Source: Candidatus Woesearchaeota archaeon | GTDB taxonomy: Archaea > Nanobdellota > Nanobdellia > Woesearchaeales > SM23-78 | Length of the DNA stretch: 59,327 bases | NCBI GenBank assembly: GCA_016930415.1 | Contig: JAFGGS010000006.1 | Span: 1 to 59,327, forward strand | Reading direction: 5' to 3' | Part shown: one piece after another, positions 1 through 59,327 of the stretch | Layout of the letters: each line of letters opens with the position of its first letter | Position numbering within the stretch: the stretch's first letter is position 1 | The notes under the pieces: model-generated | Told to the model about the DNA's origin: nothing | Database searches by the model: none | What the model saw: only the letters and a program-made list of their open reading frames with translations | Translations under genes and position numbers: made by a program

Positions 1-80
1 CCTTAATAAATGAGGTATATAAAGTTATTGGTTTGTAGTGACGATAACTGCGCGGTGTTTGCGCAGGGTTCTATTTTGTT

Positions 81-94
81 AATATTTATATAGC
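81..94 (+). promoter_or_regulatory. TATA box of pelota
   Basis: AT-rich box with core TTTATATA at 85-92, about 30 bases before the pelota ATG. This is the usual archaeal TBP position for a transcript with little or no leader. A second TATA-like run (GGTATATAAAG) lies at 14-24 with no gene assignable to it. Confidence 0.5.
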
Positions 95-118
95 TTTGAG
101 CCTTTACGCAGTGTTATC

Positions 119-1180
119 ATGCAAATAGTCAAGAAGAATCTGCGGCAAGGGGAAGTCTCGGTCAAGGTCGAGTCTCCCGAGGATCTTTGGCACTTGCAGC
201 AGGTGCTTGAGTCAGGGGATTTTGTCAGGGGCAAGACTGAGCGTAAGATCAAGCTTGATGGCGGGGGCCGTGGCAGTGAGGATCGCAAGGCAGCTGTTGT
301 CAAGAAGACTGTCTTCCTGGAGGTCGAGGTCGAACGCGTAGAGTTCCACAAGTATAGTAATGAGCTTCGGCTTAACGGCCTGGTCGTTGAGGGCCCTGAG
401 GATGTTCCTCGCGGCAGCCACCACACGATCGAAGTGGACGCGGGCAGCGTGATCACGATCCGAAAGAGGCATTGGCCTAAGTATCAGCTTGACAAGCTTA
501 ACGAGGCTGTGCACGCCGTGAAGAGCAGGATAATAATAGTTGTCTTTGATCGTGAGGAGGCGATCTTCTCGCTCTTGAAAGGGCATGGCCATGAGGTCCT
601 CTCGAGGATTTCCGGTTCAGTGTCCAAGAAAGCTGTCGATAACAGCGACCAGAAGAACTTCTACTCAGAGATTGTCAAGCTCCTCCAGGATTACGTGAAG
701 CGCTTCGATCCTAAGAACATAATAGTGGCATCTCCCAGCTTCTGGAAGGAATACCTCATGAAAGAAGTGCCTGATGATCTTAAGAAGAGGATCACGCCCG
801 CGACTTGCAGCGAGGTGAGCGAGAACGCCATAAGCGAAGTCATGAAGCGGCCCGAGGTCTTCAGGGTGATGGAGCAGGACTTGGCTGCAAAGGAGCTCTC
901 ACTCATGGAGGATATCCTCAAGGCGATCTCCAAGGATGAGGCTTGCTATGGCATCAAGGAGTGTGAGGAGAAAGTCGACATAGGGGCTGTCAAGGAGCTG
1001 GTCGTAAGCTACGAATTCCTAAATAAGAGCAGGCATGAAGGAAGGCAGGCAAGGGTTGAGCGCTTGCTTAGGCTTGCTGAGGAGCGTGGAGGAGCAGTCC
1101 ATATCATCAGCACTGAGGAGAGCGACAAGAAGCTCTTCGGCCTTGGAGGAGTTGCGGGGGTGCTCCGTTGGAAAAGTTAG
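119..1180 (+). CDS. pelA: Pelota/Dom34, mRNA surveillance and ribosome rescue factor
   Basis: The 353-residue length is typical of archaeal pelota. The N-terminal Sm-like domain (about 1-130) opens with MQIVKKNLRQGEVSVKVESP. A central eRF1 domain-2-like part (about 131-255, around IIVVFDREEAIFSLL) and a C-terminal eRF1 domain-3-like part follow. The protein ends in the family signature GLGGVAGVLRW. As in all pelotas there is no GGQ peptide-release motif. By family knowledge it binds the empty A site of stalled ribosomes with an aEF1A/ABCE1 partner and triggers subunit splitting. The start is the first ATG after a well-placed TATA box. It overlaps the next gene by 13 bases, so the two are probably translated from one mRNA. 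Confidence 0.95.
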   Translation: MQIVKKNLRQGEVSVKVESPEDLWHLQQVLESGDFVRGKTERKIKLDGGGRGSEDRKAAVVKKTVFLEVEVERVEFHKYSNELRLNGLVVEGPEDVPRGSHHTIEVDAGSVITIRKRHWPKYQLDKLNEAVHAVKSRIIIVVFDREEAIFSLLKGHGHEVLSRISGSVSKKAVDNSDQKNFYSEIVKLLQDYVKRFDPKNIIVASPSFWKEYLMKEVPDDLKKRITPATCSEVSENAISEVMKRPEVFRVMEQDLAAKELSLMEDILKAISKDEACYGIKECEEKVDIGAVKELVVSYEFLNKSRHEGRQARVERLLRLAEERGGAVHIISTEESDKKLFGLGGVAGVLRWKS

Positions 1181-2007
1181 GCTTGCTCATCAGTGACGTT
1201 CTCGCAAAGAAGGAGCTCTCAAATCTTGAGCCTGACTTCGTGAAACCCAAGCTGATCATGTTTCTTAATAACCACAAGAAGATCAAGGACAGGCTCGAGT
1301 CGTCAGAGTATGAGAAGTTCAAGCGTTCTAAGGATCATAAGGAGGTCGTGAGCCGGGTGAGGGCAGAGCTTAGGACTGTGTACGGCGTCTTCATCAATGA
1401 CGAGTATCGCAAGAGGCATGGGCTTCTTGAAGCGCTGAAGGAAGACCCTTCAGTCGAGAATCATGACAACATCCTCTCGCTCCACAAGTCCACTCAAGAG
1501 CGGCTTCCGATATATCGGATGGTGTATAAGAAGATATTCTCGTTCACAGGGGTTCCTAAGATGATAGTGGACCTTGCCTGCGGCTTAAACCCGATTAGCT
1601 ATCCTTATCTCGGCTGCAAGCCAGAGTACTTGGCCTGCGACTTGTCAGGTAAGGACATGGAGTTCGTGAGCGAGTACTTCAGTATCATGAATATAAAGGG
1701 TGAGGCTAGGAAGATTGACCTTTTGAAAAATGACGTCTCAAAGGTCACTGCGGGCGCTGACGTCACTTTCCTTTTCAAGGCCTTGGACTCTCTCGAGGTC
1801 GTGGAGTGGAACAAGAGCGAGGAAGTCCTGAAGAGGATCAAGTCAGAGTTCATAGTCGTGAGCTTCGCCACCAAGAGCATCGGGGGCAGGAAGGATATCA
1901 GGCCTGAGAAGAGGCTGTGGGCCCAGAGGATATTCCAGAAGAACAGGTGGGAGTACTCGGAGTTCGAGCTGCCAGGGGAATATTTCTACGTCGTCAGGAA
2001 GGCTTAA
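1168..2007 (+). CDS. 16S rRNA (guanine-1405-N7) methyltransferase family protein (FmrO/Rmt-like)
   Basis: 279 residues. HKSTQERLPIY (about residue 108) is followed by the SAM-binding signature VDLACGLNPISYPYLG (about 134). This order and spelling match the aminoglycoside-resistance m7G1405 methyltransferases of actinomycetes and their acquired relatives (Arm/Rmt, FmrO). The C-terminal IVVSFATKSIGGR is also like that family. The TTG start is chosen because it follows GGGGGTG by a few bases and lies inside the end of pelota. The target (helix 44 of 16S rRNA) and any drug phenotype are inferred from the family. In an archaeon without evident mobile context it may be a housekeeping rRNA modifier. 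Codon use resembles its neighbours. Confidence 0.8.
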   Translation: MEKLGLLISDVLAKKELSNLEPDFVKPKLIMFLNNHKKIKDRLESSEYEKFKRSKDHKEVVSRVRAELRTVYGVFINDEYRKRHGLLEALKEDPSVENHDNILSLHKSTQERLPIYRMVYKKIFSFTGVPKMIVDLACGLNPISYPYLGCKPEYLACDLSGKDMEFVSEYFSIMNIKGEARKIDLLKNDVSKVTAGADVTFLFKALDSLEVVEWNKSEEVLKRIKSEFIVVSFATKSIGGRKDIRPEKRLWAQRIFQKNRWEYSEFELPGEYFYVVRKA

Positions 2008-2009
2008 GC

Positions 2010-2030
2010 AGAGCCTTATGCTCTTAAAAA
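2010..2030 (+). terminator. Hairpin after the methyltransferase gene
   Basis: AGAGC (2010-2014) pairs with GCTCT (2020-2024) around a 5-base loop. T-rich runs follow at 2038-2063. This probably ends the pelota operon. Confidence 0.4.
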
Positions 2031-2108
2031 AAAAGGCTTTTTCAGGTGTTTTTTCGGGTTTTTGGGACCCCTGATATTTTAACTATCGTTTGATTGTAAA
2101 AAATAGTA

Positions 2109-2120
2109 ACATATTTAAAG
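2109..2120 (+). promoter_or_regulatory. TATA box of the first TrmB gene
   Basis: ACATATTTAAAG predicts transcription starting near 2141, inside the palindrome at 2133-2158. That leaves a leader of about 95 bases before the ATG at 2236. Confidence 0.5.
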
Positions 2121-2132
2121 TAGTTATTAGTT

Positions 2133-2158
2133 ATCCCTCCTAAAAAGGGGGGAGGGAT
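2133..2158 (+). promoter_or_regulatory. Palindrome over the predicted TrmB transcription start (candidate operator)
   Basis: ATCCCTCC (2133-2140) and GGAGGGAT (2151-2158) are perfect inverted copies separated by ten bases. Because the repeat spans the predicted start point it could be an operator, plausibly for the TrmB protein itself. It could also be a hairpin in the leader RNA. No equivalent is seen before the paralogue at 43977. Confidence 0.4.
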
Positions 2159-2235
2159 CATCCAGTGTGTCGGGAGCGTCAAGAGTATTTTATCTTGATT
2201 TCTCGAGAGGAATCACCTTTTTTGGAGGGAAAACA

Positions 2236-3045
2236 ATGATTGTGAAGGAAGAGTTTCTAAGCAAACTCCGAAGGTATTTTAACCTTAATCTGTACGAAGT
2301 CAAGATATGGACTGCTCTGCTGTCCCGAGGAGTGTCGACTGCAGGGGAGCTGTCTGACATCGCTAATGTTCCTAGGAGCAGGAGTTATGATATTCTTGAA
2401 AGTCTTGAGAAGAAGGGCTTTGTCGTGATGAAGCTAGGCAAGCCTATCAAGTACATGGCGGTCCAGCCAAAAGAGGTCGTGGAGCGAGTCAAGAAGAACA
2501 CCAAGACCGAAGCTGACGAGCACATCAAGAGGCTTGAGAATCTCAAGAACACCGACGTCATCCAGGAGCTCAACTCGTTGCACACGCAAGGGGTCGAACT
2601 CGTCGAGCCAAGCGACCTTGCAGGATCATTGAAGGGAAGGCATAACCTCTACAACCACATCGAGCTCACGCTCAGGGGCGCAGAGGAAACGGTCACTATC
2701 ATGACGACCAGCGCAGGCCTCATAAGGAAGATCGACAGCATGAAGCCGGTCTTTGAGGTCCTCAAGAAGAGAGGAGTCAAGATAAGGATTGCGGCTCCCC
2801 TGACGAAGGAGTGTGACAAGGCAGTCAAGGACTTGGGAAGCGTGGCTGAGATCAGGCACACCTCATCCAAGGCCAGGTTCATCGTCGTCGACAGCAAAGA
2901 GCTCGTCTTCATGGTGATGGACGACGCAGACGTCCATCCGACGTATGACATCGGCATCTGGATAAACACTCCGTTCTTCGCAAGCGCCCTCGAAGAGATG
3001 TTCGAGCTCGCATGGAAGAACATGAAGAAGAAAGCGACTGTGTAA
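2236..3045 (+). CDS. TrmB-family transcriptional regulator (first paralogue)
   Basis: 269 residues. An N-terminal winged helix (about 10-75) contains SRGVSTAGELSDIANVPRSR, the TrmB DNA-binding domain. A helical linker and a C-terminal effector-like domain (about 110-265) follow. The paralogue at 43977-44762 matches it along its whole length and begins exactly at MIV. I therefore choose the ATG at 2236, preceded by GGAGGGA, rather than the GTG at 2167 that would add 23 residues. TrmB proteins commonly sense sugars and control transport or metabolism; no such genes lie next to it, so its target is unknown. Confidence 0.85.
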   Translation: MIVKEEFLSKLRRYFNLNLYEVKIWTALLSRGVSTAGELSDIANVPRSRSYDILESLEKKGFVVMKLGKPIKYMAVQPKEVVERVKKNTKTEADEHIKRLENLKNTDVIQELNSLHTQGVELVEPSDLAGSLKGRHNLYNHIELTLRGAEETVTIMTTSAGLIRKIDSMKPVFEVLKKRGVKIRIAAPLTKECDKAVKDLGSVAEIRHTSSKARFIVVDSKELVFMVMDDADVHPTYDIGIWINTPFFASALEEMFELAWKNMKKKATV

Positions 3046-3153
3046 AATCAGGGAGAAACCTCGATAGGCAGTCAAACTCTTTCATAGTATTTTTCTATTT
3101 CATCTCATGTTTCCTTCAGATACTTCAAGGATGAATCACTTCAGAATAGAAAC

Positions 3154-3163
3154 AAATTTAAAC
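3154..3163 (+). promoter_or_regulatory. TATA box of the dCTP deaminase fusion gene
   Basis: AAATTTAAAC is centred 29 bases before the ATG at 3187. A GAGGAGG element also lies between box and start. Confidence 0.45.
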
Positions 3164-3186
3164 GCAGAGGAGGTTCTTCGAGGCTA

Positions 3187-4986
3187 ATGGGTCTTGAGGG
3201 GTTAGTTGGGGGAATCGGCCTTGGATCAAGAGAGATCAGGCACATGATAAGGGACGGAAGGCTTCAGGTCTCTTCTTTTGACGAGGGCAAGATTCAGCCT
3301 TCTTCTTTCGAGCCGACTCTCGGCGACTCTGTCTACGTGCTGGATTTTGAGACCAGAGGATTATTCAGGCCTGTCGAAAGCAAGAGCGTGTATCGTAGCC
3401 TCCTTGAGATCCCTGCAAGGCAGCGAAAGAGACATGACATCTCTTCAGGGTTCGAGCTCAAGGTCGGGTTCACGTATCTTATTCCTTTGCAGGAAAAGAT
3501 ATCTCTATCGGCGAGCAAGCATGTCAAGTCATCTCCTAAGAGCAGCTTCGGCAGGGTTTTCCTCAAGACCAGGCTTCTTTCAGATTATAATCCTTGCTTT
3601 GACGAAATCAACGGCCAGTATAGGCCTGATACGAATCTTGACCTGTGGCTTTTGGTCCAGCCGCTCGCGCTCAACGTCATCGCATATCCAGGCCTTAGTC
3701 TCAACCAGATGAGATTCTTCTATGGGGACGCGCTTCTTAGGCCTGCAGAGGTCAGGGCTGAATTCGCGCGTAATCCCCTGCTTTATCAGAAAAAGTGTGG
3801 CGCGCTCGTCCCTGCAAAGCCAGTCATAACCGACGCGCTCCAGATACACCTTGATCTGCAGGGTGAGGATACTCATGGCATCGTCGGCCTTAGAGCGAGA
3901 CACAATCCCGAACCTGTTGATCTCAGAAGCAAGGGGTTATACAATGCAGAGGAGTTCTTCGAACCTATCAAAGGTCGTGATGGAAGCCTTACGATCCAGA
4001 AAGGAGAACATTACTTGTTCGCCTCAAAGGAGGTGCTCAAGATTCCATCCCACCTCAACGTGGAGCTCAAGGAGCATTCTCACATAGGCATCAGCGGGCC
4101 GTTGCACTTCGCAGGTTTTGTCGATAACAGCTTCGAGGGCGACTTGGTGTTTGAGATCCAGTCTGAGGAACTGTCTGCGATGATGCTCTCCGACGGTATG
4201 CCTGTGAGCAAGCTGGACGTCTTCAGGACGACTGATCCTGACAAGCAGTATGGTGCTAGCATCGGTTCCAACTATCATGGTCAAGTCGGCCCTAAACCAG
4301 CAAAGTTCTTCATGCCTTTCGATTACATGATGGCGGCTAAGGAGCATGGGAAGCTTAATAGGGATGTGCTTGTGCAAGACGCCCTTTTGCTTCAGGATCT
4401 TAGGAGAACTAAGGGAAGCAGCTTCCAGTTATTGAGAGCGAGTGGCTTAGCCAGTATTGACTATCTTGCCAGGGGTGGCTTCTTCCATTCAAGGTATGAC
4501 TGCGAGACTGATGAGACTGTCCTTCAGATGATCCCTTATTTCGTCGTGTTCGGGAGAGATGACAAGGTGTTCTCCTATCTTAGGGCTGCGAACATAAAGA
4601 AGTTCGGGGAGACGCGTCTGTTTAACAAGAGGTCTATTGGCATAGGTGGCCACATCCAAAGGGGGGATGGGCCTGATTACATCGCACAAGGGCTTGAGAG
4701 AGAGCTTCGAGAGGAAGTGATTGTCAAAGGAAAGCTCAGCACTCCAAGATTGGCAGGTATTTTGATTGATAGGACTAAGCCTGTCGACCGCGTCCACGCA
4801 GGCCTCGTGTTCGTGGCTTATACCAATGGAAGCGTCAGGCCGAGGGAGAACTCGCTAAAATCTGGCGGGATGATCACTATACGCTCGCTGGAAGAGAGGA
4901 AACGCTATTATCGCCAGTGCGAGACCTGGACCAAGAGACTTGTGCCTCACCTGAGGGATCTCTACGAGCTCGCAAAGGCTGCTTGA
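3187..4986 (+). CDS. Two-domain dCTP deaminase fused to a NUDIX (MutT-type) domain
   Basis: 599 residues with three units. The first half resembles the long, duplicated dCTP deaminase of alphaproteobacteria. Repeat 1 (about 10-200) contains SSPKSSFGR at about 115-123, equivalent to the SSxxR substrate loop. Repeat 2 (about 240-400) contains HFAGFVDNSFEGDLVFEIQS near 303-322, whose last Glu fits the catalytic position. The C-terminal part (about 430-595) carries SIGIGGHIQRGDG and RELREEVIV, a NUDIX box in the form used by predicted MutT-type phosphoesterases (COG4112-like). Inferred role: deaminate dCTP to dUTP and hydrolyse a related nucleotide, in dTTP supply or nucleotide-pool cleaning. The box departs from consensus (Asp for the first Glu, Ile for the last Gly), so activity is uncertain. 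It is probably monocistronic. Confidence 0.8.
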   Translation: MGLEGLVGGIGLGSREIRHMIRDGRLQVSSFDEGKIQPSSFEPTLGDSVYVLDFETRGLFRPVESKSVYRSLLEIPARQRKRHDISSGFELKVGFTYLIPLQEKISLSASKHVKSSPKSSFGRVFLKTRLLSDYNPCFDEINGQYRPDTNLDLWLLVQPLALNVIAYPGLSLNQMRFFYGDALLRPAEVRAEFARNPLLYQKKCGALVPAKPVITDALQIHLDLQGEDTHGIVGLRARHNPEPVDLRSKGLYNAEEFFEPIKGRDGSLTIQKGEHYLFASKEVLKIPSHLNVELKEHSHIGISGPLHFAGFVDNSFEGDLVFEIQSEELSAMMLSDGMPVSKLDVFRTTDPDKQYGASIGSNYHGQVGPKPAKFFMPFDYMMAAKEHGKLNRDVLVQDALLLQDLRRTKGSSFQLLRASGLASIDYLARGGFFHSRYDCETDETVLQMIPYFVVFGRDDKVFSYLRAANIKKFGETRLFNKRSIGIGGHIQRGDGPDYIAQGLERELREEVIVKGKLSTPRLAGILIDRTKPVDRVHAGLVFVAYTNGSVRPRENSLKSGGMITIRSLEERKRYYRQCETWTKRLVPHLRDLYELAKAA

Positions 4987-5025
4987 GGGCTTCCGCGGCT
5001 GCCAGCTCGTTAACGACCACCAATA

Positions 5026-5035
5026 CTTTTATATA
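5026..5035 (+). promoter_or_regulatory. TATA box of pheS
   Basis: CTTTTATATA is centred 27 bases before the pheS ATG, predicting a leaderless mRNA. Confidence 0.55.
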
Positions 5036-5057
5036 GCTCCTTTTCGTTCTTTTTGGG

Positions 5058-6611
5058 ATGATGGGCGGGAGTGATAGGGTCAGGGATGTTGCTGGTTCGC
5101 TTCATCCTTTGGAGCGCAAGGTAGTCCCTGTTCTCGCTAAGCATCTATCGTTCGCTGACATCGTCAAGCATAGCGGCTTGTTGGATGTCGAGGTCATGCG
5201 TGCTCTTCAGTGGCTTGCGGCTAAGGAGGCTTTGTCTTTGCGTGAGGACGTGCGCGAGATCTTGGTTCTTGGTGAGAATGGTAGGAAGGCTGCGAAGCAC
5301 GGGCTTCCTGAGACTGCGTTCTTGAAGGCTATTCATAAGGGTCCTTTGAAGAGGGATGATGTCAAGAAGGCAGCCAACCTCTCTGATGACGAGGTCAACG
5401 CTTGCGTCGGCGTGCTTCGAGGCAAGGCCGCGATGACTATCAGCGCAGGTCCTGTGTTCACGATCACTGATCATGGGAAGAGGATTCTTGAGAAGGATTC
5501 TCCTGAAGAGGCTCTCTTGAAGAAGGTCTCGGGCCATGAGGTCGACGTCTCTTCGCTTAAGGATTTGGAGCTTCTCGCTTTCCAGAGCCTGAAGAAGCGC
5601 AAGGACATGCTCCTTTCCGTCTTGAAGAAGGATTGGACTGTTGCGCTTACTAGTCTTGGAAAGAGTCTTTCCAAGCATGACTTGAAGGATGACTTGGTTG
5701 AGAGGCTCACGCCTGAGATGCTGGCTTCTGGCGAGTGGAAGGGCAAGACGTTCAGGTCTTATGATGTGTCTGCGGTCGTGCCTCGGAAGGAGAGGGGTAA
5801 GCGCCATTTCTTGAACCAGGCTAAGCAGAGCGCGAAGTCGATCTGGCTCGAGATGGGTTTCAAGGAGATGACAGGCTCATTCATTCAGACGAGCTTCTGG
5901 AACTTCGACGCGCTCTTCACAGCCCAGGATCACCCCGTTAGGGAGATGCAGGATACTTTCTTCATAAAGAACCCAAGCCAAGGCAGGCTTCCTGAAAAGA
6001 AGATAGTCTCTGCCGTCAAAGCGGTTCACGAGGATGGCGGCGACACTGGCAGCATCGGCTGGAGATACGCTTGGAACGAGGATGAGTCCAGGCGCAACGT
6101 GCTTAGGACTCACACGACTTGCCTATCGGCGCATACGCTCGCCAGTATCAGGGATGACAAGTTGGCCCTTCCTGCAAAATACTTCGCTCTTGGCAAGTGT
6201 TTCAGGAACGAGACCCTTGACTGGTCCCACCTCTTCGAGTTCAACCAGACTGAGGGTATTGTCGTAGATGAGAACGCGAACTTCCGCCACTTGCTAGGCT
6301 ATCTGAAGGCGTTCTTCCGGAAGATGGGTTATGAGCAGGCCAGGTTTAGGCCGGCATACTTCCCCTACACTGAGTTCAGCGTAGAGATAGACGTCTGGCA
6401 CCCGGTTCACAAGAAATGGTTCGAACTTGGCGGCGCAGGCATATTCAGGCCTGAAGTTGTCAAGCCCTTGCTTGGCATCGACATCCCAGTCCTTGCGTGG
6501 GGGCCTGGCTTTGACAGGATCATAATAGAGTATTTCAAGATCCAGGACATCAGGGAGCTCTACAAGAACGATGTCAAGCAGCTCCGCGAGATGAAGGAAT
6601 GGATGAGATAG
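5058..6611 (+). CDS. pheS: Phenylalanyl-tRNA synthetase alpha subunit
   Basis: 517 residues, the long archaeal/eukaryotic form. Winged-helix DNA/RNA-binding-like domains occupy about 1-165. The class II catalytic core follows, with motif 2 FALGKCFRNETLDWSHLFEF near 374 and motif 3 AWGPGFDRIIIEYF near 480. With PheT it forms the alpha2-beta2 enzyme that charges tRNA-Phe. The first ATG lies at the predicted transcription start. pheT follows after 42 bases in the same direction, so an operon is likely. Confidence 0.96.
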   Translation: MMGGSDRVRDVAGSLHPLERKVVPVLAKHLSFADIVKHSGLLDVEVMRALQWLAAKEALSLREDVREILVLGENGRKAAKHGLPETAFLKAIHKGPLKRDDVKKAANLSDDEVNACVGVLRGKAAMTISAGPVFTITDHGKRILEKDSPEEALLKKVSGHEVDVSSLKDLELLAFQSLKKRKDMLLSVLKKDWTVALTSLGKSLSKHDLKDDLVERLTPEMLASGEWKGKTFRSYDVSAVVPRKERGKRHFLNQAKQSAKSIWLEMGFKEMTGSFIQTSFWNFDALFTAQDHPVREMQDTFFIKNPSQGRLPEKKIVSAVKAVHEDGGDTGSIGWRYAWNEDESRRNVLRTHTTCLSAHTLASIRDDKLALPAKYFALGKCFRNETLDWSHLFEFNQTEGIVVDENANFRHLLGYLKAFFRKMGYEQARFRPAYFPYTEFSVEIDVWHPVHKKWFELGGAGIFRPEVVKPLLGIDIPVLAWGPGFDRIIIEYFKIQDIRELYKNDVKQLREMKEWMR

Positions 6612-6653
6612 TGGTAGAGAAGAAAGGAATATTATGAAGGAGAGTATTATCAG

Positions 6654-8327
6654 ATGCCGACTTTAACATTGAACAAGGAAGTCCTGGAGAAGCTTGTTGG
6701 GAAGAAGCTTTCCTTGGACCAGCTCAAGGACCGCATCAGCATGCTAGGCACTGATCTTGAGAAGATCGAGGATAACGAGATCGTGGTAGAAGTCTTCCCT
6801 AACAGGCCTGACATGCTCTCGGAACCAGGATTCGCCCGTGCCCTCTCGTCATTCATCGGCGTCAAGACAGGCCTTAGGGAGTTCAAGGTGAACAAGGCTT
6901 CCCAGAATGAAAATTACAAGGTAATCATCGACCGCTCTGTCGAGAAAGTGAGACCCTTCACTGCCTGCGCGATCGTGAAGAACATCAAGTTTGATGATGA
7001 GAAGATAAGGGAGATCGTGCAGCTCCAGGAGAAGCTTCACGTCACTTTCGGCAGGCACAGGAAGAAGCTTGCGATAGGAATCTATCCTTTGGAAAAGATC
7101 CATCTTCCGATCACATACACCGCCATGAAGCCGAGTGAGATAAGGTTTAGGCCTCTTGAGTCTGATAAGGAGATGACGGGCCTTGAGATCTTAGCGCGGC
7201 ATCCGGCTGGAAAGGAATACGCACACCTTTTGAAGGATGCGAAGGTCTTCCCATTGTTCGTGGACGCCAAGGGAAGCGTGCTCTCCATGCCTCCGATCAT
7301 CAATAGCCACGAGACTGGTAAGGTGTCTGAGGAGACCAGTGAGGTCTTCATAGAGTGCAGCGGATTTGACTATGAGGTGCTAAGCCAGTGCCTTAACATA
7401 ATCGTTACCAGCCTTGCAGAGATGGGCGGTAAGATATTTGAGATGATTCTGGATTACGGCAGGGAGAAGAGGAGGAGTCCCGACCTCTCGCCAAGGGAGT
7501 GGAAGCTAGACATCGACTATGCTAGGAGGATGATAGGCCTCCAGCTCAGCGATTCTGAGATCAAGAAGCTACTTGAACGCATGGGATTCGCCTATTCTGA
7601 AACCAGCAGGAAGGTGCTCATACCTGCTTACAGGACTGACATCCTTCACCAGATAGACCTTGCAGAGGATATAGCGATTGCTTATGGCTATGAGAACTTC
7701 GAGCCGGAGATCCCTAACGTCATGACTATAGGGGAGGAGGACCCCTTAGAGGTCTTCAAGAACAGGGCAGCAAATATCCTGGTCGGCATGGGCTTCATCG
7801 AGACTATCTCGTACAACCTGACAAACAAGGACGTTAACAGTCATAAGATGCTCATCAAGGGAGACTCTGCAGTCGTAGAGATCGCCAATTCCCAGACCGT
7901 CGACCGGTCGATCATGCGCAGCTGGGTGCTGCCGAGCCTCATGCAGATTTTCTCTGAGAACACGAACAAGGAGTATCCTCAGAAGCTCTTTGAGATAGGT
8001 ACAGGGTTCATCCATTCGTCTTCAGAAGAGACTGGTGTTGATGAGGTCCCGAAACTCGCTGCGGCAATTGCGAGAAGCGACTCTGACTTCACCAGGATCA
8101 AGCAGGTGGTTGATGAGCTCATGAAGTCATTGGGACTCGAGTTCTCGCTTGAGAAGACCGATCATCCTTCTTTCATCGTTGGAAGGGGCGCGAAGATCCT
8201 CACAGGAAAGAAAGAGATAGGATTCCTAGGAGAGATAAATCCCCTTGTTTTAGAGGGTTTTGGAGTCCAGATGCCCGTGTCTGCGCTCGAGCTTGACATA
8301 GCAAAAATATACGCGAGCTTGCATTAG
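6654..8327 (+). CDS. pheT: Phenylalanyl-tRNA synthetase beta subunit
   Basis: 557 residues, the normal archaeal length. MPTLTLNKEVLEKLVGKKLS is the typical archaeal N-terminus. A B3/B4 editing-type region (about 90-250), the B5 domain (about 275-345, with LDIDYARRMIGLQLSDSEIK) and the pseudo-catalytic class II-like domain (about 350-557) follow. It forms the non-catalytic subunit with PheS and clears mischarged Tyr in the family. GAAGGAGAG upstream is a good ribosome-binding site, as expected for an internal gene of an operon. Confidence 0.96.
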   Translation: MPTLTLNKEVLEKLVGKKLSLDQLKDRISMLGTDLEKIEDNEIVVEVFPNRPDMLSEPGFARALSSFIGVKTGLREFKVNKASQNENYKVIIDRSVEKVRPFTACAIVKNIKFDDEKIREIVQLQEKLHVTFGRHRKKLAIGIYPLEKIHLPITYTAMKPSEIRFRPLESDKEMTGLEILARHPAGKEYAHLLKDAKVFPLFVDAKGSVLSMPPIINSHETGKVSEETSEVFIECSGFDYEVLSQCLNIIVTSLAEMGGKIFEMILDYGREKRRSPDLSPREWKLDIDYARRMIGLQLSDSEIKKLLERMGFAYSETSRKVLIPAYRTDILHQIDLAEDIAIAYGYENFEPEIPNVMTIGEEDPLEVFKNRAANILVGMGFIETISYNLTNKDVNSHKMLIKGDSAVVEIANSQTVDRSIMRSWVLPSLMQIFSENTNKEYPQKLFEIGTGFIHSSSEETGVDEVPKLAAAIARSDSDFTRIKQVVDELMKSLGLEFSLEKTDHPSFIVGRGAKILTGKKEIGFLGEINPLVLEGFGVQMPVSALELDIAKIYASLH

Positions 8328-8372
8328 CAAACATTGTTTGCCAATTAGAAAGATTTATGAACTAGTTAATAT

Positions 8373-9014
8373 GTGAGTGAGACCAAGCATCATATCTTGA
8401 CAGGCGAGAATGATTATGACTGTATACTTGCATTGATGAGGATTGAGATTCGCATGGGAAGAAAACTTCAGATAGCAGTTCTAGGGAGCAGCAAGGAGAT
8501 ATGCACAAAGAAGGCTTATGATCTTGCAGAGCAGACTGGTGAGGAGATAGCTAAGATAGACGCGATATGCCTGACTGGCGGGGGCCACGGGGTGATGGAA
8601 GCTGCCATGAAGGGCGCAAAGAAGCATGGCGGTTTGACGCTTGGCATCCTCCCTTGGGGCAGGATGGAACACTACAACAAGTATTGTGACGTCGTCGTCG
8701 CGACCGGCATAGGTTTCTCGAGGGACGCGATCAATCTCAATAGCTGCGACGGGGCAATCCTGGTCGGTGGAGGCGCAGGCACTCTTAACGAGGCGACGTA
8801 TGCTTACATCGAGGATATCCCGATAGTCGCGCTCACTCCTAGCGGCGGCATGGCCAAGAAAGTCGCGGGCACGTTCTTTGATGAGAGGAAGACCGAGAAG
8901 GTCTGGGATGTCAAGACCCCAAAGGAAGCGATAGAGAGGATCTTGAAGGAGATCGAGAAGAAGAAATTGGCGTCAAAGAGGCGAGGCTTCAAGAAGCGCC
9001 AGATCGAGTATTGA
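8373..9014 (+). CDS. SLOG-fold protein (TIGR00725 / LOG-like nucleotide-binding family)
   Basis: 213 residues with a Rossmann-like fold. The signatures are QIAVLGSS (about 32), LTGGGHGVMEAAMKGAKKHG (about 67-86) and LVGGGAGTLNEATYAY (about 130-145). Relatives include LOG phosphoribohydrolases and DprA-type nucleotide binders. The exact substrate cannot be told; the LOG catalytic PGGxGTxxE motif appears here as GGGAGTLNE. The start is uncertain: GTG at 8373 gives an N-terminal extension of about 27 residues, while ATG at 8436 or 8455 fits the family start better. A TATA-like AGATTTATGA lies at 8351-8360. The tail is Lys/Arg-rich. Confidence 0.75.
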   Translation: MSETKHHILTGENDYDCILALMRIEIRMGRKLQIAVLGSSKEICTKKAYDLAEQTGEEIAKIDAICLTGGGHGVMEAAMKGAKKHGGLTLGILPWGRMEHYNKYCDVVVATGIGFSRDAINLNSCDGAILVGGGAGTLNEATYAYIEDIPIVALTPSGGMAKKVAGTFFDERKTEKVWDVKTPKEAIERILKEIEKKKLASKRRGFKKRQIEY

Positions 9015-9128
9015 GTATTTAAATGTCTGGTTCTGGTTGTTCAAGACACTTGTTCTTTAGAAGAGGGACATATAAGGGGAAAAAATGTGATGAAATAGTT
9101 TCAAGAATTTTGTGAAGAAGATAAGCGT

Positions 9129-9527
9129 TTATTCCGCGCTCTCGTCTTCCTCTTCTGCTTTCTCTTCCTTTGCCTTCTTTGGAGATACTGCTGGCTTAGC
9201 CTGCTGTTTTGCTCCCTTTGCAGGAGCTTGCTTCTTTGCCTTTTGTTTCTTGGGCGCGGTTGGTTTCTCTTCCTTCTTGTTCTTTTGCTCGACCAGTCCC
9301 TTGAATCCGAGCTCTTCTCCGGCCTTCAGCACCTGCGCGGGCGGCGCGTTCTTTGATATGCTGACTACCTTGTCGAGCGGCTCTAGGTGCTTGACGTTGC
9401 ACTTCCTTCTCCTGGTCTCTCCGTCTATCAAGACTGTATTCGTGCCCGGGTTGTCTATCACTATGCACTTCTTGCCTGCGTCCCTGCCTGCTATCTTCAG
9501 GCAGACTCTTCCGATTTCGAATAACAT
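9129..9527 (-). CDS. rpl14e: Ribosomal protein eL14 with a long Lys/Ala/Glu tail
   Basis: 132 residues. The KOW-type core MLFEIGRVCLKIAGRDAGKK and the following VDNPGTNTVLIDGE-like segment are diagnostic of archaeal eL14. I use the ATG at 9527 because GGAGGATTGG precedes it; a longer reading adds 14 unlike residues. After about residue 80 the protein becomes a low-complexity tail of Lys, Ala, Glu and Pro, about 50 residues longer than common eL14. It is the last gene of the translation cluster, 196 bases after eL34. Confidence 0.9.
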   Translation of the reverse strand: MLFEIGRVCLKIAGRDAGKKCIVIDNPGTNTVLIDGETRRRKCNVKHLEPLDKVVSISKNAPPAQVLKAGEELGFKGLVEQKNKKEEKPTAPKKQKAKKQAPAKGAKQQAKPAVSPKKAKEEKAEEEDESAE

Positions 9528-9723
9528 TTGCTCCAATCCTCCATGTTGAGCGCGTGGGCGCTGATTCATGCTTATTTCTTTTGTTTCCTTCTTTTTCTTT
9601 TACTTAGCCTTCGCATCTGTTTAAGACTTAACTTGGCTTTCGTCGCCGAAAGCGCAGGTCAGATGCTTGTAAGGCATGACTGTTATGAAAAAATTTACGG
9701 GTTTCTTTTTTGTCTTTCTTTTT

Positions 9724-9990
9724 CTAGGCTCGGGCCTGGGCTTTGAGCTTCATCCTCAGGCAGTTGGCGCAGAGCACTCCACCATAAGCCCTGGCAACGG
9801 TCTTCTTGGACTTAGCCGTGTTCTTGGCTTTGGCAGTGTTAAGCCTGGGTATTCCTTTCAGCTCGATTCCGCACTTCGAGCACTTTGCGCTCTTAGGCTT
9901 CCTCTTCTGGAACGTGAGCTTGGTGCTCCCGCCAGGCATCCTCTTATGGACGCGCTTCAGGGTCCTTGACTTGTGTCTTCCTGCTACCAT
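9724..9990 (-). CDS. rpl34e: Ribosomal protein eL34
   Basis: 88 residues. MVAGRHKSRTLKRVHKRMPG and the paired Cys motifs (CSKCG and CANC) form the zinc-binding large-subunit protein eL34. The ATG at 9990 matches the family N-terminus. The upstream reading adds 18 hydrophobic residues and would run through the promoter. A TATA box at 10013-10024 on this strand gives it an own promoter inside the cluster. Confidence 0.95.
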   Translation of the reverse strand: MVAGRHKSRTLKRVHKRMPGGSTKLTFQKRKPKSAKCSKCGIELKGIPRLNTAKAKNTAKSKKTVARAYGGVLCANCLRMKLKAQARA

Positions 9991-10012
9991 GTTACCCCTC
10001 AGGAAAAAAGGG

Positions 10013-10024
10013 GTATTTATAAAG
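10013..10024 (-). promoter_or_regulatory. TATA box of the eL34 gene
   Basis: On the minus strand the box reads CTTTATAAATAC and is centred 28 bases before the eL34 ATG, which fits a nearly leaderless start. ACCCC and GGGGT flank the initiation region (9993-10013). Confidence 0.5.
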
Positions 10025-10097
10025 GTTATTATTTCAGAAAACAAGGCAGGGAAAAGAGTGAAAGGAGAACTTTCTTGTCAGGGACAAAGGAGCGCGC

Positions 10098-10868
10098 TTA
10101 GTATATCTTCAGTATCTTCCTCATGAGCATGCTAAGGCCTATGCTCAGGACCAAGTAGGCCCAGAACCAGGTGAACCTGACGCCTAGTATCCTGAAAGGA
10201 TACACCTTCTCGTTGCCTACAACTATCTTTTTAAGCTTTGAGTCGCTTATGAGCTTTTCTGGAGCAGAGTATTTCTTGCCTTCAGAAATCAGGATTGCGT
10301 GGTCATATTTCTCTCCGTTGTAATCTAACGTGACCTTGTATTCGCCCACAGCTCCCTTGAGCTGCCAGACCGCGATGTTCTCCTTGCTTGAGGGATTATA
10401 TTCTATGATCTGGGTTTGGTTGCTGACGAACGTCAGTTCTGGAATGGAGCTTAAGGATGCAGAGGACGCGTGGCCGTCAGCGAACACTCCTGTGACTGTG
10501 AACGTGGAGCTTGGAGCTATCGGATAATATGCGAGATTCTGGCTCATCCACGCGAAGATTATCAAGACTGGTATCATGGTGTAGAACGTCGCCTTGAAGC
10601 TGTGTTTCATGTATTCCAGGTTCTTCTGCATGGCCTGGCTTTGAGCTTCCATCGCCTTCTGGGGATTCTCCTTTGAGAGCTTCCTTATCTTAGCCTGGGA
10701 TTCTTTCATATCCGTCTTCAGGCGCTTCATCTCAGTCTGGTTCGTCGCGTACTTGTAGACGAGCGTGATTAGGAGGGTGACTATGAATGAGAGGATGAAG
10801 ATCGAGAGCGCAGGGTCTAGGTTGAGAAGAGGGTCAAGCACTGGATCTAAAAAACTTGTGAATCCCAT
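10098..10868 (-). CDS. Archaeal YidC-like membrane insertase (DUF106, Oxa1 superfamily)
   Basis: 256 residues. A first membrane segment (about 15-38) precedes a positively charged coiled-coil hairpin (about 40-85, rich in Lys/Gln/Met). A second segment lies at about 92-112, an exposed beta-rich part at about 120-220, and a last segment near the C-terminus. This is the plan of archaeal DUF106 proteins, relatives of EMC3/TMCO1 that insert membrane proteins with the ribosome. Its place after secY is conserved in archaea. I use ATG 10868 (after GGGGTGAG) instead of the GTG five codons upstream. The exposed domain looks large for the family. Confidence 0.85.
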   Translation of the reverse strand: MGFTSFLDPVLDPLLNLDPALSIFILSFIVTLLITLVYKYATNQTEMKRLKTDMKESQAKIRKLSKENPQKAMEAQSQAMQKNLEYMKHSFKATFYTMIPVLIIFAWMSQNLAYYPIAPSSTFTVTGVFADGHASSASLSSIPELTFVSNQTQIIEYNPSSKENIAVWQLKGAVGEYKVTLDYNGEKYDHAILISEGKKYSAPEKLISDSKLKKIVVGNEKVYPFRILGVRFTWFWAYLVLSIGLSMLMRKILKIY

Positions 10869-10960
10869 TTTTCTGCATCTCACCCCGAAAAAGCTGTGCT
10901 TATTGAAAATATTGAAAAAAATATGAAACTGGATCTATAATGCGCGCGGATGCACGCAGC

Positions 10961-12328
10961 CTAACCAGTGATGAATTTCCTCATCATCGGATTCATGTCC
11001 ATCAGGTGCTGCTGCGCAATCTCCTCGTAGAGCCTGTAGACGATCGATACTGTAAGCAAAAGTCCTGTTCCGCTCGTAAGAGCGCCTGATATGTCTGCTA
11101 GCGCGGCGAGGATTCCCACTGCGATTCCACCGAGCACTGTGAGCGGCCAGATATACCTGCCAAGCATCCTCTCAAGAACCCGGACATCCTTCCTAAAACC
11201 CGGAATCTGGAGTCCTGAGCTAAGCATCTGGTTAGCCTGGGCTCTCGGGTCAAGCCCTGAGGTCTGCACCCAGAATATGCTGAACACGACCGCACCTATT
11301 ACCATGAAACCCATGTATACCAGCGCGCTCCACAAGTCTATCATGGATAGTGAGTTAGTAAGTATCATCCTGACAACTTGCGGGCCGTAAAGCCAGGATG
11401 CCAATCCTGAGATGGGATTGTTTCCTGCGAACGTGCCGAGTATAGGATAGCCCCAATTAGCCAGGAGCTTTGCGAACAGCTGGACGTTGGCTATGAGCGC
11501 GGCCACAAGGATGACTGGGATGTTGCTCGTGTAGAAGAAGTGGAGAGGCCACCTTACGCCGTATCCCCTTACTCTTCCGAAACTCAAAGGTATCTCTACC
11601 TTCATTGATTGACCATACACTACCATGATGAACACTACTACAGTCGCGATTATGCCTGCGAGCATGAGTCCTGCGTTGACAGCGTCCCCTGAGCTCAAGG
11701 ATTGTATCAGTCCAGGAACAGCTCCAGAGGCTATCCCTGGGTTTGTCGGGCTTGGAAGAGGGTTAAAAGCCCTTATGAAAAGGCTCTGGGAGACTCCTGC
11801 TGCTATGAACAGGCTGATTCCTGACCCGAAACCCCACTTGCTCACGACCTCGTCCATGAACATGATGAGGATTCCTCCAAGGAAGAGCTGGAATATGAGG
11901 ACTCCTGGAGAGATCCCTGCTGCGGGCGAGAGTCCGCCCATACCGACGTATATCCCTCCCTCGAAAAGTATGAAGAATATCGACAGAAGCTTCTGTATCC
12001 CTTGGTATCTCTTCTTTCCCTCGTGGCTCGTAAGGTCGAACTTGACGATGCCTGAGCCGTTAAGCAGCTGGAGGACGATCGATGCAGTGACTATAGGCCC
12101 TATTCCCAAGCTTATTATGCTTCCAAAGCTAGCCCCAAGGATGACTGATAGAAACTCGAACTGCTGGAGCGCGTTCGCCCCTAAGCCGTAGAGCGGCACC
12201 AGCCCCAGTATGAAGAACAGCACTAGAGTGATCAGCGTCCATTTCAGCTTCTCGTTGAACGCGAGCCTCTTCTGGGTGGGTGGCTGTACTTCGGGAAGGT
12301 TGTTTAAGAAAGTGTCAATAAATCCCAT
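10961..12328 (-). CDS. secY: Preprotein translocase subunit SecY (Sec61 alpha)
   Basis: 455 residues with ten hydrophobic segments. It shows the plug-region sequence, RGYGVRWPLHFFYTSNIPVI in the cytosolic loop, and a C-terminus ending IAQQHLMDMNPMMRKFITG, typical of archaeal SecY. It forms the protein-conducting channel with SecE and SecG/Sec61-beta (not in the window). It follows uL15 after a 140-base gap that contains a TATA box, so it can be transcribed separately from the ribosomal genes. Confidence 0.97.
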   Translation of the reverse strand: MGFIDTFLNNLPEVQPPTQKRLAFNEKLKWTLITLVLFFILGLVPLYGLGANALQQFEFLSVILGASFGSIISLGIGPIVTASIVLQLLNGSGIVKFDLTSHEGKKRYQGIQKLLSIFFILFEGGIYVGMGGLSPAAGISPGVLIFQLFLGGILIMFMDEVVSKWGFGSGISLFIAAGVSQSLFIRAFNPLPSPTNPGIASGAVPGLIQSLSSGDAVNAGLMLAGIIATVVVFIMVVYGQSMKVEIPLSFGRVRGYGVRWPLHFFYTSNIPVILVAALIANVQLFAKLLANWGYPILGTFAGNNPISGLASWLYGPQVVRMILTNSLSMIDLWSALVYMGFMVIGAVVFSIFWVQTSGLDPRAQANQMLSSGLQIPGFRKDVRVLERMLGRYIWPLTVLGGIAVGILAALADISGALTSGTGLLLTVSIVYRLYEEIAQQHLMDMNPMMRKFITG

Positions 12329-12400
12329 TCTTCATCCAAACCCCCACTAAGCTCGTTGCTCACATTCCCCTTCATCTTAAAAGATGAACGGATAAAAGCG

Positions 12401-12410
12401 AATTATAAAG
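12401..12410 (-). promoter_or_regulatory. Candidate internal promoter of secY
   Basis: On the minus strand CTTTATAATT predicts a start near 12380 and a leader of about 50 bases. It lies in the longest gap between the uL15 and secY genes. Confidence 0.35.
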
Positions 12411-12471
12411 CGATTGTAAAGATTGTTATAAAAACTTTTAGATTCTCAGAAGAGAAAGCCTTGCTGCGGTC

Positions 12472-12996
12472 CTACTCCTCAGACTCATCTTCAGATGCTT
12501 TCTTAGGATCATCTGCCTTCTTCTTAGGAGCTGCTTTCTTCTTGGCCTTCTTCTTCATGGTCTTCAGGATCGTGACTTCGCCTCCTTTTTCAGCGATCTT
12601 CTCGACTGCTCCTGCGGATGCGAAGTCGACTTTTATGAAGAGAGCGCATGAAGGAGAGCCTGTTCCAAGTAGCTTGTCAAATCCTGCCTTAGTGAGGTCT
12701 ACTTCGTAGTCGCTTCCTTTCTTTGAGGCGATTCCGTGCTTAAGCCAAAGCGGCAGGTCTTTCTCTATCTGGTCTATGTTTACCGCGCAGATGATCTTCC
12801 TGTTCTTGGTCGTGAACCCGAACTTACCCTGTCGCTCCTTCCAGAACGACGGCTTCTTGCCGTCTGAGCGTTTTCCGCTGCCTGCACGACCGCGACCGCC
12901 CCTGTTGCCAGCTCCCTTGTGGTGAGCCTTGCCTCTGCCCCATCCGTGGAAGGTGCTTGCCCTTTGCTTGTGAACCTTTCTCTTCTTGAACTTCAT
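12472..12996 (-). CDS. rpl15: Ribosomal protein uL15 with Lys-rich tail
   Basis: 174 residues. The Gly/Arg/His-rich N-terminus (TFHGWGRGKAHHKGAGNRGG) is the rRNA-penetrating extension of archaeal uL15. The globular part ends near ILKTMKKK, followed by about 25 Lys/Ala/Asp/Glu residues beyond the usual end. It assembles late in the large subunit near the peptidyl-transferase centre. It lies 22 bases after uL30. Confidence 0.95.
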   Translation of the reverse strand: MKFKKRKVHKQRASTFHGWGRGKAHHKGAGNRGGRGRAGSGKRSDGKKPSFWKERQGKFGFTTKNRKIICAVNIDQIEKDLPLWLKHGIASKKGSDYEVDLTKAGFDKLLGTGSPSCALFIKVDFASAGAVEKIAEKGGEVTILKTMKKKAKKKAAPKKKADDPKKASEDESEE

Positions 12997-13018
12997 AAAA
13001 ATCCCTCTTTGGAGTTGA

Positions 13019-13507
13019 TTAAAGCATCTTTTGTATGAGGTCGTTCATCTTCTCGCCGCGGTGCCCTAGTGCTCCACCGAGGTTGAACGGCTTCTTTATC
13101 CCCTTCTTCTCGAATCCCCCCCTTGGCGGGTGGAGCCTGAAGAACTTCTTAAGCTTGCCTGAGCAGTCCTTCTCGCCTCTCTTCTCGACGAGCAGGTTGT
13201 AGGTCTCATCTGTTATCGTGCCGAAAGTGACGTAGTCCTTGCACTTCATGACCGAAGCCCTGTTCAAGGGCGTGTCTGGAACGACTACGCATGCGAGCTT
13301 CTGCCGGAGCATGAAGTTGTCTATCGTGGCGATTATGTCCTTCCTCGCGTGGATGAGCCCTCTTACGAGTATGATCGCGAGCTTTCCTGCGGCAAGTGAT
13401 GCTGCCGGTGATGCGCCTGCTGGTGCCTTGGCTGTCGCCTTTGTGGCTGCTGGCTTCTTGATCGTCGGCTTCCTTGTCTTTTCCTGTCCTGGTTTTTCTG
13501 ATGCCAT
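13019..13507 (-). CDS. rpl30: Ribosomal protein uL30 with N-terminal extension
   Basis: 162 residues. The uL30 core begins near residue 42 at KLAIILVRGLIHARKDI, followed by the archaeal extension with VVPDTPLNRASVMKCKDYV and FRLHPPRGGFEKKGIK. The first 40 residues are an extra Ala/Lys/Pro-rich stretch. Large-subunit protein; 32 bases downstream of uS5. Confidence 0.93.
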   Translation of the reverse strand: MASEKPGQEKTRKPTIKKPAATKATAKAPAGASPAASLAAGKLAIILVRGLIHARKDIIATIDNFMLRQKLACVVVPDTPLNRASVMKCKDYVTFGTITDETYNLLVEKRGEKDCSGKLKKFFRLHPPRGGFEKKGIKKPFNLGGALGHRGEKMNDLIQKML

Positions 13508-13539
13508 GTATAATCGACCTTGCTATCCGCTTCTGCGGT

Positions 13540-14379
13540 TTATTGCTCTCCTTCAGGCTGCGTAGGAGCGGTCTCTGACGCCTCTGACGCTTCTGCTGCA
13601 TCTCTCTTCTTCTCGCCCTCTACTATCGCGAGCTTATCGATATCATCATGCCTGATCTTGACTTTTGCGAGCTGCCTCAAAGCATCCTCGCAGGCGTATA
13701 CGAAGTTGACCCTGTTCTTGGTCTGGCCCCTCGTCTTTGCCCAGATGTCCTTGATGCCTGCCAGCTCGATAATCTTTGCAATGTCCTTCTGGCAGATTAT
13801 ACCCTTTCCCTTAGGAGCGGGCATGAGCTTAATCTCGACTGAGCCGCACTTGCCGGTCACTGCGTAAGGTATTGAGTGGGGGGTCTGGCATCCGCATTGC
13901 CAGCTTCCGCATCCTCTCCTGATCTTGAATATGTTGATCTTCGCCCTTCTCATGGCTTTCTCCCTTGCAGGGACAGTCTCCTTGGCTTTTCCAAGGCCCA
14001 CACCTACGTGACCATTCCTGTCGCCCACGACTGCAATGGTAGAGAACTTTGGCTTATTGCCCTCCATGGTCTTCTTCTGGGTCTGCCTGAAGACTCTCCT
14101 GGCGCCGCCTCCGAACTTTCCCTTTGACTGGCCTATCAGCATCAGGTCGTTTTCAAGCGTGAGGAGCGAATCAGTTATCTCTGGCTCAAGTATCCTCATG
14201 GTCTGATCAAGTATCTCGTCGATGCTTGTAATCTCCCTGTCCTTGACTTTCTTCCCGAGCTCGGTCTTGGGCTTCCAGTTAGCGAAGTCAGGTGTCTTCT
14301 CAGTCTTGTTATCCTGCATTGGGCCGCGACCGCGACCGCGCTTGGGATTTCTTGATTCATTCTCTTTTCTTCTTGCCAT
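13540..14379 (-). CDS. rps5: Ribosomal protein uS5
   Basis: 279 residues. It contains the double-stranded-RNA-binding fold (GRGARRVFRQTQ-like region and VVGDRNGHVGVGLGKAKE) and the C-terminal domain ending AKVKIRHDDI. Charged, low-complexity ends (about 25 residues N-terminal, 30 C-terminal with Glu/Ala/Thr) are unusual. The ATG at 14379 (MARRKENESRN) follows a GGTTGA element; a TTG nine bases upstream is the alternative. Small-subunit protein of the decoding site. Confidence 0.94.
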   Translation of the reverse strand: MARRKENESRNPKRGRGRGPMQDNKTEKTPDFANWKPKTELGKKVKDREITSIDEILDQTMRILEPEITDSLLTLENDLMLIGQSKGKFGGGARRVFRQTQKKTMEGNKPKFSTIAVVGDRNGHVGVGLGKAKETVPAREKAMRRAKINIFKIRRGCGSWQCGCQTPHSIPYAVTGKCGSVEIKLMPAPKGKGIICQKDIAKIIELAGIKDIWAKTRGQTKNRVNFVYACEDALRQLAKVKIRHDDIDKLAIVEGEKKRDAAEASEASETAPTQPEGEQ

Positions 14380-14436
14380 GATTATCAACCGTCTGTTTTA
14401 TAGTCCCTATAGTTCTTTTTGCTTCGATCCCATATC

Positions 14437-14997
14437 TTAGGAGTTCATGATCTTCTTCTTGACAGCCTCGACGTCATCTGACATCTTTGAAGCGTCTGCC
14501 TTGTCTGTCTTGTACTTTGAGAACTGTATCTTGTCCTCTGTACTTCCGAAATAGGATGAAATGTGCGCTCCCTTGAGCCTATCTTCGCTCGGAAAGGATT
14601 CCTCGTCAGCAGGCACGTTCAAGCCGCCATCAATCGCTCCCTTGATTGCCGCGAACACTCTCGAGCCCGCAGCGTTAGTCTGGAAGCCAAGGTCTGTTAT
14701 TGATTCTGAGACCTTGACAGTCTTGGCTTTCTTTGCGAGCAAGACCCCTGCAAGGTAGCATGCCGGAAGGTTGTTGTAAGAGTACTTCCATCCGTATTTT
14801 GAGAGTGATTTCGAAGTGACTGCGCAGAGCACCTTGTCGCCGTCAGGCTGGTATTCCGTTATCTGAAGTATGAGCTGCTTGTTGGTCTTTCTGATGACAA
14901 GCCTAGGCTTCCTGCTCTTCAGGTAGACCAGTCTCTTCTTGTAATTGGTCCTGCCTTCTCTCTTTCTCCTGTACGCTACGACTTTGTTCGTTGTCAT
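14437..14997 (-). CDS. rpl18: Ribosomal protein uL18
   Basis: 186 residues. YRRKREGRTNYKKRLVYLKS and the later RVFAAIKGAIDGGLNVP are typical of archaeal uL18, the 5S rRNA-binding protein of the central protuberance. Length is normal. It is 23 bases downstream of eL19 in the usual archaeal order. Confidence 0.95.
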   Translation of the reverse strand: MTTNKVVAYRRKREGRTNYKKRLVYLKSRKPRLVIRKTNKQLILQITEYQPDGDKVLCAVTSKSLSKYGWKYSYNNLPACYLAGVLLAKKAKTVKVSESITDLGFQTNAAGSRVFAAIKGAIDGGLNVPADEESFPSEDRLKGAHISSYFGSTEDKIQFSKYKTDKADASKMSDDVEAVKKKIMNS

Positions 14998-15020
14998 TTT
15001 ATCTTTCCTCTGAATCGTGA

Positions 15021-15569
15021 TTATTCTTCCTGTTTCTTAGCCTTCTTAGGCGCTGCTTTCGGCTTGGTTGCCTTAGCGGGTGATGCCGACGCAGAAGCGT
15101 CTGAGCCTTTTACCGTCCGATCCTTGCTTACGAGACTTCGCTCGTCCATGAAGATCTGGATGTGCTTGACGCTCCTGAAGAAGCCCCCTCCTACCTTCGC
15201 ATAAAGGTCCTTGTAGATGTCGTGCGTCACGACTCCCTTCTCCAATATCCTCTTGAGGAAGTTCCTCTGGCTTCTGACCCTGTTCATCCAGGCCCTCTTC
15301 TTAGGAGTCCTCGCAGTCTTCTTCCCTTTCCTGGTTCCGACTCCTCTCCTGAGACCTTTTCTCTTCTGGCGCTTAGTCTTGTTGGCTCTTGCGCGCGATA
15401 CTCCTTTGTCAGGAGCGATCTTGATTATGCCTTCCCCTATTAGCGACCTGATGTCTTGCTTGGTTATGGCTTCCTTTATGTCTTCAAGGCTGGCCGGGTC
15501 GAACGTCACCTTCTTAGGTGAACATTTCATAACGCTTGCCGCGAGCCTTTTTTGGAGTGTAAGCTTCAT
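15021..15569 (-). CDS. rpl19e: Ribosomal protein eL19 with Lys/Ala tail
   Basis: 182 residues. LTLQKRLAASVMKCSPKKV starts the protein, with the basic GLRRGVGTRKGKKTARTPKK segment in the middle. The last 35 residues are Ala/Ser/Lys-rich and exceed the usual archaeal eL19 end. Large-subunit protein near the polypeptide exit side. Confidence 0.94.
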   Translation of the reverse strand: MKLTLQKRLAASVMKCSPKKVTFDPASLEDIKEAITKQDIRSLIGEGIIKIAPDKGVSRARANKTKRQKRKGLRRGVGTRKGKKTARTPKKRAWMNRVRSQRNFLKRILEKGVVTHDIYKDLYAKVGGGFFRSVKHIQIFMDERSLVSKDRTVKGSDASASASPAKATKPKAAPKKAKKQEE

Positions 15570-15603
15570 CTTCAGTCAAACCTCTTGGTGTTATGTGTCA
15601 TTA

Positions 15604-16236
15604 TCATGATCTCTTGGTGAGTATCTTGTCCTTCTCTTCCTTCTCTAGCCTTTTCTTCGCATCTTCCTCGGATTCTGCTTCAGGAGTTGCAGTCGCCGCG
15701 GAGTTGTCTGAGGCATCGGATTTCTCCTCTTCCTTCTTGGCAGGCTTCTTTTCCTTGGCCTTCTCTTTTGCTTTTTTCTCATCTGCCTTCTTCTGCTCTT
15801 CCTTGCTCTTCTTCTTGGCCTGCCTCTCCTTTACCTTTGCGTCTATCTGCTCGATAGCCTTTGAGGCGTCGAGGTTCAAGATCTTAAGTCCCTTCTTGGA
15901 GGCTGTCTCCACAAGGAGCTTCCTATTCCTATCCCCTACTGACGCGATTATTATTCCGTGCTTGTTAGTGAGCGTCTCGAACTGCCTGAGGTTTGATACG
16001 AGTACGGGGATAAGTCCCGAGGAGTCAAGCCCCCTTATCTGAACAGGCGACCTGAATCCTGACCTTGGACCCTTCTTGTGCCCCCTTCTCTTGAGGCGCT
16101 GCTTGTTGTCGCAGCCCCTTGCCTTTCGCCATACGTTAGACTCGATCCTTGCTTTCTTGTTCGAGTCCTTCCTGCAAAAGACAGGCTTCTTCCTCTTCGC
16201 CTTTGCTCTTAGTTCGAGTAGTTTTTTGTTATCCAT
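15604..16236 (-). CDS. rpl32e: Ribosomal protein eL32 with an 85-residue charged tail
   Basis: 210 residues. The eL32 domain (about 1-125) shows ESNVWRKARGCDNKQRLKRR and IASVGDRNRKLLVETASKKG. From about residue 130 a nearly pure Lys/Glu/Ala segment follows, then a Ser/Ala/Glu segment, predicted as helix or disordered. This tail nearly doubles the protein relative to ordinary archaeal eL32 and has no counterpart I recognise. Confidence 0.93.
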   Translation of the reverse strand: MDNKKLLELRAKAKRKKPVFCRKDSNKKARIESNVWRKARGCDNKQRLKRRGHKKGPRSGFRSPVQIRGLDSSGLIPVLVSNLRQFETLTNKHGIIIASVGDRNRKLLVETASKKGLKILNLDASKAIEQIDAKVKERQAKKKSKEEQKKADEKKAKEKAKEKKPAKKEEEKSDASDNSAATATPEAESEEDAKKRLEKEEKDKILTKRS

Positions 16237-16275
16237 TGATCATCACGTTTTTATCTTGATTCTTCCTTGTCCTCA

Positions 16276-16824
16276 TCATCTAATCAGGGATTTTCCGTCT
16301 TTCTCTATCAGGAATATCCCGTCCTGGAACCTTCTCTTGTCAAAGCCAGGCCTCTTGGTCGACTGCTCTATGGTCGCGGCGGTCTGGCTTACCAGCTCCT
16401 TGTTGACGCCTTCAAGCACTATTATCTGACCGTCGATCTTGGCACTGACGCCCTGAGGTATTGTTATCTGCCTTGGAATCTGCTCCCCGTAGAAGTTCTT
16501 GACTTCAACCTGGCTGCCCTTCACTACAGCAGTCATCGGGAAGTGGCTTGAACAGACCTTGAGCTTGTAGGTGTGCCCCTCGCTCACGCCCTTGAAGAGG
16601 TTCTTCAGGTGCGCTATGAATGTCATGATTATCTTCTTCTCACGAAGAGTCGCGTTCTTAGAGGAGAAGATTATCTTCCCCCCCTCGATCTTCGCCTCTA
16701 TGCTCGGGAGTGTTAGTGTTTTCTCGCAATCTCCCTTCGGGCCTTTCACCTTGAAGAGACCGTTTGCTAGGGTGACTTGTATCCCTTCCGGGATTTGAAT
16801 GTCTTCACTTATATCCTGTTTCAT
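16276..16824 (-). CDS. rpl6: Ribosomal protein uL6
   Basis: 182 residues with two homologous beta-alpha domains. The signatures are GIQVTLANGLFKVKGPKGDC and PRQITIPQGVSAKIDGQIIV. The ATG at 16824 (MKQDISEDIQ) follows GAAGG; the TTG 15 bases upstream is less likely. It contacts the sarcin-ricin loop region of the large subunit. It follows uS8 after 16 bases. Confidence 0.94.
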   Translation of the reverse strand: MKQDISEDIQIPEGIQVTLANGLFKVKGPKGDCEKTLTLPSIEAKIEGGKIIFSSKNATLREKKIIMTFIAHLKNLFKGVSEGHTYKLKVCSSHFPMTAVVKGSQVEVKNFYGEQIPRQITIPQGVSAKIDGQIIVLEGVNKELVSQTAATIEQSTKRPGFDKRRFQDGIFLIEKDGKSLIR

Positions 16825-16840
16825 CTTGAAAACCTTCAAT

Positions 16841-17233
16841 CTAGTAGCAGTAGCTTATAAGTCGGCCGCCGATCTCCTTCTTCTTGGCCTCGTCGTGCAC
16901 CATCAAGCCCTGGGACGTGCTTACCAGCAGTATCCCGAAGTCCTTAGCAGGGAGGTATCTCTTCTCGAATTTCTCGAAATTGTCATATTTCAGGCTGAAT
17001 CTCGGCTTGATGACCCCTGTCTTGTTTATCTTCCCGAGCAGGTTGATCTTCAGCAGGTCGCCTTTCGAGTCCTCGATCACCTCGAACCCTCCGATGTAGA
17101 GGCGAGCCTGCATTATCGACAATACCTGCCTGATTATCTTGGAGTTGTTCTTTGTGACTAGCTCTTTCTTCCCTGCCTTCTCATAGGCGACTATCTGGGA
17201 AAGCACGTTTGCGAGTGGATCGTTAAGGCTCAT
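16841..17233 (-). CDS. rps8: Ribosomal protein uS8
   Basis: 130 residues. MSLNDPLANVLSQI and the C-terminal DFGILLVSTSQGLMVHDEA are the conserved ends of archaeal uS8, which binds helix 21 of 16S rRNA and organises the central domain of the small subunit. Normal length. Confidence 0.96.
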   Translation of the reverse strand: MSLNDPLANVLSQIVAYEKAGKKELVTKNNSKIIRQVLSIMQARLYIGGFEVIEDSKGDLLKINLLGKINKTGVIKPRFSLKYDNFEKFEKRYLPAKDFGILLVSTSQGLMVHDEAKKKEIGGRLISYCY

Positions 17234-17275
17234 CTTCTTTCTTCCTCATGTTGTTTATTGCGTTGTTCATCTGGT

Positions 17276-17506
17276 CTAGTTGTATTTCTTGAATCCTATC
17301 TTCTGGGCGACTTCCCTCAGGCACTGCCTGCAGTACTTGAGGCCGTACATGGCGTTCGGGGCCGCATTTCTGCCGCATCGCCTGCATTTCTTCAGCTCTC
17401 GGCCGTGTTTCCTGTCCCTCGGCTTGTTGTACTTGTTGTACTTGGCCATCTTTCCAGGCTTGCCCTTGAGCTGGGTGAGCATCTTAGTGTGGTGTGTTGT
17501 TGTCAT
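17276..17506 (-). CDS. rps14: Ribosomal protein uS14, zinc-binding type
   Basis: 76 residues. CRRCGRN and YCRQCLREVAQKIGFKKYN supply the four zinc-binding cysteines. The core needs only about 57 residues, starting at MAKYNKYNKPRDRKHG (17449). The longer start at 17506 follows AGGTG and gives a basic N-terminal extension. I keep the longer form but the start is not certain. Confidence 0.9.
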   Translation of the reverse strand: MTTTHHTKMLTQLKGKPGKMAKYNKYNKPRDRKHGRELKKCRRCGRNAAPNAMYGLKYCRQCLREVAQKIGFKKYN

Positions 17507-17551
17507 TTTATGCCTTGCACCTGTTCTTGGTCATGAGCGGGTCATGATCGT

Positions 17552-18076
17552 TTATTCCTCATCCCCTACTTTCACTCCGAAAGTGTCCTTCATAAAGGAC
17601 ATCGCTTCTTCTCTCGATATCCTATGCTTTCGGGGGATTGTTCGCTTGAGGATCTTCCTCCTCTTAATCCTAAAACCAGGTCTTGTGAGCGTGATTGAAG
17701 CCTGAAGCCCCATTATCCCGATCTTGGGATCGTACTTGGTGTCTGGTATGTCAATGTATTCCTTGATCCCGAAGGAGATGTTTCCTTCCTCATCGAAGTT
17801 CTCGATCAAAAGCTTGTTGTTCTTGGCAACGAGGAGCCTCTTTGCGAGCTTCTTCGCGTCTTCACGCCTAAGGGTAATCTTGCATCCTATGGGAAGCCCA
17901 GGCCTAAGTCCCCATCCAGGAATCCTCTTCTGGGTTATGGTCTTGACTGGGTTTATCCCTGTTATCTGCTTGAGAAGGTGCACTCCTTTCTCTAGCACGG
18001 ACTGTTCCTTGCCCGCTCCTATGTTCAGGGTGAGCTTCTCTACCCTTATTTGCTTCATTGCTTGGTCATTTGCCAT
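17552..18076 (-). CDS. rpl5: Ribosomal protein uL5
   Basis: 174 residues. IRVEKLTLNIGAGKEQSVLE and RKILKRTIPRKHRISREEAM are archaeal uL5 signatures. It binds 5S rRNA with uL18 at the central protuberance. The start ATG gives MANDQAMKQIRVEKL; a second ATG five codons later is possible. Confidence 0.95.
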   Translation of the reverse strand: MANDQAMKQIRVEKLTLNIGAGKEQSVLEKGVHLLKQITGINPVKTITQKRIPGWGLRPGLPIGCKITLRREDAKKLAKRLLVAKNNKLLIENFDEEGNISFGIKEYIDIPDTKYDPKIGIMGLQASITLTRPGFRIKRRKILKRTIPRKHRISREEAMSFMKDTFGVKVGDEE

Positions 18077-18144
18077 TGTGGATCACGCATCATGATGTTA
18101 TTGGTCATGTTGTTATCTTTGCTTGTTGTCTTGCAGTGTCTTGC

Positions 18145-18879
18145 TCAGTTCTTAGCCTTCTTGCCTCCTGCAGGCTGGACTCCCAAGGTCATTGTGATCA
18201 CAGGAGTGTCCTTTCCTACGACAAAGGCGTAAGGCTTCCTTGTCTCCAAGGTCTCTGCGCCTTCCTTGAACATTATGTTCGAGCCGTCGAAAGCCTCGAT
18301 CTTCACAAGGTTTCCTGCATGTTTTCCCTGATAGAGGAATACTGTGCTTCCCTTCTCGAACTTGAGGATGGAGGTGACCTTCTGGTCTGGGATCGAGTAT
18401 ACTATCGTGTCGTTGGTCGAGACCTTGCCCGCGTCTTCTTTGGTCATCAGGAAGTTCCTGCCGTCAGTGCAGGCAACCTGCATCTTTCCGCCTGCAAGCG
18501 CGATTTTCTTGTAGACTTTGGATATCTTGATTTTTGACTCTACGTCCGAGACCTTGACGAATGCAAGCTTGTTCTGGTCTGTTATTATGAGCCTGTAGCT
18601 CTCTTGTGATTCAGGGAGCGATAGCACGTCCAGGAAGCCCACTGGGAACTTCTCGTCGTATCGTCTCACGCCGTTCACGAGCACCTGCTTGTACCTGATC
18701 AGGTACTTGGACTCCTTCGTGGTCTTGGTCTTCCCCAGGATCTCCTTGAGGGCGGTGTTCAGCGACACTGCAAAGTCTAGAGTGATTCCTGGGTTAGGCC
18801 TGGAGATGAACTTGTTCTCCTTCCTGAGTATGTCCCATCTCTTGGGTGCGTTTATCCTTTTTATGTGATTCTTGACCAT
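18145..18879 (-). CDS. rps4e: Ribosomal protein eS4
   Basis: 244 residues. MVKNHIKRINAPKRWDILRK is the eS4 N-terminus. An S4-like RNA-binding segment (about 40-90), a central beta domain and a KOW motif near VKIEAFDGSNIMF follow. ATG 18879 is preferred because GAAGGTTGA precedes it; TTG 18894 is the longer alternative. Archaeal/eukaryal small-subunit protein. Confidence 0.94.
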   Translation of the reverse strand: MVKNHIKRINAPKRWDILRKENKFISRPNPGITLDFAVSLNTALKEILGKTKTTKESKYLIRYKQVLVNGVRRYDEKFPVGFLDVLSLPESQESYRLIITDQNKLAFVKVSDVESKIKISKVYKKIALAGGKMQVACTDGRNFLMTKEDAGKVSTNDTIVYSIPDQKVTSILKFEKGSTVFLYQGKHAGNLVKIEAFDGSNIMFKEGAETLETRKPYAFVVGKDTPVITMTLGVQPAGGKKAKN

Positions 18880-18895
18880 TGTTTCAACCTTCAAA

Positions 18896-19321
18896 TCATG
18901 CGTTCAATGCTTTTGCTTTCTTAGGCGCAGGAGCAGTGGCTGCCGCCGCCTTCTTTGACTCAAGCCTCTTCTTATCATCAAGGTTCAGCTCGACTATCAT
19001 CAGGTTCGAGACCTGTATCGGAGCCTTTGCCTTGGAGCCGTCCTTCTTCGAGACCTCAACTCCAGTCATCTTGACGTTTGACTTCTTCACGTTCAGGACG
19101 TCAACCTTGCCTTCTTTGCCCTTGTTCTTTCCCCTCATGACCTTAACCTTGTCTCCCAAGCGTATCCTCAGCCTCTTGACCTTGTGCTTGGCAACAAGCT
19201 CTTTTGAGAGCATGACGTTCATGAAGCTGCTCCTGACGTGCAGGGGCGCGTTATGCCTATACTTCCTCTGCTTCCTTGGTTGCTTGCTTCCCTTCCATGC
19301 CGTTGAAAATTTCTTTTTCAT
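18896..19321 (-). CDS. rpl24: Ribosomal protein uL24
   Basis: 141 residues. APLHVRSSFMNVMLSKEL and a KOW motif in LGDKVKVMRGKNKGKEGKVD identify uL24, an assembly initiator of the large subunit next to the exit tunnel. A short Lys/Ala-rich C-terminal tail is present. eS4 follows after 16 bases. Confidence 0.95.
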   Translation of the reverse strand: MKKKFSTAWKGSKQPRKQRKYRHNAPLHVRSSFMNVMLSKELVAKHKVKRLRIRLGDKVKVMRGKNKGKEGKVDVLNVKKSNVKMTGVEVSKKDGSKAKAPIQVSNLMIVELNLDDKKRLESKKAAAATAPAPKKAKALNA

Positions 19322-19354
19322 TTGATTATCACTTCAGTCCTTTTAGTCTTGGTC

Positions 19355-19756
19355 TCATAGCGCTAGCGGCGCGATCTTAGCGATGAACGGCCACCTTTCA
19401 GAGACCTCCTTCGCGATCGGCCCCTTGAACAGGGTTCCCTTAGGGTTTCCCTTATCATCCTTCAGGACGACTGCCGCGTTGTCCTCGAACTTCACGCGAA
19501 GCCCGCTAGGCCTTCGGAATTCCCTCTTCTGGCGTACTATCACCGCGAACACGACTTGTTTTCTCATGTCAGGCCTTCCCTTGACAACAGAGGCCATGAC
19601 CAAGTCTCCAATGCCGCATTCAGGATTCCTGCCATGCACAGTCTTGGATCTCTTGATCGCGAATATCTTGAGCATCTTGGCTCCTGAATTGTCGCAGGTC
19701 TCTATGAAAGATCCCTTCTGGAGTCCCTTTGTTATCTTCGCCTTGACCGCCTTCAT
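19355..19756 (-). CDS. rpl14: Ribosomal protein uL14
   Basis: 133 residues. SFIETCDNSGAKMLKIFAIK and the C-terminal FKGPIAKEVSERWPFIAKIA are uL14 signatures. It sits at the subunit interface and touches small-subunit rRNA. Its start overlaps the end of the uS17 gene by four bases, so the two are translationally coupled. Confidence 0.96.
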   Translation of the reverse strand: MKAVKAKITKGLQKGSFIETCDNSGAKMLKIFAIKRSKTVHGRNPECGIGDLVMASVVKGRPDMRKQVVFAVIVRQKREFRRPSGLRVKFEDNAAVVLKDDKGNPKGTLFKGPIAKEVSERWPFIAKIAPLAL

Positions 19757-20196
19757 TCTGAGTCACTCGTTGGTTTTTCCTTTATCTTCTGGCGTGCAGA
19801 ATCCCTTGCTTCCTGGTGCGCCTCGAGAGCGGCTATCTCCTCGCTCTTGACGTGCTCCTTCTTGGTCTCTGCGCCTAGTATCTCTGTAACTATGAAATGC
19901 TTGGTCTTCGAAAGAGGCCTCGTCTCGACTATCTTGACGCGGTCTCCCTTCTTCGCGTTTATGCACTCAGGGTTGTGCGCGTTTATCTTGCTCTTCCGAA
20001 CCTCGTACCGCTCATACTTCTTCACGAAGAACTTCCTGGTCCACGCCACGACGACGGTCTTTGACATCTTGTCGCTCGTGATGGTTCCGACTAGTGCTCT
20101 TCCCCGCACCTTTGCGGTTCCGTGAATAGGACAGTTCTTGTCAGTGCAGGTCGATGCGTCCTGCGCTGCTTTGCTCTTGGTGTTTTTTCCGACCAT
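19753..20196 (-). CDS. rps17: Ribosomal protein uS17 with extended tail
   Basis: 147 residues. The archaeal extension CTDKNCPIHGTAKVRGRALV precedes the OB-fold core (VGTITSDKMSKTVVVAWTRK). Three Cys/His residues at the start may hold a metal. The last 30 residues are charged and go beyond usual archaeal uS17. AAAGGAGA upstream is a clear ribosome-binding site. Confidence 0.95.
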   Translation of the reverse strand: MVGKNTKSKAAQDASTCTDKNCPIHGTAKVRGRALVGTITSDKMSKTVVVAWTRKFFVKKYERYEVRKSKINAHNPECINAKKGDRVKIVETRPLSKTKHFIVTEILGAETKKEHVKSEEIAALEAHQEARDSARQKIKEKPTSDSE

Positions 20197-20244
20197 TTTT
20201 GTTGTCTCCTTTGATCTTGATTTCCTGATCGCTTCCGATCCTCG

Positions 20245-20490
20245 TCATTTCCTTGACTTGACCCGTTCTTCCGGGCGCAAGGCAAGATCTTTTCCCTTGA
20301 TCTCGTTGCCTGCGATCTCGAAATCGCAAAGCTCCTTGAATATTACCTTTTCATCCGAAGCCCTTGTCCGGATGGTGAATGTCTTCTTTGTCTCATCGAT
20401 GATCGTCCCTTCAAGGCCTTCAAGGCTCTTGTTGGCTGCTTTTCTTACCTTAAGCTCTTGGCCTATGAATTCCTCGGGATGATGGTCCAT
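20245..20490 (-). CDS. rnp1: Ribonuclease P protein component 1 (Rpp29/Pop4)
   Basis: 81 residues. FIGQELKVRKAANKSLEGLE, then GTIIDETKKTFTI, form the Sm-like barrel of archaeal Rpp29. It pairs with Rpp21 on RNase P RNA, which trims tRNA 5' ends. Position between uS17 and aIF1 is the standard archaeal arrangement. The p30 subunit is encoded far away in this window (51668-52210). Confidence 0.92.
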   Translation of the reverse strand: MDHHPEEFIGQELKVRKAANKSLEGLEGTIIDETKKTFTIRTRASDEKVIFKELCDFEIAGNEIKGKDLALRPEERVKSRK

Positions 20491-20509
20491 CTTGTCCTTG
20501 CGTGTCTGA

Positions 20510-20827
20510 TTACTTTCTCGTATTGACTTCCACCTGGTCCGGTGAAAATCCGAGCTTGATCAGCTCAGCCCTGATTTCCTTGCCATGATTGCCCTGGAGC
20601 TCGATGTGCCCGTCCTTTGCCGTGCCTCCGCACGCGAGCTTGCTCTTGAGCTTCTTGGCGAGTTCCTTCAGGTCGATTTCCGTCTCGTTGATCCCTGAGA
20701 CGATCGTGCTTATCTTTCCGAATTTCTTCTTCACGATATCGACCGATATCTTCTGGCTCTCCTTTGCGATTGTCTCACAAACGCAAAGTTCTTTCGGCAG
20801 ACCGCATGTACTGCATATGTCGCTCAT
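20510..20827 (-). CDS. Translation initiation factor aIF1 (SUI1 family)
   Basis: 105 residues. The SUI1 fold contains KKFGKISTIVSGINETEIDL and LACGGTAKDGHIELQGNHG. An N-terminal CSTCGLPKELCVC gives four cysteines that could bind zinc, as in many archaeal aIF1. It monitors start-codon selection on the small subunit. Its start overlaps the end of uL29 by four bases. Confidence 0.95.
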   Translation of the reverse strand: MSDICSTCGLPKELCVCETIAKESQKISVDIVKKKFGKISTIVSGINETEIDLKELAKKLKSKLACGGTAKDGHIELQGNHGKEIRAELIKLGFSPDQVEVNTRK

Positions 20828-21075
20828 TTTTTAGCTTCTTTTTGTACTGCCCTTTTTGGCGTTGATATCTTCGTGGCTTCAGCCTTCACTTCGGCCAGCC
20901 TCTCTATCAGCATTAGTCTTGCGATGTCCTTCTTGATCCTGCTCACAGTCCCTGCGTTCTTAGGGGGCGTGCCTGTGGCTACTTGGGTGTTGAGCTTTAT
21001 GAGTTCAAGCTCTAGCTCCTTCTTCTTGCGCTTCCTCTCGTCCGCGCCCATTTGTGCCATTTCCTTAAATTTCAT
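20824..21075 (-). CDS. rpl29: Ribosomal protein uL29
   Basis: 83 residues, two-helix protein. ERKRKKKELELELIKLNTQV and the helix ending IKKDIARLMLIERLAEVK are typical of uL29, which forms part of the docking site at the exit tunnel. A short basic tail follows. MKFKEM at the start is accepted; an internal ATG is possible. Confidence 0.93.
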   Translation of the reverse strand: MKFKEMAQMGADERKRKKKELELELIKLNTQVATGTPPKNAGTVSRIKKDIARLMLIERLAEVKAEATKISTPKRAVQKEAKK

Positions 21076-21128
21076 CTCTCAAACACCTGTTGTGATCTTC
21101 TTGATCTTGATTATCTTAATTATCTTGA

Positions 21129-22016
21129 TTATTCGGCCTTCTCCCCTGCATCTGCTTCAGAGGCGGATTCTGGAGCTGCCTCGGCAGGCTTTTCTGCTTC
21201 AGGCGCAGACGATTCCTTTTCGACAGGCTCGTCTTCGCTCTTCTTCTTTTTCGGGGATCTCTTGGCTCTCGGTTTCTTGGCTGCAGGGCTCTTCTTCTTG
21301 GCCTCCTTCTCCTCGCCTACTGTAGTAGGAGACTCCTTGTCTTCCTTGAGAATCTCCTTCATCTTCTCATCCGAATCCACATTCTCAGGAGCCACTTCCT
21401 CTACCTTTGCAGGCTGGTCCTTGCTGAGTATCCTGATGTTGTCCGGCAGCTTTATGTCAGGAGTCATTATCTTGACCCTTACGCCGACGATTCCGGTCTT
21501 GAGGTTGGCGCTCGCATAAGCCGTCTTGACCTGGCTGACCGCGATGTCCCCGCACTTCTTCAGGTAGCCTTGGTAGAACCTCCAAGTCTTTGCCCTCTGG
21601 CTCGGGATCTTTCCCGATATGAGTATCTCCACTCCGAGAGCTCCTGCTCCCATGACGTCGCTTAAGGCCTTGTGCCCGATTCCCTTGAACCTTGCAAGGC
21701 CGAACTTCTCAAGCGAATTGACTATCATCTCTGCAATTATGTTGGCATCGAGGCCGATGCTTACGACCTCCTCAATCTCTATCTGTGGGTTCTCGAGATT
21801 GAACTTCTCCTTGAGGTCCTTTGTGAGCTTTGATATGTTGCTCCCTGATCTTCCGACTACGAGACCAGGCCTGCTGGTGCTGATTATTATCTTCTCTCCG
21901 AGAGGAGTCCTCTGCAGCTTGACGTCGCTAAGTCCGACCCGGCTCAGGTTGTCCCTGATGTACTCCTTTATCTCGAATTCCTTGATGTGCTGGCTTATGA
22001 ATTTCCTTTCAATCAC
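21129..22016 (-). CDS. rps3: Ribosomal protein uS3 with a long low-complexity tail
   Basis: 295 residues. A KH domain (LVVGRSGSNISKLTKDLKE near 55-75) and the C-terminal uS3 domain with SGKIPSQRAKTWRFYQGYL and VRVKIMTPDI are clear. From about residue 200 the protein runs into roughly 90 residues rich in Glu, Lys, Ala, Ser and Pro. The GTG start follows AGGTGTAAC. Small-subunit protein at the mRNA entry. Confidence 0.95.
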   Translation of the reverse strand: MIERKFISQHIKEFEIKEYIRDNLSRVGLSDVKLQRTPLGEKIIISTSRPGLVVGRSGSNISKLTKDLKEKFNLENPQIEIEEVVSIGLDANIIAEMIVNSLEKFGLARFKGIGHKALSDVMGAGALGVEILISGKIPSQRAKTWRFYQGYLKKCGDIAVSQVKTAYASANLKTGIVGVRVKIMTPDIKLPDNIRILSKDQPAKVEEVAPENVDSDEKMKEILKEDKESPTTVGEEKEAKKKSPAAKKPRAKRSPKKKKSEDEPVEKESSAPEAEKPAEAAPESASEADAGEKAE

Positions 22017-22028
22017 GTTGTTACACCT

Positions 22029-22559
22029 TTAAGCGTTTGTTTGAGTGTTTGTTTGATCGTTATCAGCCTTCTTAGGCTCCTTTGATTCCTTTGGCTTCGA
22101 AGCCTTCTTTGCCTTCGCTTTCTTCTGCTCGAACTCCTGCGCTGCGAGCTCGACATGGCATCTCTTCATCTGAACGCGCCTCTTCCTTCCGTACTTGAAA
22201 GGCTCACTCGCCCTCTGAGCGCATGCGTGTATGATTATAAGGTTTGAGCTAAGGCCCTTGTTCTGCGCATTCGCCTCAAGCTGCTTGAGGAGCTGCAGGA
22301 ACTCAATCGATCCCTTGAAAGGATACTTTCCTGCGCTCATGCCTGGCTTGTGGCCCGCGCCGTTAGTCGCCCTCGTGAAGGGGACTGCAAGCTTCTTCTC
22401 CTTGACCTTCTCAAGGATGCCCTTGGCCTTTGCGACTTCCTTCCCGTTTATGAACTTGCATATCTCTATAGCCTGCTTAGGGGAGAGGTTCAAGTCTCTT
22501 CCGACCGTCTTTACGACGTTCTCCTTCTCCGTCTTGAATGCGTAGTTGTATCGGGTCAT
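22029..22559 (-). CDS. rpl22: Ribosomal protein uL22
   Basis: 176 residues. KENVVKTVGRDLNLSPKQAI at the start and the long tunnel hairpin with SEPFKYGRKRRVQMKRCHVE are uL22 signatures. About 25 Lys/Ala/Asn-rich residues are added at the C-terminus. It lines the peptide exit tunnel. Confidence 0.95.
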   Translation of the reverse strand: MTRYNYAFKTEKENVVKTVGRDLNLSPKQAIEICKFINGKEVAKAKGILEKVKEKKLAVPFTRATNGAGHKPGMSAGKYPFKGSIEFLQLLKQLEANAQNKGLSSNLIIIHACAQRASEPFKYGRKRRVQMKRCHVELAAQEFEQKKAKAKKASKPKESKEPKKADNDQTNTQTNA

Positions 22560-22612
22560 TTTTTATCCTTGGAATCTCATATGATCATTTTCTTTCATTT
22601 TCTTGTAATCAT

Positions 22613-22993
22613 TTATTTGACCGACAGGTTCGAGCTTGACCTGGTGGCGCCGACTCCCGGCGAGTTGTGGCCGACCTTTCTCCTGGTCATGGCGTATTCC
22701 CCGACCCAGTGGCCGATCATCTCAGGCGTGATCATTATCTGTTGATAGCTCTTGCCGTCGTGGATCATTATCGATTTGCCGACGAACGACGGCAATATGA
22801 TCATGTCCCTGTTGTGGGTCTTGACCGGCTTCTTGGCAGCTTCGACCTTCCTTATGAACTTCTTGTCAGCGTCTGAGAGCCTCTTAATCTTCCTCCTGGC
22901 GTCTGACTTCATGAGGGTTGAGAGCTCTGACATGCTGAGCTTCTGAAGCTCATCCACTGTTTTTCCGCGATAAGTGAATTCTTTCTGGACCAT
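22613..22993 (-). CDS. rps19: Ribosomal protein uS19
   Basis: 126 residues. DMIILPSFVGKSIMIHDGKS, then ITPEMIGHWVGEYAMTRR, are diagnostic. The N-terminal extension with FTYRGKTVDELQKLSMSEL is the archaeal form. It sits in the head of the small subunit with uS13. Confidence 0.96.
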   Translation of the reverse strand: MVQKEFTYRGKTVDELQKLSMSELSTLMKSDARRKIKRLSDADKKFIRKVEAAKKPVKTHNRDMIILPSFVGKSIMIHDGKSYQQIMITPEMIGHWVGEYAMTRRKVGHNSPGVGATRSSSNLSVK

Positions 22994-23024
22994 TTTGACA
23001 TTACCTTGACATTATTCTTCCTAT

Positions 23025-23723
23025 CTACCTTTTCTTTCCAGTCCTTCTAGGCCTTATGCTTCCGACCTTCTTTCCTGGAGGAGCGTTATGAGGCGCGATA
23101 GTCGGCCTTCCCTTGTGGTGGCTGCTCCTGCCTCCGAATGGGTGGTCGACTGCGTTCATGCTGCTTCCGCACACCTCAGGCCAATACATGTTCTTGGCTC
23201 TCATCCGGTGGTATTTCCTTCCTGCCTTGTAGAAGGGCTTCTCTGGCCTTCCGCCACCCGCTGCGACGCCGATTATGGCCTTGCAATTAGGGTTGAAGTC
23301 TTTGTTCTTCTTTGAAGGAAGGAGTATTGTGACTTTGCTTTGTGATTTCGCGACGATCTTCGCGGTCAGGCCTGATGCCTTCACGAATTTTCCGCCGTCT
23401 CCAGGAACGTTCTCTATGCTAAAGACGTTAGTCCCTTCAGGGATGTCTCCGAGGCGAAGCACGTTCCCGTTCGAGACTGTGTTTCCGCCTATCGATATCT
23501 CCTGGCCTGATTTTATGCCTTCAGGAGCGATTATGAAAGTGACGCTGCCATCTTCATGTCTTATCTTGGCGAGCGGAGCTGAGTGCGCCCTGCAGTGGAC
23601 GAGCTCTGTTATGACTGCGGAGCCGTCGGTTCCGATCCTCGTGTCAGCAGTGAAGTTGAAACTAGGCCTGGTATAGGTCGTGGTTGCGCGTCCTCTCCTC
23701 TGCGATTTTATATTCTTACCCAT
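23025..23723 (-). CDS. rpl2: Ribosomal protein uL2
   Basis: 232 residues. The C-terminal AVDHPFGGRSSHHKGRPTIA carries the conserved region around the His important for peptidyl transfer in the family. The OB and SH3-like domains (about 30-190) are intact. The N-terminus (MGKNIKSQRRGR) is archaeal. Primary rRNA binder of the large subunit. Confidence 0.97.
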   Translation of the reverse strand: MGKNIKSQRRGRATTTYTRPSFNFTADTRIGTDGSAVITELVHCRAHSAPLAKIRHEDGSVTFIIAPEGIKSGQEISIGGNTVSNGNVLRLGDIPEGTNVFSIENVPGDGGKFVKASGLTAKIVAKSQSKVTILLPSKKNKDFNPNCKAIIGVAAGGGRPEKPFYKAGRKYHRMRAKNMYWPEVCGSSMNAVDHPFGGRSSHHKGRPTIAPHNAPPGKKVGSIRPRRTGKKR

Positions 23724-23747
23724 TTGTCTTCACTCATTGTTCTTAAA

Positions 23748-23996
23748 TCACATCAACCCGAGCTTTGTAGCGAGGTCTATTGCAGGCGTCTCGTCAGCGA
23801 ACCTGACATACGCCTTCTTTCGGCCCTTGTTGTCGTTCAGCGTATTGATCGATTTGACCTTCACGCTGAAAGCATCTTCTATAGCCTTCTTTATCTCAGG
23901 CTTCTTCGCCTTGTCGTCAACTACGAAGACTAGCTTGTTCTCTGACTCCATGAGCCTTATCGCCTTCTCTGTTGACAAAGGATACTTGATTATCAT
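23748..23996 (-). CDS. rpl23: Ribosomal protein uL23
   Basis: 82 residues, the short archaeal form. IIKYPLSTEKAIRLMESENK and VKVKSINTLNDNKGRKKAYV are typical. It forms the docking site for SRP and chaperones at the tunnel exit. It overlaps the end of uL4 by four bases. Confidence 0.96.
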   Translation of the reverse strand: MIIKYPLSTEKAIRLMESENKLVFVVDDKAKKPEIKKAIEDAFSVKVKSINTLNDNKGRKKAYVRFADETPAIDLATKLGLM

Positions 23997-24826
23997 CTTT
24001 TCTTCTTCTCTCCTGCGTAGTTTTGCGTGAACAAGCCCTTCTTGAGCTCCTCGACTGCTGACGCGCTAAAGAGCGTCGCTCTTCCAGGCATGCAGCCGGG
24101 TGCGAGCGCCTCTGCGTTTAGCCTCTTGACGCTCAATACGTCGACTCCAGGGATGTTTGACGCTGCCTTTGAAAGGGCTTTCGCATCCTTCACTACTAGA
24201 AGCACGCTCTTCTTCTGCTTCTTGGTCCTGCCCCTCATCTTTCCCCTGCCAGCCCTAATCTTCGAAGACCCAGCCCTTTCGAGCTCGTTCTTGAAGCCGA
24301 CGGCGAGCAAGGCCTTTGTGAGGTCGCTTGTCTTAGCTATTCTTTCGAATGAATCATTGATCATGAATGGATACTCTGCAGGAATCGCGTGTCCCCTTGC
24401 TTCTACGATTTCCTTGTGGATGGTCGCGCTCATCGCGCTCCTTATCGCCTTCCTCTTCTCCTTGACGTTAAGCTTCCAGTCCCAGACCTTCTCGGCCTTG
24501 GGCGGGTGGGCTCTTCGTCCGCCGACTGTTCCTGGAGACTGCGCCCCGACCCAGAAGAACTGCGTTCCCCTGTGGCTCAAGACCTTCCTTGGAACTCTAC
24601 TGATGCCTTTGCCGTAACTACCCCTCCAATCCCTCCTTCTTTTGGAGACCCATGAGGAGTGGCGGTCGCCTGCGTCTTCGAAGCTGCCGTAAGGCTGTCT
24701 CTTGTTGCTCTGGATGGCCAGGACTGCCTTCTTTATGAGGTCCTCTCGGATTTCCTCAGTGAACTGCTCTGGCAGCTCGACTTCCTTTCCGGCTTTCCCA
24801 TCCGCGTCCATTACCTTGAGTTTCAT
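23993..24826 (-). CDS. rpl4: Ribosomal protein uL4
   Basis: 277 residues. The tunnel-loop region with HLRGTQF-like GAQSPGTVGGRRAHPPKAEK and the archaeal KIRAGRGKMRGRTKKQKKSV are present. It contributes to the exit-tunnel constriction. uL4 is the autoregulator of the S10 operon in bacteria; nothing in this sequence proves that here. Confidence 0.96.
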   Translation of the reverse strand: MKLKVMDADGKAGKEVELPEQFTEEIREDLIKKAVLAIQSNKRQPYGSFEDAGDRHSSWVSKRRRDWRGSYGKGISRVPRKVLSHRGTQFFWVGAQSPGTVGGRRAHPPKAEKVWDWKLNVKEKRKAIRSAMSATIHKEIVEARGHAIPAEYPFMINDSFERIAKTSDLTKALLAVGFKNELERAGSSKIRAGRGKMRGRTKKQKKSVLLVVKDAKALSKAASNIPGVDVLSVKRLNAEALAPGCMPGRATLFSASAVEELKKGLFTQNYAGEKKKR

Positions 24827-24873
24827 CTTGAGTTACCTTTTGATCTTGAACATTATATTGATTGTTCTGGCGC

Positions 24874-25869
24874 TTACCTTCCCTGCTTGCTCTGCAGGCT
24901 GACATGAGTTATCGTTGGCAAAGCCGCTTCCTTCTTCGGAGCCCTGAGCGGCTGGGTCAAGATGACCATCCTCTTCTTAGGCCCGATGACTGATCCTTTT
25001 ACTAGCATGTAAGTGGTCTTGACGACTCCATAGTGCGAGAACCCGTCCTTCGGGTTGATCTCTGAAGGCTGAGAGCCTATCTTAATGATCTGGAGGTTGT
25101 ACTGTGCTCGCTGGTGGAATCCTGTCTGTCCTGAATATGCAGTCCTATACATCACGTGCTGCTGCTCGCTCCAGCCGCCCCTGCTGCCAGGCTGCCTTCT
25201 TCCCTTCTCAGTCTTCGCCTTCTTGAGAGCGATGCCAAACCTCCTGATGGGGCCTTGGATTCCTCTTCCCTTAGTGATTCCTCTGACGTCGACGAACTGT
25301 CCTTCCTTGAAGACCTGGTCGACTGTTATGTCCTTGTCGATGTGGGTCTTGGCGAACTCGAGCTTGTCCTTGTTCGAGCCTGATAGCTTCAGCTCGAAGA
25401 GCTCTGGCCTCTTCTTGCCAAGGCCGGTCGGCTTTGGAGTCGTGTAAACGAGAATTGATATGTCTTCGAATTCGTCAGGATTCTTTGATCCGAGGGAAGC
25501 CGCATCCTTGTATTCCTTTGCGAGGGTGACCTTCCTCTCGACGCCCTTTGAAGGCTTTATGAGGAAGTCCTCTGCGACTTCTATACCATAAGAGTTTTTC
25601 CTGTAGAATCTGATTGAGAAAATCTTGATCGGCGGGCACTCGACGACAGTCACTGGGAGCCTGATCTCCAATTTCTTGGTGAGGGAGGTCTTGCCGTTGT
25701 CTATCCCCATGACGTGGGTCATCCCGGCCTTGTAGCCTGCGAATCCTAACGGGAGGGCCTTGTCGAATCTCTGAGAAGTCCAACCCCTGACACGAGCATA
25801 CATCTTCTTCGCTCGTTTCCTAGGCCACACGCCCATGCTTCCTTTTCTTGGTTTCCTTGGATTCGCCAT
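24874..25869 (-). CDS. rpl3: Ribosomal protein uL3
   Basis: 331 residues, normal for archaea. KPRKGSMGVWPRKRAKKMYA opens the protein. The central VDVRGITKGRGIQGPIRRFG and the tip region RKQPGSRGGW-like segment (GRRQPGSRGGWSEQQHVMYR) reach toward the peptidyl-transferase centre. It is the first gene of the long ribosomal cluster and lies behind a leader of about 215 bases. Confidence 0.96.
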   Translation of the reverse strand: MANPRKPRKGSMGVWPRKRAKKMYARVRGWTSQRFDKALPLGFAGYKAGMTHVMGIDNGKTSLTKKLEIRLPVTVVECPPIKIFSIRFYRKNSYGIEVAEDFLIKPSKGVERKVTLAKEYKDAASLGSKNPDEFEDISILVYTTPKPTGLGKKRPELFELKLSGSNKDKLEFAKTHIDKDITVDQVFKEGQFVDVRGITKGRGIQGPIRRFGIALKKAKTEKGRRQPGSRGGWSEQQHVMYRTAYSGQTGFHQRAQYNLQIIKIGSQPSEINPKDGFSHYGVVKTTYMLVKGSVIGPKKRMVILTQPLRAPKKEAALPTITHVSLQSKQGR

Positions 25870-26193
25870 TTCGTTCTCCTTTCATGTTACCGAGCGAGGT
25901 ATGCCTCGACTGGCAAGGTATGATGGATTTTTGCAAAACACGAGCCTATTACTCGAAAATATCCTTTGAGAAGACGCGAAAAGACCAGGCGGACAGAGCC
26001 ACCTAAGCTGTTCTTGTGCGTACTGAAAAGGGTTTTCTTCTCAGGCTTGGTTTATGCTCGTTCAAGTCCATTTACCACTCGAACAAGAGCAAAAGAAAAT
26101 GGGTTTATTTATAAAGCTTGCGTTTTGAAGACACGAGCTCAAGACGATGGTCTTGTAGGTTTTGGATTTCAAGGAAAAGCTCGAAAAGAGAGA
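25870..26193 (-). promoter_or_regulatory. Leader and promoter region of the ribosomal cluster
   Basis: 324 bases without a gene. On the minus strand a TATA box (CTTTATAAATAAA, 26102-26116) predicts a start near 26083, about 215 bases before uL3. That is exceptional in a window where most promoters sit 25-30 bases before the start codon. The region contains an imperfect inverted repeat at 26056-26090 (GTTCGAGT against ACTTGAAC, outer GCTC/GAGC) over the predicted start. A small hairpin lies at 25895-25908 (CGAGG/CCTCG) near the uL3 start. Confidence 0.45.
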
Positions 26194-27579
26194 TCATGTG
26201 TCTTTCTTCATGACTTTCTTCTTCACTGTCTTCGCCCCTGCCTGCATCCGCCGCTCCAGTATCGACCATTTCAGTTTCGCGTATTGCAACGGATTCCTTA
26301 TCTTGCTGCATAGCTCGTCTGGTTTGCACACTCCTATTCCTTTGTAGTATCCTGGGTTGTTGCAAGATGGCGGCGGCATTGCTTTCTTCCCTTGCATGCG
26401 CACGTATCTCATCTGGCCGACGATGGCTTGTTCTCGTAAGGGTTCTGGATTGTTCTGGTTCCATTCTTTCAGGCGCGCCTCGATCTTGTCTGGCTCCCAG
26501 CCGCAGCTTTGCAGGAAGTTGGTGAGTGCGAACATGCTCCTCTTCTTGCCGTCCTCGAGTCCTTGGAATATAAGCTTTATGCATGGCGGGAAGGCATCTT
26601 CTGGAATGGCTTTCTCTGGGAGTTCGTATTCTTTCCTATCGCGCGCTGCCCGCTCGGCGTGCTCATATCCTAGGCTTGCTTGCTGGGGCGCGTAGTCAAA
26701 GGCGTTCCGAAGCAGCTGTTCTGCGTCTGCGAAGAGCGCTTTTCGGTCGAGGAAGGGGTGTTTTACTTTCACGTTCTCTGGCTTTGCCTCTTCCTTTGTG
26801 AACTTAAGCACCTCGTTTATGTCCAGGGGGACTGATATCAGCTCTGACTTCTCGTGAAAGGAGTATGGCATCCGGTACATGTGCCTTGAGCTTATCAGGA
26901 TCGTATCTATCTCCAGGAAGGGGTCGACGTTGAGCTTTGGTATGCTGTCTCCGAACTCGTTCTTCTCCTGCCTGGTTATCTCTTCAGGCTTCAGGCCTGT
27001 CTTCTCGACTATCTTCCTGAAGGATCCTCCTTCGAGCTTGAAGATGTCTTCTGCAAGCGGCTTCCTTATGAGCTCTGTGATATACGCTGCGATCCTACGC
27101 GGAGCGTCGGGAAACATCCCTTCTATCTTCTTGTCGCCCACTATCTTCGGGAAGGCTTCGAAGGGCACTGCTATGTGGAATCCCTTGTTGCCTGAGAATT
27201 TGGCGGTTATGCTCTTGACGCCGTTCGCTTTCAGCACGTTTATCGTGTGGAACGCCGCGAGCCGGCTGTATTCAAAGAACTTGCAGTCGATGTCGAGCAC
27301 GAGGTCCCATCCTTTCCTGAGCTTTTCCAGCTCTTCCTTCTTCATGCCGGTGCTTATCTGCAAGGGGTTTATCCAGAGCTCTTCTGAGCAGTGAAGGCTC
27401 GTCATCTTCTGCTTGGCGAGCTCTAAGACGTCAGCAGGGTAGGTCAAGGTGTCTGGCCTCTTGCCGAAGAAGTCTGTGAACCTGAAGGCTATCTCCTTAT
27501 CCTTTGCCTGAGTCACGAGCGCTTCTTGTACGTCAAGCCTCTTATAGTAAGACAGCGTCTTTGCGAATCCCAAACCCAT
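26194..27579 (-). CDS. priS: Single-chain DNA primase: PriS catalytic domain fused to PriL Fe-S domain
   Basis: 461 residues. The N-terminal part (about 1-320) is the archaeo-eukaryotic primase catalytic domain: catalytic LDIDCK with Asp96 and Asp98, nucleotide-binding SGNKGFH at 129-135, and Asp225 before the RMPYSFHEKS segment. The C-terminal part (about 328-435) has the PriL iron-sulphur arrangement with Cys333, Cys406, Cys418 and Cys424 in FPPCIK, PPPSC and GVCKPDELC. The large N-terminal region of PriL is missing. Such compact fused primases are known from Nanoarchaeum equitans. It makes primers for PolD. A TATA box 27 bases upstream predicts a leaderless mRNA. The start ATG is the only good candidate. 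Confidence 0.92.
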   Translation of the reverse strand: MGLGFAKTLSYYKRLDVQEALVTQAKDKEIAFRFTDFFGKRPDTLTYPADVLELAKQKMTSLHCSEELWINPLQISTGMKKEELEKLRKGWDLVLDIDCKFFEYSRLAAFHTINVLKANGVKSITAKFSGNKGFHIAVPFEAFPKIVGDKKIEGMFPDAPRRIAAYITELIRKPLAEDIFKLEGGSFRKIVEKTGLKPEEITRQEKNEFGDSIPKLNVDPFLEIDTILISSRHMYRMPYSFHEKSELISVPLDINEVLKFTKEEAKPENVKVKHPFLDRKALFADAEQLLRNAFDYAPQQASLGYEHAERAARDRKEYELPEKAIPEDAFPPCIKLIFQGLEDGKKRSMFALTNFLQSCGWEPDKIEARLKEWNQNNPEPLREQAIVGQMRYVRMQGKKAMPPPSCNNPGYYKGIGVCKPDELCSKIRNPLQYAKLKWSILERRMQAGAKTVKKKVMKKDT

Positions 27580-27600
27580 GAGGACCAGTAATGAAGGGCT

Positions 27601-27610
27601 TTTTTTAAAG
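27601..27610 (-). promoter_or_regulatory. TATA box of the primase gene
   Basis: The minus strand reads CTTTAAAAAA, centred 27 bases before the primase ATG. Confidence 0.5.
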
Positions 27611-27666
27611 AAGACGGTTTAGACTCTGATCCTGAAGGCTTCTTGAAGCTGCTTGGTTAACGAAAA

Positions 27667-27677
27667 CATTTAAAACC
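27667..27677 (+). promoter_or_regulatory. Promoter of tRNA-Leu
   Basis: CATTTAAAACC lies about 36 bases before the first tRNA base, a normal place for a tRNA TATA box with a short 5' leader for RNase P to remove. Confidence 0.5.
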
Positions 27678-27707
27678 AAACCTTGATTCTTTGCATGCAT
27701 CACTCTC

Positions 27708-27827
27708 GCGGGGGTGCCGGAGTGGTCAAACGGGCTAGCTTCAGGCGTTCATCGACGACAATCAGTTGATTGAATGGAAAAAGCTAGTGGCTTAGTGCCT
27801 ACGAGGGTTCGAACCCCTTCCCCCGCA
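27708..27827 (+). tRNA. tRNA-Leu(CAG) with a 36-base intron
   Basis: The acceptor stem GCGGGGG (27708-27714) pairs with CCCCCGC (27820-27826), and the discriminator A73 is typical of Leu. No CCA is encoded. Anticodon stem CTAGC (27735-27739) pairs with GCTAG (27783-27787). The anticodon CAG is at 27742-27744. A long variable arm (stem GGC/GCC) and the T arm GAGGG-TTCGAAC-CCCTT follow. The intron is about 27746-27781, at the canonical position 37/38. Exon TTCA can pair with intron TGGA and intron TTCA with TGAA, giving a roughly bulge-helix-bulge shape for the tRNA-splicing endonuclease. It would read CUG codons. Confidence 0.9.
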
Positions 27828-27844
27828 GCGAAGGAAGTGAGCGA

Positions 27845-27900
27845 GGAGGAAGGCCAAGGAACAACAGTTCCTTTTGTCTTCCTCCGCAGCCTTTTCTTTC
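27845..27900 (+). terminator. Two-part hairpin after the tRNA
   Basis: An outer stem GGAGGAAG (27845-27852) pairs with CTTCCTCC (27878-27885). An inner stem AAGGAAC (27856-27862) pairs with GTTCCTT (27867-27873). A T/C-rich run follows. It probably ends or protects the tRNA transcript. Confidence 0.45.
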
Positions 27901-27943
27901 TTTGCGAAAAGTATTTTAACCTCTCTGTTGCTTACGGCTTTTT

Positions 27944-28594
27944 ATGATCTTGAACGTGCCTTTGGTCCTTCAGCCTAGCGGCTCTGTTGATTGCGGCATC
28001 GCAGGAGTCGTCATGCTCTTGGACTTTCATGGTGTCAAGGCTTCTTTTGATGAGTGCAAGAAAGCGATTCCTGTTGATGAGATCGGCACCTACGCGCCTC
28101 AGCTCGGCAGTTTCCTCATCCAGAAAGGTTTTGACGTGACCATAACCACTCTCCACCCGAGGCTTTTCACCAAGTATGATATAGGCGCGTCTCAGGAGCA
28201 GATCGCTAAGCGCTTCGAGGACATTAAGGGCGAGACTAGCTCTGCGCAGGACAAGAAGACCTTGGGGTTCTTCATCCAGTTCTTGAAGGACGGCGGCAAG
28301 GTAGAGGTCAAGGTGCCTGACGCTAACGACATAACGGGGGAGATCAAGTCCGGCAATCCTTTGTGCGCGCTTCTCACGTCCAACTTCGAGTATGGCATCG
28401 AGCCTTCCTTCAATTTCCATTTCAACATAGTCACAGGGATAAGTGAGGAGTTCGTGTACGTCAACGATCCGTTGGATGATTCCAGGGGCGGCAAGAAGAA
28501 GTTCCTGAAAAACGACTTCTTCTTCGGGCTATACGCGAGCGCCCACGCAGACCTGGATAATGCCTGCCTTATAAAGGTCAGGAAAAAGGCCTGA
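27944..28594 (+). CDS. C39-like papain-fold cysteine peptidase family protein
   Basis: 216 residues. LQPSGSVDCGIAG supplies the oxyanion Gln10 and nucleophile Cys17. FNFHFNIVTGI supplies His159 and VYVNDPLDD Asp175. This spacing fits the peptidase C39-like family. There is no signal peptide or transporter domain, so it should be cytosolic. Its substrate is unknown; it is not obviously a bacteriocin-leader peptidase because no ABC transporter or small leader peptide lies nearby. A TATA box (27911-27920) 28 bases upstream predicts a leaderless mRNA. Confidence 0.75.
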   Translation: MILNVPLVLQPSGSVDCGIAGVVMLLDFHGVKASFDECKKAIPVDEIGTYAPQLGSFLIQKGFDVTITTLHPRLFTKYDIGASQEQIAKRFEDIKGETSSAQDKKTLGFFIQFLKDGGKVEVKVPDANDITGEIKSGNPLCALLTSNFEYGIEPSFNFHFNIVTGISEEFVYVNDPLDDSRGGKKKFLKNDFFFGLYASAHADLDNACLIKVRKKA

Positions 28595-28684
28595 GGGATT
28601 CTGCGATCGCTTTTCAGCAAAAGTTTTTTATACATAGGGACCAATACTTTCTTTTGTCGCGCAAGTGACGGGGGTTAGCTGAAT

Positions 28685-28954
28685 ATGGCAGAGCAATACT
28701 TCAAGGGAATCGGTAATGTTAAGCCGCCGTACAGTGCAATTGTAGTGGAAAAGAACGAAATTAAGCCTGGAATTCTAGGACGATTAAGGGGACAGAAGCC
28801 AAGGCTTGAGGTTGTAGTCGAAGAACACAGGCAGGGAGAAGATGAACCGACAATAGAGATGCACACAGTCCCTCCGTCAGTTTATATGCGTGTGCAGCTC
28901 AAGCAAGAAGTGATTGATAACCCCGCATTCTACAAATTGAACCATAAGAAGTGA
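28685..28954 (+). CDS. Conserved-looking small protein of unknown function
   Basis: 89 residues, soluble and mixed in charge. It begins MAEQYFKGIGNVKPPYSAIV, with a basic stretch GRLRGQKPRLEVVVEEHRQG in the middle, and ends KLNHKK. I recognise no domain. A TATA box (about 28624-28632) and a GGGGG element before the ATG support it as a real gene. It ends 25 bases before the convergent helicase gene. Confidence 0.6.
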   Translation: MAEQYFKGIGNVKPPYSAIVVEKNEIKPGILGRLRGQKPRLEVVVEEHRQGEDEPTIEMHTVPPSVYMRVQLKQEVIDNPAFYKLNHKK

Positions 28955-28979
28955 GAGAGAGAAAAGGTTTCAAATTCTT

Positions 28980-31196
28980 TTATTCATATTCTTTCTCGAC
29001 GACGTCTCTTATCCTCTTGGCCTTCTTCTCACCTATCAGGCTGACTTTCTTGAGGTCGTCTTCGCTTGCGTTAACGAACTTCTTTATGCTCTTGAACTCT
29101 TTTAGGATGGGTTTTGAGAGCACTGGCCCGACGCCCGGGAAGGCCGACACGATGTACTCTTGCACTTCCTTGTCTGAGAGCGGCTTTGCAGTGTGGAGAC
29201 TGTAGTCTTTGCGGGAGGTGTCTGCTTCTCGTTTCGCTATCGCCATGAAGAGCGCGGCCGTCTCTTTTGAATTCTTGGTCTGTAAGATCGGGATGCCGTA
29301 GCTCACGGTTATCGTAGATAATACGCCTCTGATAGCGTTCGGGTGCAGTTTCCTCAGGGAATATAAGTCCTCAGTCCCTTCGAGCAGTATTATCGGCCGG
29401 TCGTATTTCTTGAGATTGGCGAGCTGCGAGAGCATCCTGCCGTCGATTATAGAGTCTACGAAGTCCGGCAGCTTCTTGTATTCCACAACTACCCGCTCGC
29501 TTAGCACGTAGTCACCTACTTCTAGGTTTGACAGGGATATGTTCACTCCTTGCTCTGACAAGTCTTTTATTATGCCTGACGCCTTCTCGCGGTAGTCTGC
29601 GTGAATTTTGAGGAGTGAATTCTGCCTGCGCTCATCATCTAGCAGGGTTTTCTGCTCTTCCTTTGCTTCTGCCGCGTTCGCACCTGGCGAGAAGGTCTTC
29701 TTGAGCTCTTCTATGACCCTGTACATTCTCTTCTCCTTGTGGTGCGACGCCCACATGTTCCCTTCATCCCTGGTCTTCTTGGTGATCAGCATTATGACCC
29801 TGCCTTTCTCTTGCCTACCAGTCCGTCCCCGTCTCTGCACAGTCCTTATGGCTGAGGGCACAGGCTCGTAGAAGAGCACCAGGTCAACTTGGGGGATGTC
29901 TAGGCCTTCCTCGGCGACAGAGGTCGCAATCAGGCAGTTGAACTTGTTCTCCCTGAACTCCTCGATCACCTTTTTCTGCTCTTTCTGCGAGAGGCCGGTA
30001 TATTTCTTCTTCGCCTGTCCGAAGAATACCTTGGACGAGACCCTTATCCCATCAAGCACGGATTTTATCTGGTTTGACGAGTCGCGGTACTGATTGAATA
30101 TGATTATCTTGATGTCCTTCTTGGAAGCGACTTCTGATGATATTATCTCTCGCAGCTTCGCTATCTTAGGGTGTTCCATGCCGTTTGAGACCATTGTCTT
30201 CGTCTTCATGTAGGCCGACCTGAAATTTAGGTCGCGCGTCAGGTTCTGGACTGCCTTGACTGTCGAGTTCTTAGCTTCCTCATCCAGCTTCTCGAAGTAT
30301 TCTAGTAAGGGACGCAGGCCTTGGGTCTCGACTAGCTCGAGCGCGTGCTGCACCTTGAGCGCCTCGGCGAGGAGACTGACTGACTTCATCATGTCAAAGT
30401 CTTTCTCTCCGCTCATCATCTTGGCGTAGAGGGCTCGTTGCATCTCAAGAAGAGAAGTCTTTGAGTAGCTTGACACGTCGCCGTAGAGGTAGCCCATCTG
30501 CTTTATCTTCTCTAGCTTCGAGTCGTAGCAGGCTTTCAGGTAGTTCCTGACGTCCTGGAACTCTGGCGGGAGCTCGACCATGACCTTCTCGACATCTATG
30601 TCCTTGACGTAAGGCTTGACGTCAGGGTCCTCTGAGGATCGCATCTCGATCTCTTCTATGAACAGGTTCTTGCAAACCTCTTTTATCTTCTCGGCGTCAG
30701 AGCCTGGGGAAGCTGTCAGGCCCAGTATCCTTGGGTGGTCTGCTCTCTTGCTGTAGAGCCTGGCGACGAAGACGTAAGAGTAGTCTCCCACAGCCCTATG
30801 GGCCTCGTCAAAGACCAGAAGACTGACGTCTTTCAAGGATATCTTGCTGCTTATGATATCATTCTCAAGTCCTTGGGGCGTGCTCACGATTATCCTGCTC
30901 TCCTTCCACAGCTGAGCCCTCTTCTCAGGTCTTATCATGCCTGTGAAGAGCGAGACCTCATCCTCCCCAACTTCCAGGCTGTTCCTCATCGAGGTCACGT
31001 GCTGGTCGCAAAGAGGCCTTGTCGGCGCGAGCACCAGTATCTTGCTCTCAGGATAGTTCTTGAGCCTGCTTGCGGCCAGGAGGACTGCTATGTTGGTCTT
31101 GCCAAGGCCGGTCGGTATCACGACAAGAGTGTTCTTCTGGACTGCAGTGTGCAGGATCGTCTGCTGGTAGAGCCTCGGCTCGAATCCTTTTATCAT
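28980..31196 (-). CDS. hef: Hef-type helicase/nuclease (XPF/ERCC4 family)
   Basis: 738 residues. The superfamily 2 helicase part (about 1-500) has Walker A IPTGLGKT at 27-34, DEAH at 130-133, TASPG and QRRGRTGR. The ERCC4 nuclease domain (about 545-650) carries GDYVLSERVVVEYKKLPDFV, where the usual GDxnERKx3D reads EYK. Two helix-hairpin-helix motifs (FPGVGPVLSKPILKEF and SLIGEKKAKRIRDV) end the protein. By family it processes stalled replication forks and branched DNA as a dimer. The Arg-to-Tyr change leaves the metal-binding acidic residues and the Lys in place. A TATA box 28 bases upstream predicts a leaderless mRNA. Confidence 0.92.
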   Translation of the reverse strand: MIKGFEPRLYQQTILHTAVQKNTLVVIPTGLGKTNIAVLLAASRLKNYPESKILVLAPTRPLCDQHVTSMRNSLEVGEDEVSLFTGMIRPEKRAQLWKESRIIVSTPQGLENDIISSKISLKDVSLLVFDEAHRAVGDYSYVFVARLYSKRADHPRILGLTASPGSDAEKIKEVCKNLFIEEIEMRSSEDPDVKPYVKDIDVEKVMVELPPEFQDVRNYLKACYDSKLEKIKQMGYLYGDVSSYSKTSLLEMQRALYAKMMSGEKDFDMMKSVSLLAEALKVQHALELVETQGLRPLLEYFEKLDEEAKNSTVKAVQNLTRDLNFRSAYMKTKTMVSNGMEHPKIAKLREIISSEVASKKDIKIIIFNQYRDSSNQIKSVLDGIRVSSKVFFGQAKKKYTGLSQKEQKKVIEEFRENKFNCLIATSVAEEGLDIPQVDLVLFYEPVPSAIRTVQRRGRTGRQEKGRVIMLITKKTRDEGNMWASHHKEKRMYRVIEELKKTFSPGANAAEAKEEQKTLLDDERRQNSLLKIHADYREKASGIIKDLSEQGVNISLSNLEVGDYVLSERVVVEYKKLPDFVDSIIDGRMLSQLANLKKYDRPIILLEGTEDLYSLRKLHPNAIRGVLSTITVSYGIPILQTKNSKETAALFMAIAKREADTSRKDYSLHTAKPLSDKEVQEYIVSAFPGVGPVLSKPILKEFKSIKKFVNASEDDLKKVSLIGEKKAKRIRDVVEKEYE

Positions 31197-31246
31197 GGAG
31201 AAGGGCGAAGGGAGTGTTGTTTATATTGTTGATTGTTTAGTTTTTC

Positions 31247-32014
31247 CTAGTCGTCGTAGAGCCGCTTGTAGACCACCGTTATCGCTATCCCTATGAAGAG
31301 AGCGAGTATGACTGAGAAAAGCTGGGCGATGAACAAGAGGAGTGAGTATATCAACACCGAGAAGAATACTAGGACAAAGACCCATCTCGACGCTATGAAG
31401 AGGTAGAGACCGGTGGTGCCTCCTTCGAATTGCCTGACCTTCTCAAACCGCGGTATCGGGATGAGCGAGTATAATGCTATCAGGAGGTTGGTCACGATTA
31501 TCGCGAACAAGAGAGGGTTCTCTGTGACAACGTAGACGAATGACAGGATTATGGCGATTGCCATGCTGGCCATCGGCCCTGCGAACGAGATGTAGCCCAG
31601 GTCTTTTTGCATGACCCTATACCTAAAGCGCCCCATCCTCAGCTTCTGGACGTCCTCGGTCCAGACTGATCCTGTAAAGAAGAAGGGGATGAATCCGAAG
31701 GTGATGAAGCAGACGAACGTGCTTATCAGGAATCCGTTCAGCCAGTAGCCGTACTCTGACCTGTAGCCGAGCTTCAAGGCGACGATCTTCTGGGCCGTCG
31801 TGTGGACCAGAATAGAGATGAAGATCATCATCGCGACGATCAGGAAGTTCACAAAATAGTTTATGAGGCTCTGCTCCTCTATCAGGTTGAAGAAACCCCA
31901 ACCGACAGATATCGTGAGCCCGAAGGCAGCGACTAGGGAGGTCATGGACATCTGGAAGAGCTCTGACTTAGAGAACTTATAATGCTTCTCGATCCTGGCT
32001 GAGAGCTCGTGCAT
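31247..32014 (-). CDS. Degenerate site-2-protease-like (M50) membrane protein
   Basis: 255 residues with about six hydrophobic segments. The segment ILVHTTAQKIVALKLGYRSE (about 68-87) aligns with the VHExxHxxxA zinc helix of M50 proteases. SFAGPMASMAIAII matches their GPxxN-type helix. The Glu and second His are replaced (HTTAQ), and the later LDG motif is absent (IPIPRFEKVRQFEGG). It is therefore probably a non-proteolytic relative, perhaps a membrane scaffold. That assignment is an inference from motif alignment by eye. A TATA box (32036-32047) 27 bases upstream supports the ATG used. Confidence 0.6.
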   Translation of the reverse strand: MHELSARIEKHYKFSKSELFQMSMTSLVAAFGLTISVGWGFFNLIEEQSLINYFVNFLIVAMMIFISILVHTTAQKIVALKLGYRSEYGYWLNGFLISTFVCFITFGFIPFFFTGSVWTEDVQKLRMGRFRYRVMQKDLGYISFAGPMASMAIAIILSFVYVVTENPLLFAIIVTNLLIALYSLIPIPRFEKVRQFEGGTTGLYLFIASRWVFVLVFFSVLIYSLLLFIAQLFSVILALFIGIAITVVYKRLYDD

Positions 32015-32092
32015 AAGACGACCCTTGAAGAAGTAGGTTTAAATAAGTTTTTCTTTTTGGAATGATGAGGATGGAAGGTGGCGCGAGACCTG

Positions 32093-33004
32093 TCAAGACC
32101 AAACGACGGACGCGATGTCTGAAGAGCTATCTAAGAATCCCTGGGCAGTTGAGAGAAAACTAAAAGTCATGTTGGTCGCCTTGAATAGACCAAAGAAGAT
32201 CACTGGAGCAGCAAACAGACCCCCTAAAATGCAGACTGCAAACGATGCAAGACCAAACATCCCAAACGCCAGTTGGTGCCTTTGCTTGAATTCCAAGTAT
32301 TTTCTCACTCTTCTTGAGAGGTCTTTTCTTTTTTGCAGAAGATAGTTAACTTTCAATTTCGCTTTTTCCATCATCTCTTTGTTTTGCTTAAGCTCTCGCC
32401 TGTAGCTCTCCATGAAGGAAATATAATCATCCAGACTCAGCCTTATTGAAAAATTCTGGAGATGACGTTCCTGTATCTTCAATGTCGGGATCAGGTGTTC
32501 CTCGATGTGGTTCCTTATTTCTTTGTACATTACTAAAACTTCTTCCACAGGATGGGTGAATTCATCATTCGGGAGAGTGGTTAGATAGCGCCTTATCCGC
32601 TCCATATGATGATCCAAGACGTCGAGAGCAGTCTGATAACACCGAACCAAGGATAATGCGAAATTGTCTTTGCGCATAACTCTTGAAGCAATGGATCCAA
32701 TACCCCCTTGCTTTCCCCAATTCCGGATAGTCGTCCGCGCAACAGATTCTTTTTCCTGAATCAGCACTTTTTCAACGTCATAATAGAGAGACATCATGTT
32801 TATGTGGTTTCTTAATGTCTTCCTCGGATCCTCAAGGCTCCTGTCTGAGATGATCTCCCGGATTCTCCTCACATCTCTTCTTCTTCGAATTTCTATCTTC
32901 TCTTTGTAGCTGAAGACAACACTCATTCTATGAACAAGATTCTGGGAAGAAATCATCATATCCTTGAAGTCAGGATCTATTTGCGTGTCAAAAAGAGCAG
33001 TCAT
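32093..33004 (-). CDS. Coiled-coil protein with C-terminal membrane hairpin, unknown function
   Basis: 303 residues. The first 230 are helical and highly charged with long coiled-coil tendency (for example KQNKEMMEKAKLKVNYLLQK). Two closely spaced hydrophobic segments follow (about 245-282, around FGLASFAVCILGGLFAAPVI). This would leave a large cytosolic helical domain on a membrane anchor. I recognise no family. The gene has its own TATA box (33031-33040). Its base composition is more A+T-rich than its neighbours, so it may be a lineage-specific or acquired gene. Confidence 0.6.
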   Translation of the reverse strand: MTALFDTQIDPDFKDMMISSQNLVHRMSVVFSYKEKIEIRRRRDVRRIREIISDRSLEDPRKTLRNHINMMSLYYDVEKVLIQEKESVARTTIRNWGKQGGIGSIASRVMRKDNFALSLVRCYQTALDVLDHHMERIRRYLTTLPNDEFTHPVEEVLVMYKEIRNHIEEHLIPTLKIQERHLQNFSIRLSLDDYISFMESYRRELKQNKEMMEKAKLKVNYLLQKRKDLSRRVRKYLEFKQRHQLAFGMFGLASFAVCILGGLFAAPVIFFGLFKATNMTFSFLSTAQGFLDSSSDIASVVWS

Positions 33005-33049
33005 AAATACAGATATTTTTTGGAAGCAGAAGTATTTAAGCTTTTCTCT

Positions 33050-33730
33050 TTATAAAGTCTCAGTCGATAAGCGTTTTCTTATGATCTCCATCATCTCTTC
33101 CTCGTGGCCGGCGCCGACGACTGCGAGTATCTTCTCATCCGGGTGGTTCTTCATTATCGCGGCTAGCCTTGCTGCCATGTATTCGTTCCTCTCGGTTATG
33201 AGCGCCTTGTAGAATCCAGGGTATCTTTTTTTGATGAATGATAAGAGCTTCCTTATCACTTGCTTCTCTGGCACGCCTCGCAGGTCGAACTTCGCTTCTT
33301 TCATGAACGGCCCCCTGAAGACGTCCAGGAAGAGCCTCATCTTCTCCCTGAAGCAGAATTCCTTGCTGAAGCGCTTCAGGGTTACTCGCACGTCTTGATC
33401 TATGAGCGCCACTCGCTTAGAGTTGTCTCGCGCCAGCTCGACTGCGCGCTTCAACTCGCTGCCAGGCACGACACCGACGAGGTTTCCTAGCTTTCTCTGG
33501 ACAAGCCCCCCTATCAGCACGAAGAGGTAGCCTGTCACGCCTACTTCTTTCATGAGCGAGAGTGAGTAGTTTGGCTTGGCGTCTTCCAGAAGGGCTTTCA
33601 GGCGGTTCCTGTCGAGCTCCACCGCGACTATGCCTGGTTGGGAGAGGTGGAATTCCCGCTCTATTTCGCGAATGGATCGCTCTGAGATGTGTGACGTGCC
33701 TATCAGGACCAGGTTCTTGTAGTGTTGCAT
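33050..33730 (-). CDS. TraB/PrgY family protein, soluble form
   Basis: 226 residues. NLVLIGTSHISERSIREIER at the start, VVELDRNRLKALL, ALITERNEYMAARL and the late VVGAGHEEEM are the conserved TraB family motifs (TiKi/EreA-like fold). Many archaeal TraB proteins have C-terminal membrane helices; these are absent here. Function in archaea is unknown; bacterial PrgY blocks a peptide pheromone. It begins 6 bases after the ferredoxin stop, so it belongs to the oxidoreductase operon. Confidence 0.82.
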   Translation of the reverse strand: MQHYKNLVLIGTSHISERSIREIEREFHLSQPGIVAVELDRNRLKALLEDAKPNYSLSLMKEVGVTGYLFVLIGGLVQRKLGNLVGVVPGSELKRAVELARDNSKRVALIDQDVRVTLKRFSKEFCFREKMRLFLDVFRGPFMKEAKFDLRGVPEKQVIRKLLSFIKKRYPGFYKALITERNEYMAARLAAIMKNHPDEKILAVVGAGHEEEMMEIIRKRLSTETL

Positions 33731-33736
33731 CGAGAA

Positions 33737-34081
33737 TCAGGTATAGAATTGCTTTATATTCTTTGTCTTCTTCAGGTCTCCAAGGGAGTTGCCGAATTTC
33801 TGGATGTTCTGCTTCATGCGCTTGTTGGCGTCGGTTTCTTTTCCTTGACGGACCAGGTCTTCCCTCATGGATTCCAGGTCGATCTTCACCTTGACAGGGC
33901 AGTTCTGGAAGCAGGTGTCGCAGTCGGTGCAGAGCTGGAAGGCTTCTGAGATGATTCCCTCCCGCGCCAGCTTCACTTTGTGTCTTGGAGAGACTGATTC
34001 TTTCCTGAGCACGAAGTAGGCCGGGCAGCTCGAGTTGCATATGCCGCACTCGTTGCATTGTTCTAGGTTCTTATGGGCCAT
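33737..34081 (-). CDS. Two-cluster 4Fe-4S ferredoxin-type subunit
   Basis: 114 residues. CNECGICNSSCPAYFVLRKE and CTDCDTCFQNCP are two CxxCxxCxxxCP motifs, each binding a 4Fe-4S cluster. The intervening helix is like the N-terminal part of GlcF/LldF and the HdrC type. It should pass electrons between the FAD oxidase (34130-35296) and the CCG protein (35318-36022), or onward to an unknown acceptor. A basic C-terminal tail ends the protein. Confidence 0.85.
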   Translation of the reverse strand: MAHKNLEQCNECGICNSSCPAYFVLRKESVSPRHKVKLAREGIISEAFQLCTDCDTCFQNCPVKVKIDLESMREDLVRQGKETDANKRMKQNIQKFGNSLGDLKKTKNIKQFYT

Positions 34082-34129
34082 TGTTTGTTCACGATCATGT
34101 CTTTGTTTTCGTTCATTTGGTCTTCCTGG

Positions 34130-35296
34130 CTAACGGTAGGATATGATCCTGCCAGGGTTTAGCGTGTTGTTGTAATCATACTCGTCCTTTAGCTTTATCA
34201 GGGCTTTCTTCTCTGGAACCGTCAGGAACTCGTAGTTCATGAATCCCTTGCCGAGGGTTCCGCTGAGCTTGGAGTTTATGGTCTGCATGAATCTCTTGAA
34301 AGAGTCCATCTTCGAGTTCTCTCCTTGCTTGAAATAAGCGTAGAAGACTCCGATGCCTGCGTGGCCGTGGAGCGGGACTTGGTTCGTCTCGCACCATTTT
34401 ATCAGGTCGTACGTCTTCTCCAGCGAGACTTCAGGGTCTATCATGTAGAAATATCCTTCTTGGCGCTTCGCTTGATGCACGAAGTCCAGTTTCTTCAGGA
34501 GGCCTCTCACGTCGAGGGCTGAGTTGTAGGCGCCTTTGAGCGTCGTGTAGGCGACGACGAGTGTATACTCTGAGTCGAAGCCGAGCGACGAAGCAGTGTT
34601 CTTATCTAGGAACTCTACGAAGCAGCGCTCCTTGTCCTTCTTGAGCTGAGTCACTTTCTTGAGCATCTCAGGGATGTCCTGGAACGGCCACGCGTCCAGG
34701 GAGAGTATCTGCATCTCAACTAGCTTTAGCTTCATCCTGGTTATGAATCCTGAAAGGCCTTCTTTCCCGGCAACCATCGCTTTGTTCTTGAGGTAGTAGA
34801 TCTTGCCTGTGCCGTCCACGAATTCGAACTCGTCCACGAGCTCGCTGAACCTGCCAAATACCTCACTATCCTTGGAGGCCGCGTTTCTTGCCAGGAGACC
34901 TCCTACTGTGGCGGAAGGGTTGAAGGTGGTGAACGGGACTTGGTAATTGGTCTCTGAGAGCGCGAATTGTATGTCTGACATCCTGACGCCTGACTGGACC
35001 TCGAGCAGGTTCGTGTTCTTGTCGAGGTGTACCGTCTTGCTCATCCTCTCTGATGAGAGTATTATCGCGTTTTGGGCGGCTGCCTCTTTGGAGTAAGATG
35101 TTCCCGCGCCTCTGATGATCACGTGAGTCCTAGTGGCGTTGGTGTCGCGCAGTATCCTCGCGACCGCTTCAGTATCTTCTGGCCAAACGACAAGGGAAGG
35201 TATCATCGTCTTCTCACTGTTCATGAAAGAGTATGCTTCCAGCTCTTCGCGCGTCTCTGTGACGTTCTCATCCCCGACTATCTTTGCATATCTCAT
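34130..35296 (-). CDS. FAD-binding oxidase of the GlcD/LldD-like PCMH family
   Basis: 388 residues. The PCMH-type FAD domain has VIIRGAGTSYSKEAAAQNAI (about 58-77) and NPSATVGGLLARNAASKDSE. The C-terminal cap domain includes LHGHAGIGVFYAYF and ends with NNTLNPGRIISYR, a typical GlcD-family end. By family it oxidises a 2-hydroxy acid such as D-lactate or glycolate. With the ferredoxin and CCG proteins it looks like a split glycolate/lactate dehydrogenase. The substrate cannot be read from the sequence. Confidence 0.88.
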   Translation of the reverse strand: MRYAKIVGDENVTETREELEAYSFMNSEKTMIPSLVVWPEDTEAVARILRDTNATRTHVIIRGAGTSYSKEAAAQNAIILSSERMSKTVHLDKNTNLLEVQSGVRMSDIQFALSETNYQVPFTTFNPSATVGGLLARNAASKDSEVFGRFSELVDEFEFVDGTGKIYYLKNKAMVAGKEGLSGFITRMKLKLVEMQILSLDAWPFQDIPEMLKKVTQLKKDKERCFVEFLDKNTASSLGFDSEYTLVVAYTTLKGAYNSALDVRGLLKKLDFVHQAKRQEGYFYMIDPEVSLEKTYDLIKWCETNQVPLHGHAGIGVFYAYFKQGENSKMDSFKRFMQTINSKLSGTLGKGFMNYEFLTVPEKKALIKLKDEYDYNNTLNPGRIISYR

Positions 35297-35317
35297 CTTC
35301 AGTTTCTGCGGTGAGCC

Positions 35318-36022
35318 TTACTCGTCGAACAGCACCTCGCTCATCTCAAATACGTGCTTTCCTATGCTCGGATTAAGGTTCTCTTTCAAGTGAAGATAAC
35401 AGTAAGGACAGGAAGTGACTATGCCTGCTGCGCGCAGCTGCTTTATCCTTGCAGAGGCTATCTTCGATGCCAGTTCAGGATTGTTTTGCTTCAGGCCGCC
35501 GCCCGCGCCGCAGCAGAAGGTGCGTTCCTTGCAGTGGAACGGTTCTTTTATCGTAAAGCCGCGTTTCTTAAGCAGGCTCCTGGGCTCGGCAATCACGCCG
35601 CTCTTGGCAAGGAGGCAAGGATCGTGATATGAGAACTCACCATGGTCTCTTGTGGGCTTGAAGCCGCTCGAGTCAAGGGTTTTTGAGATGTGCTCTGTCT
35701 CGACGCCGTAGAGGTCCTTGAACACCCTGACGCAGTGCGGACAGTTAGACACTATCTTTGAGACTCCGTGCTTCTTGAGAAGGCGCATGTTCAGGTTCTT
35801 CTGCTCTTCAAAGGCTTCCTTGTAGCCTGCGCCGAGCAGGGGAGACCCGCAGCACGAGAGCTCTGGGATCATGAAGTAATCTATCCCTGCGTCGTGCAGG
35901 AGCGACTTGTAGTTCTGGAAGGCCTTTGGCAAGCAGCCTTGCGTCAAGCAACCAGGATAGTATAAGACTCGTCCCCGCTTGACCGCACCTACCGCCTTGG
36001 TTAGCAAACCCTTGAAATCCAC
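35318..36022 (-). CDS. CCG-domain protein (HdrB/GlcF C-terminal type)
   Basis: 234 residues with two complete CCG modules. The first is YYPGC, then CCGSPLLGAG, then CPHC. The second is HDPC, then CCGAGGG, then CPYC. In heterodisulfide reductase and in GlcF/LutA such modules hold iron-sulphur clusters. It is the first gene of a four-gene operon (CCG, FAD oxidase, ferredoxin, TraB). The start is GTG. A TATA box at 36098-36107 gives a leader of about 54 bases. Confidence 0.85.
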   Translation of the reverse strand: MDFKGLLTKAVGAVKRGRVLYYPGCLTQGCLPKAFQNYKSLLHDAGIDYFMIPELSCCGSPLLGAGYKEAFEEQKNLNMRLLKKHGVSKIVSNCPHCVRVFKDLYGVETEHISKTLDSSGFKPTRDHGEFSYHDPCLLAKSGVIAEPRSLLKKRGFTIKEPFHCKERTFCCGAGGGLKQNNPELASKIASARIKQLRAAGIVTSCPYCYLHLKENLNPSIGKHVFEMSEVLFDE

Positions 36023-36154
36023 TAAAATCCCTCTGACAACGCCTGATCAGGCCTGATAAACCCCTCAGACTCTCTTTCCATAAGGAGATATCTGGCAGAA
36101 TATAAAGATTGTCCCTAAAGGACCCAACACAGGCCTTTATTCAAAAGCAAAACC

Positions 36155-36164
36155 CTTTTATATC
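36155..36164 (+). promoter_or_regulatory. TATA box of the aIF2-beta gene
   Basis: CTTTTATATC is centred 28 bases before the ATG, predicting a leaderless mRNA. It stands back to back with the promoter of the CCG operon (TATA at 36098-36107). Confidence 0.5.
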
Positions 36165-36187
36165 ACCATCCTTTCCTTTAACCCATC

Positions 36188-36598
36188 ATGGAGAGCTACG
36201 AAGACCTTCTTAAGCGTGGAAAGAGCCAGTTACCTGAGGTAGGCACTGGCGGGGAGAGGTTCGTAGTCCCTAACGTCCGCGGCCACATCGAGGGGAATAA
36301 GACTATAATCAGCAATTTCGTGCAGATAGCGCAGCACATCGGCAGGAAGCCTGAGCACGTCCTCAAGTTCGTATTGAAGGAGCTTGCGACTCCTGGCGAG
36401 ATCAGGAAGCAGTTCGTGGTCTTCGGCACCAAGGTTCCTGCGAGCAGGATCAACGAGAAGATCCAGAAGTACACTGAGACTTTCGTGATCTGCAAGGAGT
36501 GCGGCAAACCAGACACTAAGATGACTAAGGAAGGCGACGTCTATTTCCTCAAGTGCACTGCGTGCGGTGCCAGGCACTCGATTTATTCTAAGAATTGA
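36188..36598 (+). CDS. Translation initiation factor aIF2, beta subunit
   Basis: 136 residues. The core with FVQIAQHIGRKPEHVLKFVL (about 43-62) and the zinc ribbon CKECG...CTACG (about 98-122) are diagnostic. aIF2 brings initiator tRNA to the small subunit as a heterotrimer; alpha and gamma are not in the window. The gene stands alone between two minus-strand operons. Confidence 0.95.
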   Translation: MESYEDLLKRGKSQLPEVGTGGERFVVPNVRGHIEGNKTIISNFVQIAQHIGRKPEHVLKFVLKELATPGEIRKQFVVFGTKVPASRINEKIQKYTETFVICKECGKPDTKMTKEGDVYFLKCTACGARHSIYSKN

Positions 36599-36632
36599 AC
36601 CAGGCAATCTCTTCTTCCAAAATCTTATTATC

Positions 36633-39600
36633 TTATCCTGCCAACCACGCGCTCAAACCTTCTTGCCGGTCCTTGTCTTTTCCAAACACGCTCTCAACCC
36701 TTTGTTTCAGCAGTTCCAGGCTTTGCTTGAGATAGTTTGGCACTCCATATTTCTCTGCTAACTGCATGCTTAAGTTCAGGTATTTGATCACGAAGCCTTC
36801 TGAGACTGTGAATATCAATCTTCCGCCGCACGCAGTGCATTTGCCTGACAGGGGCGGGCGCCGATATTTCTCATTGCAGTCTATGCACCTGAACTCCTGC
36901 TGCGAGAACTTACGAAGATTCCCTTTCGTGTCTTTCATGAAGTGTTTGTCTATCACGAGCTTGGCGACGTCGCTTGAGTCCACGGCCCTAATCTTTTCGG
37001 CCAGCTCCATCTGGCTCCTTAACTTGTCTTCCATGCTCGGCAGGAGCTTGTAGGCTGAGCAGAGCACGCCTTGATTCATGTCTGAGGTGTCGTGGGTGAA
37101 TCCCATCCTCTCGTATTGGAGCGGGGTGTTCAGGACGTGGCTTACCTGCTTTATCTTGACCTCCCAAGGGGGCTTATAGTTCTTTGCGGCCTCGTAGAAT
37201 GGAAGGTCATACTTCCAGGCGATGTCCATGTTGAATATCATGTCGTCGACCTCGGCCGGGTTCAGGATGTAGGTCAGGACTAGGGGCGCATCCATTGTGC
37301 TGCCTCTGGATTCTGGAAGGTATTTCTTTGAGAAGTTTAGGAGGCCGTCCATCAATAGGAGGAAGCAGCTCTCATCACCATCACAATCTCGCCTCATCGC
37401 TGCATGGATGTAGGGGTGGCTTAGGAATCCTTGGGTTTTCGAAAAGCCAAGTATCCTGCACAAGATGCCTGCAGAGGTGTGCGGAGCGAGTCCTATCACC
37501 AAGTGGCCTATCAAGTCTTCTTTTGTCTTTAGCTTGTAATAAGGCTTCTGACCGTAGAACTTCTCCAGGAGCTCATCTGTGAAGTTGGCCACACGAAACA
37601 TCACCTCATCTGCCGGCTCTTCAGGCGAGACTGGGCTGCAAGGCAAGAGTATGTCTTGCGGCTTTATCTCGAGGATTTGCTCGTCTGAGACTAGTGGTTT
37701 GTTATGGATGTCCTCTTCATATCCTAGTTCGATCAGTTTCTTGACTGTGGCTCCGATCTCCTTTGGCTTGAAATGAGTTATTGGAATCTCTGAACAGTCA
37801 TATCTTACAGTGCCATCCTTATTTACGCACACACTGTGTTTTGCGCGCAGTATGCCTTTCACGAGGTGTTCTGCAGTGTGCTCCTTGTTGCTCGTCCCCT
37901 TCACCCCTTTTATGAGGTCTGGATAGATGTTGGTGTCTATCCTCTTGAGGAGAGCCGGAAAACTTTCCTTCATGTTGAATTTCATGATCTTGTAGAGCTG
38001 GGGATGACATGGCTCTCCGTCAGGATTCATCTTCTCCCTGCAACCTTCGCAATCAGTTCCGAACTTCACTAGTTTGTCTTGCTTCTTGCAATAGCTCATC
38101 TTCTCAGCAGGCTTGTCGCATATCTCGCAAGTGGGAAAGACTGTTTCTCGCTTGCAATACTTACAGTAGAACGGCGTGAACTGGGCTGAGACGAAGCCTT
38201 TTTCAAGGGCTGACTGGAAAGACCGATATTTTCCTCCTTCGTTTCCCACTGGGAAGAGGACATGAGGACTGCTTGTCAACTTTCTCATCTTTGCCTTCTC
38301 AGGCCTGCCCATCCTCGCACCTATGAAGGTTCCGCACCGGTCCCTGATCTCGACCCCAGACACTTTATTCACGAGTTCAAGCGGGTTCTTGGCATTCCCC
38401 GCCGCGACATCCGCTCTTAGCAGCGATATCTTTGTCTCGAGCTCTTCTGGAGTCCTTGCGCCCAGGTTAGCGAGCAGAGCCAACGCGGGGTCTTTCTTTA
38501 TCAAGACTGTTTGGTCCTTGAAGACGTGAGGTGCTCCTATGAGCTCAAGGGATCTCTTAGCGTCGGATCCTTGTATTGCGAGGCATTGCGCGTCATCTTG
38601 CGAGTCAGGATAAGCCTCTTTTTCTGGGATGATCTTTCCTTTCTCAAATATCCACGATGCGAGGTCAATCACATCTTTTTGAGTGATTGAGTTCCAGAAG
38701 AAGATATGGCTTGGGTGAAGGGGGATTTGGAGTGCTTGGCTTATGTGCTTGGCCGCCTCGAGCGAGATCTTTGTCGTGAAGGGTTTCTTGAAGAGGACGT
38801 CGAGTTTTTCAGGGTCGATGTCGACCAAGTCGCTGATCTTTTCAAGGTCAAAAGTCCCGAACAAGCGAAGGGCTGCTCTTTCAAACTCTAAAATCCACTC
38901 TTCCTGGACATAGCCTGCGGGAACCAAAGGATGCGCCCTGTCGAAGAAGTCGCCGTAGTTTATCAGGACGTCTCCTAAATAAAGGATTTCTGAGACGTCA
39001 TTCTTCAGCTCCTTTGCCTCTTTCTCAGTGTCGATCCTGAGCACAGAACCGTTTTTCAGCCTGACGACAGGTCCTTCTATCGTATCACAAGAGGTGTAGG
39101 CGCCTGCCTTCCCAGGCCTCTCTACCTTGAGCTGGGTGGCGATCGCTATGAATTCATTAAGGATTATCATGGTTGCCGGATTGATGCTCTGGGCAGAGTA
39201 GCCTGAGAGCCTGGACCGGCCGTACCTGAGCCTGAAGCCGCCGCTCCTTAGCGGATAACCAAAGACTGGTCTTCCAGCCACGAGGTCTGCGATGTAGGTG
39301 AAATCGGGCTTTATCTTAAGGTCTGATTTCTTATCATCCTTCTTCTTCCCGCCATCTTTTGCTTTCATGGTCTTCTGGATCTTCAGGAATTCATCCAGCC
39401 AGTTCCAGTGCGTCATCTCGAACTTGTCAGCCCATTTGCCGAGTTTTGCCCATACCTTGGGCGCTTTCAAGGGCAACGCAGAGCTATACATCAGGCAGTA
39501 GCCGCTTCTCATCCTGTTGGTCGGTATCCTCGGAAGGTCTTTGAGGGTGACGTTTGATATCTCGTATTTCTCAGAAGGGTCTCCTGATATCTCGACTGGC

Positions 39601-40256
39601 ATGTGAGCCACCATGAAATCCATCTCCTCCTTTGAAGGGAAGTATTGGAGGTTCGTGACCCACTCATGATAGTCTGTTATCTCTGCGTGGCACCTCCTGA
39701 CTTCTTTCTCATCAGGATCATACTGGACGTATCCGCACTTGTTCCTGACGTAGTCTGCTATCAGGACGCATACTGCCGCGGCAGTTCCTCCTGCTGCCCT
39801 GATAGGTCCTGAGAAGTTCAGGCAGAAGAAGTCTCCTGTCCCGTCGCGCCTTGGCTTTAGTTCGAGCTTCGTGAAGCCCTCAAGCGGGGCTGAGACTGCT
39901 CCTAAGGTCACATATGCGAATCCAGTCCTTATCCCGACCTCCATGGCTTCTCTCTTGTCTGGAAACTTGCAGAACTTCTCTTGTGCGACTTCGTGAGCAA
40001 TCTGGAACGCTACCCTCCAATCCAAGACTCCGTGTTCTTTTTCCAAGGTCTCTATCCGTTTGATTGCGCCGGACTCTCTTAGTTGAGGAGCGGCCACGCT
40101 TATCAGGCCGATTACTCTCTCAGCCAGGTTCTTGGCGAGGACTACTTCTGGCTTGGTGTCGGGGTCATAGCCTTTTGCCCTTGCTTTTGAAGCTAGCTTG
40201 TAGGCTTCTAAGGTCTCTTTTTCCAACGCGTCGAAGTATTCTTGGATAGTGGTCAC
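36633..40256 (-). CDS. polC: DNA polymerase D large subunit (DP2), catalytic
   Basis: 1207 residues, without an intein. The catalytic segment RRDCDGDESCF (about 955-965) is the metal-binding centre of the RNA-polymerase-like two-barrel fold. Zinc motifs occur at about 700-750 (CKYCKRETVFPTCEICDK and CEGC) and near 1130 (CIDCNEKYRRPPLSGKCTAC). The short C-terminus after LKQSLELLKQRVESVFGKDK may carry the PCNA/DP1 contact. It is the replicative polymerase of most non-crenarchaeal lineages. Its GTG start overlaps the DP1 stop (GTGA), so the two subunits are translationally coupled. Confidence 0.97.
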   Translation of the reverse strand: MTTIQEYFDALEKETLEAYKLASKARAKGYDPDTKPEVVLAKNLAERVIGLISVAAPQLRESGAIKRIETLEKEHGVLDWRVAFQIAHEVAQEKFCKFPDKREAMEVGIRTGFAYVTLGAVSAPLEGFTKLELKPRRDGTGDFFCLNFSGPIRAAGGTAAAVCVLIADYVRNKCGYVQYDPDEKEVRRCHAEITDYHEWVTNLQYFPSKEEMDFMVAHMPVEISGDPSEKYEISNVTLKDLPRIPTNRMRSGYCLMYSSALPLKAPKVWAKLGKWADKFEMTHWNWLDEFLKIQKTMKAKDGGKKKDDKKSDLKIKPDFTYIADLVAGRPVFGYPLRSGGFRLRYGRSRLSGYSAQSINPATMIILNEFIAIATQLKVERPGKAGAYTSCDTIEGPVVRLKNGSVLRIDTEKEAKELKNDVSEILYLGDVLINYGDFFDRAHPLVPAGYVQEEWILEFERAALRLFGTFDLEKISDLVDIDPEKLDVLFKKPFTTKISLEAAKHISQALQIPLHPSHIFFWNSITQKDVIDLASWIFEKGKIIPEKEAYPDSQDDAQCLAIQGSDAKRSLELIGAPHVFKDQTVLIKKDPALALLANLGARTPEELETKISLLRADVAAGNAKNPLELVNKVSGVEIRDRCGTFIGARMGRPEKAKMRKLTSSPHVLFPVGNEGGKYRSFQSALEKGFVSAQFTPFYCKYCKRETVFPTCEICDKPAEKMSYCKKQDKLVKFGTDCEGCREKMNPDGEPCHPQLYKIMKFNMKESFPALLKRIDTNIYPDLIKGVKGTSNKEHTAEHLVKGILRAKHSVCVNKDGTVRYDCSEIPITHFKPKEIGATVKKLIELGYEEDIHNKPLVSDEQILEIKPQDILLPCSPVSPEEPADEVMFRVANFTDELLEKFYGQKPYYKLKTKEDLIGHLVIGLAPHTSAGILCRILGFSKTQGFLSHPYIHAAMRRDCDGDESCFLLLMDGLLNFSKKYLPESRGSTMDAPLVLTYILNPAEVDDMIFNMDIAWKYDLPFYEAAKNYKPPWEVKIKQVSHVLNTPLQYERMGFTHDTSDMNQGVLCSAYKLLPSMEDKLRSQMELAEKIRAVDSSDVAKLVIDKHFMKDTKGNLRKFSQQEFRCIDCNEKYRRPPLSGKCTACGGRLIFTVSEGFVIKYLNLSMQLAEKYGVPNYLKQSLELLKQRVESVFGKDKDRQEGLSAWLAG

Positions 40257-41737
40257 TTTTCCTGCCCCGCATCTTCAGGCTCAGGAGTTGTTTCAGAGAC
40301 TTCTGGCGCGTTTCCTCTCATGAAGTTTATTATCTTGACTTCTCGCGTCTTTAGGTTCACTATCGGCAGCCTCGCAGGCTGAGGCTCTAAGCCTCGCTTC
40401 TCCTGATCTTCGGTCACGCCATCCCAGCAGGAACAGTTTAGAAGGGTTATATTCTTGTATTGACCCACGCTCGCCCGGTGGATGTGCCCTGTCACGAAAA
40501 AGTCAGGGATGTGTTTGATCACCAAAGGATCCTCTTCGCTGTCTGGGATGTATAGGTTAGATGTGTGCGATGGGGCTAAGTGGCGTCTTTGGAGGAGAAA
40601 CTTCATTATGAGGTCTGGTCTCTTCTGACCCCCTGCTGATCTTATGCTCTCCACATTGTTAGCATAGTAGATCATTGAGTAGCCATGGTATATTAGCATG
40701 TCAAACCCAGGGAAGTTCTCCTTTATGCCGAGTCTCACAATGGCGGGGTTGCTTAGGAGGACTACGTTCGGCAGGGACCTAAGGCTCTCTGCGTAGTTGT
40801 GGAGTATCGGCTGTTGGGGTTCTGAGAGCCTTCCTGCGTCGTGGTTCCCAGGGATTATGAAGAGGGTGATGTCTGTTGGGATTGATTTCAAGTAGTTTGA
40901 GAACAAGTCATACTGCGCTTTCACGTCGTTTATCTCAAGATCCTCCTCTTGGCCAGGATATATCCCCACACCTTCAACAAGATCTCCCGTAAATATTATG
41001 TACTTGACCTTCGACGCAATGCGCCTTTGCGCCGCGTTTCCTCTCTTCTGGTTGACCCACGCGATGAAGTCGGCGAAGGAGTCTTTCAGGAAAAATTTTG
41101 AGCCGAAGTGAGGGTCTCCGACGAACAGGACGTACTCTTCTTCAGGGCCTTTTTTGAGCTCTTTTGTTGAGGGGATGTCCGGCACGAATATCTGGTTCGC
41201 GAAGAGGTAGCCGTTTGATATGGTTCCTTCCACTCCGATCACTTCATCAAGCATGACTTCCTTCGCCTGCGCATATAATTCCTGCTTGTCCTGGCGTACC
41301 AGCACTTTTATGGTTCCTGTCGGGTCCTCTAATGTTATCATCACGTTGTTCTTCTTTGTGACGCTCTTCTCATAGACTAGGCCTATCGCTGACGCCCGAT
41401 CCTTGTCCTTCTTTGCTTTTAGCCTTGCCAAGCTCATCACGTTCTGGAGCTCAGTCCTCTGCCGCAAGAAGGATGATAATGCTTCTAGCCTGCGGTTGAA
41501 GTAGCTGACGAAGTCGGTCAGGCTTATCTTCTTTGGTTTCTTTGAATAGGAGAACAAGATCTCGAAGTGCGAACTTTTTGGAAGCGCGTCTTTTGAGAAG
41601 AAATCCCTGCCTATCAGATCTACTCCTTCGAAAGCAGACACGTCGAGGGACTCTAGTTTCTCAAGAAGTTCAGGGTCTTCTGTCACGTCCGGACTTACGA
41701 GAATCCCTTTTTCTAAGAGCGTATCTACAATAGCCAT
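40253..41737 (-). CDS. polB: DNA polymerase D small subunit (DP1), proofreading exonuclease
   Basis: 494 residues from ATG 41737 (MAIVDTLLEKGILVSPD), which follows GGTGAG. An upstream extension to 42010 would run inside cdc6 and is not protein-like. An OB fold (about 120-195, with TIKVLVRQDKQELY) precedes the phosphoesterase domain. Its metal-site motifs are FVGDPHFGS, FTGDLVEG, PGNHDAG, YHGYS and VTGHIHRA, all intact. It supplies 3'-5' exonuclease activity and contacts PCNA in the family. Confidence 0.95.
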   Translation of the reverse strand: MAIVDTLLEKGILVSPDVTEDPELLEKLESLDVSAFEGVDLIGRDFFSKDALPKSSHFEILFSYSKKPKKISLTDFVSYFNRRLEALSSFLRQRTELQNVMSLARLKAKKDKDRASAIGLVYEKSVTKKNNVMITLEDPTGTIKVLVRQDKQELYAQAKEVMLDEVIGVEGTISNGYLFANQIFVPDIPSTKELKKGPEEEYVLFVGDPHFGSKFFLKDSFADFIAWVNQKRGNAAQRRIASKVKYIIFTGDLVEGVGIYPGQEEDLEINDVKAQYDLFSNYLKSIPTDITLFIIPGNHDAGRLSEPQQPILHNYAESLRSLPNVVLLSNPAIVRLGIKENFPGFDMLIYHGYSMIYYANNVESIRSAGGQKRPDLIMKFLLQRRHLAPSHTSNLYIPDSEEDPLVIKHIPDFFVTGHIHRASVGQYKNITLLNCSCWDGVTEDQEKRGLEPQPARLPIVNLKTREVKIINFMRGNAPEVSETTPEPEDAGQEK

Positions 41738-41811
41738 GTTCTCACCAGCTAATAAAGCCGCCTTGTTCGGCGGGAAAAAATGAAAAGTCAAGGTTATTTG
41801 GGGTTGATTGT

Positions 41812-43020
41812 TCAGTTTAGCAGGTCTTCTTCCAATATCTTCTTGATGTTCTGCTCCAAATATGTTGGGAGCTGGAAGCTTATGTCTCTCGTCCTTCCGA
41901 GCCTGCCTTTTGAAATGACTTTGGCGTTTATTATACCCAGCATGTCTAGCTCTGCTATGATATCTGACACCCTCCTTTGGGTAAGGGGGCGAAGACCTAC
42001 CTTGTTGCATATCTCTCTATAAGTGTCATACACGTCGCCAGTCTGTATGAAATTGAACTTGGAGTCTTTCTTGTTGACCAATATGGCATAGAGCGTGGCT
42101 TGGAATTGTTTTGGGTGATTCTTGACTAGTTCTAAGACCCTGTCTCGCTCTATTGTGTCTTCTGCCTCGTCAATCTCCTTCATCGATATCTTCTTGAGAT
42201 TTTTTCTTTCAGCAAGCTCTCCCGCCACTCTCAGCAGTTCGAGGGCTCGCCTTGCGTCTCCGTGCTCTCTTGCGGCGTAGGCAGCGCACTTCTGGATGAC
42301 ACCATCATCCATTATCTCGTCCTTGAAGGCCTCGCTTGATCTCCTTTGGAGTATGTCTTGGAGTTGGAGCGCGTTGTAGGGGGGAAATATCACTTCCTCC
42401 TCGCTTAAGCTGCTCTTGACTCTCGGGTCCAGGCTGTTTGAGAAGACGAGGTCGTTGCTTATGCCAACTATTGAGGTCTGAGAGTTCTTGAGCTCAGAGT
42501 TGATCCTTGTAAGGTTGTATATGAGCTCATCCCCTGCTTTCTTGACGAGTTGATCTATCTCGTCGAGTATGAGGATTATCACTTGCTTCTCCTCGTCAAG
42601 GACCTTGTAGAATGTGTTGTATACTTCGTCAGTCGGAAGCCCCGTCGGCGGGATCTCCTTGCCGAATGATCTTGCGAGTTCCGCTACTAGCCGATACTCT
42701 GTGTCAGCGACTTTCTTTAGCTTGCAGTTGAGGTAGACTATCTTTAAGGGTATCTTCTTATTGTAGGCTAGCGTCGTCATCTGCTCTGCTAAGTACCTGA
42801 CTGAAAGCGTCTTGCCTGTGCCTGTCTTCCCGTAGATGAAGACGTTTGATGGCTTTTCCATCTTCAGCGCGGGTGCGAGGATGTTGGCTATCAGGGTTAT
42901 TTGCTCGTCGCGGTGGTTGATCTCGCCTGGGATGTAGGCTGATTGCAACACCTTTTTGTTTTTGAAGAATGATTCTCTTTCCAGGAATCCTTCCAGGAGC
43001 TTGTTGATATTATTTACCAA
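41812..43020 (-). CDS. cdc6: Orc1/Cdc6 replication initiator
   Basis: 402 residues. AAA+ domain with Walker A IYGKTGTGKTLSVR (63-76) and Walker B ILILDEIDQLV (149-159); sensor and lid region to about 290. The C-terminal winged helix (about 310-402) would bind origin boxes. The start is TTG after AAAGGTGA. It recognises origin recognition boxes and loads MCM. It lies upstream of the PolD genes and next to a 950-base AT-rich gap holding box-like cores, the classic archaeal arrangement at an origin. Confidence 0.95.
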   Translation of the reverse strand: MVNNINKLLEGFLERESFFKNKKVLQSAYIPGEINHRDEQITLIANILAPALKMEKPSNVFIYGKTGTGKTLSVRYLAEQMTTLAYNKKIPLKIVYLNCKLKKVADTEYRLVAELARSFGKEIPPTGLPTDEVYNTFYKVLDEEKQVIILILDEIDQLVKKAGDELIYNLTRINSELKNSQTSIVGISNDLVFSNSLDPRVKSSLSEEEVIFPPYNALQLQDILQRRSSEAFKDEIMDDGVIQKCAAYAAREHGDARRALELLRVAGELAERKNLKKISMKEIDEAEDTIERDRVLELVKNHPKQFQATLYAILVNKKDSKFNFIQTGDVYDTYREICNKVGLRPLTQRRVSDIIAELDMLGIINAKVISKGRLGRTRDISFQLPTYLEQNIKKILEEDLLN

Positions 43021-43976
43021 GATTTCACCTTTGAATTGTTGGAGAACTCAAAGTTTTTCATTCTATTTTTTGATTGTTTGCTTGTAGATTTTGAGTTTTT
43101 TAGTCGACTCTTCATTATTTTTCCCCCAACCAAAATCTCCAGATGAAGCAGGGGTTTATAAACATTCCTTTCCTGTGGAATATATTCAAAAAAATGCCAG
43201 ATTATGAAATATGTTTTGCAAAACACACAACACGAAACTAGACACCCACACCTTTATTTCCTTTGGAATTTTTTTGAAAGTGAAAATTGAGGTTGAAAAT
43301 ATGTTAAGTTTGGGTTATGACGGACTCTTTTGAAGTGTGTTTTGGAAAATATCCTCAATAAGTAGATTTAAAATGAAAGGGTAAAATTAGTTGAAAAGTA
43401 TGTTTTTAAGATAAGAATTGGATTTTTGATGTGGTTTTAGTATTATTCAATCTTTGTGTTTTTTGTTGTTCTTGCTTGTTTTTTTGAATTTTTTTCATTT
43501 TTATTGAAAACATAATGTAAAATATATAATATAATATAAATAATATAATATATAATATATATAATATATTTCTATATAGAAATGTAATGAAACAAAACGA
43601 GAAAAAATTACAAAAAAGAAAAAAAATTGAAGAAGGAAACATAAGATGAATGAGAAACAAAGAAAAAAGAATCTGAAAGAAAAATTTGATTGAAAATGAA
43701 AGAAAAATTTGATTGAAAAATTTGATTTTTTACGTGTTGTGGATTGAGTTGATTCAATTTTTTTGGCGTTCATTTTCTTTTCGAGTTGAAACCAAGGGGT
43801 GGGTGTGTTTGGAAGCGCAATTTTCCTTCTCAATTCTTGATTTAAGCTCGTTTTACCTCCAATTAAAAAAATTTGTTTTCACTATCTAATAACAACAAAA
43901 GAGAAACCTTTATAAATAAGAACCATTTCCTCTAAGTTCCAACTGATGACAAAATACATGAGAGGTTAGCAAAAAA
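43021..43976. other. Long AT-rich intergenic region upstream of cdc6 (candidate unwinding element / origin)
   Basis: 956 bases without a credible gene. Two origin-box-like cores lie at 43169-43180 (TTTCCTGTGGAA) and 43257-43268 (TTTCCTTTGGAA). About 70 bases at 43511-43580 are almost pure A+T. A perfect 16-base palindrome is at 43568-43583 (ATTTCTAT/ATAGAAAT). A 23-base direct repeat is at 43674-43696 and 43697-43719. A palindromic GTTTATAAAC (43154-43163) can serve as the cdc6 TATA box, and CTTTATAAATA (43908-43918) as that of the second TrmB gene. The rest is A-rich or T-rich filler. Confidence 0.6.
43674..43719 (+). repeat. 23-base tandem direct repeat, two copies
   Basis: Two adjoining identical copies at 43674-43696 and 43697-43719, each containing AGAAAAATTTGATTG, followed by a third partial copy (AATTTGATTT). 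It lies inside the AT-rich gap and may simply reflect low complexity. Confidence 0.6.
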
Positions 43977-44762
43977 ATGATAGTACAGGAATCTTTTTTG
44001 AAGAAAATCAAAGACTTTGGCCTCAACAGCTACGAAGCCAAGATATGGACAGCCCTACTCTCAAGAGGGGTTTCAACAGCAGGAGAGCTCTCTGACATCG
44101 CAGGAGTACCAAGAAGCAGGAGCTACGACATCCTAGAAAGCCTGGAAAAGAAAGGCTTCATAGTGATGAAGATCGGAAAGCCAATCAAGTACATGGCAAT
44201 CCCTCCAGAAGAAGTCGTTGACAGGGTCAAGAAGAAAGTCCTGATCCAAGCAGAAGAGCAGAACAAGATGCTAGAGCAGCTGAAAGGAAGTGAAGTCTTA
44301 ACCGAGCTCAACCTCTTACACACGCAAGGAGTGGATATGGTCAACCCAGCAGAGCTAACTGCAGTCATCAAAGGCAGGAACCAGATCTACAACCACCTCT
44401 CAAGCATGATAAAAGGCGCGAAGAAGAGCGTCGTCCTGGTAACCACTGAAGATGGTCTCATCTCAAAACACAAGCACTTCGGATCAGTCTTCAAGAAGAT
44501 GAGCGACAAGGGAGTAAAGATAAGGATAATGGCACCCTTAACAGGCAAATCAAAAGACGTCGTCGGAGAGCTCAAGAAGCACGCAGACATCTCAAACATC
44601 AAAAGCCTCGGTGCAAGATTCTGCATAGTGGACGACAAGGAGCTGGCGTTCATGCTCATGGACGACTCAAAAGTCCACCCGACCTACGACTCCGCAGTCT
44701 GGGTCAACACACCGGTCTTTGCCGAAACCTTAAGCAAGGCAATACACAAGGCAGAGCTTTAA
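43977..44762 (+). CDS. TrmB-family transcriptional regulator (second paralogue)
   Basis: 261 residues, aligned end to end with the protein at 2236-3045. The winged-helix segment is almost identical (SRGVSTAGELSDIAGVPRSR), the C-terminal domain more divergent but with shared motifs such as HPTYD. GAGAGGTT precedes the ATG. Near identity of the recognition helix suggests that both proteins could bind the same operators while sensing different ligands. It is followed by a SpoIIM-like gene with its own promoter. Confidence 0.87.
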   Translation: MIVQESFLKKIKDFGLNSYEAKIWTALLSRGVSTAGELSDIAGVPRSRSYDILESLEKKGFIVMKIGKPIKYMAIPPEEVVDRVKKKVLIQAEEQNKMLEQLKGSEVLTELNLLHTQGVDMVNPAELTAVIKGRNQIYNHLSSMIKGAKKSVVLVTTEDGLISKHKHFGSVFKKMSDKGVKIRIMAPLTGKSKDVVGELKKHADISNIKSLGARFCIVDDKELAFMLMDDSKVHPTYDSAVWVNTPVFAETLSKAIHKAEL

Positions 44763-44862
44763 GCAAAATAACCAAAAACTAGTTTTCTCAAACTCTTTTT
44801 CACATTAATTTTCTTCATTCGTTTTCTTTATAATCACTCTCGCTCTAATCAACATCCAAAAT

Positions 44863-44872
44863 GTTTATAAAT
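44863..44872 (+). promoter_or_regulatory. TATA box of the SpoIIM-like gene
   Basis: GTTTATAAAT is centred 27 bases before the ATG at 44895, predicting a leaderless mRNA. Confidence 0.5.
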
Positions 44873-44894
44873 CTCTTATTGCAGTATCACGCGA

Positions 44895-45755
44895 ATGGTA
44901 CTGGAGTCCTTGATCACCCCTTTCAGGGCGGAGCAGAAGCCTGGCAGGCTCTTCTTCATAGGATTCCTATTCTGCAGCGTCGCCATCTTCCTAAGCCTTT
45001 GGATCTTCAAGAGCCAGGCGAGCCTGATAATGGTCTTCCTGACCACCATGGCAGCCCTGCCGCTGATATACAACACGGTCCTTATGGAAGAAGAGAAAGG
45101 GCTTGAGGGTATGGAAGAATCATGGCTCCTAAAAGAGCACGCGAAGGCTCTTAAGGCCTTCATATTCCTCTTCATAGGCGCAACGCTCGCCTTCTCATTC
45201 TGGTATGTGGTCTTATCAGCCCCGACAACCAACGTCTTGTTCGAGAGCCAGACAGACACGATAAACTCGATAAACGGCAGGCTCACAAGCTACGTGCCCC
45301 TTAACATGAGCGTGTCTTTCTTCTCAAAGATATTCTTCAACAACGTCAAAGTGCTCATATTCTGCATATTGTTCTCATTCATATACGGCGCGGGAGCGGC
45401 TTTCATACTTATGTGGAACGCTTCAGTCATAGGCGCGGCCATAGGCAATTTCATGCGGGTAGAGCTGGCTGACGTGGCGCACCTCATAGGACTCGATAAG
45501 ATATTCCATTATTTCCAGATAATCAGCTTCGGACTCTTGAGATACTCGATACACGGCATCCCGGAGATATTGGCCTACTTCGTCGGCGCAATGGCTGGAG
45601 GCATAATAAGCATTGCCATAATCAAGCACGATTTCGGGACCAAGAAGTTTGAGCAAGTCCTCATGGACTCGGCAGACCTGATAATCCTGAGTATAGGCGT
45701 GCTCTTCGTGGCGGCGATACTGGAAGTCTTTGTCACACCAGTAATCTTCGGTTAG
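44895..45755 (+). CDS. SpoIIM/DUF95-family integral membrane protein
   Basis: 286 residues with about six membrane segments. FFNNVKVLIFCILFSFIYGA, WNASVIGAAIG and HGIPEILAYFVGAMAGG are the conserved features of stage II sporulation protein M relatives. Archaea do not sporulate; the archaeal members are of unknown function, probably membrane or envelope related. It converges with the RPA-like gene, 30 bases away. Confidence 0.85.
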   Translation: MVLESLITPFRAEQKPGRLFFIGFLFCSVAIFLSLWIFKSQASLIMVFLTTMAALPLIYNTVLMEEEKGLEGMEESWLLKEHAKALKAFIFLFIGATLAFSFWYVVLSAPTTNVLFESQTDTINSINGRLTSYVPLNMSVSFFSKIFFNNVKVLIFCILFSFIYGAGAAFILMWNASVIGAAIGNFMRVELADVAHLIGLDKIFHYFQIISFGLLRYSIHGIPEILAYFVGAMAGGIISIAIIKHDFGTKKFEQVLMDSADLIILSIGVLFVAAILEVFVTPVIFG

Positions 45756-45785
45756 AAAAAGGAATTGATGCAATCTTCTGTCTTC

Positions 45786-46406
45786 TTACTCAAGCACCTT
45801 GAGCTTGCCTGGCTTGATCTCGAAGATCTCCCCCTCTTCAATCAGCTTCCTCACAAACTCTTCTGAATTAGGCGCTCCTGAGCGCTTCATGACCTCATCC
45901 ACGTCTGCGCCGCTGCCAGAGTCAAGATCCCTTATGAACTCGACGATCTTCTGATAGTGGTTGACTGGCAGTTCATTCTCTTCTTTGATGAGTACCTTGT
46001 TCTCTTTAGGCTTGACGATTACCGGGGCGTTCCGCCTGGACATCTCCAGCTGGATCTTGCGATACCCACCCCAACGAGGATCGATCTTCCTGATGATCTC
46101 TGGTGTAAGATACTTCTGGTCGCTGTAAGCCCTCGGCCTTCCCACTATCAGGACAAAGTCCCCTATCCCCACTCCGTTGAATGAGTTTTCCTCAAAGCTC
46201 CTCAAGAGCATCCTGCCGCTCCCATCATCCAGGACTGCCCCCTCATCGTCCTTAGAGACAATGACTCCGAAAAGGCTGGCTCTCGATATCCTGCCAATCC
46301 CCGTGTCAAAATAGCTCGGGTTCCACCCTTCTGTCTTGACAAAGCTTCCGTTCAGAAGATCATCTATCATGCATACTGTCGCTGTTTCGCGTTTGACTTG
46401 TGCCAT
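45786..46406 (-). CDS. RPA32-like single-stranded DNA-binding protein (OB fold plus winged helix)
   Basis: 206 residues. The OB-fold part (about 20-110) shows RISRASLFGVIVSKDDEGAV, then LDDGSGRMLLRSF and IGDFVLIVGRPR. The C-terminal 60 residues (HYQKIVEFIRDLDSGSGADV and on) form a winged helix, as in RPA32. The ATG at 46406 (MAQVKRETATV) follows GGGTGTGA; a longer reading to 46463 adds 19 unlike residues. It lies 70 bases after mcm, so it is probably cotranscribed with it and acts at the replication fork. Confidence 0.8.
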   Translation of the reverse strand: MAQVKRETATVCMIDDLLNGSFVKTEGWNPSYFDTGIGRISRASLFGVIVSKDDEGAVLDDGSGRMLLRSFEENSFNGVGIGDFVLIVGRPRAYSDQKYLTPEIIRKIDPRWGGYRKIQLEMSRRNAPVIVKPKENKVLIKEENELPVNHYQKIVEFIRDLDSGSGADVDEVMKRSGAPNSEEFVRKLIEEGEIFEIKPGKLKVLE

Positions 46407-46476
46407 CCATTCACACCCTAACCCTTTTATTCGGATCGCATCTGAAGCGCAACCCATTACCATCTTGTTTTTCTCT

Positions 46477-48495
46477 TCATTCGATCTTGGCGATTACTCC
46501 ATGCTTCGGGCTGTATATGTCGCCTGACTTCTTAAGCTTCTCAATTACTTCATTAGTCTTGTCCTTGTCAACGCCCCGAAGCTCACATTCACGCTCAACG
46601 TCCTCTAAAGGTATGACCTTTCCAAACACCCTCTCAAGCTCGTTTATGACTTCTTTCACAGTCACCACATGGTTCCTGTGGGAGGCAGTTATTCCTGTCG
46701 TCAAGGTGTCGATGTCAATCTTTCCAGTCTCAGGGTCAAGGCCTATCTGGGACAGTGAGTAGTGGAGCAGGTCAATAGCTTTTCTGGCGTCTTTCTTAGT
46801 GACTTTAGTCCTAAGTTCGCTCTTTGCGCTCGCCTCGCTCATCCTGACCATTGCCTCGAGCTGTCTTGCGCTTACTGGGATTGCCCTGATCTTTCCATCC
46901 TCCTGCCCCGCATTTCTCATGGTCACGTAGTACTCTTTGATCTCTTTCGTGGCCGCATCCGTGAGCTTAGGCTTTATCCTTCTCCTGGCGTACGAAACAT
47001 ACTTCTTGATCTTGTCAGAGTCAAAGAACGTTTCCTTCTTCTCATCGCTCTGATGCAAGTCAAGAAGGAAGTTGGCAAGAGCGCCATCCCCTTCCTTACT
47101 TGGAAGATCTCTTATAGCGAATATAAGGTCGAATCTGTTGAGAAGTGTTGGTGGAAGGTCTATTTGTTTGGCTATGAGTTCGTAAGGGTCAAATCGGCCT
47201 AGTTTTGGGTTTGCGGCGGCCAAGACAGTAGTCTCTGCCTTGAGAGTGGCCTGGATGTTGGCCTTTGCAATGGTGATGGTCTGCTGTTCAAGGCCTTCGT
47301 GCATAGCCACCTGGTCTTCTTTTGTCATCTTATCAAGCTCGTCAATGCAACAGATTCCTTTGTTGGTGAGGACCAGCGCTCCTGCTTCTAAAGCCCACCC
47401 TTTGAGGAACTCGTCCTTCACGACGCTCGCAGTGAGGCCCGCGCCGCTAGCGCCTTTTCCACTCACATACCTGCTCTTAGGAGCAACTGTGCTTACCCTT
47501 TTTAGGAGCTGGCTCTTTCCGCTTCCAGGATCCCCTATTAGGAGGATGTGCATGTCTCCCCTAGTCACATCTCCCTTCTCCCTCTTCTTAGGGACTCCTC
47601 CAAACATCTGGAGCAAGATGGCTTCTTTCACCTTTTCATGACCGTATATGCTTGGTGCAAGCGAGTCTCTTAGCTTGTCGAACACATTAGGGTCTTTTGC
47701 CAGTTCCCTAATCTCCTGTTCTTCCTCTTCGCTTATCTCAAGCTCGTAGAAATCTTCCTGGACCGCTTCGACAAAATTGGTGTCTAAGAACAGGTCGAAC
47801 TTAGTGGTCTTGATCCCATGCTGCTCTATCGGGATCTCTTTTACAACCCCATTCACCCTGACCTTGCTTCCAGGATTGGTCTTCTTATCGCTAAGAGGGC
47901 TTACTAGGTCGCTTTTGAGGAAAATCGCAAGCCTCTTTGGCTGCTCTCCCCCATCCAGGTCTTCAGGGGCTTCTTCAAGCACAATCCTCTGGGCGTCTAT
48001 AAGCTCTTTTGAGATTGTCCTGAAGCGCCCTTTCCTGCCGCAACTGCACCTACTCGGCTCCTTGAAGACAGTGTCTGTCTGCAATACTGTGATTATGTTG
48101 CCGCAGGCAGGGCATTCGAATCTTGCGCTGGTCACTTGAGGGCGCACGTCACTCTTCTGCCTGACTAGGCCATCAAACTCGACTAGCTTGTCTATGTGTG
48201 TGGCCCTGATGTGCCTGATGCTTACCCTCTGGGATTCTGGCAGGCCAAAGAACCTCACCCTGAAGCTCTTGGTGTCTCCCTCTATGTCGAAGTTGGCGAT
48301 TGCCAGTTCTGCCGCCCTGATGGTGTCTTCTGGATTCTCAAGGAGCATCTCTGCGAGCTCAGGATTGTATTTTGCTAGAAGCGAAAAGTCTATCTTAAGG
48401 AATTTTTCCCCTTTGCTTGCCTGCCTTACAAGGTCTTTGTGATAATCTGATTCTATGAACTCGTAGAACAGGTTTATTTGTTCACTCACATCCAA
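46477..48495 (-). CDS. mcm: Replicative helicase MCM
   Basis: 672 residues, no intein. The N-terminal domain contains the zinc motif CPACGN...CSCGRKG (about 125-160). AAA+ domain: Walker A GDPGSGKSQLL (about 320), Walker B CIDELDKM, sensor 1 AAANP and arginine finger LLNRFDLIF. A C-terminal winged helix (about 600-672) ends the protein. The start is TTG (or the GTG two codons later). It forms the hexameric 3'-5' helicase loaded by Orc1/Cdc6. TBP, upstream on the same strand, is 132 bases away. Confidence 0.97.
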   Translation of the reverse strand: MDVSEQINLFYEFIESDYHKDLVRQASKGEKFLKIDFSLLAKYNPELAEMLLENPEDTIRAAELAIANFDIEGDTKSFRVRFFGLPESQRVSIRHIRATHIDKLVEFDGLVRQKSDVRPQVTSARFECPACGNIITVLQTDTVFKEPSRCSCGRKGRFRTISKELIDAQRIVLEEAPEDLDGGEQPKRLAIFLKSDLVSPLSDKKTNPGSKVRVNGVVKEIPIEQHGIKTTKFDLFLDTNFVEAVQEDFYELEISEEEEQEIRELAKDPNVFDKLRDSLAPSIYGHEKVKEAILLQMFGGVPKKREKGDVTRGDMHILLIGDPGSGKSQLLKRVSTVAPKSRYVSGKGASGAGLTASVVKDEFLKGWALEAGALVLTNKGICCIDELDKMTKEDQVAMHEGLEQQTITIAKANIQATLKAETTVLAAANPKLGRFDPYELIAKQIDLPPTLLNRFDLIFAIRDLPSKEGDGALANFLLDLHQSDEKKETFFDSDKIKKYVSYARRRIKPKLTDAATKEIKEYYVTMRNAGQEDGKIRAIPVSARQLEAMVRMSEASAKSELRTKVTKKDARKAIDLLHYSLSQIGLDPETGKIDIDTLTTGITASHRNHVVTVKEVINELERVFGKVIPLEDVERECELRGVDKDKTNEVIEKLKKSGDIYSPKHGVIAKIE

Positions 48496-48627
48496 AAATG
48501 CATCCCCCCACTAGTCCCGGATGACCCGAAAACATTTTCGTAGTTATTTTCGGGATTTTCCTTGGAAATAAGAATTTGAATAAAAATTTTATTGATCTTG
48601 ACTGGCAGATAAGCATATTTTTTTCTT

Positions 48628-49305
48628 TTATTTGACTGCCTTCAGGGTCTCTACCAGCTTATCGAGCGCAGTGTGGACCTCTGCTTCAGACTTGGTTCCT
48701 GTGCAAACAACCTTCCCGTTGCTGAACAATAGGAATGTGGCCTTTGCTTCCATAAGCTTGTATACGAGTCCTGGGAACTGCTCTGGCTCATATTCTGTGT
48801 TGTCAAGTTTCATGGCTAGAACGTTAAGGTTAAGGTCCATCCCTATGTTGCCGCTGGCGACTATGTTCTGGATGTTGATCTTCGGAGTCACAGTTATCTT
48901 TATGCCTATCTTCTTGAGACTCTCTATGATCCTTTCAATGCTCTCATGCACCTTCTCCATGCTCCTCGCGCCAGTGCACACTACCTTTCCGGAGCTGAAG
49001 ATGAGGGCGCTCGTCTTAGGATCCTTTATCCTTATGACCAGCCCTGGAAACTGCTCTGGATTGTATTCTGTGTTGCTCAGGGTAGCTGCCATCTTCTCGA
49101 GCGGGATGTCATGCTCAAGGCTCGTCGAGACTACTATGTTGACTACTTTTATGTCTTTAGGTCCTGCGTCAGGGTACTTATCTACCTTGGCTTTCTGGAC
49201 TTTCGGCACCATCTTCTTTGCTGGCACCGCATTCTTAGATTTCGCTACCTTGCCCTTCTTGGGCTTTGGCGCGCTGGTTTTCTTGGTTGTTTTTTTCTTT
49301 TTCAT
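48628..49305 (-). CDS. tbp: TATA-box-binding protein with a Lys-rich N-terminal extension
   Basis: 225 residues. The TBP saddle (about 50-225) shows its two homologous halves: NTEYNPEQFPGLVIRI with FSSGKVVCTGA, and NTEYEPEQFPGLVYKL with FSNGKVVCTGT. The first 46 residues are nearly all Lys, Ala, Pro, Thr and Val, unlike typical archaeal TBPs of about 180 residues. This tail could add nonspecific DNA contacts. A TATA box (49331-49340) 30 bases upstream supports the ATG used. Confidence 0.95.
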   Translation of the reverse strand: MKKKKTTKKTSAPKPKKGKVAKSKNAVPAKKMVPKVQKAKVDKYPDAGPKDIKVVNIVVSTSLEHDIPLEKMAATLSNTEYNPEQFPGLVIRIKDPKTSALIFSSGKVVCTGARSMEKVHESIERIIESLKKIGIKITVTPKINIQNIVASGNIGMDLNLNVLAMKLDNTEYEPEQFPGLVYKLMEAKATFLLFSNGKVVCTGTKSEAEVHTALDKLVETLKAVK

Positions 49306-49423
49306 CCGACTCCCCCCAAATTTAGTCGAGAGCTTTAAAAACCCTTTATAAATGAGGAAATGCAGATTCGTTTATAAATGCTTCTGTTTAAGCTCAAAAA
49401 CGTTTTTTCCCACCCTCTTAAAC

Positions 49424-49450
49424 TAACCCCCCATCATTTCCTGTGGAAAC
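49424..49450 (-). promoter_or_regulatory. Origin-recognition-box-like element 1
   Basis: On the plus strand CCCCCC (49427-49432), then TCAT, then TTCCTGTGGAAAC. On the minus strand it reads GTTTCCACAGGAA, a short spacer and six G, like known Orc1/Cdc6 boxes. Confidence 0.65.
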
Positions 49451-49510
49451 GCCATTTTTAGCCCATTATAACGGCGGAAACGAGAGGAGTTGAACACATT
49501 TTCGAGCCAA

Positions 49511-49537
49511 ATAACCCCCCATTATTTCCTGTGGAAC
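49511..49537 (-). promoter_or_regulatory. Origin-recognition-box-like element 2
   Basis: Same orientation as element 1 and nearly identical: CCCCCC (49515-49520), then TTTCCTGTGGAAC ending at 49537. It starts 87 bases after element 1 starts. Confidence 0.65.
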
Positions 49538-49551
49538 TTCCTCTTAGCCAA

Positions 49552-49566
49552 TTCTCCACAGGAAGC
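49552..49566 (+). promoter_or_regulatory. Partial origin-box core, inverted
   Basis: TTCTCCACAGGAAGC is the inverse orientation of the box core in elements 1 and 2, without a G string after it. Confidence 0.4.
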
Positions 49567-49617
49567 TTTTGCAGGCCTAAAGCGCTCTTCCCCTTCTTTC
49601 ATGAGAGATTTAAAAAG

Positions 49618-49627
49618 ATTTATATAT
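49618..49627 (+). promoter_or_regulatory. TATA box of the coiled-coil/winged-helix gene
   Basis: TTTATATATG is centred 27 bases before the ATG at 49650 and favours that start over the ATG at 49626, which lies inside the box. Confidence 0.5.
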
Positions 49628-49649
49628 GGATAATTCCAGTTATCTCTTC

Positions 49650-50351
49650 ATGTTAGGGTGGCTCAGGAAGAGGATTGAGCAGAAAGAGCTTCATTCAAGC
49701 CTGTCATCTGCCTTCTTGAAGATAAAGGAGGACTTGACCCTCCAGAAGAACTTCATCGAGGACCTTCATAAGAATCACTCTCATTTGAAGGATAATACCT
49801 CTGTAAATCACCAGCGCATCGCTGAGTGGATAATCCATTTCGACAAGTCCATAAAGCGTCTTGAGAAGGATCTCTTGACGCTTGAGAATAAGATATATGC
49901 TGACCTGGCCACGATGGTGGTCGATTCTTCAAAGAAGCTGGAGGGTTCGCTGCACGCCCACAAGGCAGAGCTCCACACCCTCAAAGAGGTCTTGAAAGAG
50001 GAACTGAAGCGTGACCTCTTGGTTTTTGTTGAAGATTCCAAGCTCAAACGCGCTTCTGAGCCCGTTATTAACGTTGATAACGTTGATAATGTTAATAACA
50101 TAACGTCTGAGGCTAGTTTTGAGGCCCTTTCCAATCCTGAGAAGTGGCTCGTGGGGGTTTTGTTCAACACAGAGGCCCCTCTTTCATATGCTCAGATAGC
50201 TGAGCGGACGGGCAAGTCCATCAGTACTGTGAGAGTATATATGAACCAGCTTAAGATTAAGGGTTTTGTTGAGGAGTCAAGCCTTCCTAATGGCGTGAAG
50301 ATATTCAGCCTTAAACACAAGGCTAAGGTGAAGAAGCTCTATAATCTTTGA
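49650..50351 (+). CDS. Coiled-coil protein with C-terminal winged-helix domain, beside the candidate origin
   Basis: 233 residues from ATG 49650 (MLGWLRKRIEQKELHSSLSS). I prefer this to ATG 49626 because of the TATA position. The first 140 residues form long charged helices, probably a coiled coil. A linker VINVDNVDNVNNIT is encoded by four tandem 9-base repeats. The last 80 residues (EKWLVGVLFNTEAPLSYAQIAERTGKSISTVRVYMNQLKIKGFVEE) form a helix-turn-helix/winged helix. I know no named family. DNA binding is inferred from the winged helix; binding to the neighbouring repeats is a hypothesis. Confidence 0.75.
   Translation: MLGWLRKRIEQKELHSSLSSAFLKIKEDLTLQKNFIEDLHKNHSHLKDNTSVNHQRIAEWIIHFDKSIKRLEKDLLTLENKIYADLATMVVDSSKKLEGSLHAHKAELHTLKEVLKEELKRDLLVFVEDSKLKRASEPVINVDNVDNVNNITSEASFEALSNPEKWLVGVLFNTEAPLSYAQIAERTGKSISTVRVYMNQLKIKGFVEESSLPNGVKIFSLKHKAKVKKLYNL
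50064..50099 (+). repeat. Four tandem 9-base repeats inside the coding region
   Basis: GTTATTAAC, GTTGATAAC, GTTGATAAT and GTTAATAAC follow without gaps. The first and last are exact inverse complements. The same words recur at 50561-50577 downstream of the gene. Confidence 0.85.
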
Positions 50352-50480
50352 TATTAATTTTTGATATTAATCTTTGATTATTCTTCCTTTGTATTCTGTT
50401 TTTTTGTGGTTTATTCTGCTCTGGTTTTGTTCTTTTGTTGGTTGTTAGTTTGTCTTGTTTCTTCTTCTTTGTTTTTTCCT
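50352..50480 (+). terminator. T-rich tract after the winged-helix gene
   Basis: Many runs of T (for example at 50399-50405 and 50470s) and a doubled TTTGATATTAAT just after the stop. Oligo-T tracts of this kind end archaeal transcripts. Confidence 0.4.
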
Positions 50481-50484
50481 AAGC

Positions 50485-50588
50485 CATTATAATGCATTAT
50501 AATGTGCGTTATAATGGCCATTATTCTCATTATAATGCCCATTATAATGTTTATAATGCATTATTAACGTTAATAACGCATTATAATG
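50485..50588. repeat. Array of CATTATAATG palindromes with a central long palindrome
   Basis: Exact copies of the self-complementary 10-mer CATTATAATG lie at 50485-50494, 50495-50504, 50528-50537, 50540-50549 and 50579-50588. Variants are CGTTATAATG at 50507-50516 and TTTATAATG at 50550-50558. A nearly perfect 22-base palindrome is at 50558-50579 with the core ATTAACGTTAAT. The array lies in a 424-base gap with no gene. Confidence 0.9.
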
Positions 50589-50775
50589 TACATTTTCCGG
50601 TTCGGGCGAATATTTTTTGAAAATCCAGGAAAAAAGGCCTTTAAAAAACCAAATAGAAAATTCGAAAAAAATATCATTTTTGGCGAAAATATTTTCTTCT
50701 CATTTGTTGTAACCCCAACCCCTACATTAAGCAAAAAATTAAATACCAAGAAGAATACCTGATTTTAGTAAAAAA
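50589..50775 (+). promoter_or_regulatory. AT-rich spacer with promoter of the ThiI-like gene
   Basis: Mostly A-rich and featureless. AAATTAAATACC (50736-50747) is the likely TATA box, about 34 bases before the ATG at 50776. Confidence 0.4.
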
Positions 50776-51654
50776 ATGACAGACAACCCCTTGAACCTAT
50801 CCTTGAGCCTATATGTATTAAGATATGCAGAGATAGCCCTAAAAGGAAAAAATAGGATATTTTTCGAAAAAAAGCTTGTTGAGAACATAGGATTATACCT
50901 AAAAAAACAAGGAGGTTTGGCCAAAGTCAAGCGTCTCCATGGCCGAATCCTTGTGATGTGCGAAAAAACCCCTAAGTTCGAACAAGTCTTCGGAATAGTA
51001 TCCTACAGTCCTGCTCAGGAATTCTCCGCAAACTGGAAGATGATGACTCAGGAAACCCTGTCTGAGCTTAAAAAACATGAAAAAACCACCACATTCAGGG
51101 TTAGCGCGAAGAGGCTTACAAAAGACTTTTCCAAGACCTCGCCAGAGATCGAACGGGAGCTGGGAGCTCTGATAGTAGAAGCCACTGGCTGGAAGGTAGA
51201 CTTAGAGGCTCCTGAGCTAGACGTCTGCCTCGAAATCATCGGCCCAAGCTCATACCTCTTCACAAAAACCATTAAGTGCTTAGGAGGTCTACCAGTCGGG
51301 GCGGAAGGCAAGGTCTTGGTTCTGATAAGCCAAGACCCTAAGTCCCACCTCGCCGCCCTTCTTCTCGCAAAGAGGGGATGCGACATCCAGCCAGTCATGC
51401 TTGAAAGCCAGAAAACCCCTGATGTTGCTCTTCTTGAGAGCTTCCTCCCAAGACAAGTCACCATCGAGAAGCTGACTGGCCCTGATCAGATGGATATCGT
51501 CGCTGAAAAGCGCTTTTGTACTGCAATCATCGTCCCAGACACTCTCGGCACGCTTCAAGAATATGATTCTTCCTATCCGATCCTAAGACCCCTGATCGGC
51601 CTTTCAGACGAAGAAGTCCTTGTCGAATTGGAAAAGTATAAAAGGGCTCTTTAG
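50776..51654 (+). CDS. ThiI-like THUMP protein with a degenerate, shortened PP-loop domain
   Basis: 292 residues. VLRYAEIALKGKNRIFFEKK (14-33) is the N-terminal ferredoxin-like domain of ThiI, and a THUMP domain follows (about 60-168). GGLPVGAEGKVLVLIS matches the entry to the PP-loop ATPase domain. The ATP-binding SGGxDS motif reads SQDPKS (185-190), and the chain ends soon after LRPLIGLSDEEV instead of continuing about 30-100 residues. It is therefore probably not an active 4-thiouridine synthase, though it could still bind tRNA. The RNase P p30 gene follows after 13 bases. Confidence 0.78.
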   Translation: MTDNPLNLSLSLYVLRYAEIALKGKNRIFFEKKLVENIGLYLKKQGGLAKVKRLHGRILVMCEKTPKFEQVFGIVSYSPAQEFSANWKMMTQETLSELKKHEKTTTFRVSAKRLTKDFSKTSPEIERELGALIVEATGWKVDLEAPELDVCLEIIGPSSYLFTKTIKCLGGLPVGAEGKVLVLISQDPKSHLAALLLAKRGCDIQPVMLESQKTPDVALLESFLPRQVTIEKLTGPDQMDIVAEKRFCTAIIVPDTLGTLQEYDSSYPILRPLIGLSDEEVLVELEKYKRAL

Positions 51655-51667
51655 AATTCTCCTTCTC

Positions 51668-52210
51668 ATGAAAGACGTCGACGTGTTATGCCCTGAAGGG
51701 AACGAAGCAGCGCTCCTTGTGTCTGCTGAGAAGCTCGGATTCAAGGAAGTCATCCTCTTATACGAAGGGTTCTCCAAGAAGGAGATCGATTATTCAGGCA
51801 AACTGAAGATCCGCCTGGCGGCCTTCATAAGGGACATGGGTGACGCAGGCGCCGCGAAGAAACACCACGAACTGGTCTTTGCACCTGCTGAGAGGCCGTT
51901 CTTCGAATCCCGCAGAATAGATTATGTCATCGACGCTGAGAGCGCGTCAGAAGGCAAGGACTTCTTCTACCAAAGAAGAGCAGGCCTGGATGATCCTATG
52001 TGCAAGCTGGCCCTGGAGCGGGAGATTACGATAGTCTTCGGTACTGGCTCTGTAACCGACGCGATAATGCTGGGGCGGATGGTCCAGAACGCGAGGCTGT
52101 GCCGAAAGCACAAGAACAAGACCCTAATCGCGACCCTAGCAAAAGACGTGCTCGGGATGAGATCAGCCAAGGACCTTGAGGGCTTCGCGAGGACGATAAA
52201 GTTGCGGTGA
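51668..52210 (+). CDS. rnp3: Ribonuclease P protein component 3 (Rpp30)
   Basis: 180 residues from ATG 51668; a longer reading to 51620 would overlap the previous gene. The TIM-barrel-like p30 family is recognised by FYQRRAGLDDPMCKLALERE and MLGRMVQNARLCRKHKNKT, followed by VLGMRSAKDL. It pairs with Pop5 on RNase P RNA. It is shorter than most archaeal p30 (about 210-240). The ThiI-like gene before it suggests a tRNA-maturation operon. Confidence 0.85.
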   Translation: MKDVDVLCPEGNEAALLVSAEKLGFKEVILLYEGFSKKEIDYSGKLKIRLAAFIRDMGDAGAAKKHHELVFAPAERPFFESRRIDYVIDAESASEGKDFFYQRRAGLDDPMCKLALEREITIVFGTGSVTDAIMLGRMVQNARLCRKHKNKTLIATLAKDVLGMRSAKDLEGFARTIKLR

Positions 52211-52259
52211 TCATCTTCTGTTTATCGTTTTATGAAAATATTTTTAAAGAATCAGCTTG

Positions 52260-53765
52260 ATGTCTGTCTTCATGCTCAGCAAGCTTTCATCCTTTGTGGA
52301 TCGCGTTGAGAACGCCAAGGGCTCCCTCTCGCAGTACTTCTTCGGGTTATTGGCCGTAATAATGATGCGCATCCTGCTTGAAGTCTTCTTGCAATCTGAT
52401 TGGGATGTCTTGATGAAGGAGGAAAATCTCGCGTTTACGATCATCCACCTCTACCTATTCTATTTTGCCGCCCTTATATTCTTAGTCATTCTGCTGTTTC
52501 TTCTCACAAGAGAGGATCCCGTCAGGATATTGAGGCTATCCTCCCTCTCGTTGGTCTTCGTGCTGCTAGCCCCTCTTCTTGGTTTCTTCCTTGATTGGGG
52601 GGAGCGCATGAAATACATCTTCTCGTCAGAGGGTCTCTTGTCGAAATTCCTGACCTTCTGCCCCGGAGTGGTCACTGACGGTTTGAGGATAGAGGTGCTC
52701 ATTATCTGTCTTGCTTGCTCAGCGTACGTATTCCTGAAGACCAAATCCTTCTTCAAATCAGCGCTCGGTTTCTTGCTCGCGTATTCCTTCATCTTCCTCC
52801 TTGCGATCCTGCCTCTCATCCTCGGTCTTTTTGGCATAGGGTATAGCGAGTCTGGCTTCGCGTTCTTCTTTGCAATCATGACCCTGCTCGGCCTAACTTG
52901 TTTTTCATTTATTCACGATCGTCGCAGACTGGGCGTGCTGCTTTCCAACCTGAGATTTTCAAGGGTCATCCATTATTCCTTGATGCTTCTCTTAGGATCT
53001 TATATTGCTTATGTCCAGTCTGCTGATGCGGATACTTTCATCTTGGTTTGTTCGCTGCTTGCACTCTTCTTTTCCTGGGAGTTTGCAGTGGTCACGAATG
53101 ACTTGGAAGATGTGGTGTGCGACAAGATATCTAATCCTAAGAGGCCTCTTGCATCAGGGGCCTTGTCAGCCTATGAGATGAAGCTCTTCGGATACGTCTG
53201 CCTCTTGTTCTCCCTTATCTTCGCAGCGCTTGCAAGCCCAATGATACTCTTGCTCATACTATTCCTGCACGCAGTAGCCTATTTCTATTCTGTCAGGCCT
53301 TTCCGGATGAAGAGATTCTTGTTCCTGACTAATATTAGCATAGGCCTCGCCAGCCTGGCCGCTGTGTTCATAGGTTATTCGACGGTATTTGGGCGCGGCT
53401 TCTCTCTTTTTCCGCCACGAATCGCCTTGTTCATACTTGTGAGCTTGAGTCTAGGCGCGTATATTAAGGACATCAAGGATTATATGGGTGATAAGAAGGA
53501 CGAGGTTTTCTCCATCATGGTCTTGCTTGGCGAGGTTAAAGGCAAGATAGTGACTGCAATCCTCGTCTCTTTAGCATACCTCTTCCCCCTCCTTTTGTTC
53601 AGGGTGTCTGACGCGATCATAATCTCTCTTGCCTCCGTCTCGGTCATGGCCACTTTCCTTCTTATCCTGCGGAAGCGCTATGATGAGAAGCCAATCTTTT
53701 TCATCTATTACCTGTTCCTCATATGCTTCATTTTCTTAGGAGGTTTGGGAATTGTTCTCTCTTGA
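52260..53765 (+). CDS. UbiA-family prenyltransferase with an additional N-terminal membrane domain
   Basis: 501 residues with about fourteen hydrophobic segments. The C-terminal half (about 235-501) is a UbiA prenyltransferase: Asp-rich motif 1 TNDLEDVVCDKISNPKRPLA (about 278-297) and motif 2 DIKDYMGDKKDE (about 403-414) would bind Mg-diphosphate. The first 230 residues form six or so extra membrane helices and match nothing I know. The substrate is open; archaeal lipid or quinone biosynthesis are options. ATG 52260 is used; a TTG lies immediately before it. GTTTTATGAA about 28 bases upstream may be its promoter. Confidence 0.82.
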   Translation: MSVFMLSKLSSFVDRVENAKGSLSQYFFGLLAVIMMRILLEVFLQSDWDVLMKEENLAFTIIHLYLFYFAALIFLVILLFLLTREDPVRILRLSSLSLVFVLLAPLLGFFLDWGERMKYIFSSEGLLSKFLTFCPGVVTDGLRIEVLIICLACSAYVFLKTKSFFKSALGFLLAYSFIFLLAILPLILGLFGIGYSESGFAFFFAIMTLLGLTCFSFIHDRRRLGVLLSNLRFSRVIHYSLMLLLGSYIAYVQSADADTFILVCSLLALFFSWEFAVVTNDLEDVVCDKISNPKRPLASGALSAYEMKLFGYVCLLFSLIFAALASPMILLLILFLHAVAYFYSVRPFRMKRFLFLTNISIGLASLAAVFIGYSTVFGRGFSLFPPRIALFILVSLSLGAYIKDIKDYMGDKKDEVFSIMVLLGEVKGKIVTAILVSLAYLFPLLLFRVSDAIIISLASVSVMATFLLILRKRYDEKPIFFIYYLFLICFIFLGGLGIVLS

Positions 53766-53789
53766 ACACGCGGATTCCTTTTCGTTAAG

Positions 53790-53799
53790 TTTAAATACT
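53790..53799 (+). promoter_or_regulatory. TATA box of the giant secreted protein gene
   Basis: GTTTAAATAC predicts a start near 53820 and a leader of about 30 bases, containing GGGTGG just before the TTG start. Confidence 0.45.
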
Positions 53800-53851
53800 A
53801 CCCTTCTTAAGGTGGAGGAATATAATCATATACTAAAAAGGGTGGTTTTTG

Positions 53852-56800
53852 TTGAGGCATAGGCACGCACGTATTTTTAGCTTTCTTGCTATCGTGCTCG
53901 CAGTATCCTTCTTCCTGATCCCTGCCGCGCTCTCGTTGTGGGGTGGCGATGATGGTGACGGTACTGACATCTACGATGCTTCTAACTGTTATGCTTCTGC
54001 TTCGTTAGGATCTGATGGCAAGGTAACTCTCGGGAGCGGCAACACTGATTGTGAGGGCAGTGTGCTCGCTGATATTTTTGTCTACGCAGCGATATACAAT
54101 TCTTCACGATCAAACTTTGATGCCGCTGCCTTTAAGAGCGGCATCTTGAAAGGTGGCTGCGGCGGAAGGTCTGGGTGGTCTGTTTTGGATGAGAAGGAGA
54201 TCTCTGTTGCTCCTAACTCTGATGAGAAGCATTACCTGATTCTCTGCGGCTGGAAGCCAGGCGGCAGCACCGGCCCAAGAGTGTCTTCTGCCGGCCGATA
54301 CGAAGGCGCTTTCAAGCTTAGCGGTCCTCCATGTGCAACTGGCAAGCAAAGAGGCTGGTATTATAGCCAGGTCTCGAGAACAGCTTATTCCTTGTGCGTC
54401 GGCTACAAAGGGACTACTTATCCGTCTGCTTTTTGTGACGGTGACTTTGTCTGCACTGAGAGTGATGGTGCTGCTTGTTCTGACTGCGCTGCTTGCGCTG
54501 CCAAGGCGACTGGCTACGTGGCCGCGCCAGAGGGTGAGAGTTTAGAGGCTAACAAGGAGAATGTAAAGGAGTGTCAGGGCGACTATAACTTGCCGCTTGA
54601 TCCTTCAAGGGGCAGGTGCAAGTGGTGTCCTGTTCCTTATTATTCTGCTAACCCTGAAAAAGAGCAGCCCATCGTCGCTGCGAGAGGTAGTTATGACCGG
54701 AACGCGTTTGGCGCAGGCATCTCTTTCCCCTACTTGCTTCCTTCCGGCAGCTACAGCACTAGTGCTGTCGAGGAGGCGCGTGGCGGTTGCCTAGACATCG
54801 GCGTGGGCGATCCTTTTAACTGCGGCCTCTGCGGCTGGGGCGAGGAGATCACTGACGAGAGCCAGCTGAAGAAGGGTCATGAATTGACTGAAGGTTTTTG
54901 CCTTGACAGTCACGGTCTGAACGGAGCTATAGACAAACAAGTTCCTATCTGCGCACAGGAGGGTCAGTCTGGCTTCTGGAAGTGCGGCCGTGCTGACGCT
55001 AACCGTGAGGCTTCTGATAATCCCTGGTTTGCCACTTTCAAGGGTTCTGTGAACCCTTCTTTCTTCTACACTATAGAGACTGACGATCAGGGCGGCTGGA
55101 GGTCTGTTGTCGTCAACGTCACTGGCAATACCATTCCAGGCATCGGCGGAGGAACTATGCCAGGAGGCACGCCTCCGGGTGGGTCAGGAGGATCTTGCTC
55201 TGCCGCGTGTGATCAACCAGGGGCTCCAAGCTGCTATGTTGAGGATGATTCTTGCGAATCAGGATATCATGCTGATGTCAGCCGCAGTTACTGTAACGGT
55301 AACCAGGATTGCACTTGTGAATGCAAGAGCGATGGTGGCGGAGTACTACCTCCTGCAGGCGGTGGAGCCGCCGCCAGCAACACTACCAACGGCACGCTAT
55401 TCTCTCCTAACGAGACTGGCTACACTTACGGCGGCAGCTTTGATGATTACGAGTACGCTTGCCAGCAGCAGGCTGGTCCTGACGCCATGTTTGATGACGA
55501 GCTTGGCTGCTGCGGCGGTGGCAAGTATCGTGAGGGCAAGCAGAATGAATGCGAGATCACTTCCTTGTGTGATGGTGAGAGGTGGCATAATACTAATGAT
55601 CCTGACCAGTTGGGTGAGGTATTCTACCTTCCAGAGGATGCTAATATGCCTTTCCCAGTCTATAACAAGGGTGTTGGTAAGCCTTTCACCATATGCTCTG
55701 ATAAGGAAGAGGAATTGACTATCTCCAGGCTTGGTTGCGGAGAGGCTGAAGGCGGCGGCGTTGGTTGCGTAGGCAAGTACTCTTCGTTCTCAGAGGAGTT
55801 GTGCTGTGATGCCAATGAGTTCTGCGGCTTTTCAAAAGATAAGCTTGCTGGTCAGATGATGCGTGGCGGTGCAGGGATTGATTATCAATGCCCTTTCGAG
55901 TTCTACTTTGAGGTCGCAAACGCTGTTCCTGGCGTTGGCATGACCTGCAGGATGCCTGGCACTCACAAGAGAGAGACCCAAGACACGCTTGATCTTCCTT
56001 ATGATCCCCATCCTCCATCCGGGGCTCAGGTAAGTGGCGACTTCCTGGACCACACTAGCGGGGTGTTGTTCTGTAATCCTGGCGGTTATGTGAGTGAGGA
56101 GATGGAGCCGACTAGCCAGATGTGGGGGCATGCTTACCTGATCGAGAGCGAGACTGCAGGCGCTTCCAAGGCCTTCCCTTTCGACGAGGGCGAGAGCGAA
56201 GTCGCTGCCGCCGCCACCAGTGCCAGGTGCCCTAGCGCGATTGCCATGCCCTGGCTTTATCCTGGAGGCAAGTTCACAGACGTCACGATTATGCCTTGCC
56301 CGGGCTTAATCCCGATTACTGTCGAGTCCACTGACTTCTACGCCGGCCCCTTCGGCAGCACTGCTGACAGGATTGCAGGTACCTGCTTCAAGAGGAGGGA
56401 GGGCGCGGAAACGAGGGCTCCGCTTTACGGCGCATTCACGCTCCTTGACTACGTCAGCGGCAGCAAACCTTGGTTTGAGTATTATCCTGTTGCTGGCTAC
56501 GGCTATGTTTGCTATCATGACCTCGAGGCTCAGCCTTATCCTGCTCCTGACGGCGAGTCCAACGCTTTCGTTGGAATCTGCTGCGGCAATGACGGCTGCG
56601 CGAACCTGCCTGCTAAGCAGAACGGCTTGTTGGATGGGAGGGGTGCTAAGGAATTCCAGACTGGAGAGTTCGTTGTCAGGATTTATGGCGGTGGCTGGAA
56701 TGGCAAGTGGCGCAAGGAATGGGCTGATTCCTGGAAGCGGGTCTATTGCAACTCGACCGGCGGTTGGTCTATAGACTTAGATATGGATTATGATACCTGC

Positions 56801-59327
56801 GTCGCCGCAGGGAAGATTTGGACTGGAACGCAGTGTTGCTCAGAAGGAGGAGATGAAGGAGATGCTGTGAGTAGTGCCCTGACTAAGACAGAGTACTATT
56901 ATGATCCTGGCGGAAAAGGAGTGTGCTTTGATGCCGAGTTCAAGCCTAATGGCGGGTTTATCACTAATAACAATCCTGCATCTAAGAGCGTCTTCGTATC
57001 AGGAGGAGAGTACTTCGGTTGCCTTGGTGATGGCTGGAGGCCTGGTACTGGCGAGTATCCTGGATATAACTTCGAGGTTTCCTCTTATGCCCTGGACTTT
57101 GTCAAGGGCAAGAACTTTGAAGTCGCAACCCACATAGATAACTTGTGGGGTCATTATTATGATGGCAAGCCAAACGAGGCATTCCCCTTGGGGAATATGG
57201 GTTTGGGCACTGCTTACAGTACCAAGAGCGGCAGGATAATAGTTGCGTGGCTTGAGGGAAATGACGCGAGGGTGGATGCGCCAACCCATTCTGAACAGAC
57301 AGTAGTCTATGCTTCCTTGCTCTCTAAGAACGGCTCTATGATAAAGGATCATTTCAAGGTCGGAAATTTCGAAGCTCTTCCCTCCACAACTTTTGACGGT
57401 CGCGGCGGCCTCAAGGTGGCGTATGATGAGGAGACTGACACTTTCCTTGTAGTGTGGACCACTAACCCTGGCCTGAAGGCGGCTTATGTGAAGCCGGATG
57501 GCACTGTCAAGCCAGAGTTCCGGGTGACCTCTGAGTCTTGCGACTTCGATGCTAACAGGCTCTCGTCTGGCAGGATGGACTTTAGCAAGAAAGCAGGCAA
57601 GTACGTCTTGGTTTGTTCTAAGGAGGCGAAAGTCATCAGAGATGGTATGGATGACATCCCTTCCTACAGGGTTGGTGAGGGCAGTCCTGTCTCTGCTTTC
57701 CTGATAGATAGGGACGCTCACGTCCAAGGGCCATTCTCTGTCGGAACTGGCGTGCTATCATCAGCAGCCGCTGGGCCTGATAATTTTGTGATAAGCTGGC
57801 TTTCCACTTCAAGTTTCAAGGCTAAGGTCTTCGATTACAACGGCGTGGCTGTCTCTCAGGAGTTGCTTGTCGGAAGCACGACGAACACGACAGACTTCTC
57901 TGGCGGAGTCGCGTTTAATCCGACCGCCAACACATACCAGCTATTCTTCACGAGTCCCGCCCTTAAGATGAGGACTGTCTCTGTGAACGCCACGATGGGC
58001 CCTGTAAAGAACGGTCCTAACCTGAATAAGCCTGTTGTCCTCGGACTCACTTACAGCCCTGTGAGGGACGCGTTTTACGTCTTATTGTGGAGCAGGAGTA
58101 CTATCGGAGTCCTTTCCTTGATGCAGGTAAGGTCCGACGGTACCTTAATGGGGCTATATGATATCTCTCAGCTCTCAAAGACCTCTTGGCATCTCCTTGA
58201 CGATACTGATGAGACTCCTTCAAACTCCTCTTCTAATTCATCTGCGAACGAGACAGGAACTGATCTTAATTCCGATGAAGGTTATGCTGCTGGCGATTCT
58301 CTCAGGCTCAGGTATGAATTCTCATCCATCACTGACGTTGAAGGGATTCCTTTCTCAGTCTTCTTCAGGATGTATGAGGGTGGGGTGCCTGTTAGTAAGA
58401 AGCCGGATTATCTTGCGCCCGGAACCAATGTGCCTGTAGTGTACGGTCCTTTTTCCCAATTCGGTGGAGCAGTCCCTGTGGAAGCTAAGGTATGGACTTC
58501 AGTATCCATGGCTCCTCGCAACAAGGAACTTCCGCTTGGAGAGCTCATCAACTACTTCCCGGTCTGCACCCAGGTCGACATGCCTGGTAAGGGTAACGCA
58601 TTCTGTGATTTAGATGCTGACTGGAAGAACCCGACCAGGTTTAAGGGTTCGACGACCGACAGGTCTCACTACTCGTCTGTGCCTCCTGAGCTATACGAGT
58701 ATATGAAGTCCAAGATCACCAATGGTTCTTTCGTGATGACCGCTGCTTGCTGCTCTCCTGGCCAGTGCTGGGATCCGTTGCAGGATAAATGCATATTCGA
58801 GCAGAAAGGCTTCTCTGAGTATTACCAGCTTCCTGATTCGAACGTGACTTACAAATGCCAGAACGGCGAGTGGGGTATTCTTGGCGGAGAGAGATACACG
58901 CCTGATGGTTGCACTAGTGGCTTCTGTCCGCAGGACGGCCAATGCCTGTTCGATCCTAAGGGTTCTCCTTTCCAGAACGGAAATGTCTCTTTCGGTTCCA
59001 GGCCTCAGTGCATCAACAGCGGCCAGTTCTACGGTGACCATCACTGCTTGAACGGTAGTTGGAGCAGCCGTACGCGCCTCGCAGCAATCACACTCTCAAG
59101 GATGCTCAAGTCTGACCGGGATGAGTTCGTGCTTTCCTGCGGCGAGCCAGAGGACTTGTTTATCAGGAGCCAGAACTTTGGCCAGATAAATTCTGTCTGC
59201 ATACTTGACCTCAAGCCAGGGAAGAGCGATAATAAGAGGATTTTTGCGACTAGCCTGAATCAGGAGTTCGAGCTTCCGCCTGGCAACGAGAGCGATCTTG
59301 GCAAGGATTACTGGTACGCGCTCAAGC
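53852..59327 (+). CDS. Giant secreted Cys-rich surface protein with a propeller-like repeat region (partial, cut by the window end)
   Basis: Open without a stop for 1,825 codons to the last base. TTG 53852 follows GGGTGG; a TTG one codon earlier is possible. A signal peptide (RHARIFSFLAIVLAVSFFLI, with cleavage probably near ALS) starts the protein. Residues about 40-1110 and again 1530 onward hold many Cys pairs (CCGGG, CCGNDGC, CCSPGQCW), suggesting disulfide-bonded modules. Residues about 1120-1440 contain six similar units of 45-60 residues (for example VAYDEETDTFLVVWTTN and GLTYSPVRDAFYVLLWS), consistent with a six-bladed beta-propeller. A Ser/Asn/Thr linker (about 1455-1480) offers N-glycosylation sites. 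It is probably a cell-surface adhesion or envelope protein; no named family recognised. Confidence 0.85.
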   Translation, partial: MRHRHARIFSFLAIVLAVSFFLIPAALSLWGGDDGDGTDIYDASNCYASASLGSDGKVTLGSGNTDCEGSVLADIFVYAAIYNSSRSNFDAAAFKSGILKGGCGGRSGWSVLDEKEISVAPNSDEKHYLILCGWKPGGSTGPRVSSAGRYEGAFKLSGPPCATGKQRGWYYSQVSRTAYSLCVGYKGTTYPSAFCDGDFVCTESDGAACSDCAACAAKATGYVAAPEGESLEANKENVKECQGDYNLPLDPSRGRCKWCPVPYYSANPEKEQPIVAARGSYDRNAFGAGISFPYLLPSGSYSTSAVEEARGGCLDIGVGDPFNCGLCGWGEEITDESQLKKGHELTEGFCLDSHGLNGAIDKQVPICAQEGQSGFWKCGRADANREASDNPWFATFKGSVNPSFFYTIETDDQGGWRSVVVNVTGNTIPGIGGGTMPGGTPPGGSGGSCSAACDQPGAPSCYVEDDSCESGYHADVSRSYCNGNQDCTCECKSDGGGVLPPAGGGAAASNTTNGTLFSPNETGYTYGGSFDDYEYACQQQAGPDAMFDDELGCCGGGKYREGKQNECEITSLCDGERWHNTNDPDQLGEVFYLPEDANMPFPVYNKGVGKPFTICSDKEEELTISRLGCGEAEGGGVGCVGKYSSFSEELCCDANEFCGFSKDKLAGQMMRGGAGIDYQCPFEFYFEVANAVPGVGMTCRMPGTHKRETQDTLDLPYDPHPPSGAQVSGDFLDHTSGVLFCNPGGYVSEEMEPTSQMWGHAYLIESETAGASKAFPFDEGESEVAAAATSARCPSAIAMPWLYPGGKFTDVTIMPCPGLIPITVESTDFYAGPFGSTADRIAGTCFKRREGAETRAPLYGAFTLLDYVSGSKPWFEYYPVAGYGYVCYHDLEAQPYPAPDGESNAFVGICCGNDGCANLPAKQNGLLDGRGAKEFQTGEFVVRIYGGGWNGKWRKEWADSWKRVYCNSTGGWSIDLDMDYDTCVAAGKIWTGTQCCSEGGDEGDAVSSALTKTEYYYDPGGKGVCFDAEFKPNGGFITNNNPASKSVFVSGGEYFGCLGDGWRPGTGEYPGYNFEVSSYALDFVKGKNFEVATHIDNLWGHYYDGKPNEAFPLGNMGLGTAYSTKSGRIIVAWLEGNDARVDAPTHSEQTVVYASLLSKNGSMIKDHFKVGNFEALPSTTFDGRGGLKVAYDEETDTFLVVWTTNPGLKAAYVKPDGTVKPEFRVTSESCDFDANRLSSGRMDFSKKAGKYVLVCSKEAKVIRDGMDDIPSYRVGEGSPVSAFLIDRDAHVQGPFSVGTGVLSSAAAGPDNFVISWLSTSSFKAKVFDYNGVAVSQELLVGSTTNTTDFSGGVAFNPTANTYQLFFTSPALKMRTVSVNATMGPVKNGPNLNKPVVLGLTYSPVRDAFYVLLWSRSTIGVLSLMQVRSDGTLMGLYDISQLSKTSWHLLDDTDETPSNSSSNSSANETGTDLNSDEGYAAGDSLRLRYEFSSITDVEGIPFSVFFRMYEGGVPVSKKPDYLAPGTNVPVVYGPFSQFGGAVPVEAKVWTSVSMAPRNKELPLGELINYFPVCTQVDMPGKGNAFCDLDADWKNPTRFKGSTTDRSHYSSVPPELYEYMKSKITNGSFVMTAACCSPGQCWDPLQDKCIFEQKGFSEYYQLPDSNVTYKCQNGEWGILGGERYTPDGCTSGFCPQDGQCLFDPKGSPFQNGNVSFGSRPQCINSGQFYGDHHCLNGSWSSRTRLAAITLSRMLKSDRDEFVLSCGEPEDLFIRSQNFGQINSVCILDLKPGKSDNKRIFATSLNQEFELPPGNESDLGKDYWYALK

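Follow-up and report, generated by a model that had tools for sequence, protein, structure and literature searches.

Tandem ORB elements upstream of a TBP–MCM operon in a Woesearchaeota-like archaeon as a putative operator of the Orc1/Cdc6 initiator

Genes and ORB elements upstream of TBP

The window analysed here is the whole of one contig (C11, 59,327 bp) from a genome of 1.30 Mb (22 contigs, 91% complete). Among named genomes 'Euryarchaeota archaeon SM23-78' matches best (80% Cdc6 identity), and the majority of the remaining matches are named Woesearchaeota or Nanoarchaeota; comparison was made with ~117 related genomes of Woesearchaeota-like DPANN archaea, whose order we take as Woesearchaeales-like. 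Among the papers searched, one joins 'Woesearchaeota' with 'replication origin', and it is a G-quadruplex survey. No tRNA or RNA features were found in the 59,327-bp window. A 461-aa ORF at 26194-27579 encodes, like Nanoarchaeum, a primase in fused form: it matches the small subunit of the archaeal enzyme as well as the large one.

A putative operon on the minus strand opens with the gene for TBP (48628-49305; Pfam PF00352, E 4.7e-63) and continues with that for the MCM helicase (46477-48495; Pfam PF00493, E 7.3e-92) and with an ORF for a 225-aa protein (45786-46463) that is probably RPA-like, judging from its sequence (an OB fold and a C-terminal winged helix) and its conserved place behind MCM. 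Farther to the left on the same strand lie the Orc1/Cdc6 initiator gene (41812-43020; Pfam Cdc6_C E 2e-26; nearest solved structure Sulfolobus Orc1-1, 2qby_A, E 5.6e-103) and, behind it, the large and small subunits of PolD (36633-42010; Pfam). The initial annotation had named these neighbours from the sequence, and Pfam searches confirm PolD, Cdc6, MCM and TBP, whereas the ORF that it called RPA (45786-46463) returned no Pfam hit. It had also described transcription as diverging upstream of TBP, which is roughly so, except that TrmB and SpoIIM (43977-45755) stand on the left side yet on the plus strand. The divergent gene to the right encodes a coiled-coil/winged-helix protein (49650-50351, plus strand), and G003 and G006 have its orthologue in the corresponding position; the ORF in the window is listed from 49626, and since a TATA-like TTTATATAT ends at 49627, the ATG at 49650 is the likelier start. 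In relatives the genes usually run Cdc6>DP1>DP2 ... <RPA-like<MCM<TBP, and ORBs bound the array on either side; relative to this order the cdc6 block of the window is inverted.

Between TBP and the divergent gene lie two 28-nt elements, 49421-49448 and 49509-49536, which are 93% identical, have the same orientation and start 88 bp apart, each with a six-C run at an equal distance from TTTCCTGTGGAA; the pair is thus as first described. The ORBs within them are CCCCCCATCATTTCCTGTGGAA (ORB 1, 49427-49448, plus strand, 23.6 bits), with its C-run toward the TBP gene, and CCCCCCATTATTTCCTGTGGAA (ORB 2, 49515-49536, plus strand), and both join a dyad to an adjacent G-run at fixed spacing (consensus nnACCCCTTnATTTCCTnTGGAAA). 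Their assignment as ORBs of the Orc1/Cdc6 kind, which the initial annotation had proposed, is well supported, and they are predicted binding sites of Cdc6. In Pyrococcus, Sulfolobus and haloarchaea the ORBs of oriC1 likewise carry the dyad TTCC-nnn-GGAA with a G-run at a fixed distance and serve an Orc1-1-type initiator (PMC2643942, PMC4010727).

The elements are rare in the genome. Searched at ≤3 mismatches, CCCCNNATTNTTTCCTGTGGAA matches only the two TBP-side places genome-wide, against none for the reversed-pattern control, and a sequence model of the element (E up to 0.5) run over the whole 1.30 Mb gives three matches, at 49427-49448, 49515-49536 and 43247-43270. Of the three full ORBs two are here and one is beside cdc6, and those of the TBP-side pair are the strongest. 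An inverted third core that had been reported is present at 49554-49565 (minus strand), but it is weak, scoring 7.9 bits (E 0.38 even within the window) with 2 mismatches; it has no C/G run and was rejected as a full ORB. One more exact core, the fourth, is at C17:788 and was also set aside; it looks like chance, its surroundings being without a C-run or origin features.

The TBP promoter is the softest stretch of the reported TBP-side region, whose AT content is 59.6%. Neither an AT-rich unwinding element nor inverted ORBs around an unwinding region were found at this site, in the window or in relatives, and the initiator gene does not adjoin it: cdc6 is 6 kb off, a separation already remarked in the initial annotation. 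The TBP promoter contains two TTTATAAA boxes on the minus strand (49345-49352 and 49371-49378), ~93 and ~68 bp from the dyad of ORB 1, with similar offsets in relatives. Several TTTATAAA-like boxes occur in TBP promoters of the order at repeated offsets of ~40, 55, 70, 82 and 94 bp from the ORB, and it is possible that these repeated boxes serve autoregulation by TBP.

The region upstream of cdc6

The gap upstream of cdc6 (43021-43976) is 73% AT, against a window mean of 50.6%, and holds several features that the initial annotation had missed. These are the third full ORB of the genome (43247-43270, plus strand, 20.3 bits in the window search), an ORB core at 43169-43180 (plus strand, 9.6 bits) whose distance to the core at 43257 is again exactly 88 bp, a degenerate inverted ORB-like element at 43787-43801 (minus strand, 9.6 bits; TTCGAGTTGAAACCAAGGGG on the plus strand), and a candidate unwinding element at 43479-43590 that reaches 93% AT and contains the most AT-rich and least stable 100-bp stretch in the 59 kb. 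The window's own region has one full ORB and weaker elements around the 93% AT stretch, and across the order inverted ORBs flank an AT-rich element beside cdc6. Archaeal origins are AT-rich regions with flanking ORBs that adjoin cdc6 (PMC4010727), so the architecture favours the cdc6 site, and oriC is most likely the cdc6-upstream region, about 43135-43801, 6 kb from the TBP-side site. The order of cdc6 followed by the PolD genes is also that of the Pyrococcus oriC (PMC2643942, PMC4010727).

The initial annotation had proposed cumulative skew as a check on the origin. Cumulative GC and GGGT/ACCC skew, computed at 20 points on the complete single-contig relative G016 (1.30 Mb), has its minimum at ~740-820 kb and, contig end aside, its maximum at ~90-190 kb. 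The gene cluster of this relative (764-781 kb) lies inside the span of the minimum, and the replication origin is very probably in the neighbourhood of this cluster; the TBP and cdc6 sites, 16 kb apart there, are not separated at a resolution of ~65 kb. Skew at fourfold sites differs between the cdc6/PolD and the MCM/TBP genes by 0.029 +/- 0.047, which does not separate the two sites either.

About 24 genomes (L198-L253) carry an ORB-like element over the cdc6 TATA box (TTTATAnACCTTnnTTTCnnnTGGAAA) and start site, opposite in orientation to the next ORB. This position suggests that the initiator regulates its own gene.

ORB layouts and distribution among relatives

At 2 mismatches CCCCNNNNATTTCCTGTGGAA finds matches in 75 of the 117 relatives and its reversed control few. 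Combined with the positions of TBP and Cdc6, the search gives 47 matches upstream of TBP in 43 genomes, all but one in the same direction (46/47), and 32 upstream of cdc6 in 28 genomes. The stretch from TBP to cdc6 was taken from 56 genomes (57 with the window), and a position weight matrix trained on the TBP-upstream sites alone was run on the remaining DNA at a threshold of 13. It recovers cdc6-side ORBs in 53-54 of the 57 genomes, window included, at a density of 2.9/kb upstream of cdc6 versus 0.026/kb in the rest of the same stretches (~100-fold) and 0.002/kb in shuffled DNA; since the matrix had seen only TBP-side sites, one motif is common to both. Both the matrix and the sequence model were trained on these very sites and are to that extent circular, so the independent evidence consists of the exact-pattern searches and of the cdc6 sites detected by the TBP-only matrix.

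The two sites differ in layout. TBP-side ORBs face one way in 67 of 73 cases (the other way in 6) and number one or two per site, and 17 of the 19 pairs have a spacing of 81-88 bp, or ~8 helical turns, which the window shares; the DNA between them is 64.5% AT, with a regional mean of ~61%. TATA-like boxes recur 54-57 and 70-71 bp from the dyad of the TBP-side ORB, and the distance from ORB to gene start is more variable, so that at the TBP side it is to core promoter elements that the boxes hold a fixed position, as at an initiator-controlled promoter. On the cdc6 side, genomes typically have an ORB at close to 100 bp and a second, inverted ORB beyond it, and the DNA between the two is 82% AT versus 61.5% regionally.

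TBP-side ORBs were found in at least 71 of the 111 genomes with TBP, a count that is a lower bound: about a third of the order's genomes gave no TBP-side ORB, and some of these cases are incomplete or unread contigs or diverged motifs. In G012 and G094 TBP has moved away, yet an 83-bp pair is kept ~100-115 bp upstream of MCM. No ORB was found at the relocated TBP genes of these two genomes or at five second copies of TBP. TBP itself was accordingly rejected as the reason for the ORBs, since MCM retains the pair after TBP leaves and other TBP copies are without it. Other families of the class contributed 20 TBP genes, and none of these has the element, even though TBP is still beside MCM in several of the genomes sampled; the putative control would therefore not be essential to that operon. 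In many Pacearchaeota loci, however, this matrix does recover ORBs near cdc6.

Elsewhere in 59 relatives there are 26 strong ORBs, some of them near MCM alone, ftsZ, a FEN1-like gene, or small coiled-coil/winged-helix genes (assigned by eye). In G034 one stands ~300 bp ahead of an FtsZ-like gene (L293:2547; identity by eye), in G008 another lies ~120 bp ahead of two genes of which the last is FEN1-like (L302:303; by eye), and several stray ORBs (L284, L285, L291, L301) precede small wHTH-like genes that have a DUF192-like gene behind them (by eye). At Pacearchaeota and Woesearchaeota loci an ORB is found in frame inside coiled-coil/winged-helix genes, where it encodes the peptide S-x-G-N-x-G-V (TCC ACA GGA AAT GAA GGG GT; L171:2156-2902, L185:3090-3794, L194:1217-1882, L197:4390-5019, L158:1294-1959, L142:5162-5752). 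Next to the ORB-carrying gene there is often one distantly homologous to the window's gene at 49650-50351 (phmmer E about 1e-8 in a very small set). The scattered ORBs may point to a small ORB-linked regulon or a mobile set. The MCM genes of G057, G115, G066, G032 and G111 match in two blocks within one long frame (~1100 to 1900 aa), which suggests inteins in the ATPase domain.

A putative initiator-bound operator and its alternatives

We favour, with moderate confidence, a reading in which the TBP-side pair serves the promoter of the TBP–MCM–RPA-like operon as an operator for Orc1/Cdc6, and the origin proper lies upstream of cdc6. The initial annotation had instead proposed the TBP-adjacent site as the origin itself, and such a site, as the origin or as a second one, would account for the presence there of the genome's strongest ORBs, for the skew minimum around the cluster in G016 and for the roughly divergent transcription. 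That interpretation is nevertheless improbable. Throughout the order the tandem ORBs at TBP have neither an inverted partner nor an AT-rich element, both of which the cdc6 region 6 kb away possesses; in Sulfolobus islandicus neither of the two inverted ORBs that surround the AT-rich element can be dispensed with (PMC12141716); and the TBP-side ORBs are locked to TATA boxes.

The two clusters could also be parts of one extended origin, with the unwinding core at cdc6 and with TBP-side ORBs that load or store Orc1/Cdc6 (titration, cf. datA for DnaA) or recruit MCM. Their closeness in most genomes (mostly 6-12 kb between the genes) and their common motif agree with this idea, which we regard as unlikely, if less so than a TBP-side origin, because the element stays with TBP though cdc6 is on another contig (e.g. 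G077, G081), stays with MCM once TBP leaves, and keeps a fixed spacing to TATA boxes that titration does not predict. The least probable alternative in our estimation is an operator bound by another protein, for which the second Orc1/Cdc6 paralogue and the product of the divergent coiled-coil/winged-helix gene would be candidates. A second Cdc6 match, weaker than the first, does occur in the genome of the window and in most relatives, regulation of transcription is the role of Sulfolobus Orc1-2 (PMC9738581), and homologues of the divergent gene stand beside ORBs elsewhere; against this, the motif is that of the cdc6 site, C-run included, Cdc6-1 is close to the ORB-binding Orc1-1, and outside the genus the divergent gene is absent from this place.

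If the pair is an operator, Orc1/Cdc6 monomers would bind it with like polarity and ~8 helical turns from each other, the nearer one ~70 bp and the farther one ~155 bp upstream of the main TATA box. The operon would then be activated or repressed according to the amount and nucleotide state of the initiator, and the proposal accommodates either sign. As an operator, or alternatively as a titration site, the pair would tie the level of initiator to the supply of helicase and TBP. The TBP-side site is within ~10 kb of the probable origin, and an accessory role in replication is thus possible.

There are precedents for initiators that act as transcription factors, namely DnaA (PMC8203912) and Sulfolobus Orc1-2 (PMC9738581), and by analogy with both we infer that Cdc6 may occupy the TBP/MCM promoter boxes and adjust the operon. 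Bacterial DnaA boxes at the dnaA and nrdAB promoters similarly place initiator boxes at replication genes, and it has been proposed that they couple the supply for replication to the level of the initiator (PMC8203912), although the protein and the box are unrelated and the putative target operon here holds a general factor, TBP, together with the helicase. Orc1-2 is an Orc1/Cdc6-family protein that acts at promoters including its own through an ANTTTC element (PMC9738581), but it does not act as an initiator and its site is short and asymmetric, whereas here the sites are full ORBs as at the probable origin. With respect to oriC1 itself, the cdc6-side cluster fits the known plan, and the TBP-side pair departs from it in being tandem, without an AT-rich element and inside the TBP/MCM promoter.

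Extended to the order, the proposal is that Orc1/Cdc6 directly controls the single TBP and MCM operon via a helically phased pair of full ORBs, the code of oriC being reused as a promoter switch; this broader statement we hold tentatively, as a plausible idea that falls short of conviction. If true, it would be an archaeal counterpart of gene control by DnaA boxes that is built from full origin boxes, and both replication supply and basal transcription would be tied to the initiator. It would also correct the prediction of origins in DPANN genomes, as oriC would not necessarily be where the strongest ORBs lie.

Follow-up and report, generated by a model that had tools for sequence, protein, structure and literature searches.

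The palindromic array that lies 3' of the gene for a winged-HTH (wHTH) protein, here called A, on a contig of Candidatus Woesearchaeota archaeon is very probably the binding platform of the protein that this adjacent gene encodes, an inference for which there are as yet no binding data. Judged from metagenome-assembled sequences, the pair of A and an array, with a motif that differs by family, is one that recurs across a class of archaea. We refer to the whole stretch of DNA that was analysed, 59,327 nucleotides long, as the window; its features are collected in the table below.

Within 104 bp, the window array contains five exact copies of the 10-mer CATTATAATG, starting at 50485, 50495, 50528, 50540 and 50579, together with the near copies CGTTATAATG at 50507 (one mismatch) and GTTTATAATG at 50549 (two mismatches). 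The array starts 134 bp past the stop codon of gene A and has a GC content of 25%, compared with 49% in the window. An earlier note on this DNA had counted five exact and at least two near copies of a palindromic 10-mer in 104 bases, and our recount gives the same result; the 22-base palindrome that it also described, at 50528-50549, proved to be imperfect (two copies around CC), and the longest perfect palindrome measures 20 bp (50485-50504). Ten matches to the 10-mer with at most one mismatch occur in the window, a number reached by none of 100 dinucleotide shuffles (shuffle mean 0.84). The genome-wide frequency of CATTATAATG is not high: the genome, at 1,300,433 bp, contains five copies, 5/5 of them inside the array, and the reversed 10-mer, which served as a control, has no occurrence in the whole 1.3 Mb. 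Taken with the 7-mer scan and the site densities described below, the shuffles and the genome count rule out chance or AT-rich noise as the source of the array. A dispersed REP/MITE-like repeat is ruled out because there is one locus only, and scans for Rfam elements and tRNAs found neither.

Table. Features of the window discussed in the text, with array sequences of other types (positions are those of the window)
Feature	Position	Strand	Remarks
orc1/cdc6 initiator gene	41875..42966	-	6.7 kb from gene A
MCM replicative helicase gene	46477..48495	-	neighbour
TATA-binding protein (TBP) gene	48628..49305	-	divergent neighbour of A; kept in G003 and G006
ORB-like element	49425..49450	-	reverse complement: GTTTCCACAGGAAATGATGGGGGGTT
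Lone array-type site	49464..49473	.	CATTATAACG; between ORB-like elements
ORB-like element	49513..49536	-	reverse complement: TTCCACAGGAAATAATGGGGGGTT
Third ORB-like core	49555..49564	+	TCCACAGGAA; opposite orientation
Gene A	49650..50351	+	233 aa; N-terminal MLGWLRKR, coiled coil, linker, C-terminal winged HTH
Linker-coding DNA of gene A (VINVDNVDNVNNIT)	50063..50105	+	GTTATTAACGTTGATAACGTTGATAATGTTAATAAC; array-like
Array	50485..50588	.	CATTATAATG x5 and near copies
Palindrome embedded in array	50561-50576		TTATTAACGTTAATAA
Array sequences of other types			GGACATGTCC, TAGTCGACTA

A search with the single protein A returned one named relative, from a Candidatus Woesearchaeota MAG. A profile of 27 members detects A in 196 of the 374 class genomes, almost always as a single copy, although some of the weaker matches may be its paralogue B (see below), and a sampled search across the phylum found A, among the matches listed, in the same class only. 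No orthologue was detected at the thresholds used in G001, G002, G004 and G005, which belong to the genus of the window; these genomes are incomplete. All of the genomes are metagenome-assembled and come from uncultured organisms, and the families are phylogenetically nested and not independent. We scanned each of 36 fetched loci for its strongest over-represented 7-mer cluster without supplying a motif, and in 32/36 related loci the top cluster fell in the linker-coding DNA of A or 3' of the gene; the array of G120 is placed 1.6 kb downstream of A. Directly 3' of A, CATTATAATG is found in G003, from the same genus as the window, and CGTTATAACG in G006, and arrays of CATTATAATG follow A in G054 and G043, which represent other families. 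Conservation beside orthologues of the 49650-50351 gene, which the earlier note had proposed to look for, was therefore found both within the genus and outside it. At the 25 loci with an assigned 10-mer, sites occur at 8.45 per kb in the 500 bp 3' of A, 0.42 per kb in the 500 bp 5' of it and 0.14 per kb in the rest.

The motif of the array tracks the recognition helix of the protein that the neighbouring gene encodes. Helix RVYMN is found with CATTATAATG (families f1, f49 and f61), RVNMN with CATTRYAATG, CATTGCAATG included (f38), RVYVK with TGTTATAACA (G140), VKNQINSIK with TAGTCGACTA (G010), IRNLIYEL with GGACAWGTCC, and IKNRLNK with TGTTACRYGTAACA-type sites. In the G010 genome, 4/5 copies of TAGTCGACTA are inside the array. 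CATTRYAATG occurs 16-26 times per f38 genome (reversed control, 3-11), with only about half of the copies within the array, so that these genomes may have some sites elsewhere. Genome-wide, the looser 9-mer GGACAWGTC is no commoner than background, and it is only its clustering at A that stands out. One f38 genome has a second small CATTATAATG/CATTGCAATG cluster 18 kb off its main array (G119:C19:70593-70640). Three members of A, at loci L048 (G016), L055 (G100) and L059 (G011), have a different C-terminal domain, CSKSSFYRxLxELE, and the arrays of such members are made of TGGGACTGTCCCA, TAGTCYCA and ATTCCCA, some of them 5' of the gene.

Neighbouring sites are separated by 10 bp (29 cases), 12 bp (13), 19-22 bp (24) or about 30 bp, and the spacings concentrate in phase at a period of 10-10.25 bp (R = 0.70, n = 83). 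Because the loci are related, this figure carries no formal probability. Helical phasing of this kind would be expected if the protein loaded cooperatively along one side of the double helix.

In many relatives, binding-type sites lie within A's own linker-coding DNA. Where arrays are intragenic, GGACA half-sites recur every 3-4 codons from the coiled coil to the wHTH; ACAGCTGTYCAA repeats supply the codons of the linker QTAVQTAVQ in Pacearchaeota-like families, and codon choice in these linkers is skewed compared with that elsewhere in the genes concerned (Gln CAA, p = 1e-7; Val GTY, p = 3e-9). The linker peptide varies by family yet spells the family's own repeat, and it is therefore the DNA, not the peptide, that appears to be selected. 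For the window linker, VINVDNVDNVNN, the coding DNA is GTTATTAACGTTGATAACGTTGATAATGTTAATAAC; this sequence is similar to the array and occupies the position at which other families have exact cognate sites.

Alignment of relatives favours 49650 over 49626 as the start of gene A. A structure model gives the protein a long helix (residues about 51-136) followed by a disordered linker, and the C-terminal winged HTH covers residues about 160-210 (Pfam HTH_24, 6e-6). The AlphaFold model has a pLDDT of 60 and is poor in its wHTH part because it was built from two sequences only, no others being usable. Searches of Pfam, NCBIfam, PHROGs and PADLOC identified no named family for A beyond generic HTH, and its PDB relatives are generic coiled coils and wHTH regulators only. 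Against PADLOC and phage families A gave only weak HTH/coiled-coil matches, and its assignment to a known defence or phage family was rejected on these grounds. An origin of plasmid or phage type was likewise set aside, a tblastn search of 72,556 plasmid and 50,697 phage records having found nothing.

Three ORB-like cores, assigned by sequence similarity, sit between the TBP gene and gene A. The earlier note had described two ORB-like elements flanking CATTATAACG, and had read this site as the reverse complement of 50507-50516; the elements are present, and the complementarity is exact. Further ORB-like cores at 43169 and 43257, just upstream of orc1/cdc6 and 6 kb from the TBP-A pair, mean that the origin may be bipartite. 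Cumulative GC skew in the window reaches its minimum at ~54 kb, which fits an origin near the array and is weak evidence in a 59-kb contig. The window genes scanned near A encode an OB-fold protein, MCM, TBP, a ThiI-like protein, an Rpp30-like frame and UbiA; the Rpp30-like frame, at 51620-52210, is one that we take to resemble RNase P subunit p30, and it has no Pfam match at E 0.1.

The distance from A to cdc6, 6.7 kb in the window's genome (G000), is about 11 kb in G003 and G006. Among genomes in one contig it is 2.4 kb in G458 (535 kb), 5.4 kb in G426 (829 kb) and 16 kb in G516 (711 kb), and values of 2.8, 2.6, 7.5, 8.2 and 8.6 kb were obtained for G431, G455, G433, G378 and G496, respectively. 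In genus g1 an ORB is found 0.1-0.2 kb upstream of A. Elsewhere A lies far from cdc6, at 31 kb in G010, 140 kb in G047 and >300 kb in G016 and G098. Archaeal origin features (ORB and cdc6 near A) are met in genus g1 and several families, not in G016, G098 or G047, and the distances in these three genomes rule out an array that is an integral part of oriC everywhere. Since gene/array units can be so distant from Cdc6 in other families, we regard the unit as autonomous and not as an obligate part of oriC: it is often at the predicted oriC, in some families it has changed position, and it is A, not ORB, that the array accompanies.

A shorter paralogue of A, termed B, is encoded beside A in the majority of class loci; many members of the order have AK6 next to A in its place. 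The B gene of the window's genome lies on a different contig, has no array and adjoins a gene for an Xer-type tyrosine recombinase (PF00589, 6.5e-47). The ORB TCCACAGGAAATnnnGGGGTT is located inside a convergent gene B in most of the class loci that were fetched, as well as in G268; there it encodes S(T/I)GNxGVP, its third codon positions hardly vary, and it resembles the window ORB elements almost base for base. The ORB in the B linker is seen as STGNxGVP at L151:3769-4404 and in the B genes of L137-L149 and L153. B genes also carry a repeat array of their own, TDRQTDRQTD being spelled by ACAGACA. Genes for Xer-type tyrosine recombinases lie near A/B at L163-L167, L137, L138, L148, L149 and L151, and further such neighbours are found at L053, L055, L059, L062, L154 and L155. 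Their recurrence suggests a link to chromosome dimer resolution.

We propose that these parts act together in three inferred steps, the first of which has strong support. The C-terminal winged HTH of A would read the half-site CATTA, with pairs of A occupying each 10-bp palindrome. Copies one, two or three helical turns apart would then, as their spacing implies, load many molecules of A on one DNA face and so build a single compact nucleoprotein complex at one place on the chromosome. In the third and more weakly inferred step, this complex would be tethered by the coiled coil, together with the N-terminal MxWFxKK segment, which is conserved, to a partner that may be a sister complex, the membrane or the cell-division machinery; the N-terminal segment of A has only a modest hydrophobic moment, so that membrane attachment is a guess. 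Tethering would allow the origin region to be held or moved apart in a centromere-like manner, and B, a paralogue that is often encoded beside A, with its own array and near an Xer-type recombinase, probably acts in the same process. We give an even chance to the idea that A and its array form such a self-linked, centromere- or RacA-like anchor, usually at oriC, in which binding, tethering and segregation are all inferred. The segregation step in particular is deduced from the protein's architecture, the restriction of the sites to one locus, the linkage to the origin and the Xer neighbours, and it counts against this step that a scan of window genes near A showed no ParA-type ATPase. More tentative still, and held with some doubt, is the broader suggestion that A and B, both of them coiled-coil proteins with a winged HTH, with their hyper-variable and partly intragenic arrays, their linkage to oriC and Xer and their lack of a linked ParA, constitute an undescribed segregation or origin-tethering system of Nanoarchaeota-type archaea.

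The coincidence with ORB and Cdc6 fits origin regulation equally well as anchoring. A (and B), bound to the arrays, could help or restrain Cdc6/MCM at oriC as an origin regulator or initiator accessory, a role comparable to those of UBP on ucm and WhiP at oriC3, with intragenic arrays as in phage lambda O. The ORB inside B and, in g1, upstream of A would be explained in this way, as would Cdc6 at 2-16 kb in many genomes, MCM as the next-but-one gene to A in the window and the arrays within linker-coding DNA. However, in several families the unit is separated from Cdc6 by 31 to >300 kb or stands on a different contig, the array stays beside A and not beside ORB, and no ATPase or helicase-loading domain was found in A; the wHTH does have matches to phrog_270 (7e-4), phrog_186 (8.5e-4) and Phage_rep_org_N (4.5e-3), but these phage-type matches are weak and generic. 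We consider a regulatory role at the origin, the chief alternative to the anchor, possible, though on the unlikely side. The gene of lambda O contains, in its linker-coding part, the repeat sites that the O protein binds (ori-lambda), whereas the gene of A is chromosomal and archaeal, its wHTH is C-terminal and a replication function has not been shown. The term iteron-like, used in the earlier note, is not established in its strict sense of replication initiation.

An operator for A's own gene or for the gene downstream is an improbable function for the array. The winged HTH of A is of a type common in archaeal regulators, and arrays touch the gene and even stand 5' of an A gene in G361, G098, G100 and G011; nevertheless, sites are about 20x denser 3' than 5' of A and many fall in the coding linker, a distribution that, being sparse at the promoter, speaks against simple autorepression. 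Further, the downstream genes vary by family (ThiI-like, Rpp30-like, convergent AK6 or partner B), and there is no regulon, 5/5 copies of CATTATAATG being in the array. From the choice of partition, origin regulation and autoregulation offered in the earlier note, DNA-binding sites as such emerge with support, while the 3' and linker placement disfavours autorepression in its simple form. That the array works at the RNA level, as terminator or processing hairpins transcribed 3' of A with no protein-binding DNA array, is scarcely credible: its RNA, 126 nt long, does fold much more strongly than shuffled sequences (z -7.0), as palindromes must, but the motif follows the adjacent recognition helix, sites lie on both sides of the gene as well as within coding DNA, phasing at ~10.25 bp along the helix has no rationale at the RNA level and Rfam gives no match.

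Returning to the anchor that we propose, we found no description of this system in the open-licence literature on segregation or origins in DPANN/Woesearchaeota, and A fails at least one defining feature each of SegAB, AspA-ParBA, WhiP/Cdc6 and UBP. SegB, a ribbon-helix-helix protein of Sulfolobales and others with partner SegA, has 39 chromosomal peaks, its best sites near its own genes and one motif across genera (PMC12284271). The sites of A, as in SegAB/ParABS, cluster near the gene of the presumed binding protein, but A is a wHTH protein with one locus and a motif varying between families, and no ParA/SegA-type ATPase is encoded with it in the scanned part of the window, to which this statement is confined. 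AspA of plasmid pNOB8 is an archaeal winged-HTH dimer that binds a palindromic centromere by its own gene, forms extended protein-DNA helices, has one 23-bp upstream site, spreads on DNA and is accompanied by a parBA cassette (PMC5120986). A shares the winged HTH and the palindromic sites near its own gene, and differs in its multi-copy 10-bp array, which is 3' or intragenic, and in its long coiled coil; the window neighbours of A that were scanned include no parB-parA cassette, and the PDB matches of A no AspA chain.

WhiP and Cdc6 are DNA-binding proteins encoded beside their own origin sites, in linkage-specific replicator-initiator pairs (PMC4010727). A is likewise encoded beside its own array; by contrast, the array already has Cdc6 and ORB beside it, A is far from Cdc6 in several families, and Pfam and NCBIfam detect in A a generic HTH only and no initiator architecture (AAA+ or WhiP-like), no direct comparison with WhiP having been made. 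UBP of Sulfolobales is a non-initiator nucleoid protein found on the origin ucm element and at hundreds of other sites (PMC12141716), and A, if it binds as predicted, would also be a non-initiator protein with an origin-linked element, whereas in G000 its motif is found in one array and nowhere else. RacA of Bacillus subtilis combines an HTH with a coiled coil and anchors the origin region through ram sites that are dense near the origin (PMC6593407). The same combination and sites near oriC characterize A, but the HTH of RacA is N-terminal and ram sites are chromosome-wide, while in A the wHTH is C-terminal and the array is single and self-linked, and we found no sequence relationship between the two proteins. 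Provided that the inferred anchoring is correct, RacA would be the nearest analogue of A by function, with the domain order reversed.

Chromosome segregation is called enigmatic even in model archaea (PMC12284271, PMC11381335). For the small symbiotic (DPANN) archaea, whose mode of chromosome segregation is unknown, A and its array offer a concrete candidate protein/DNA pair. With arrays in the linkers of A and an ORB in B, the same bases serve origin DNA and protein coding, and the arrays provide a sequence handle to locate oriC in many Pacearchaeota-like genomes. Because about half of the genomes sampled from the class carry A, with about one gene each, and a motif is predicted for each family, both its binding and a role in the cell cycle are testable.
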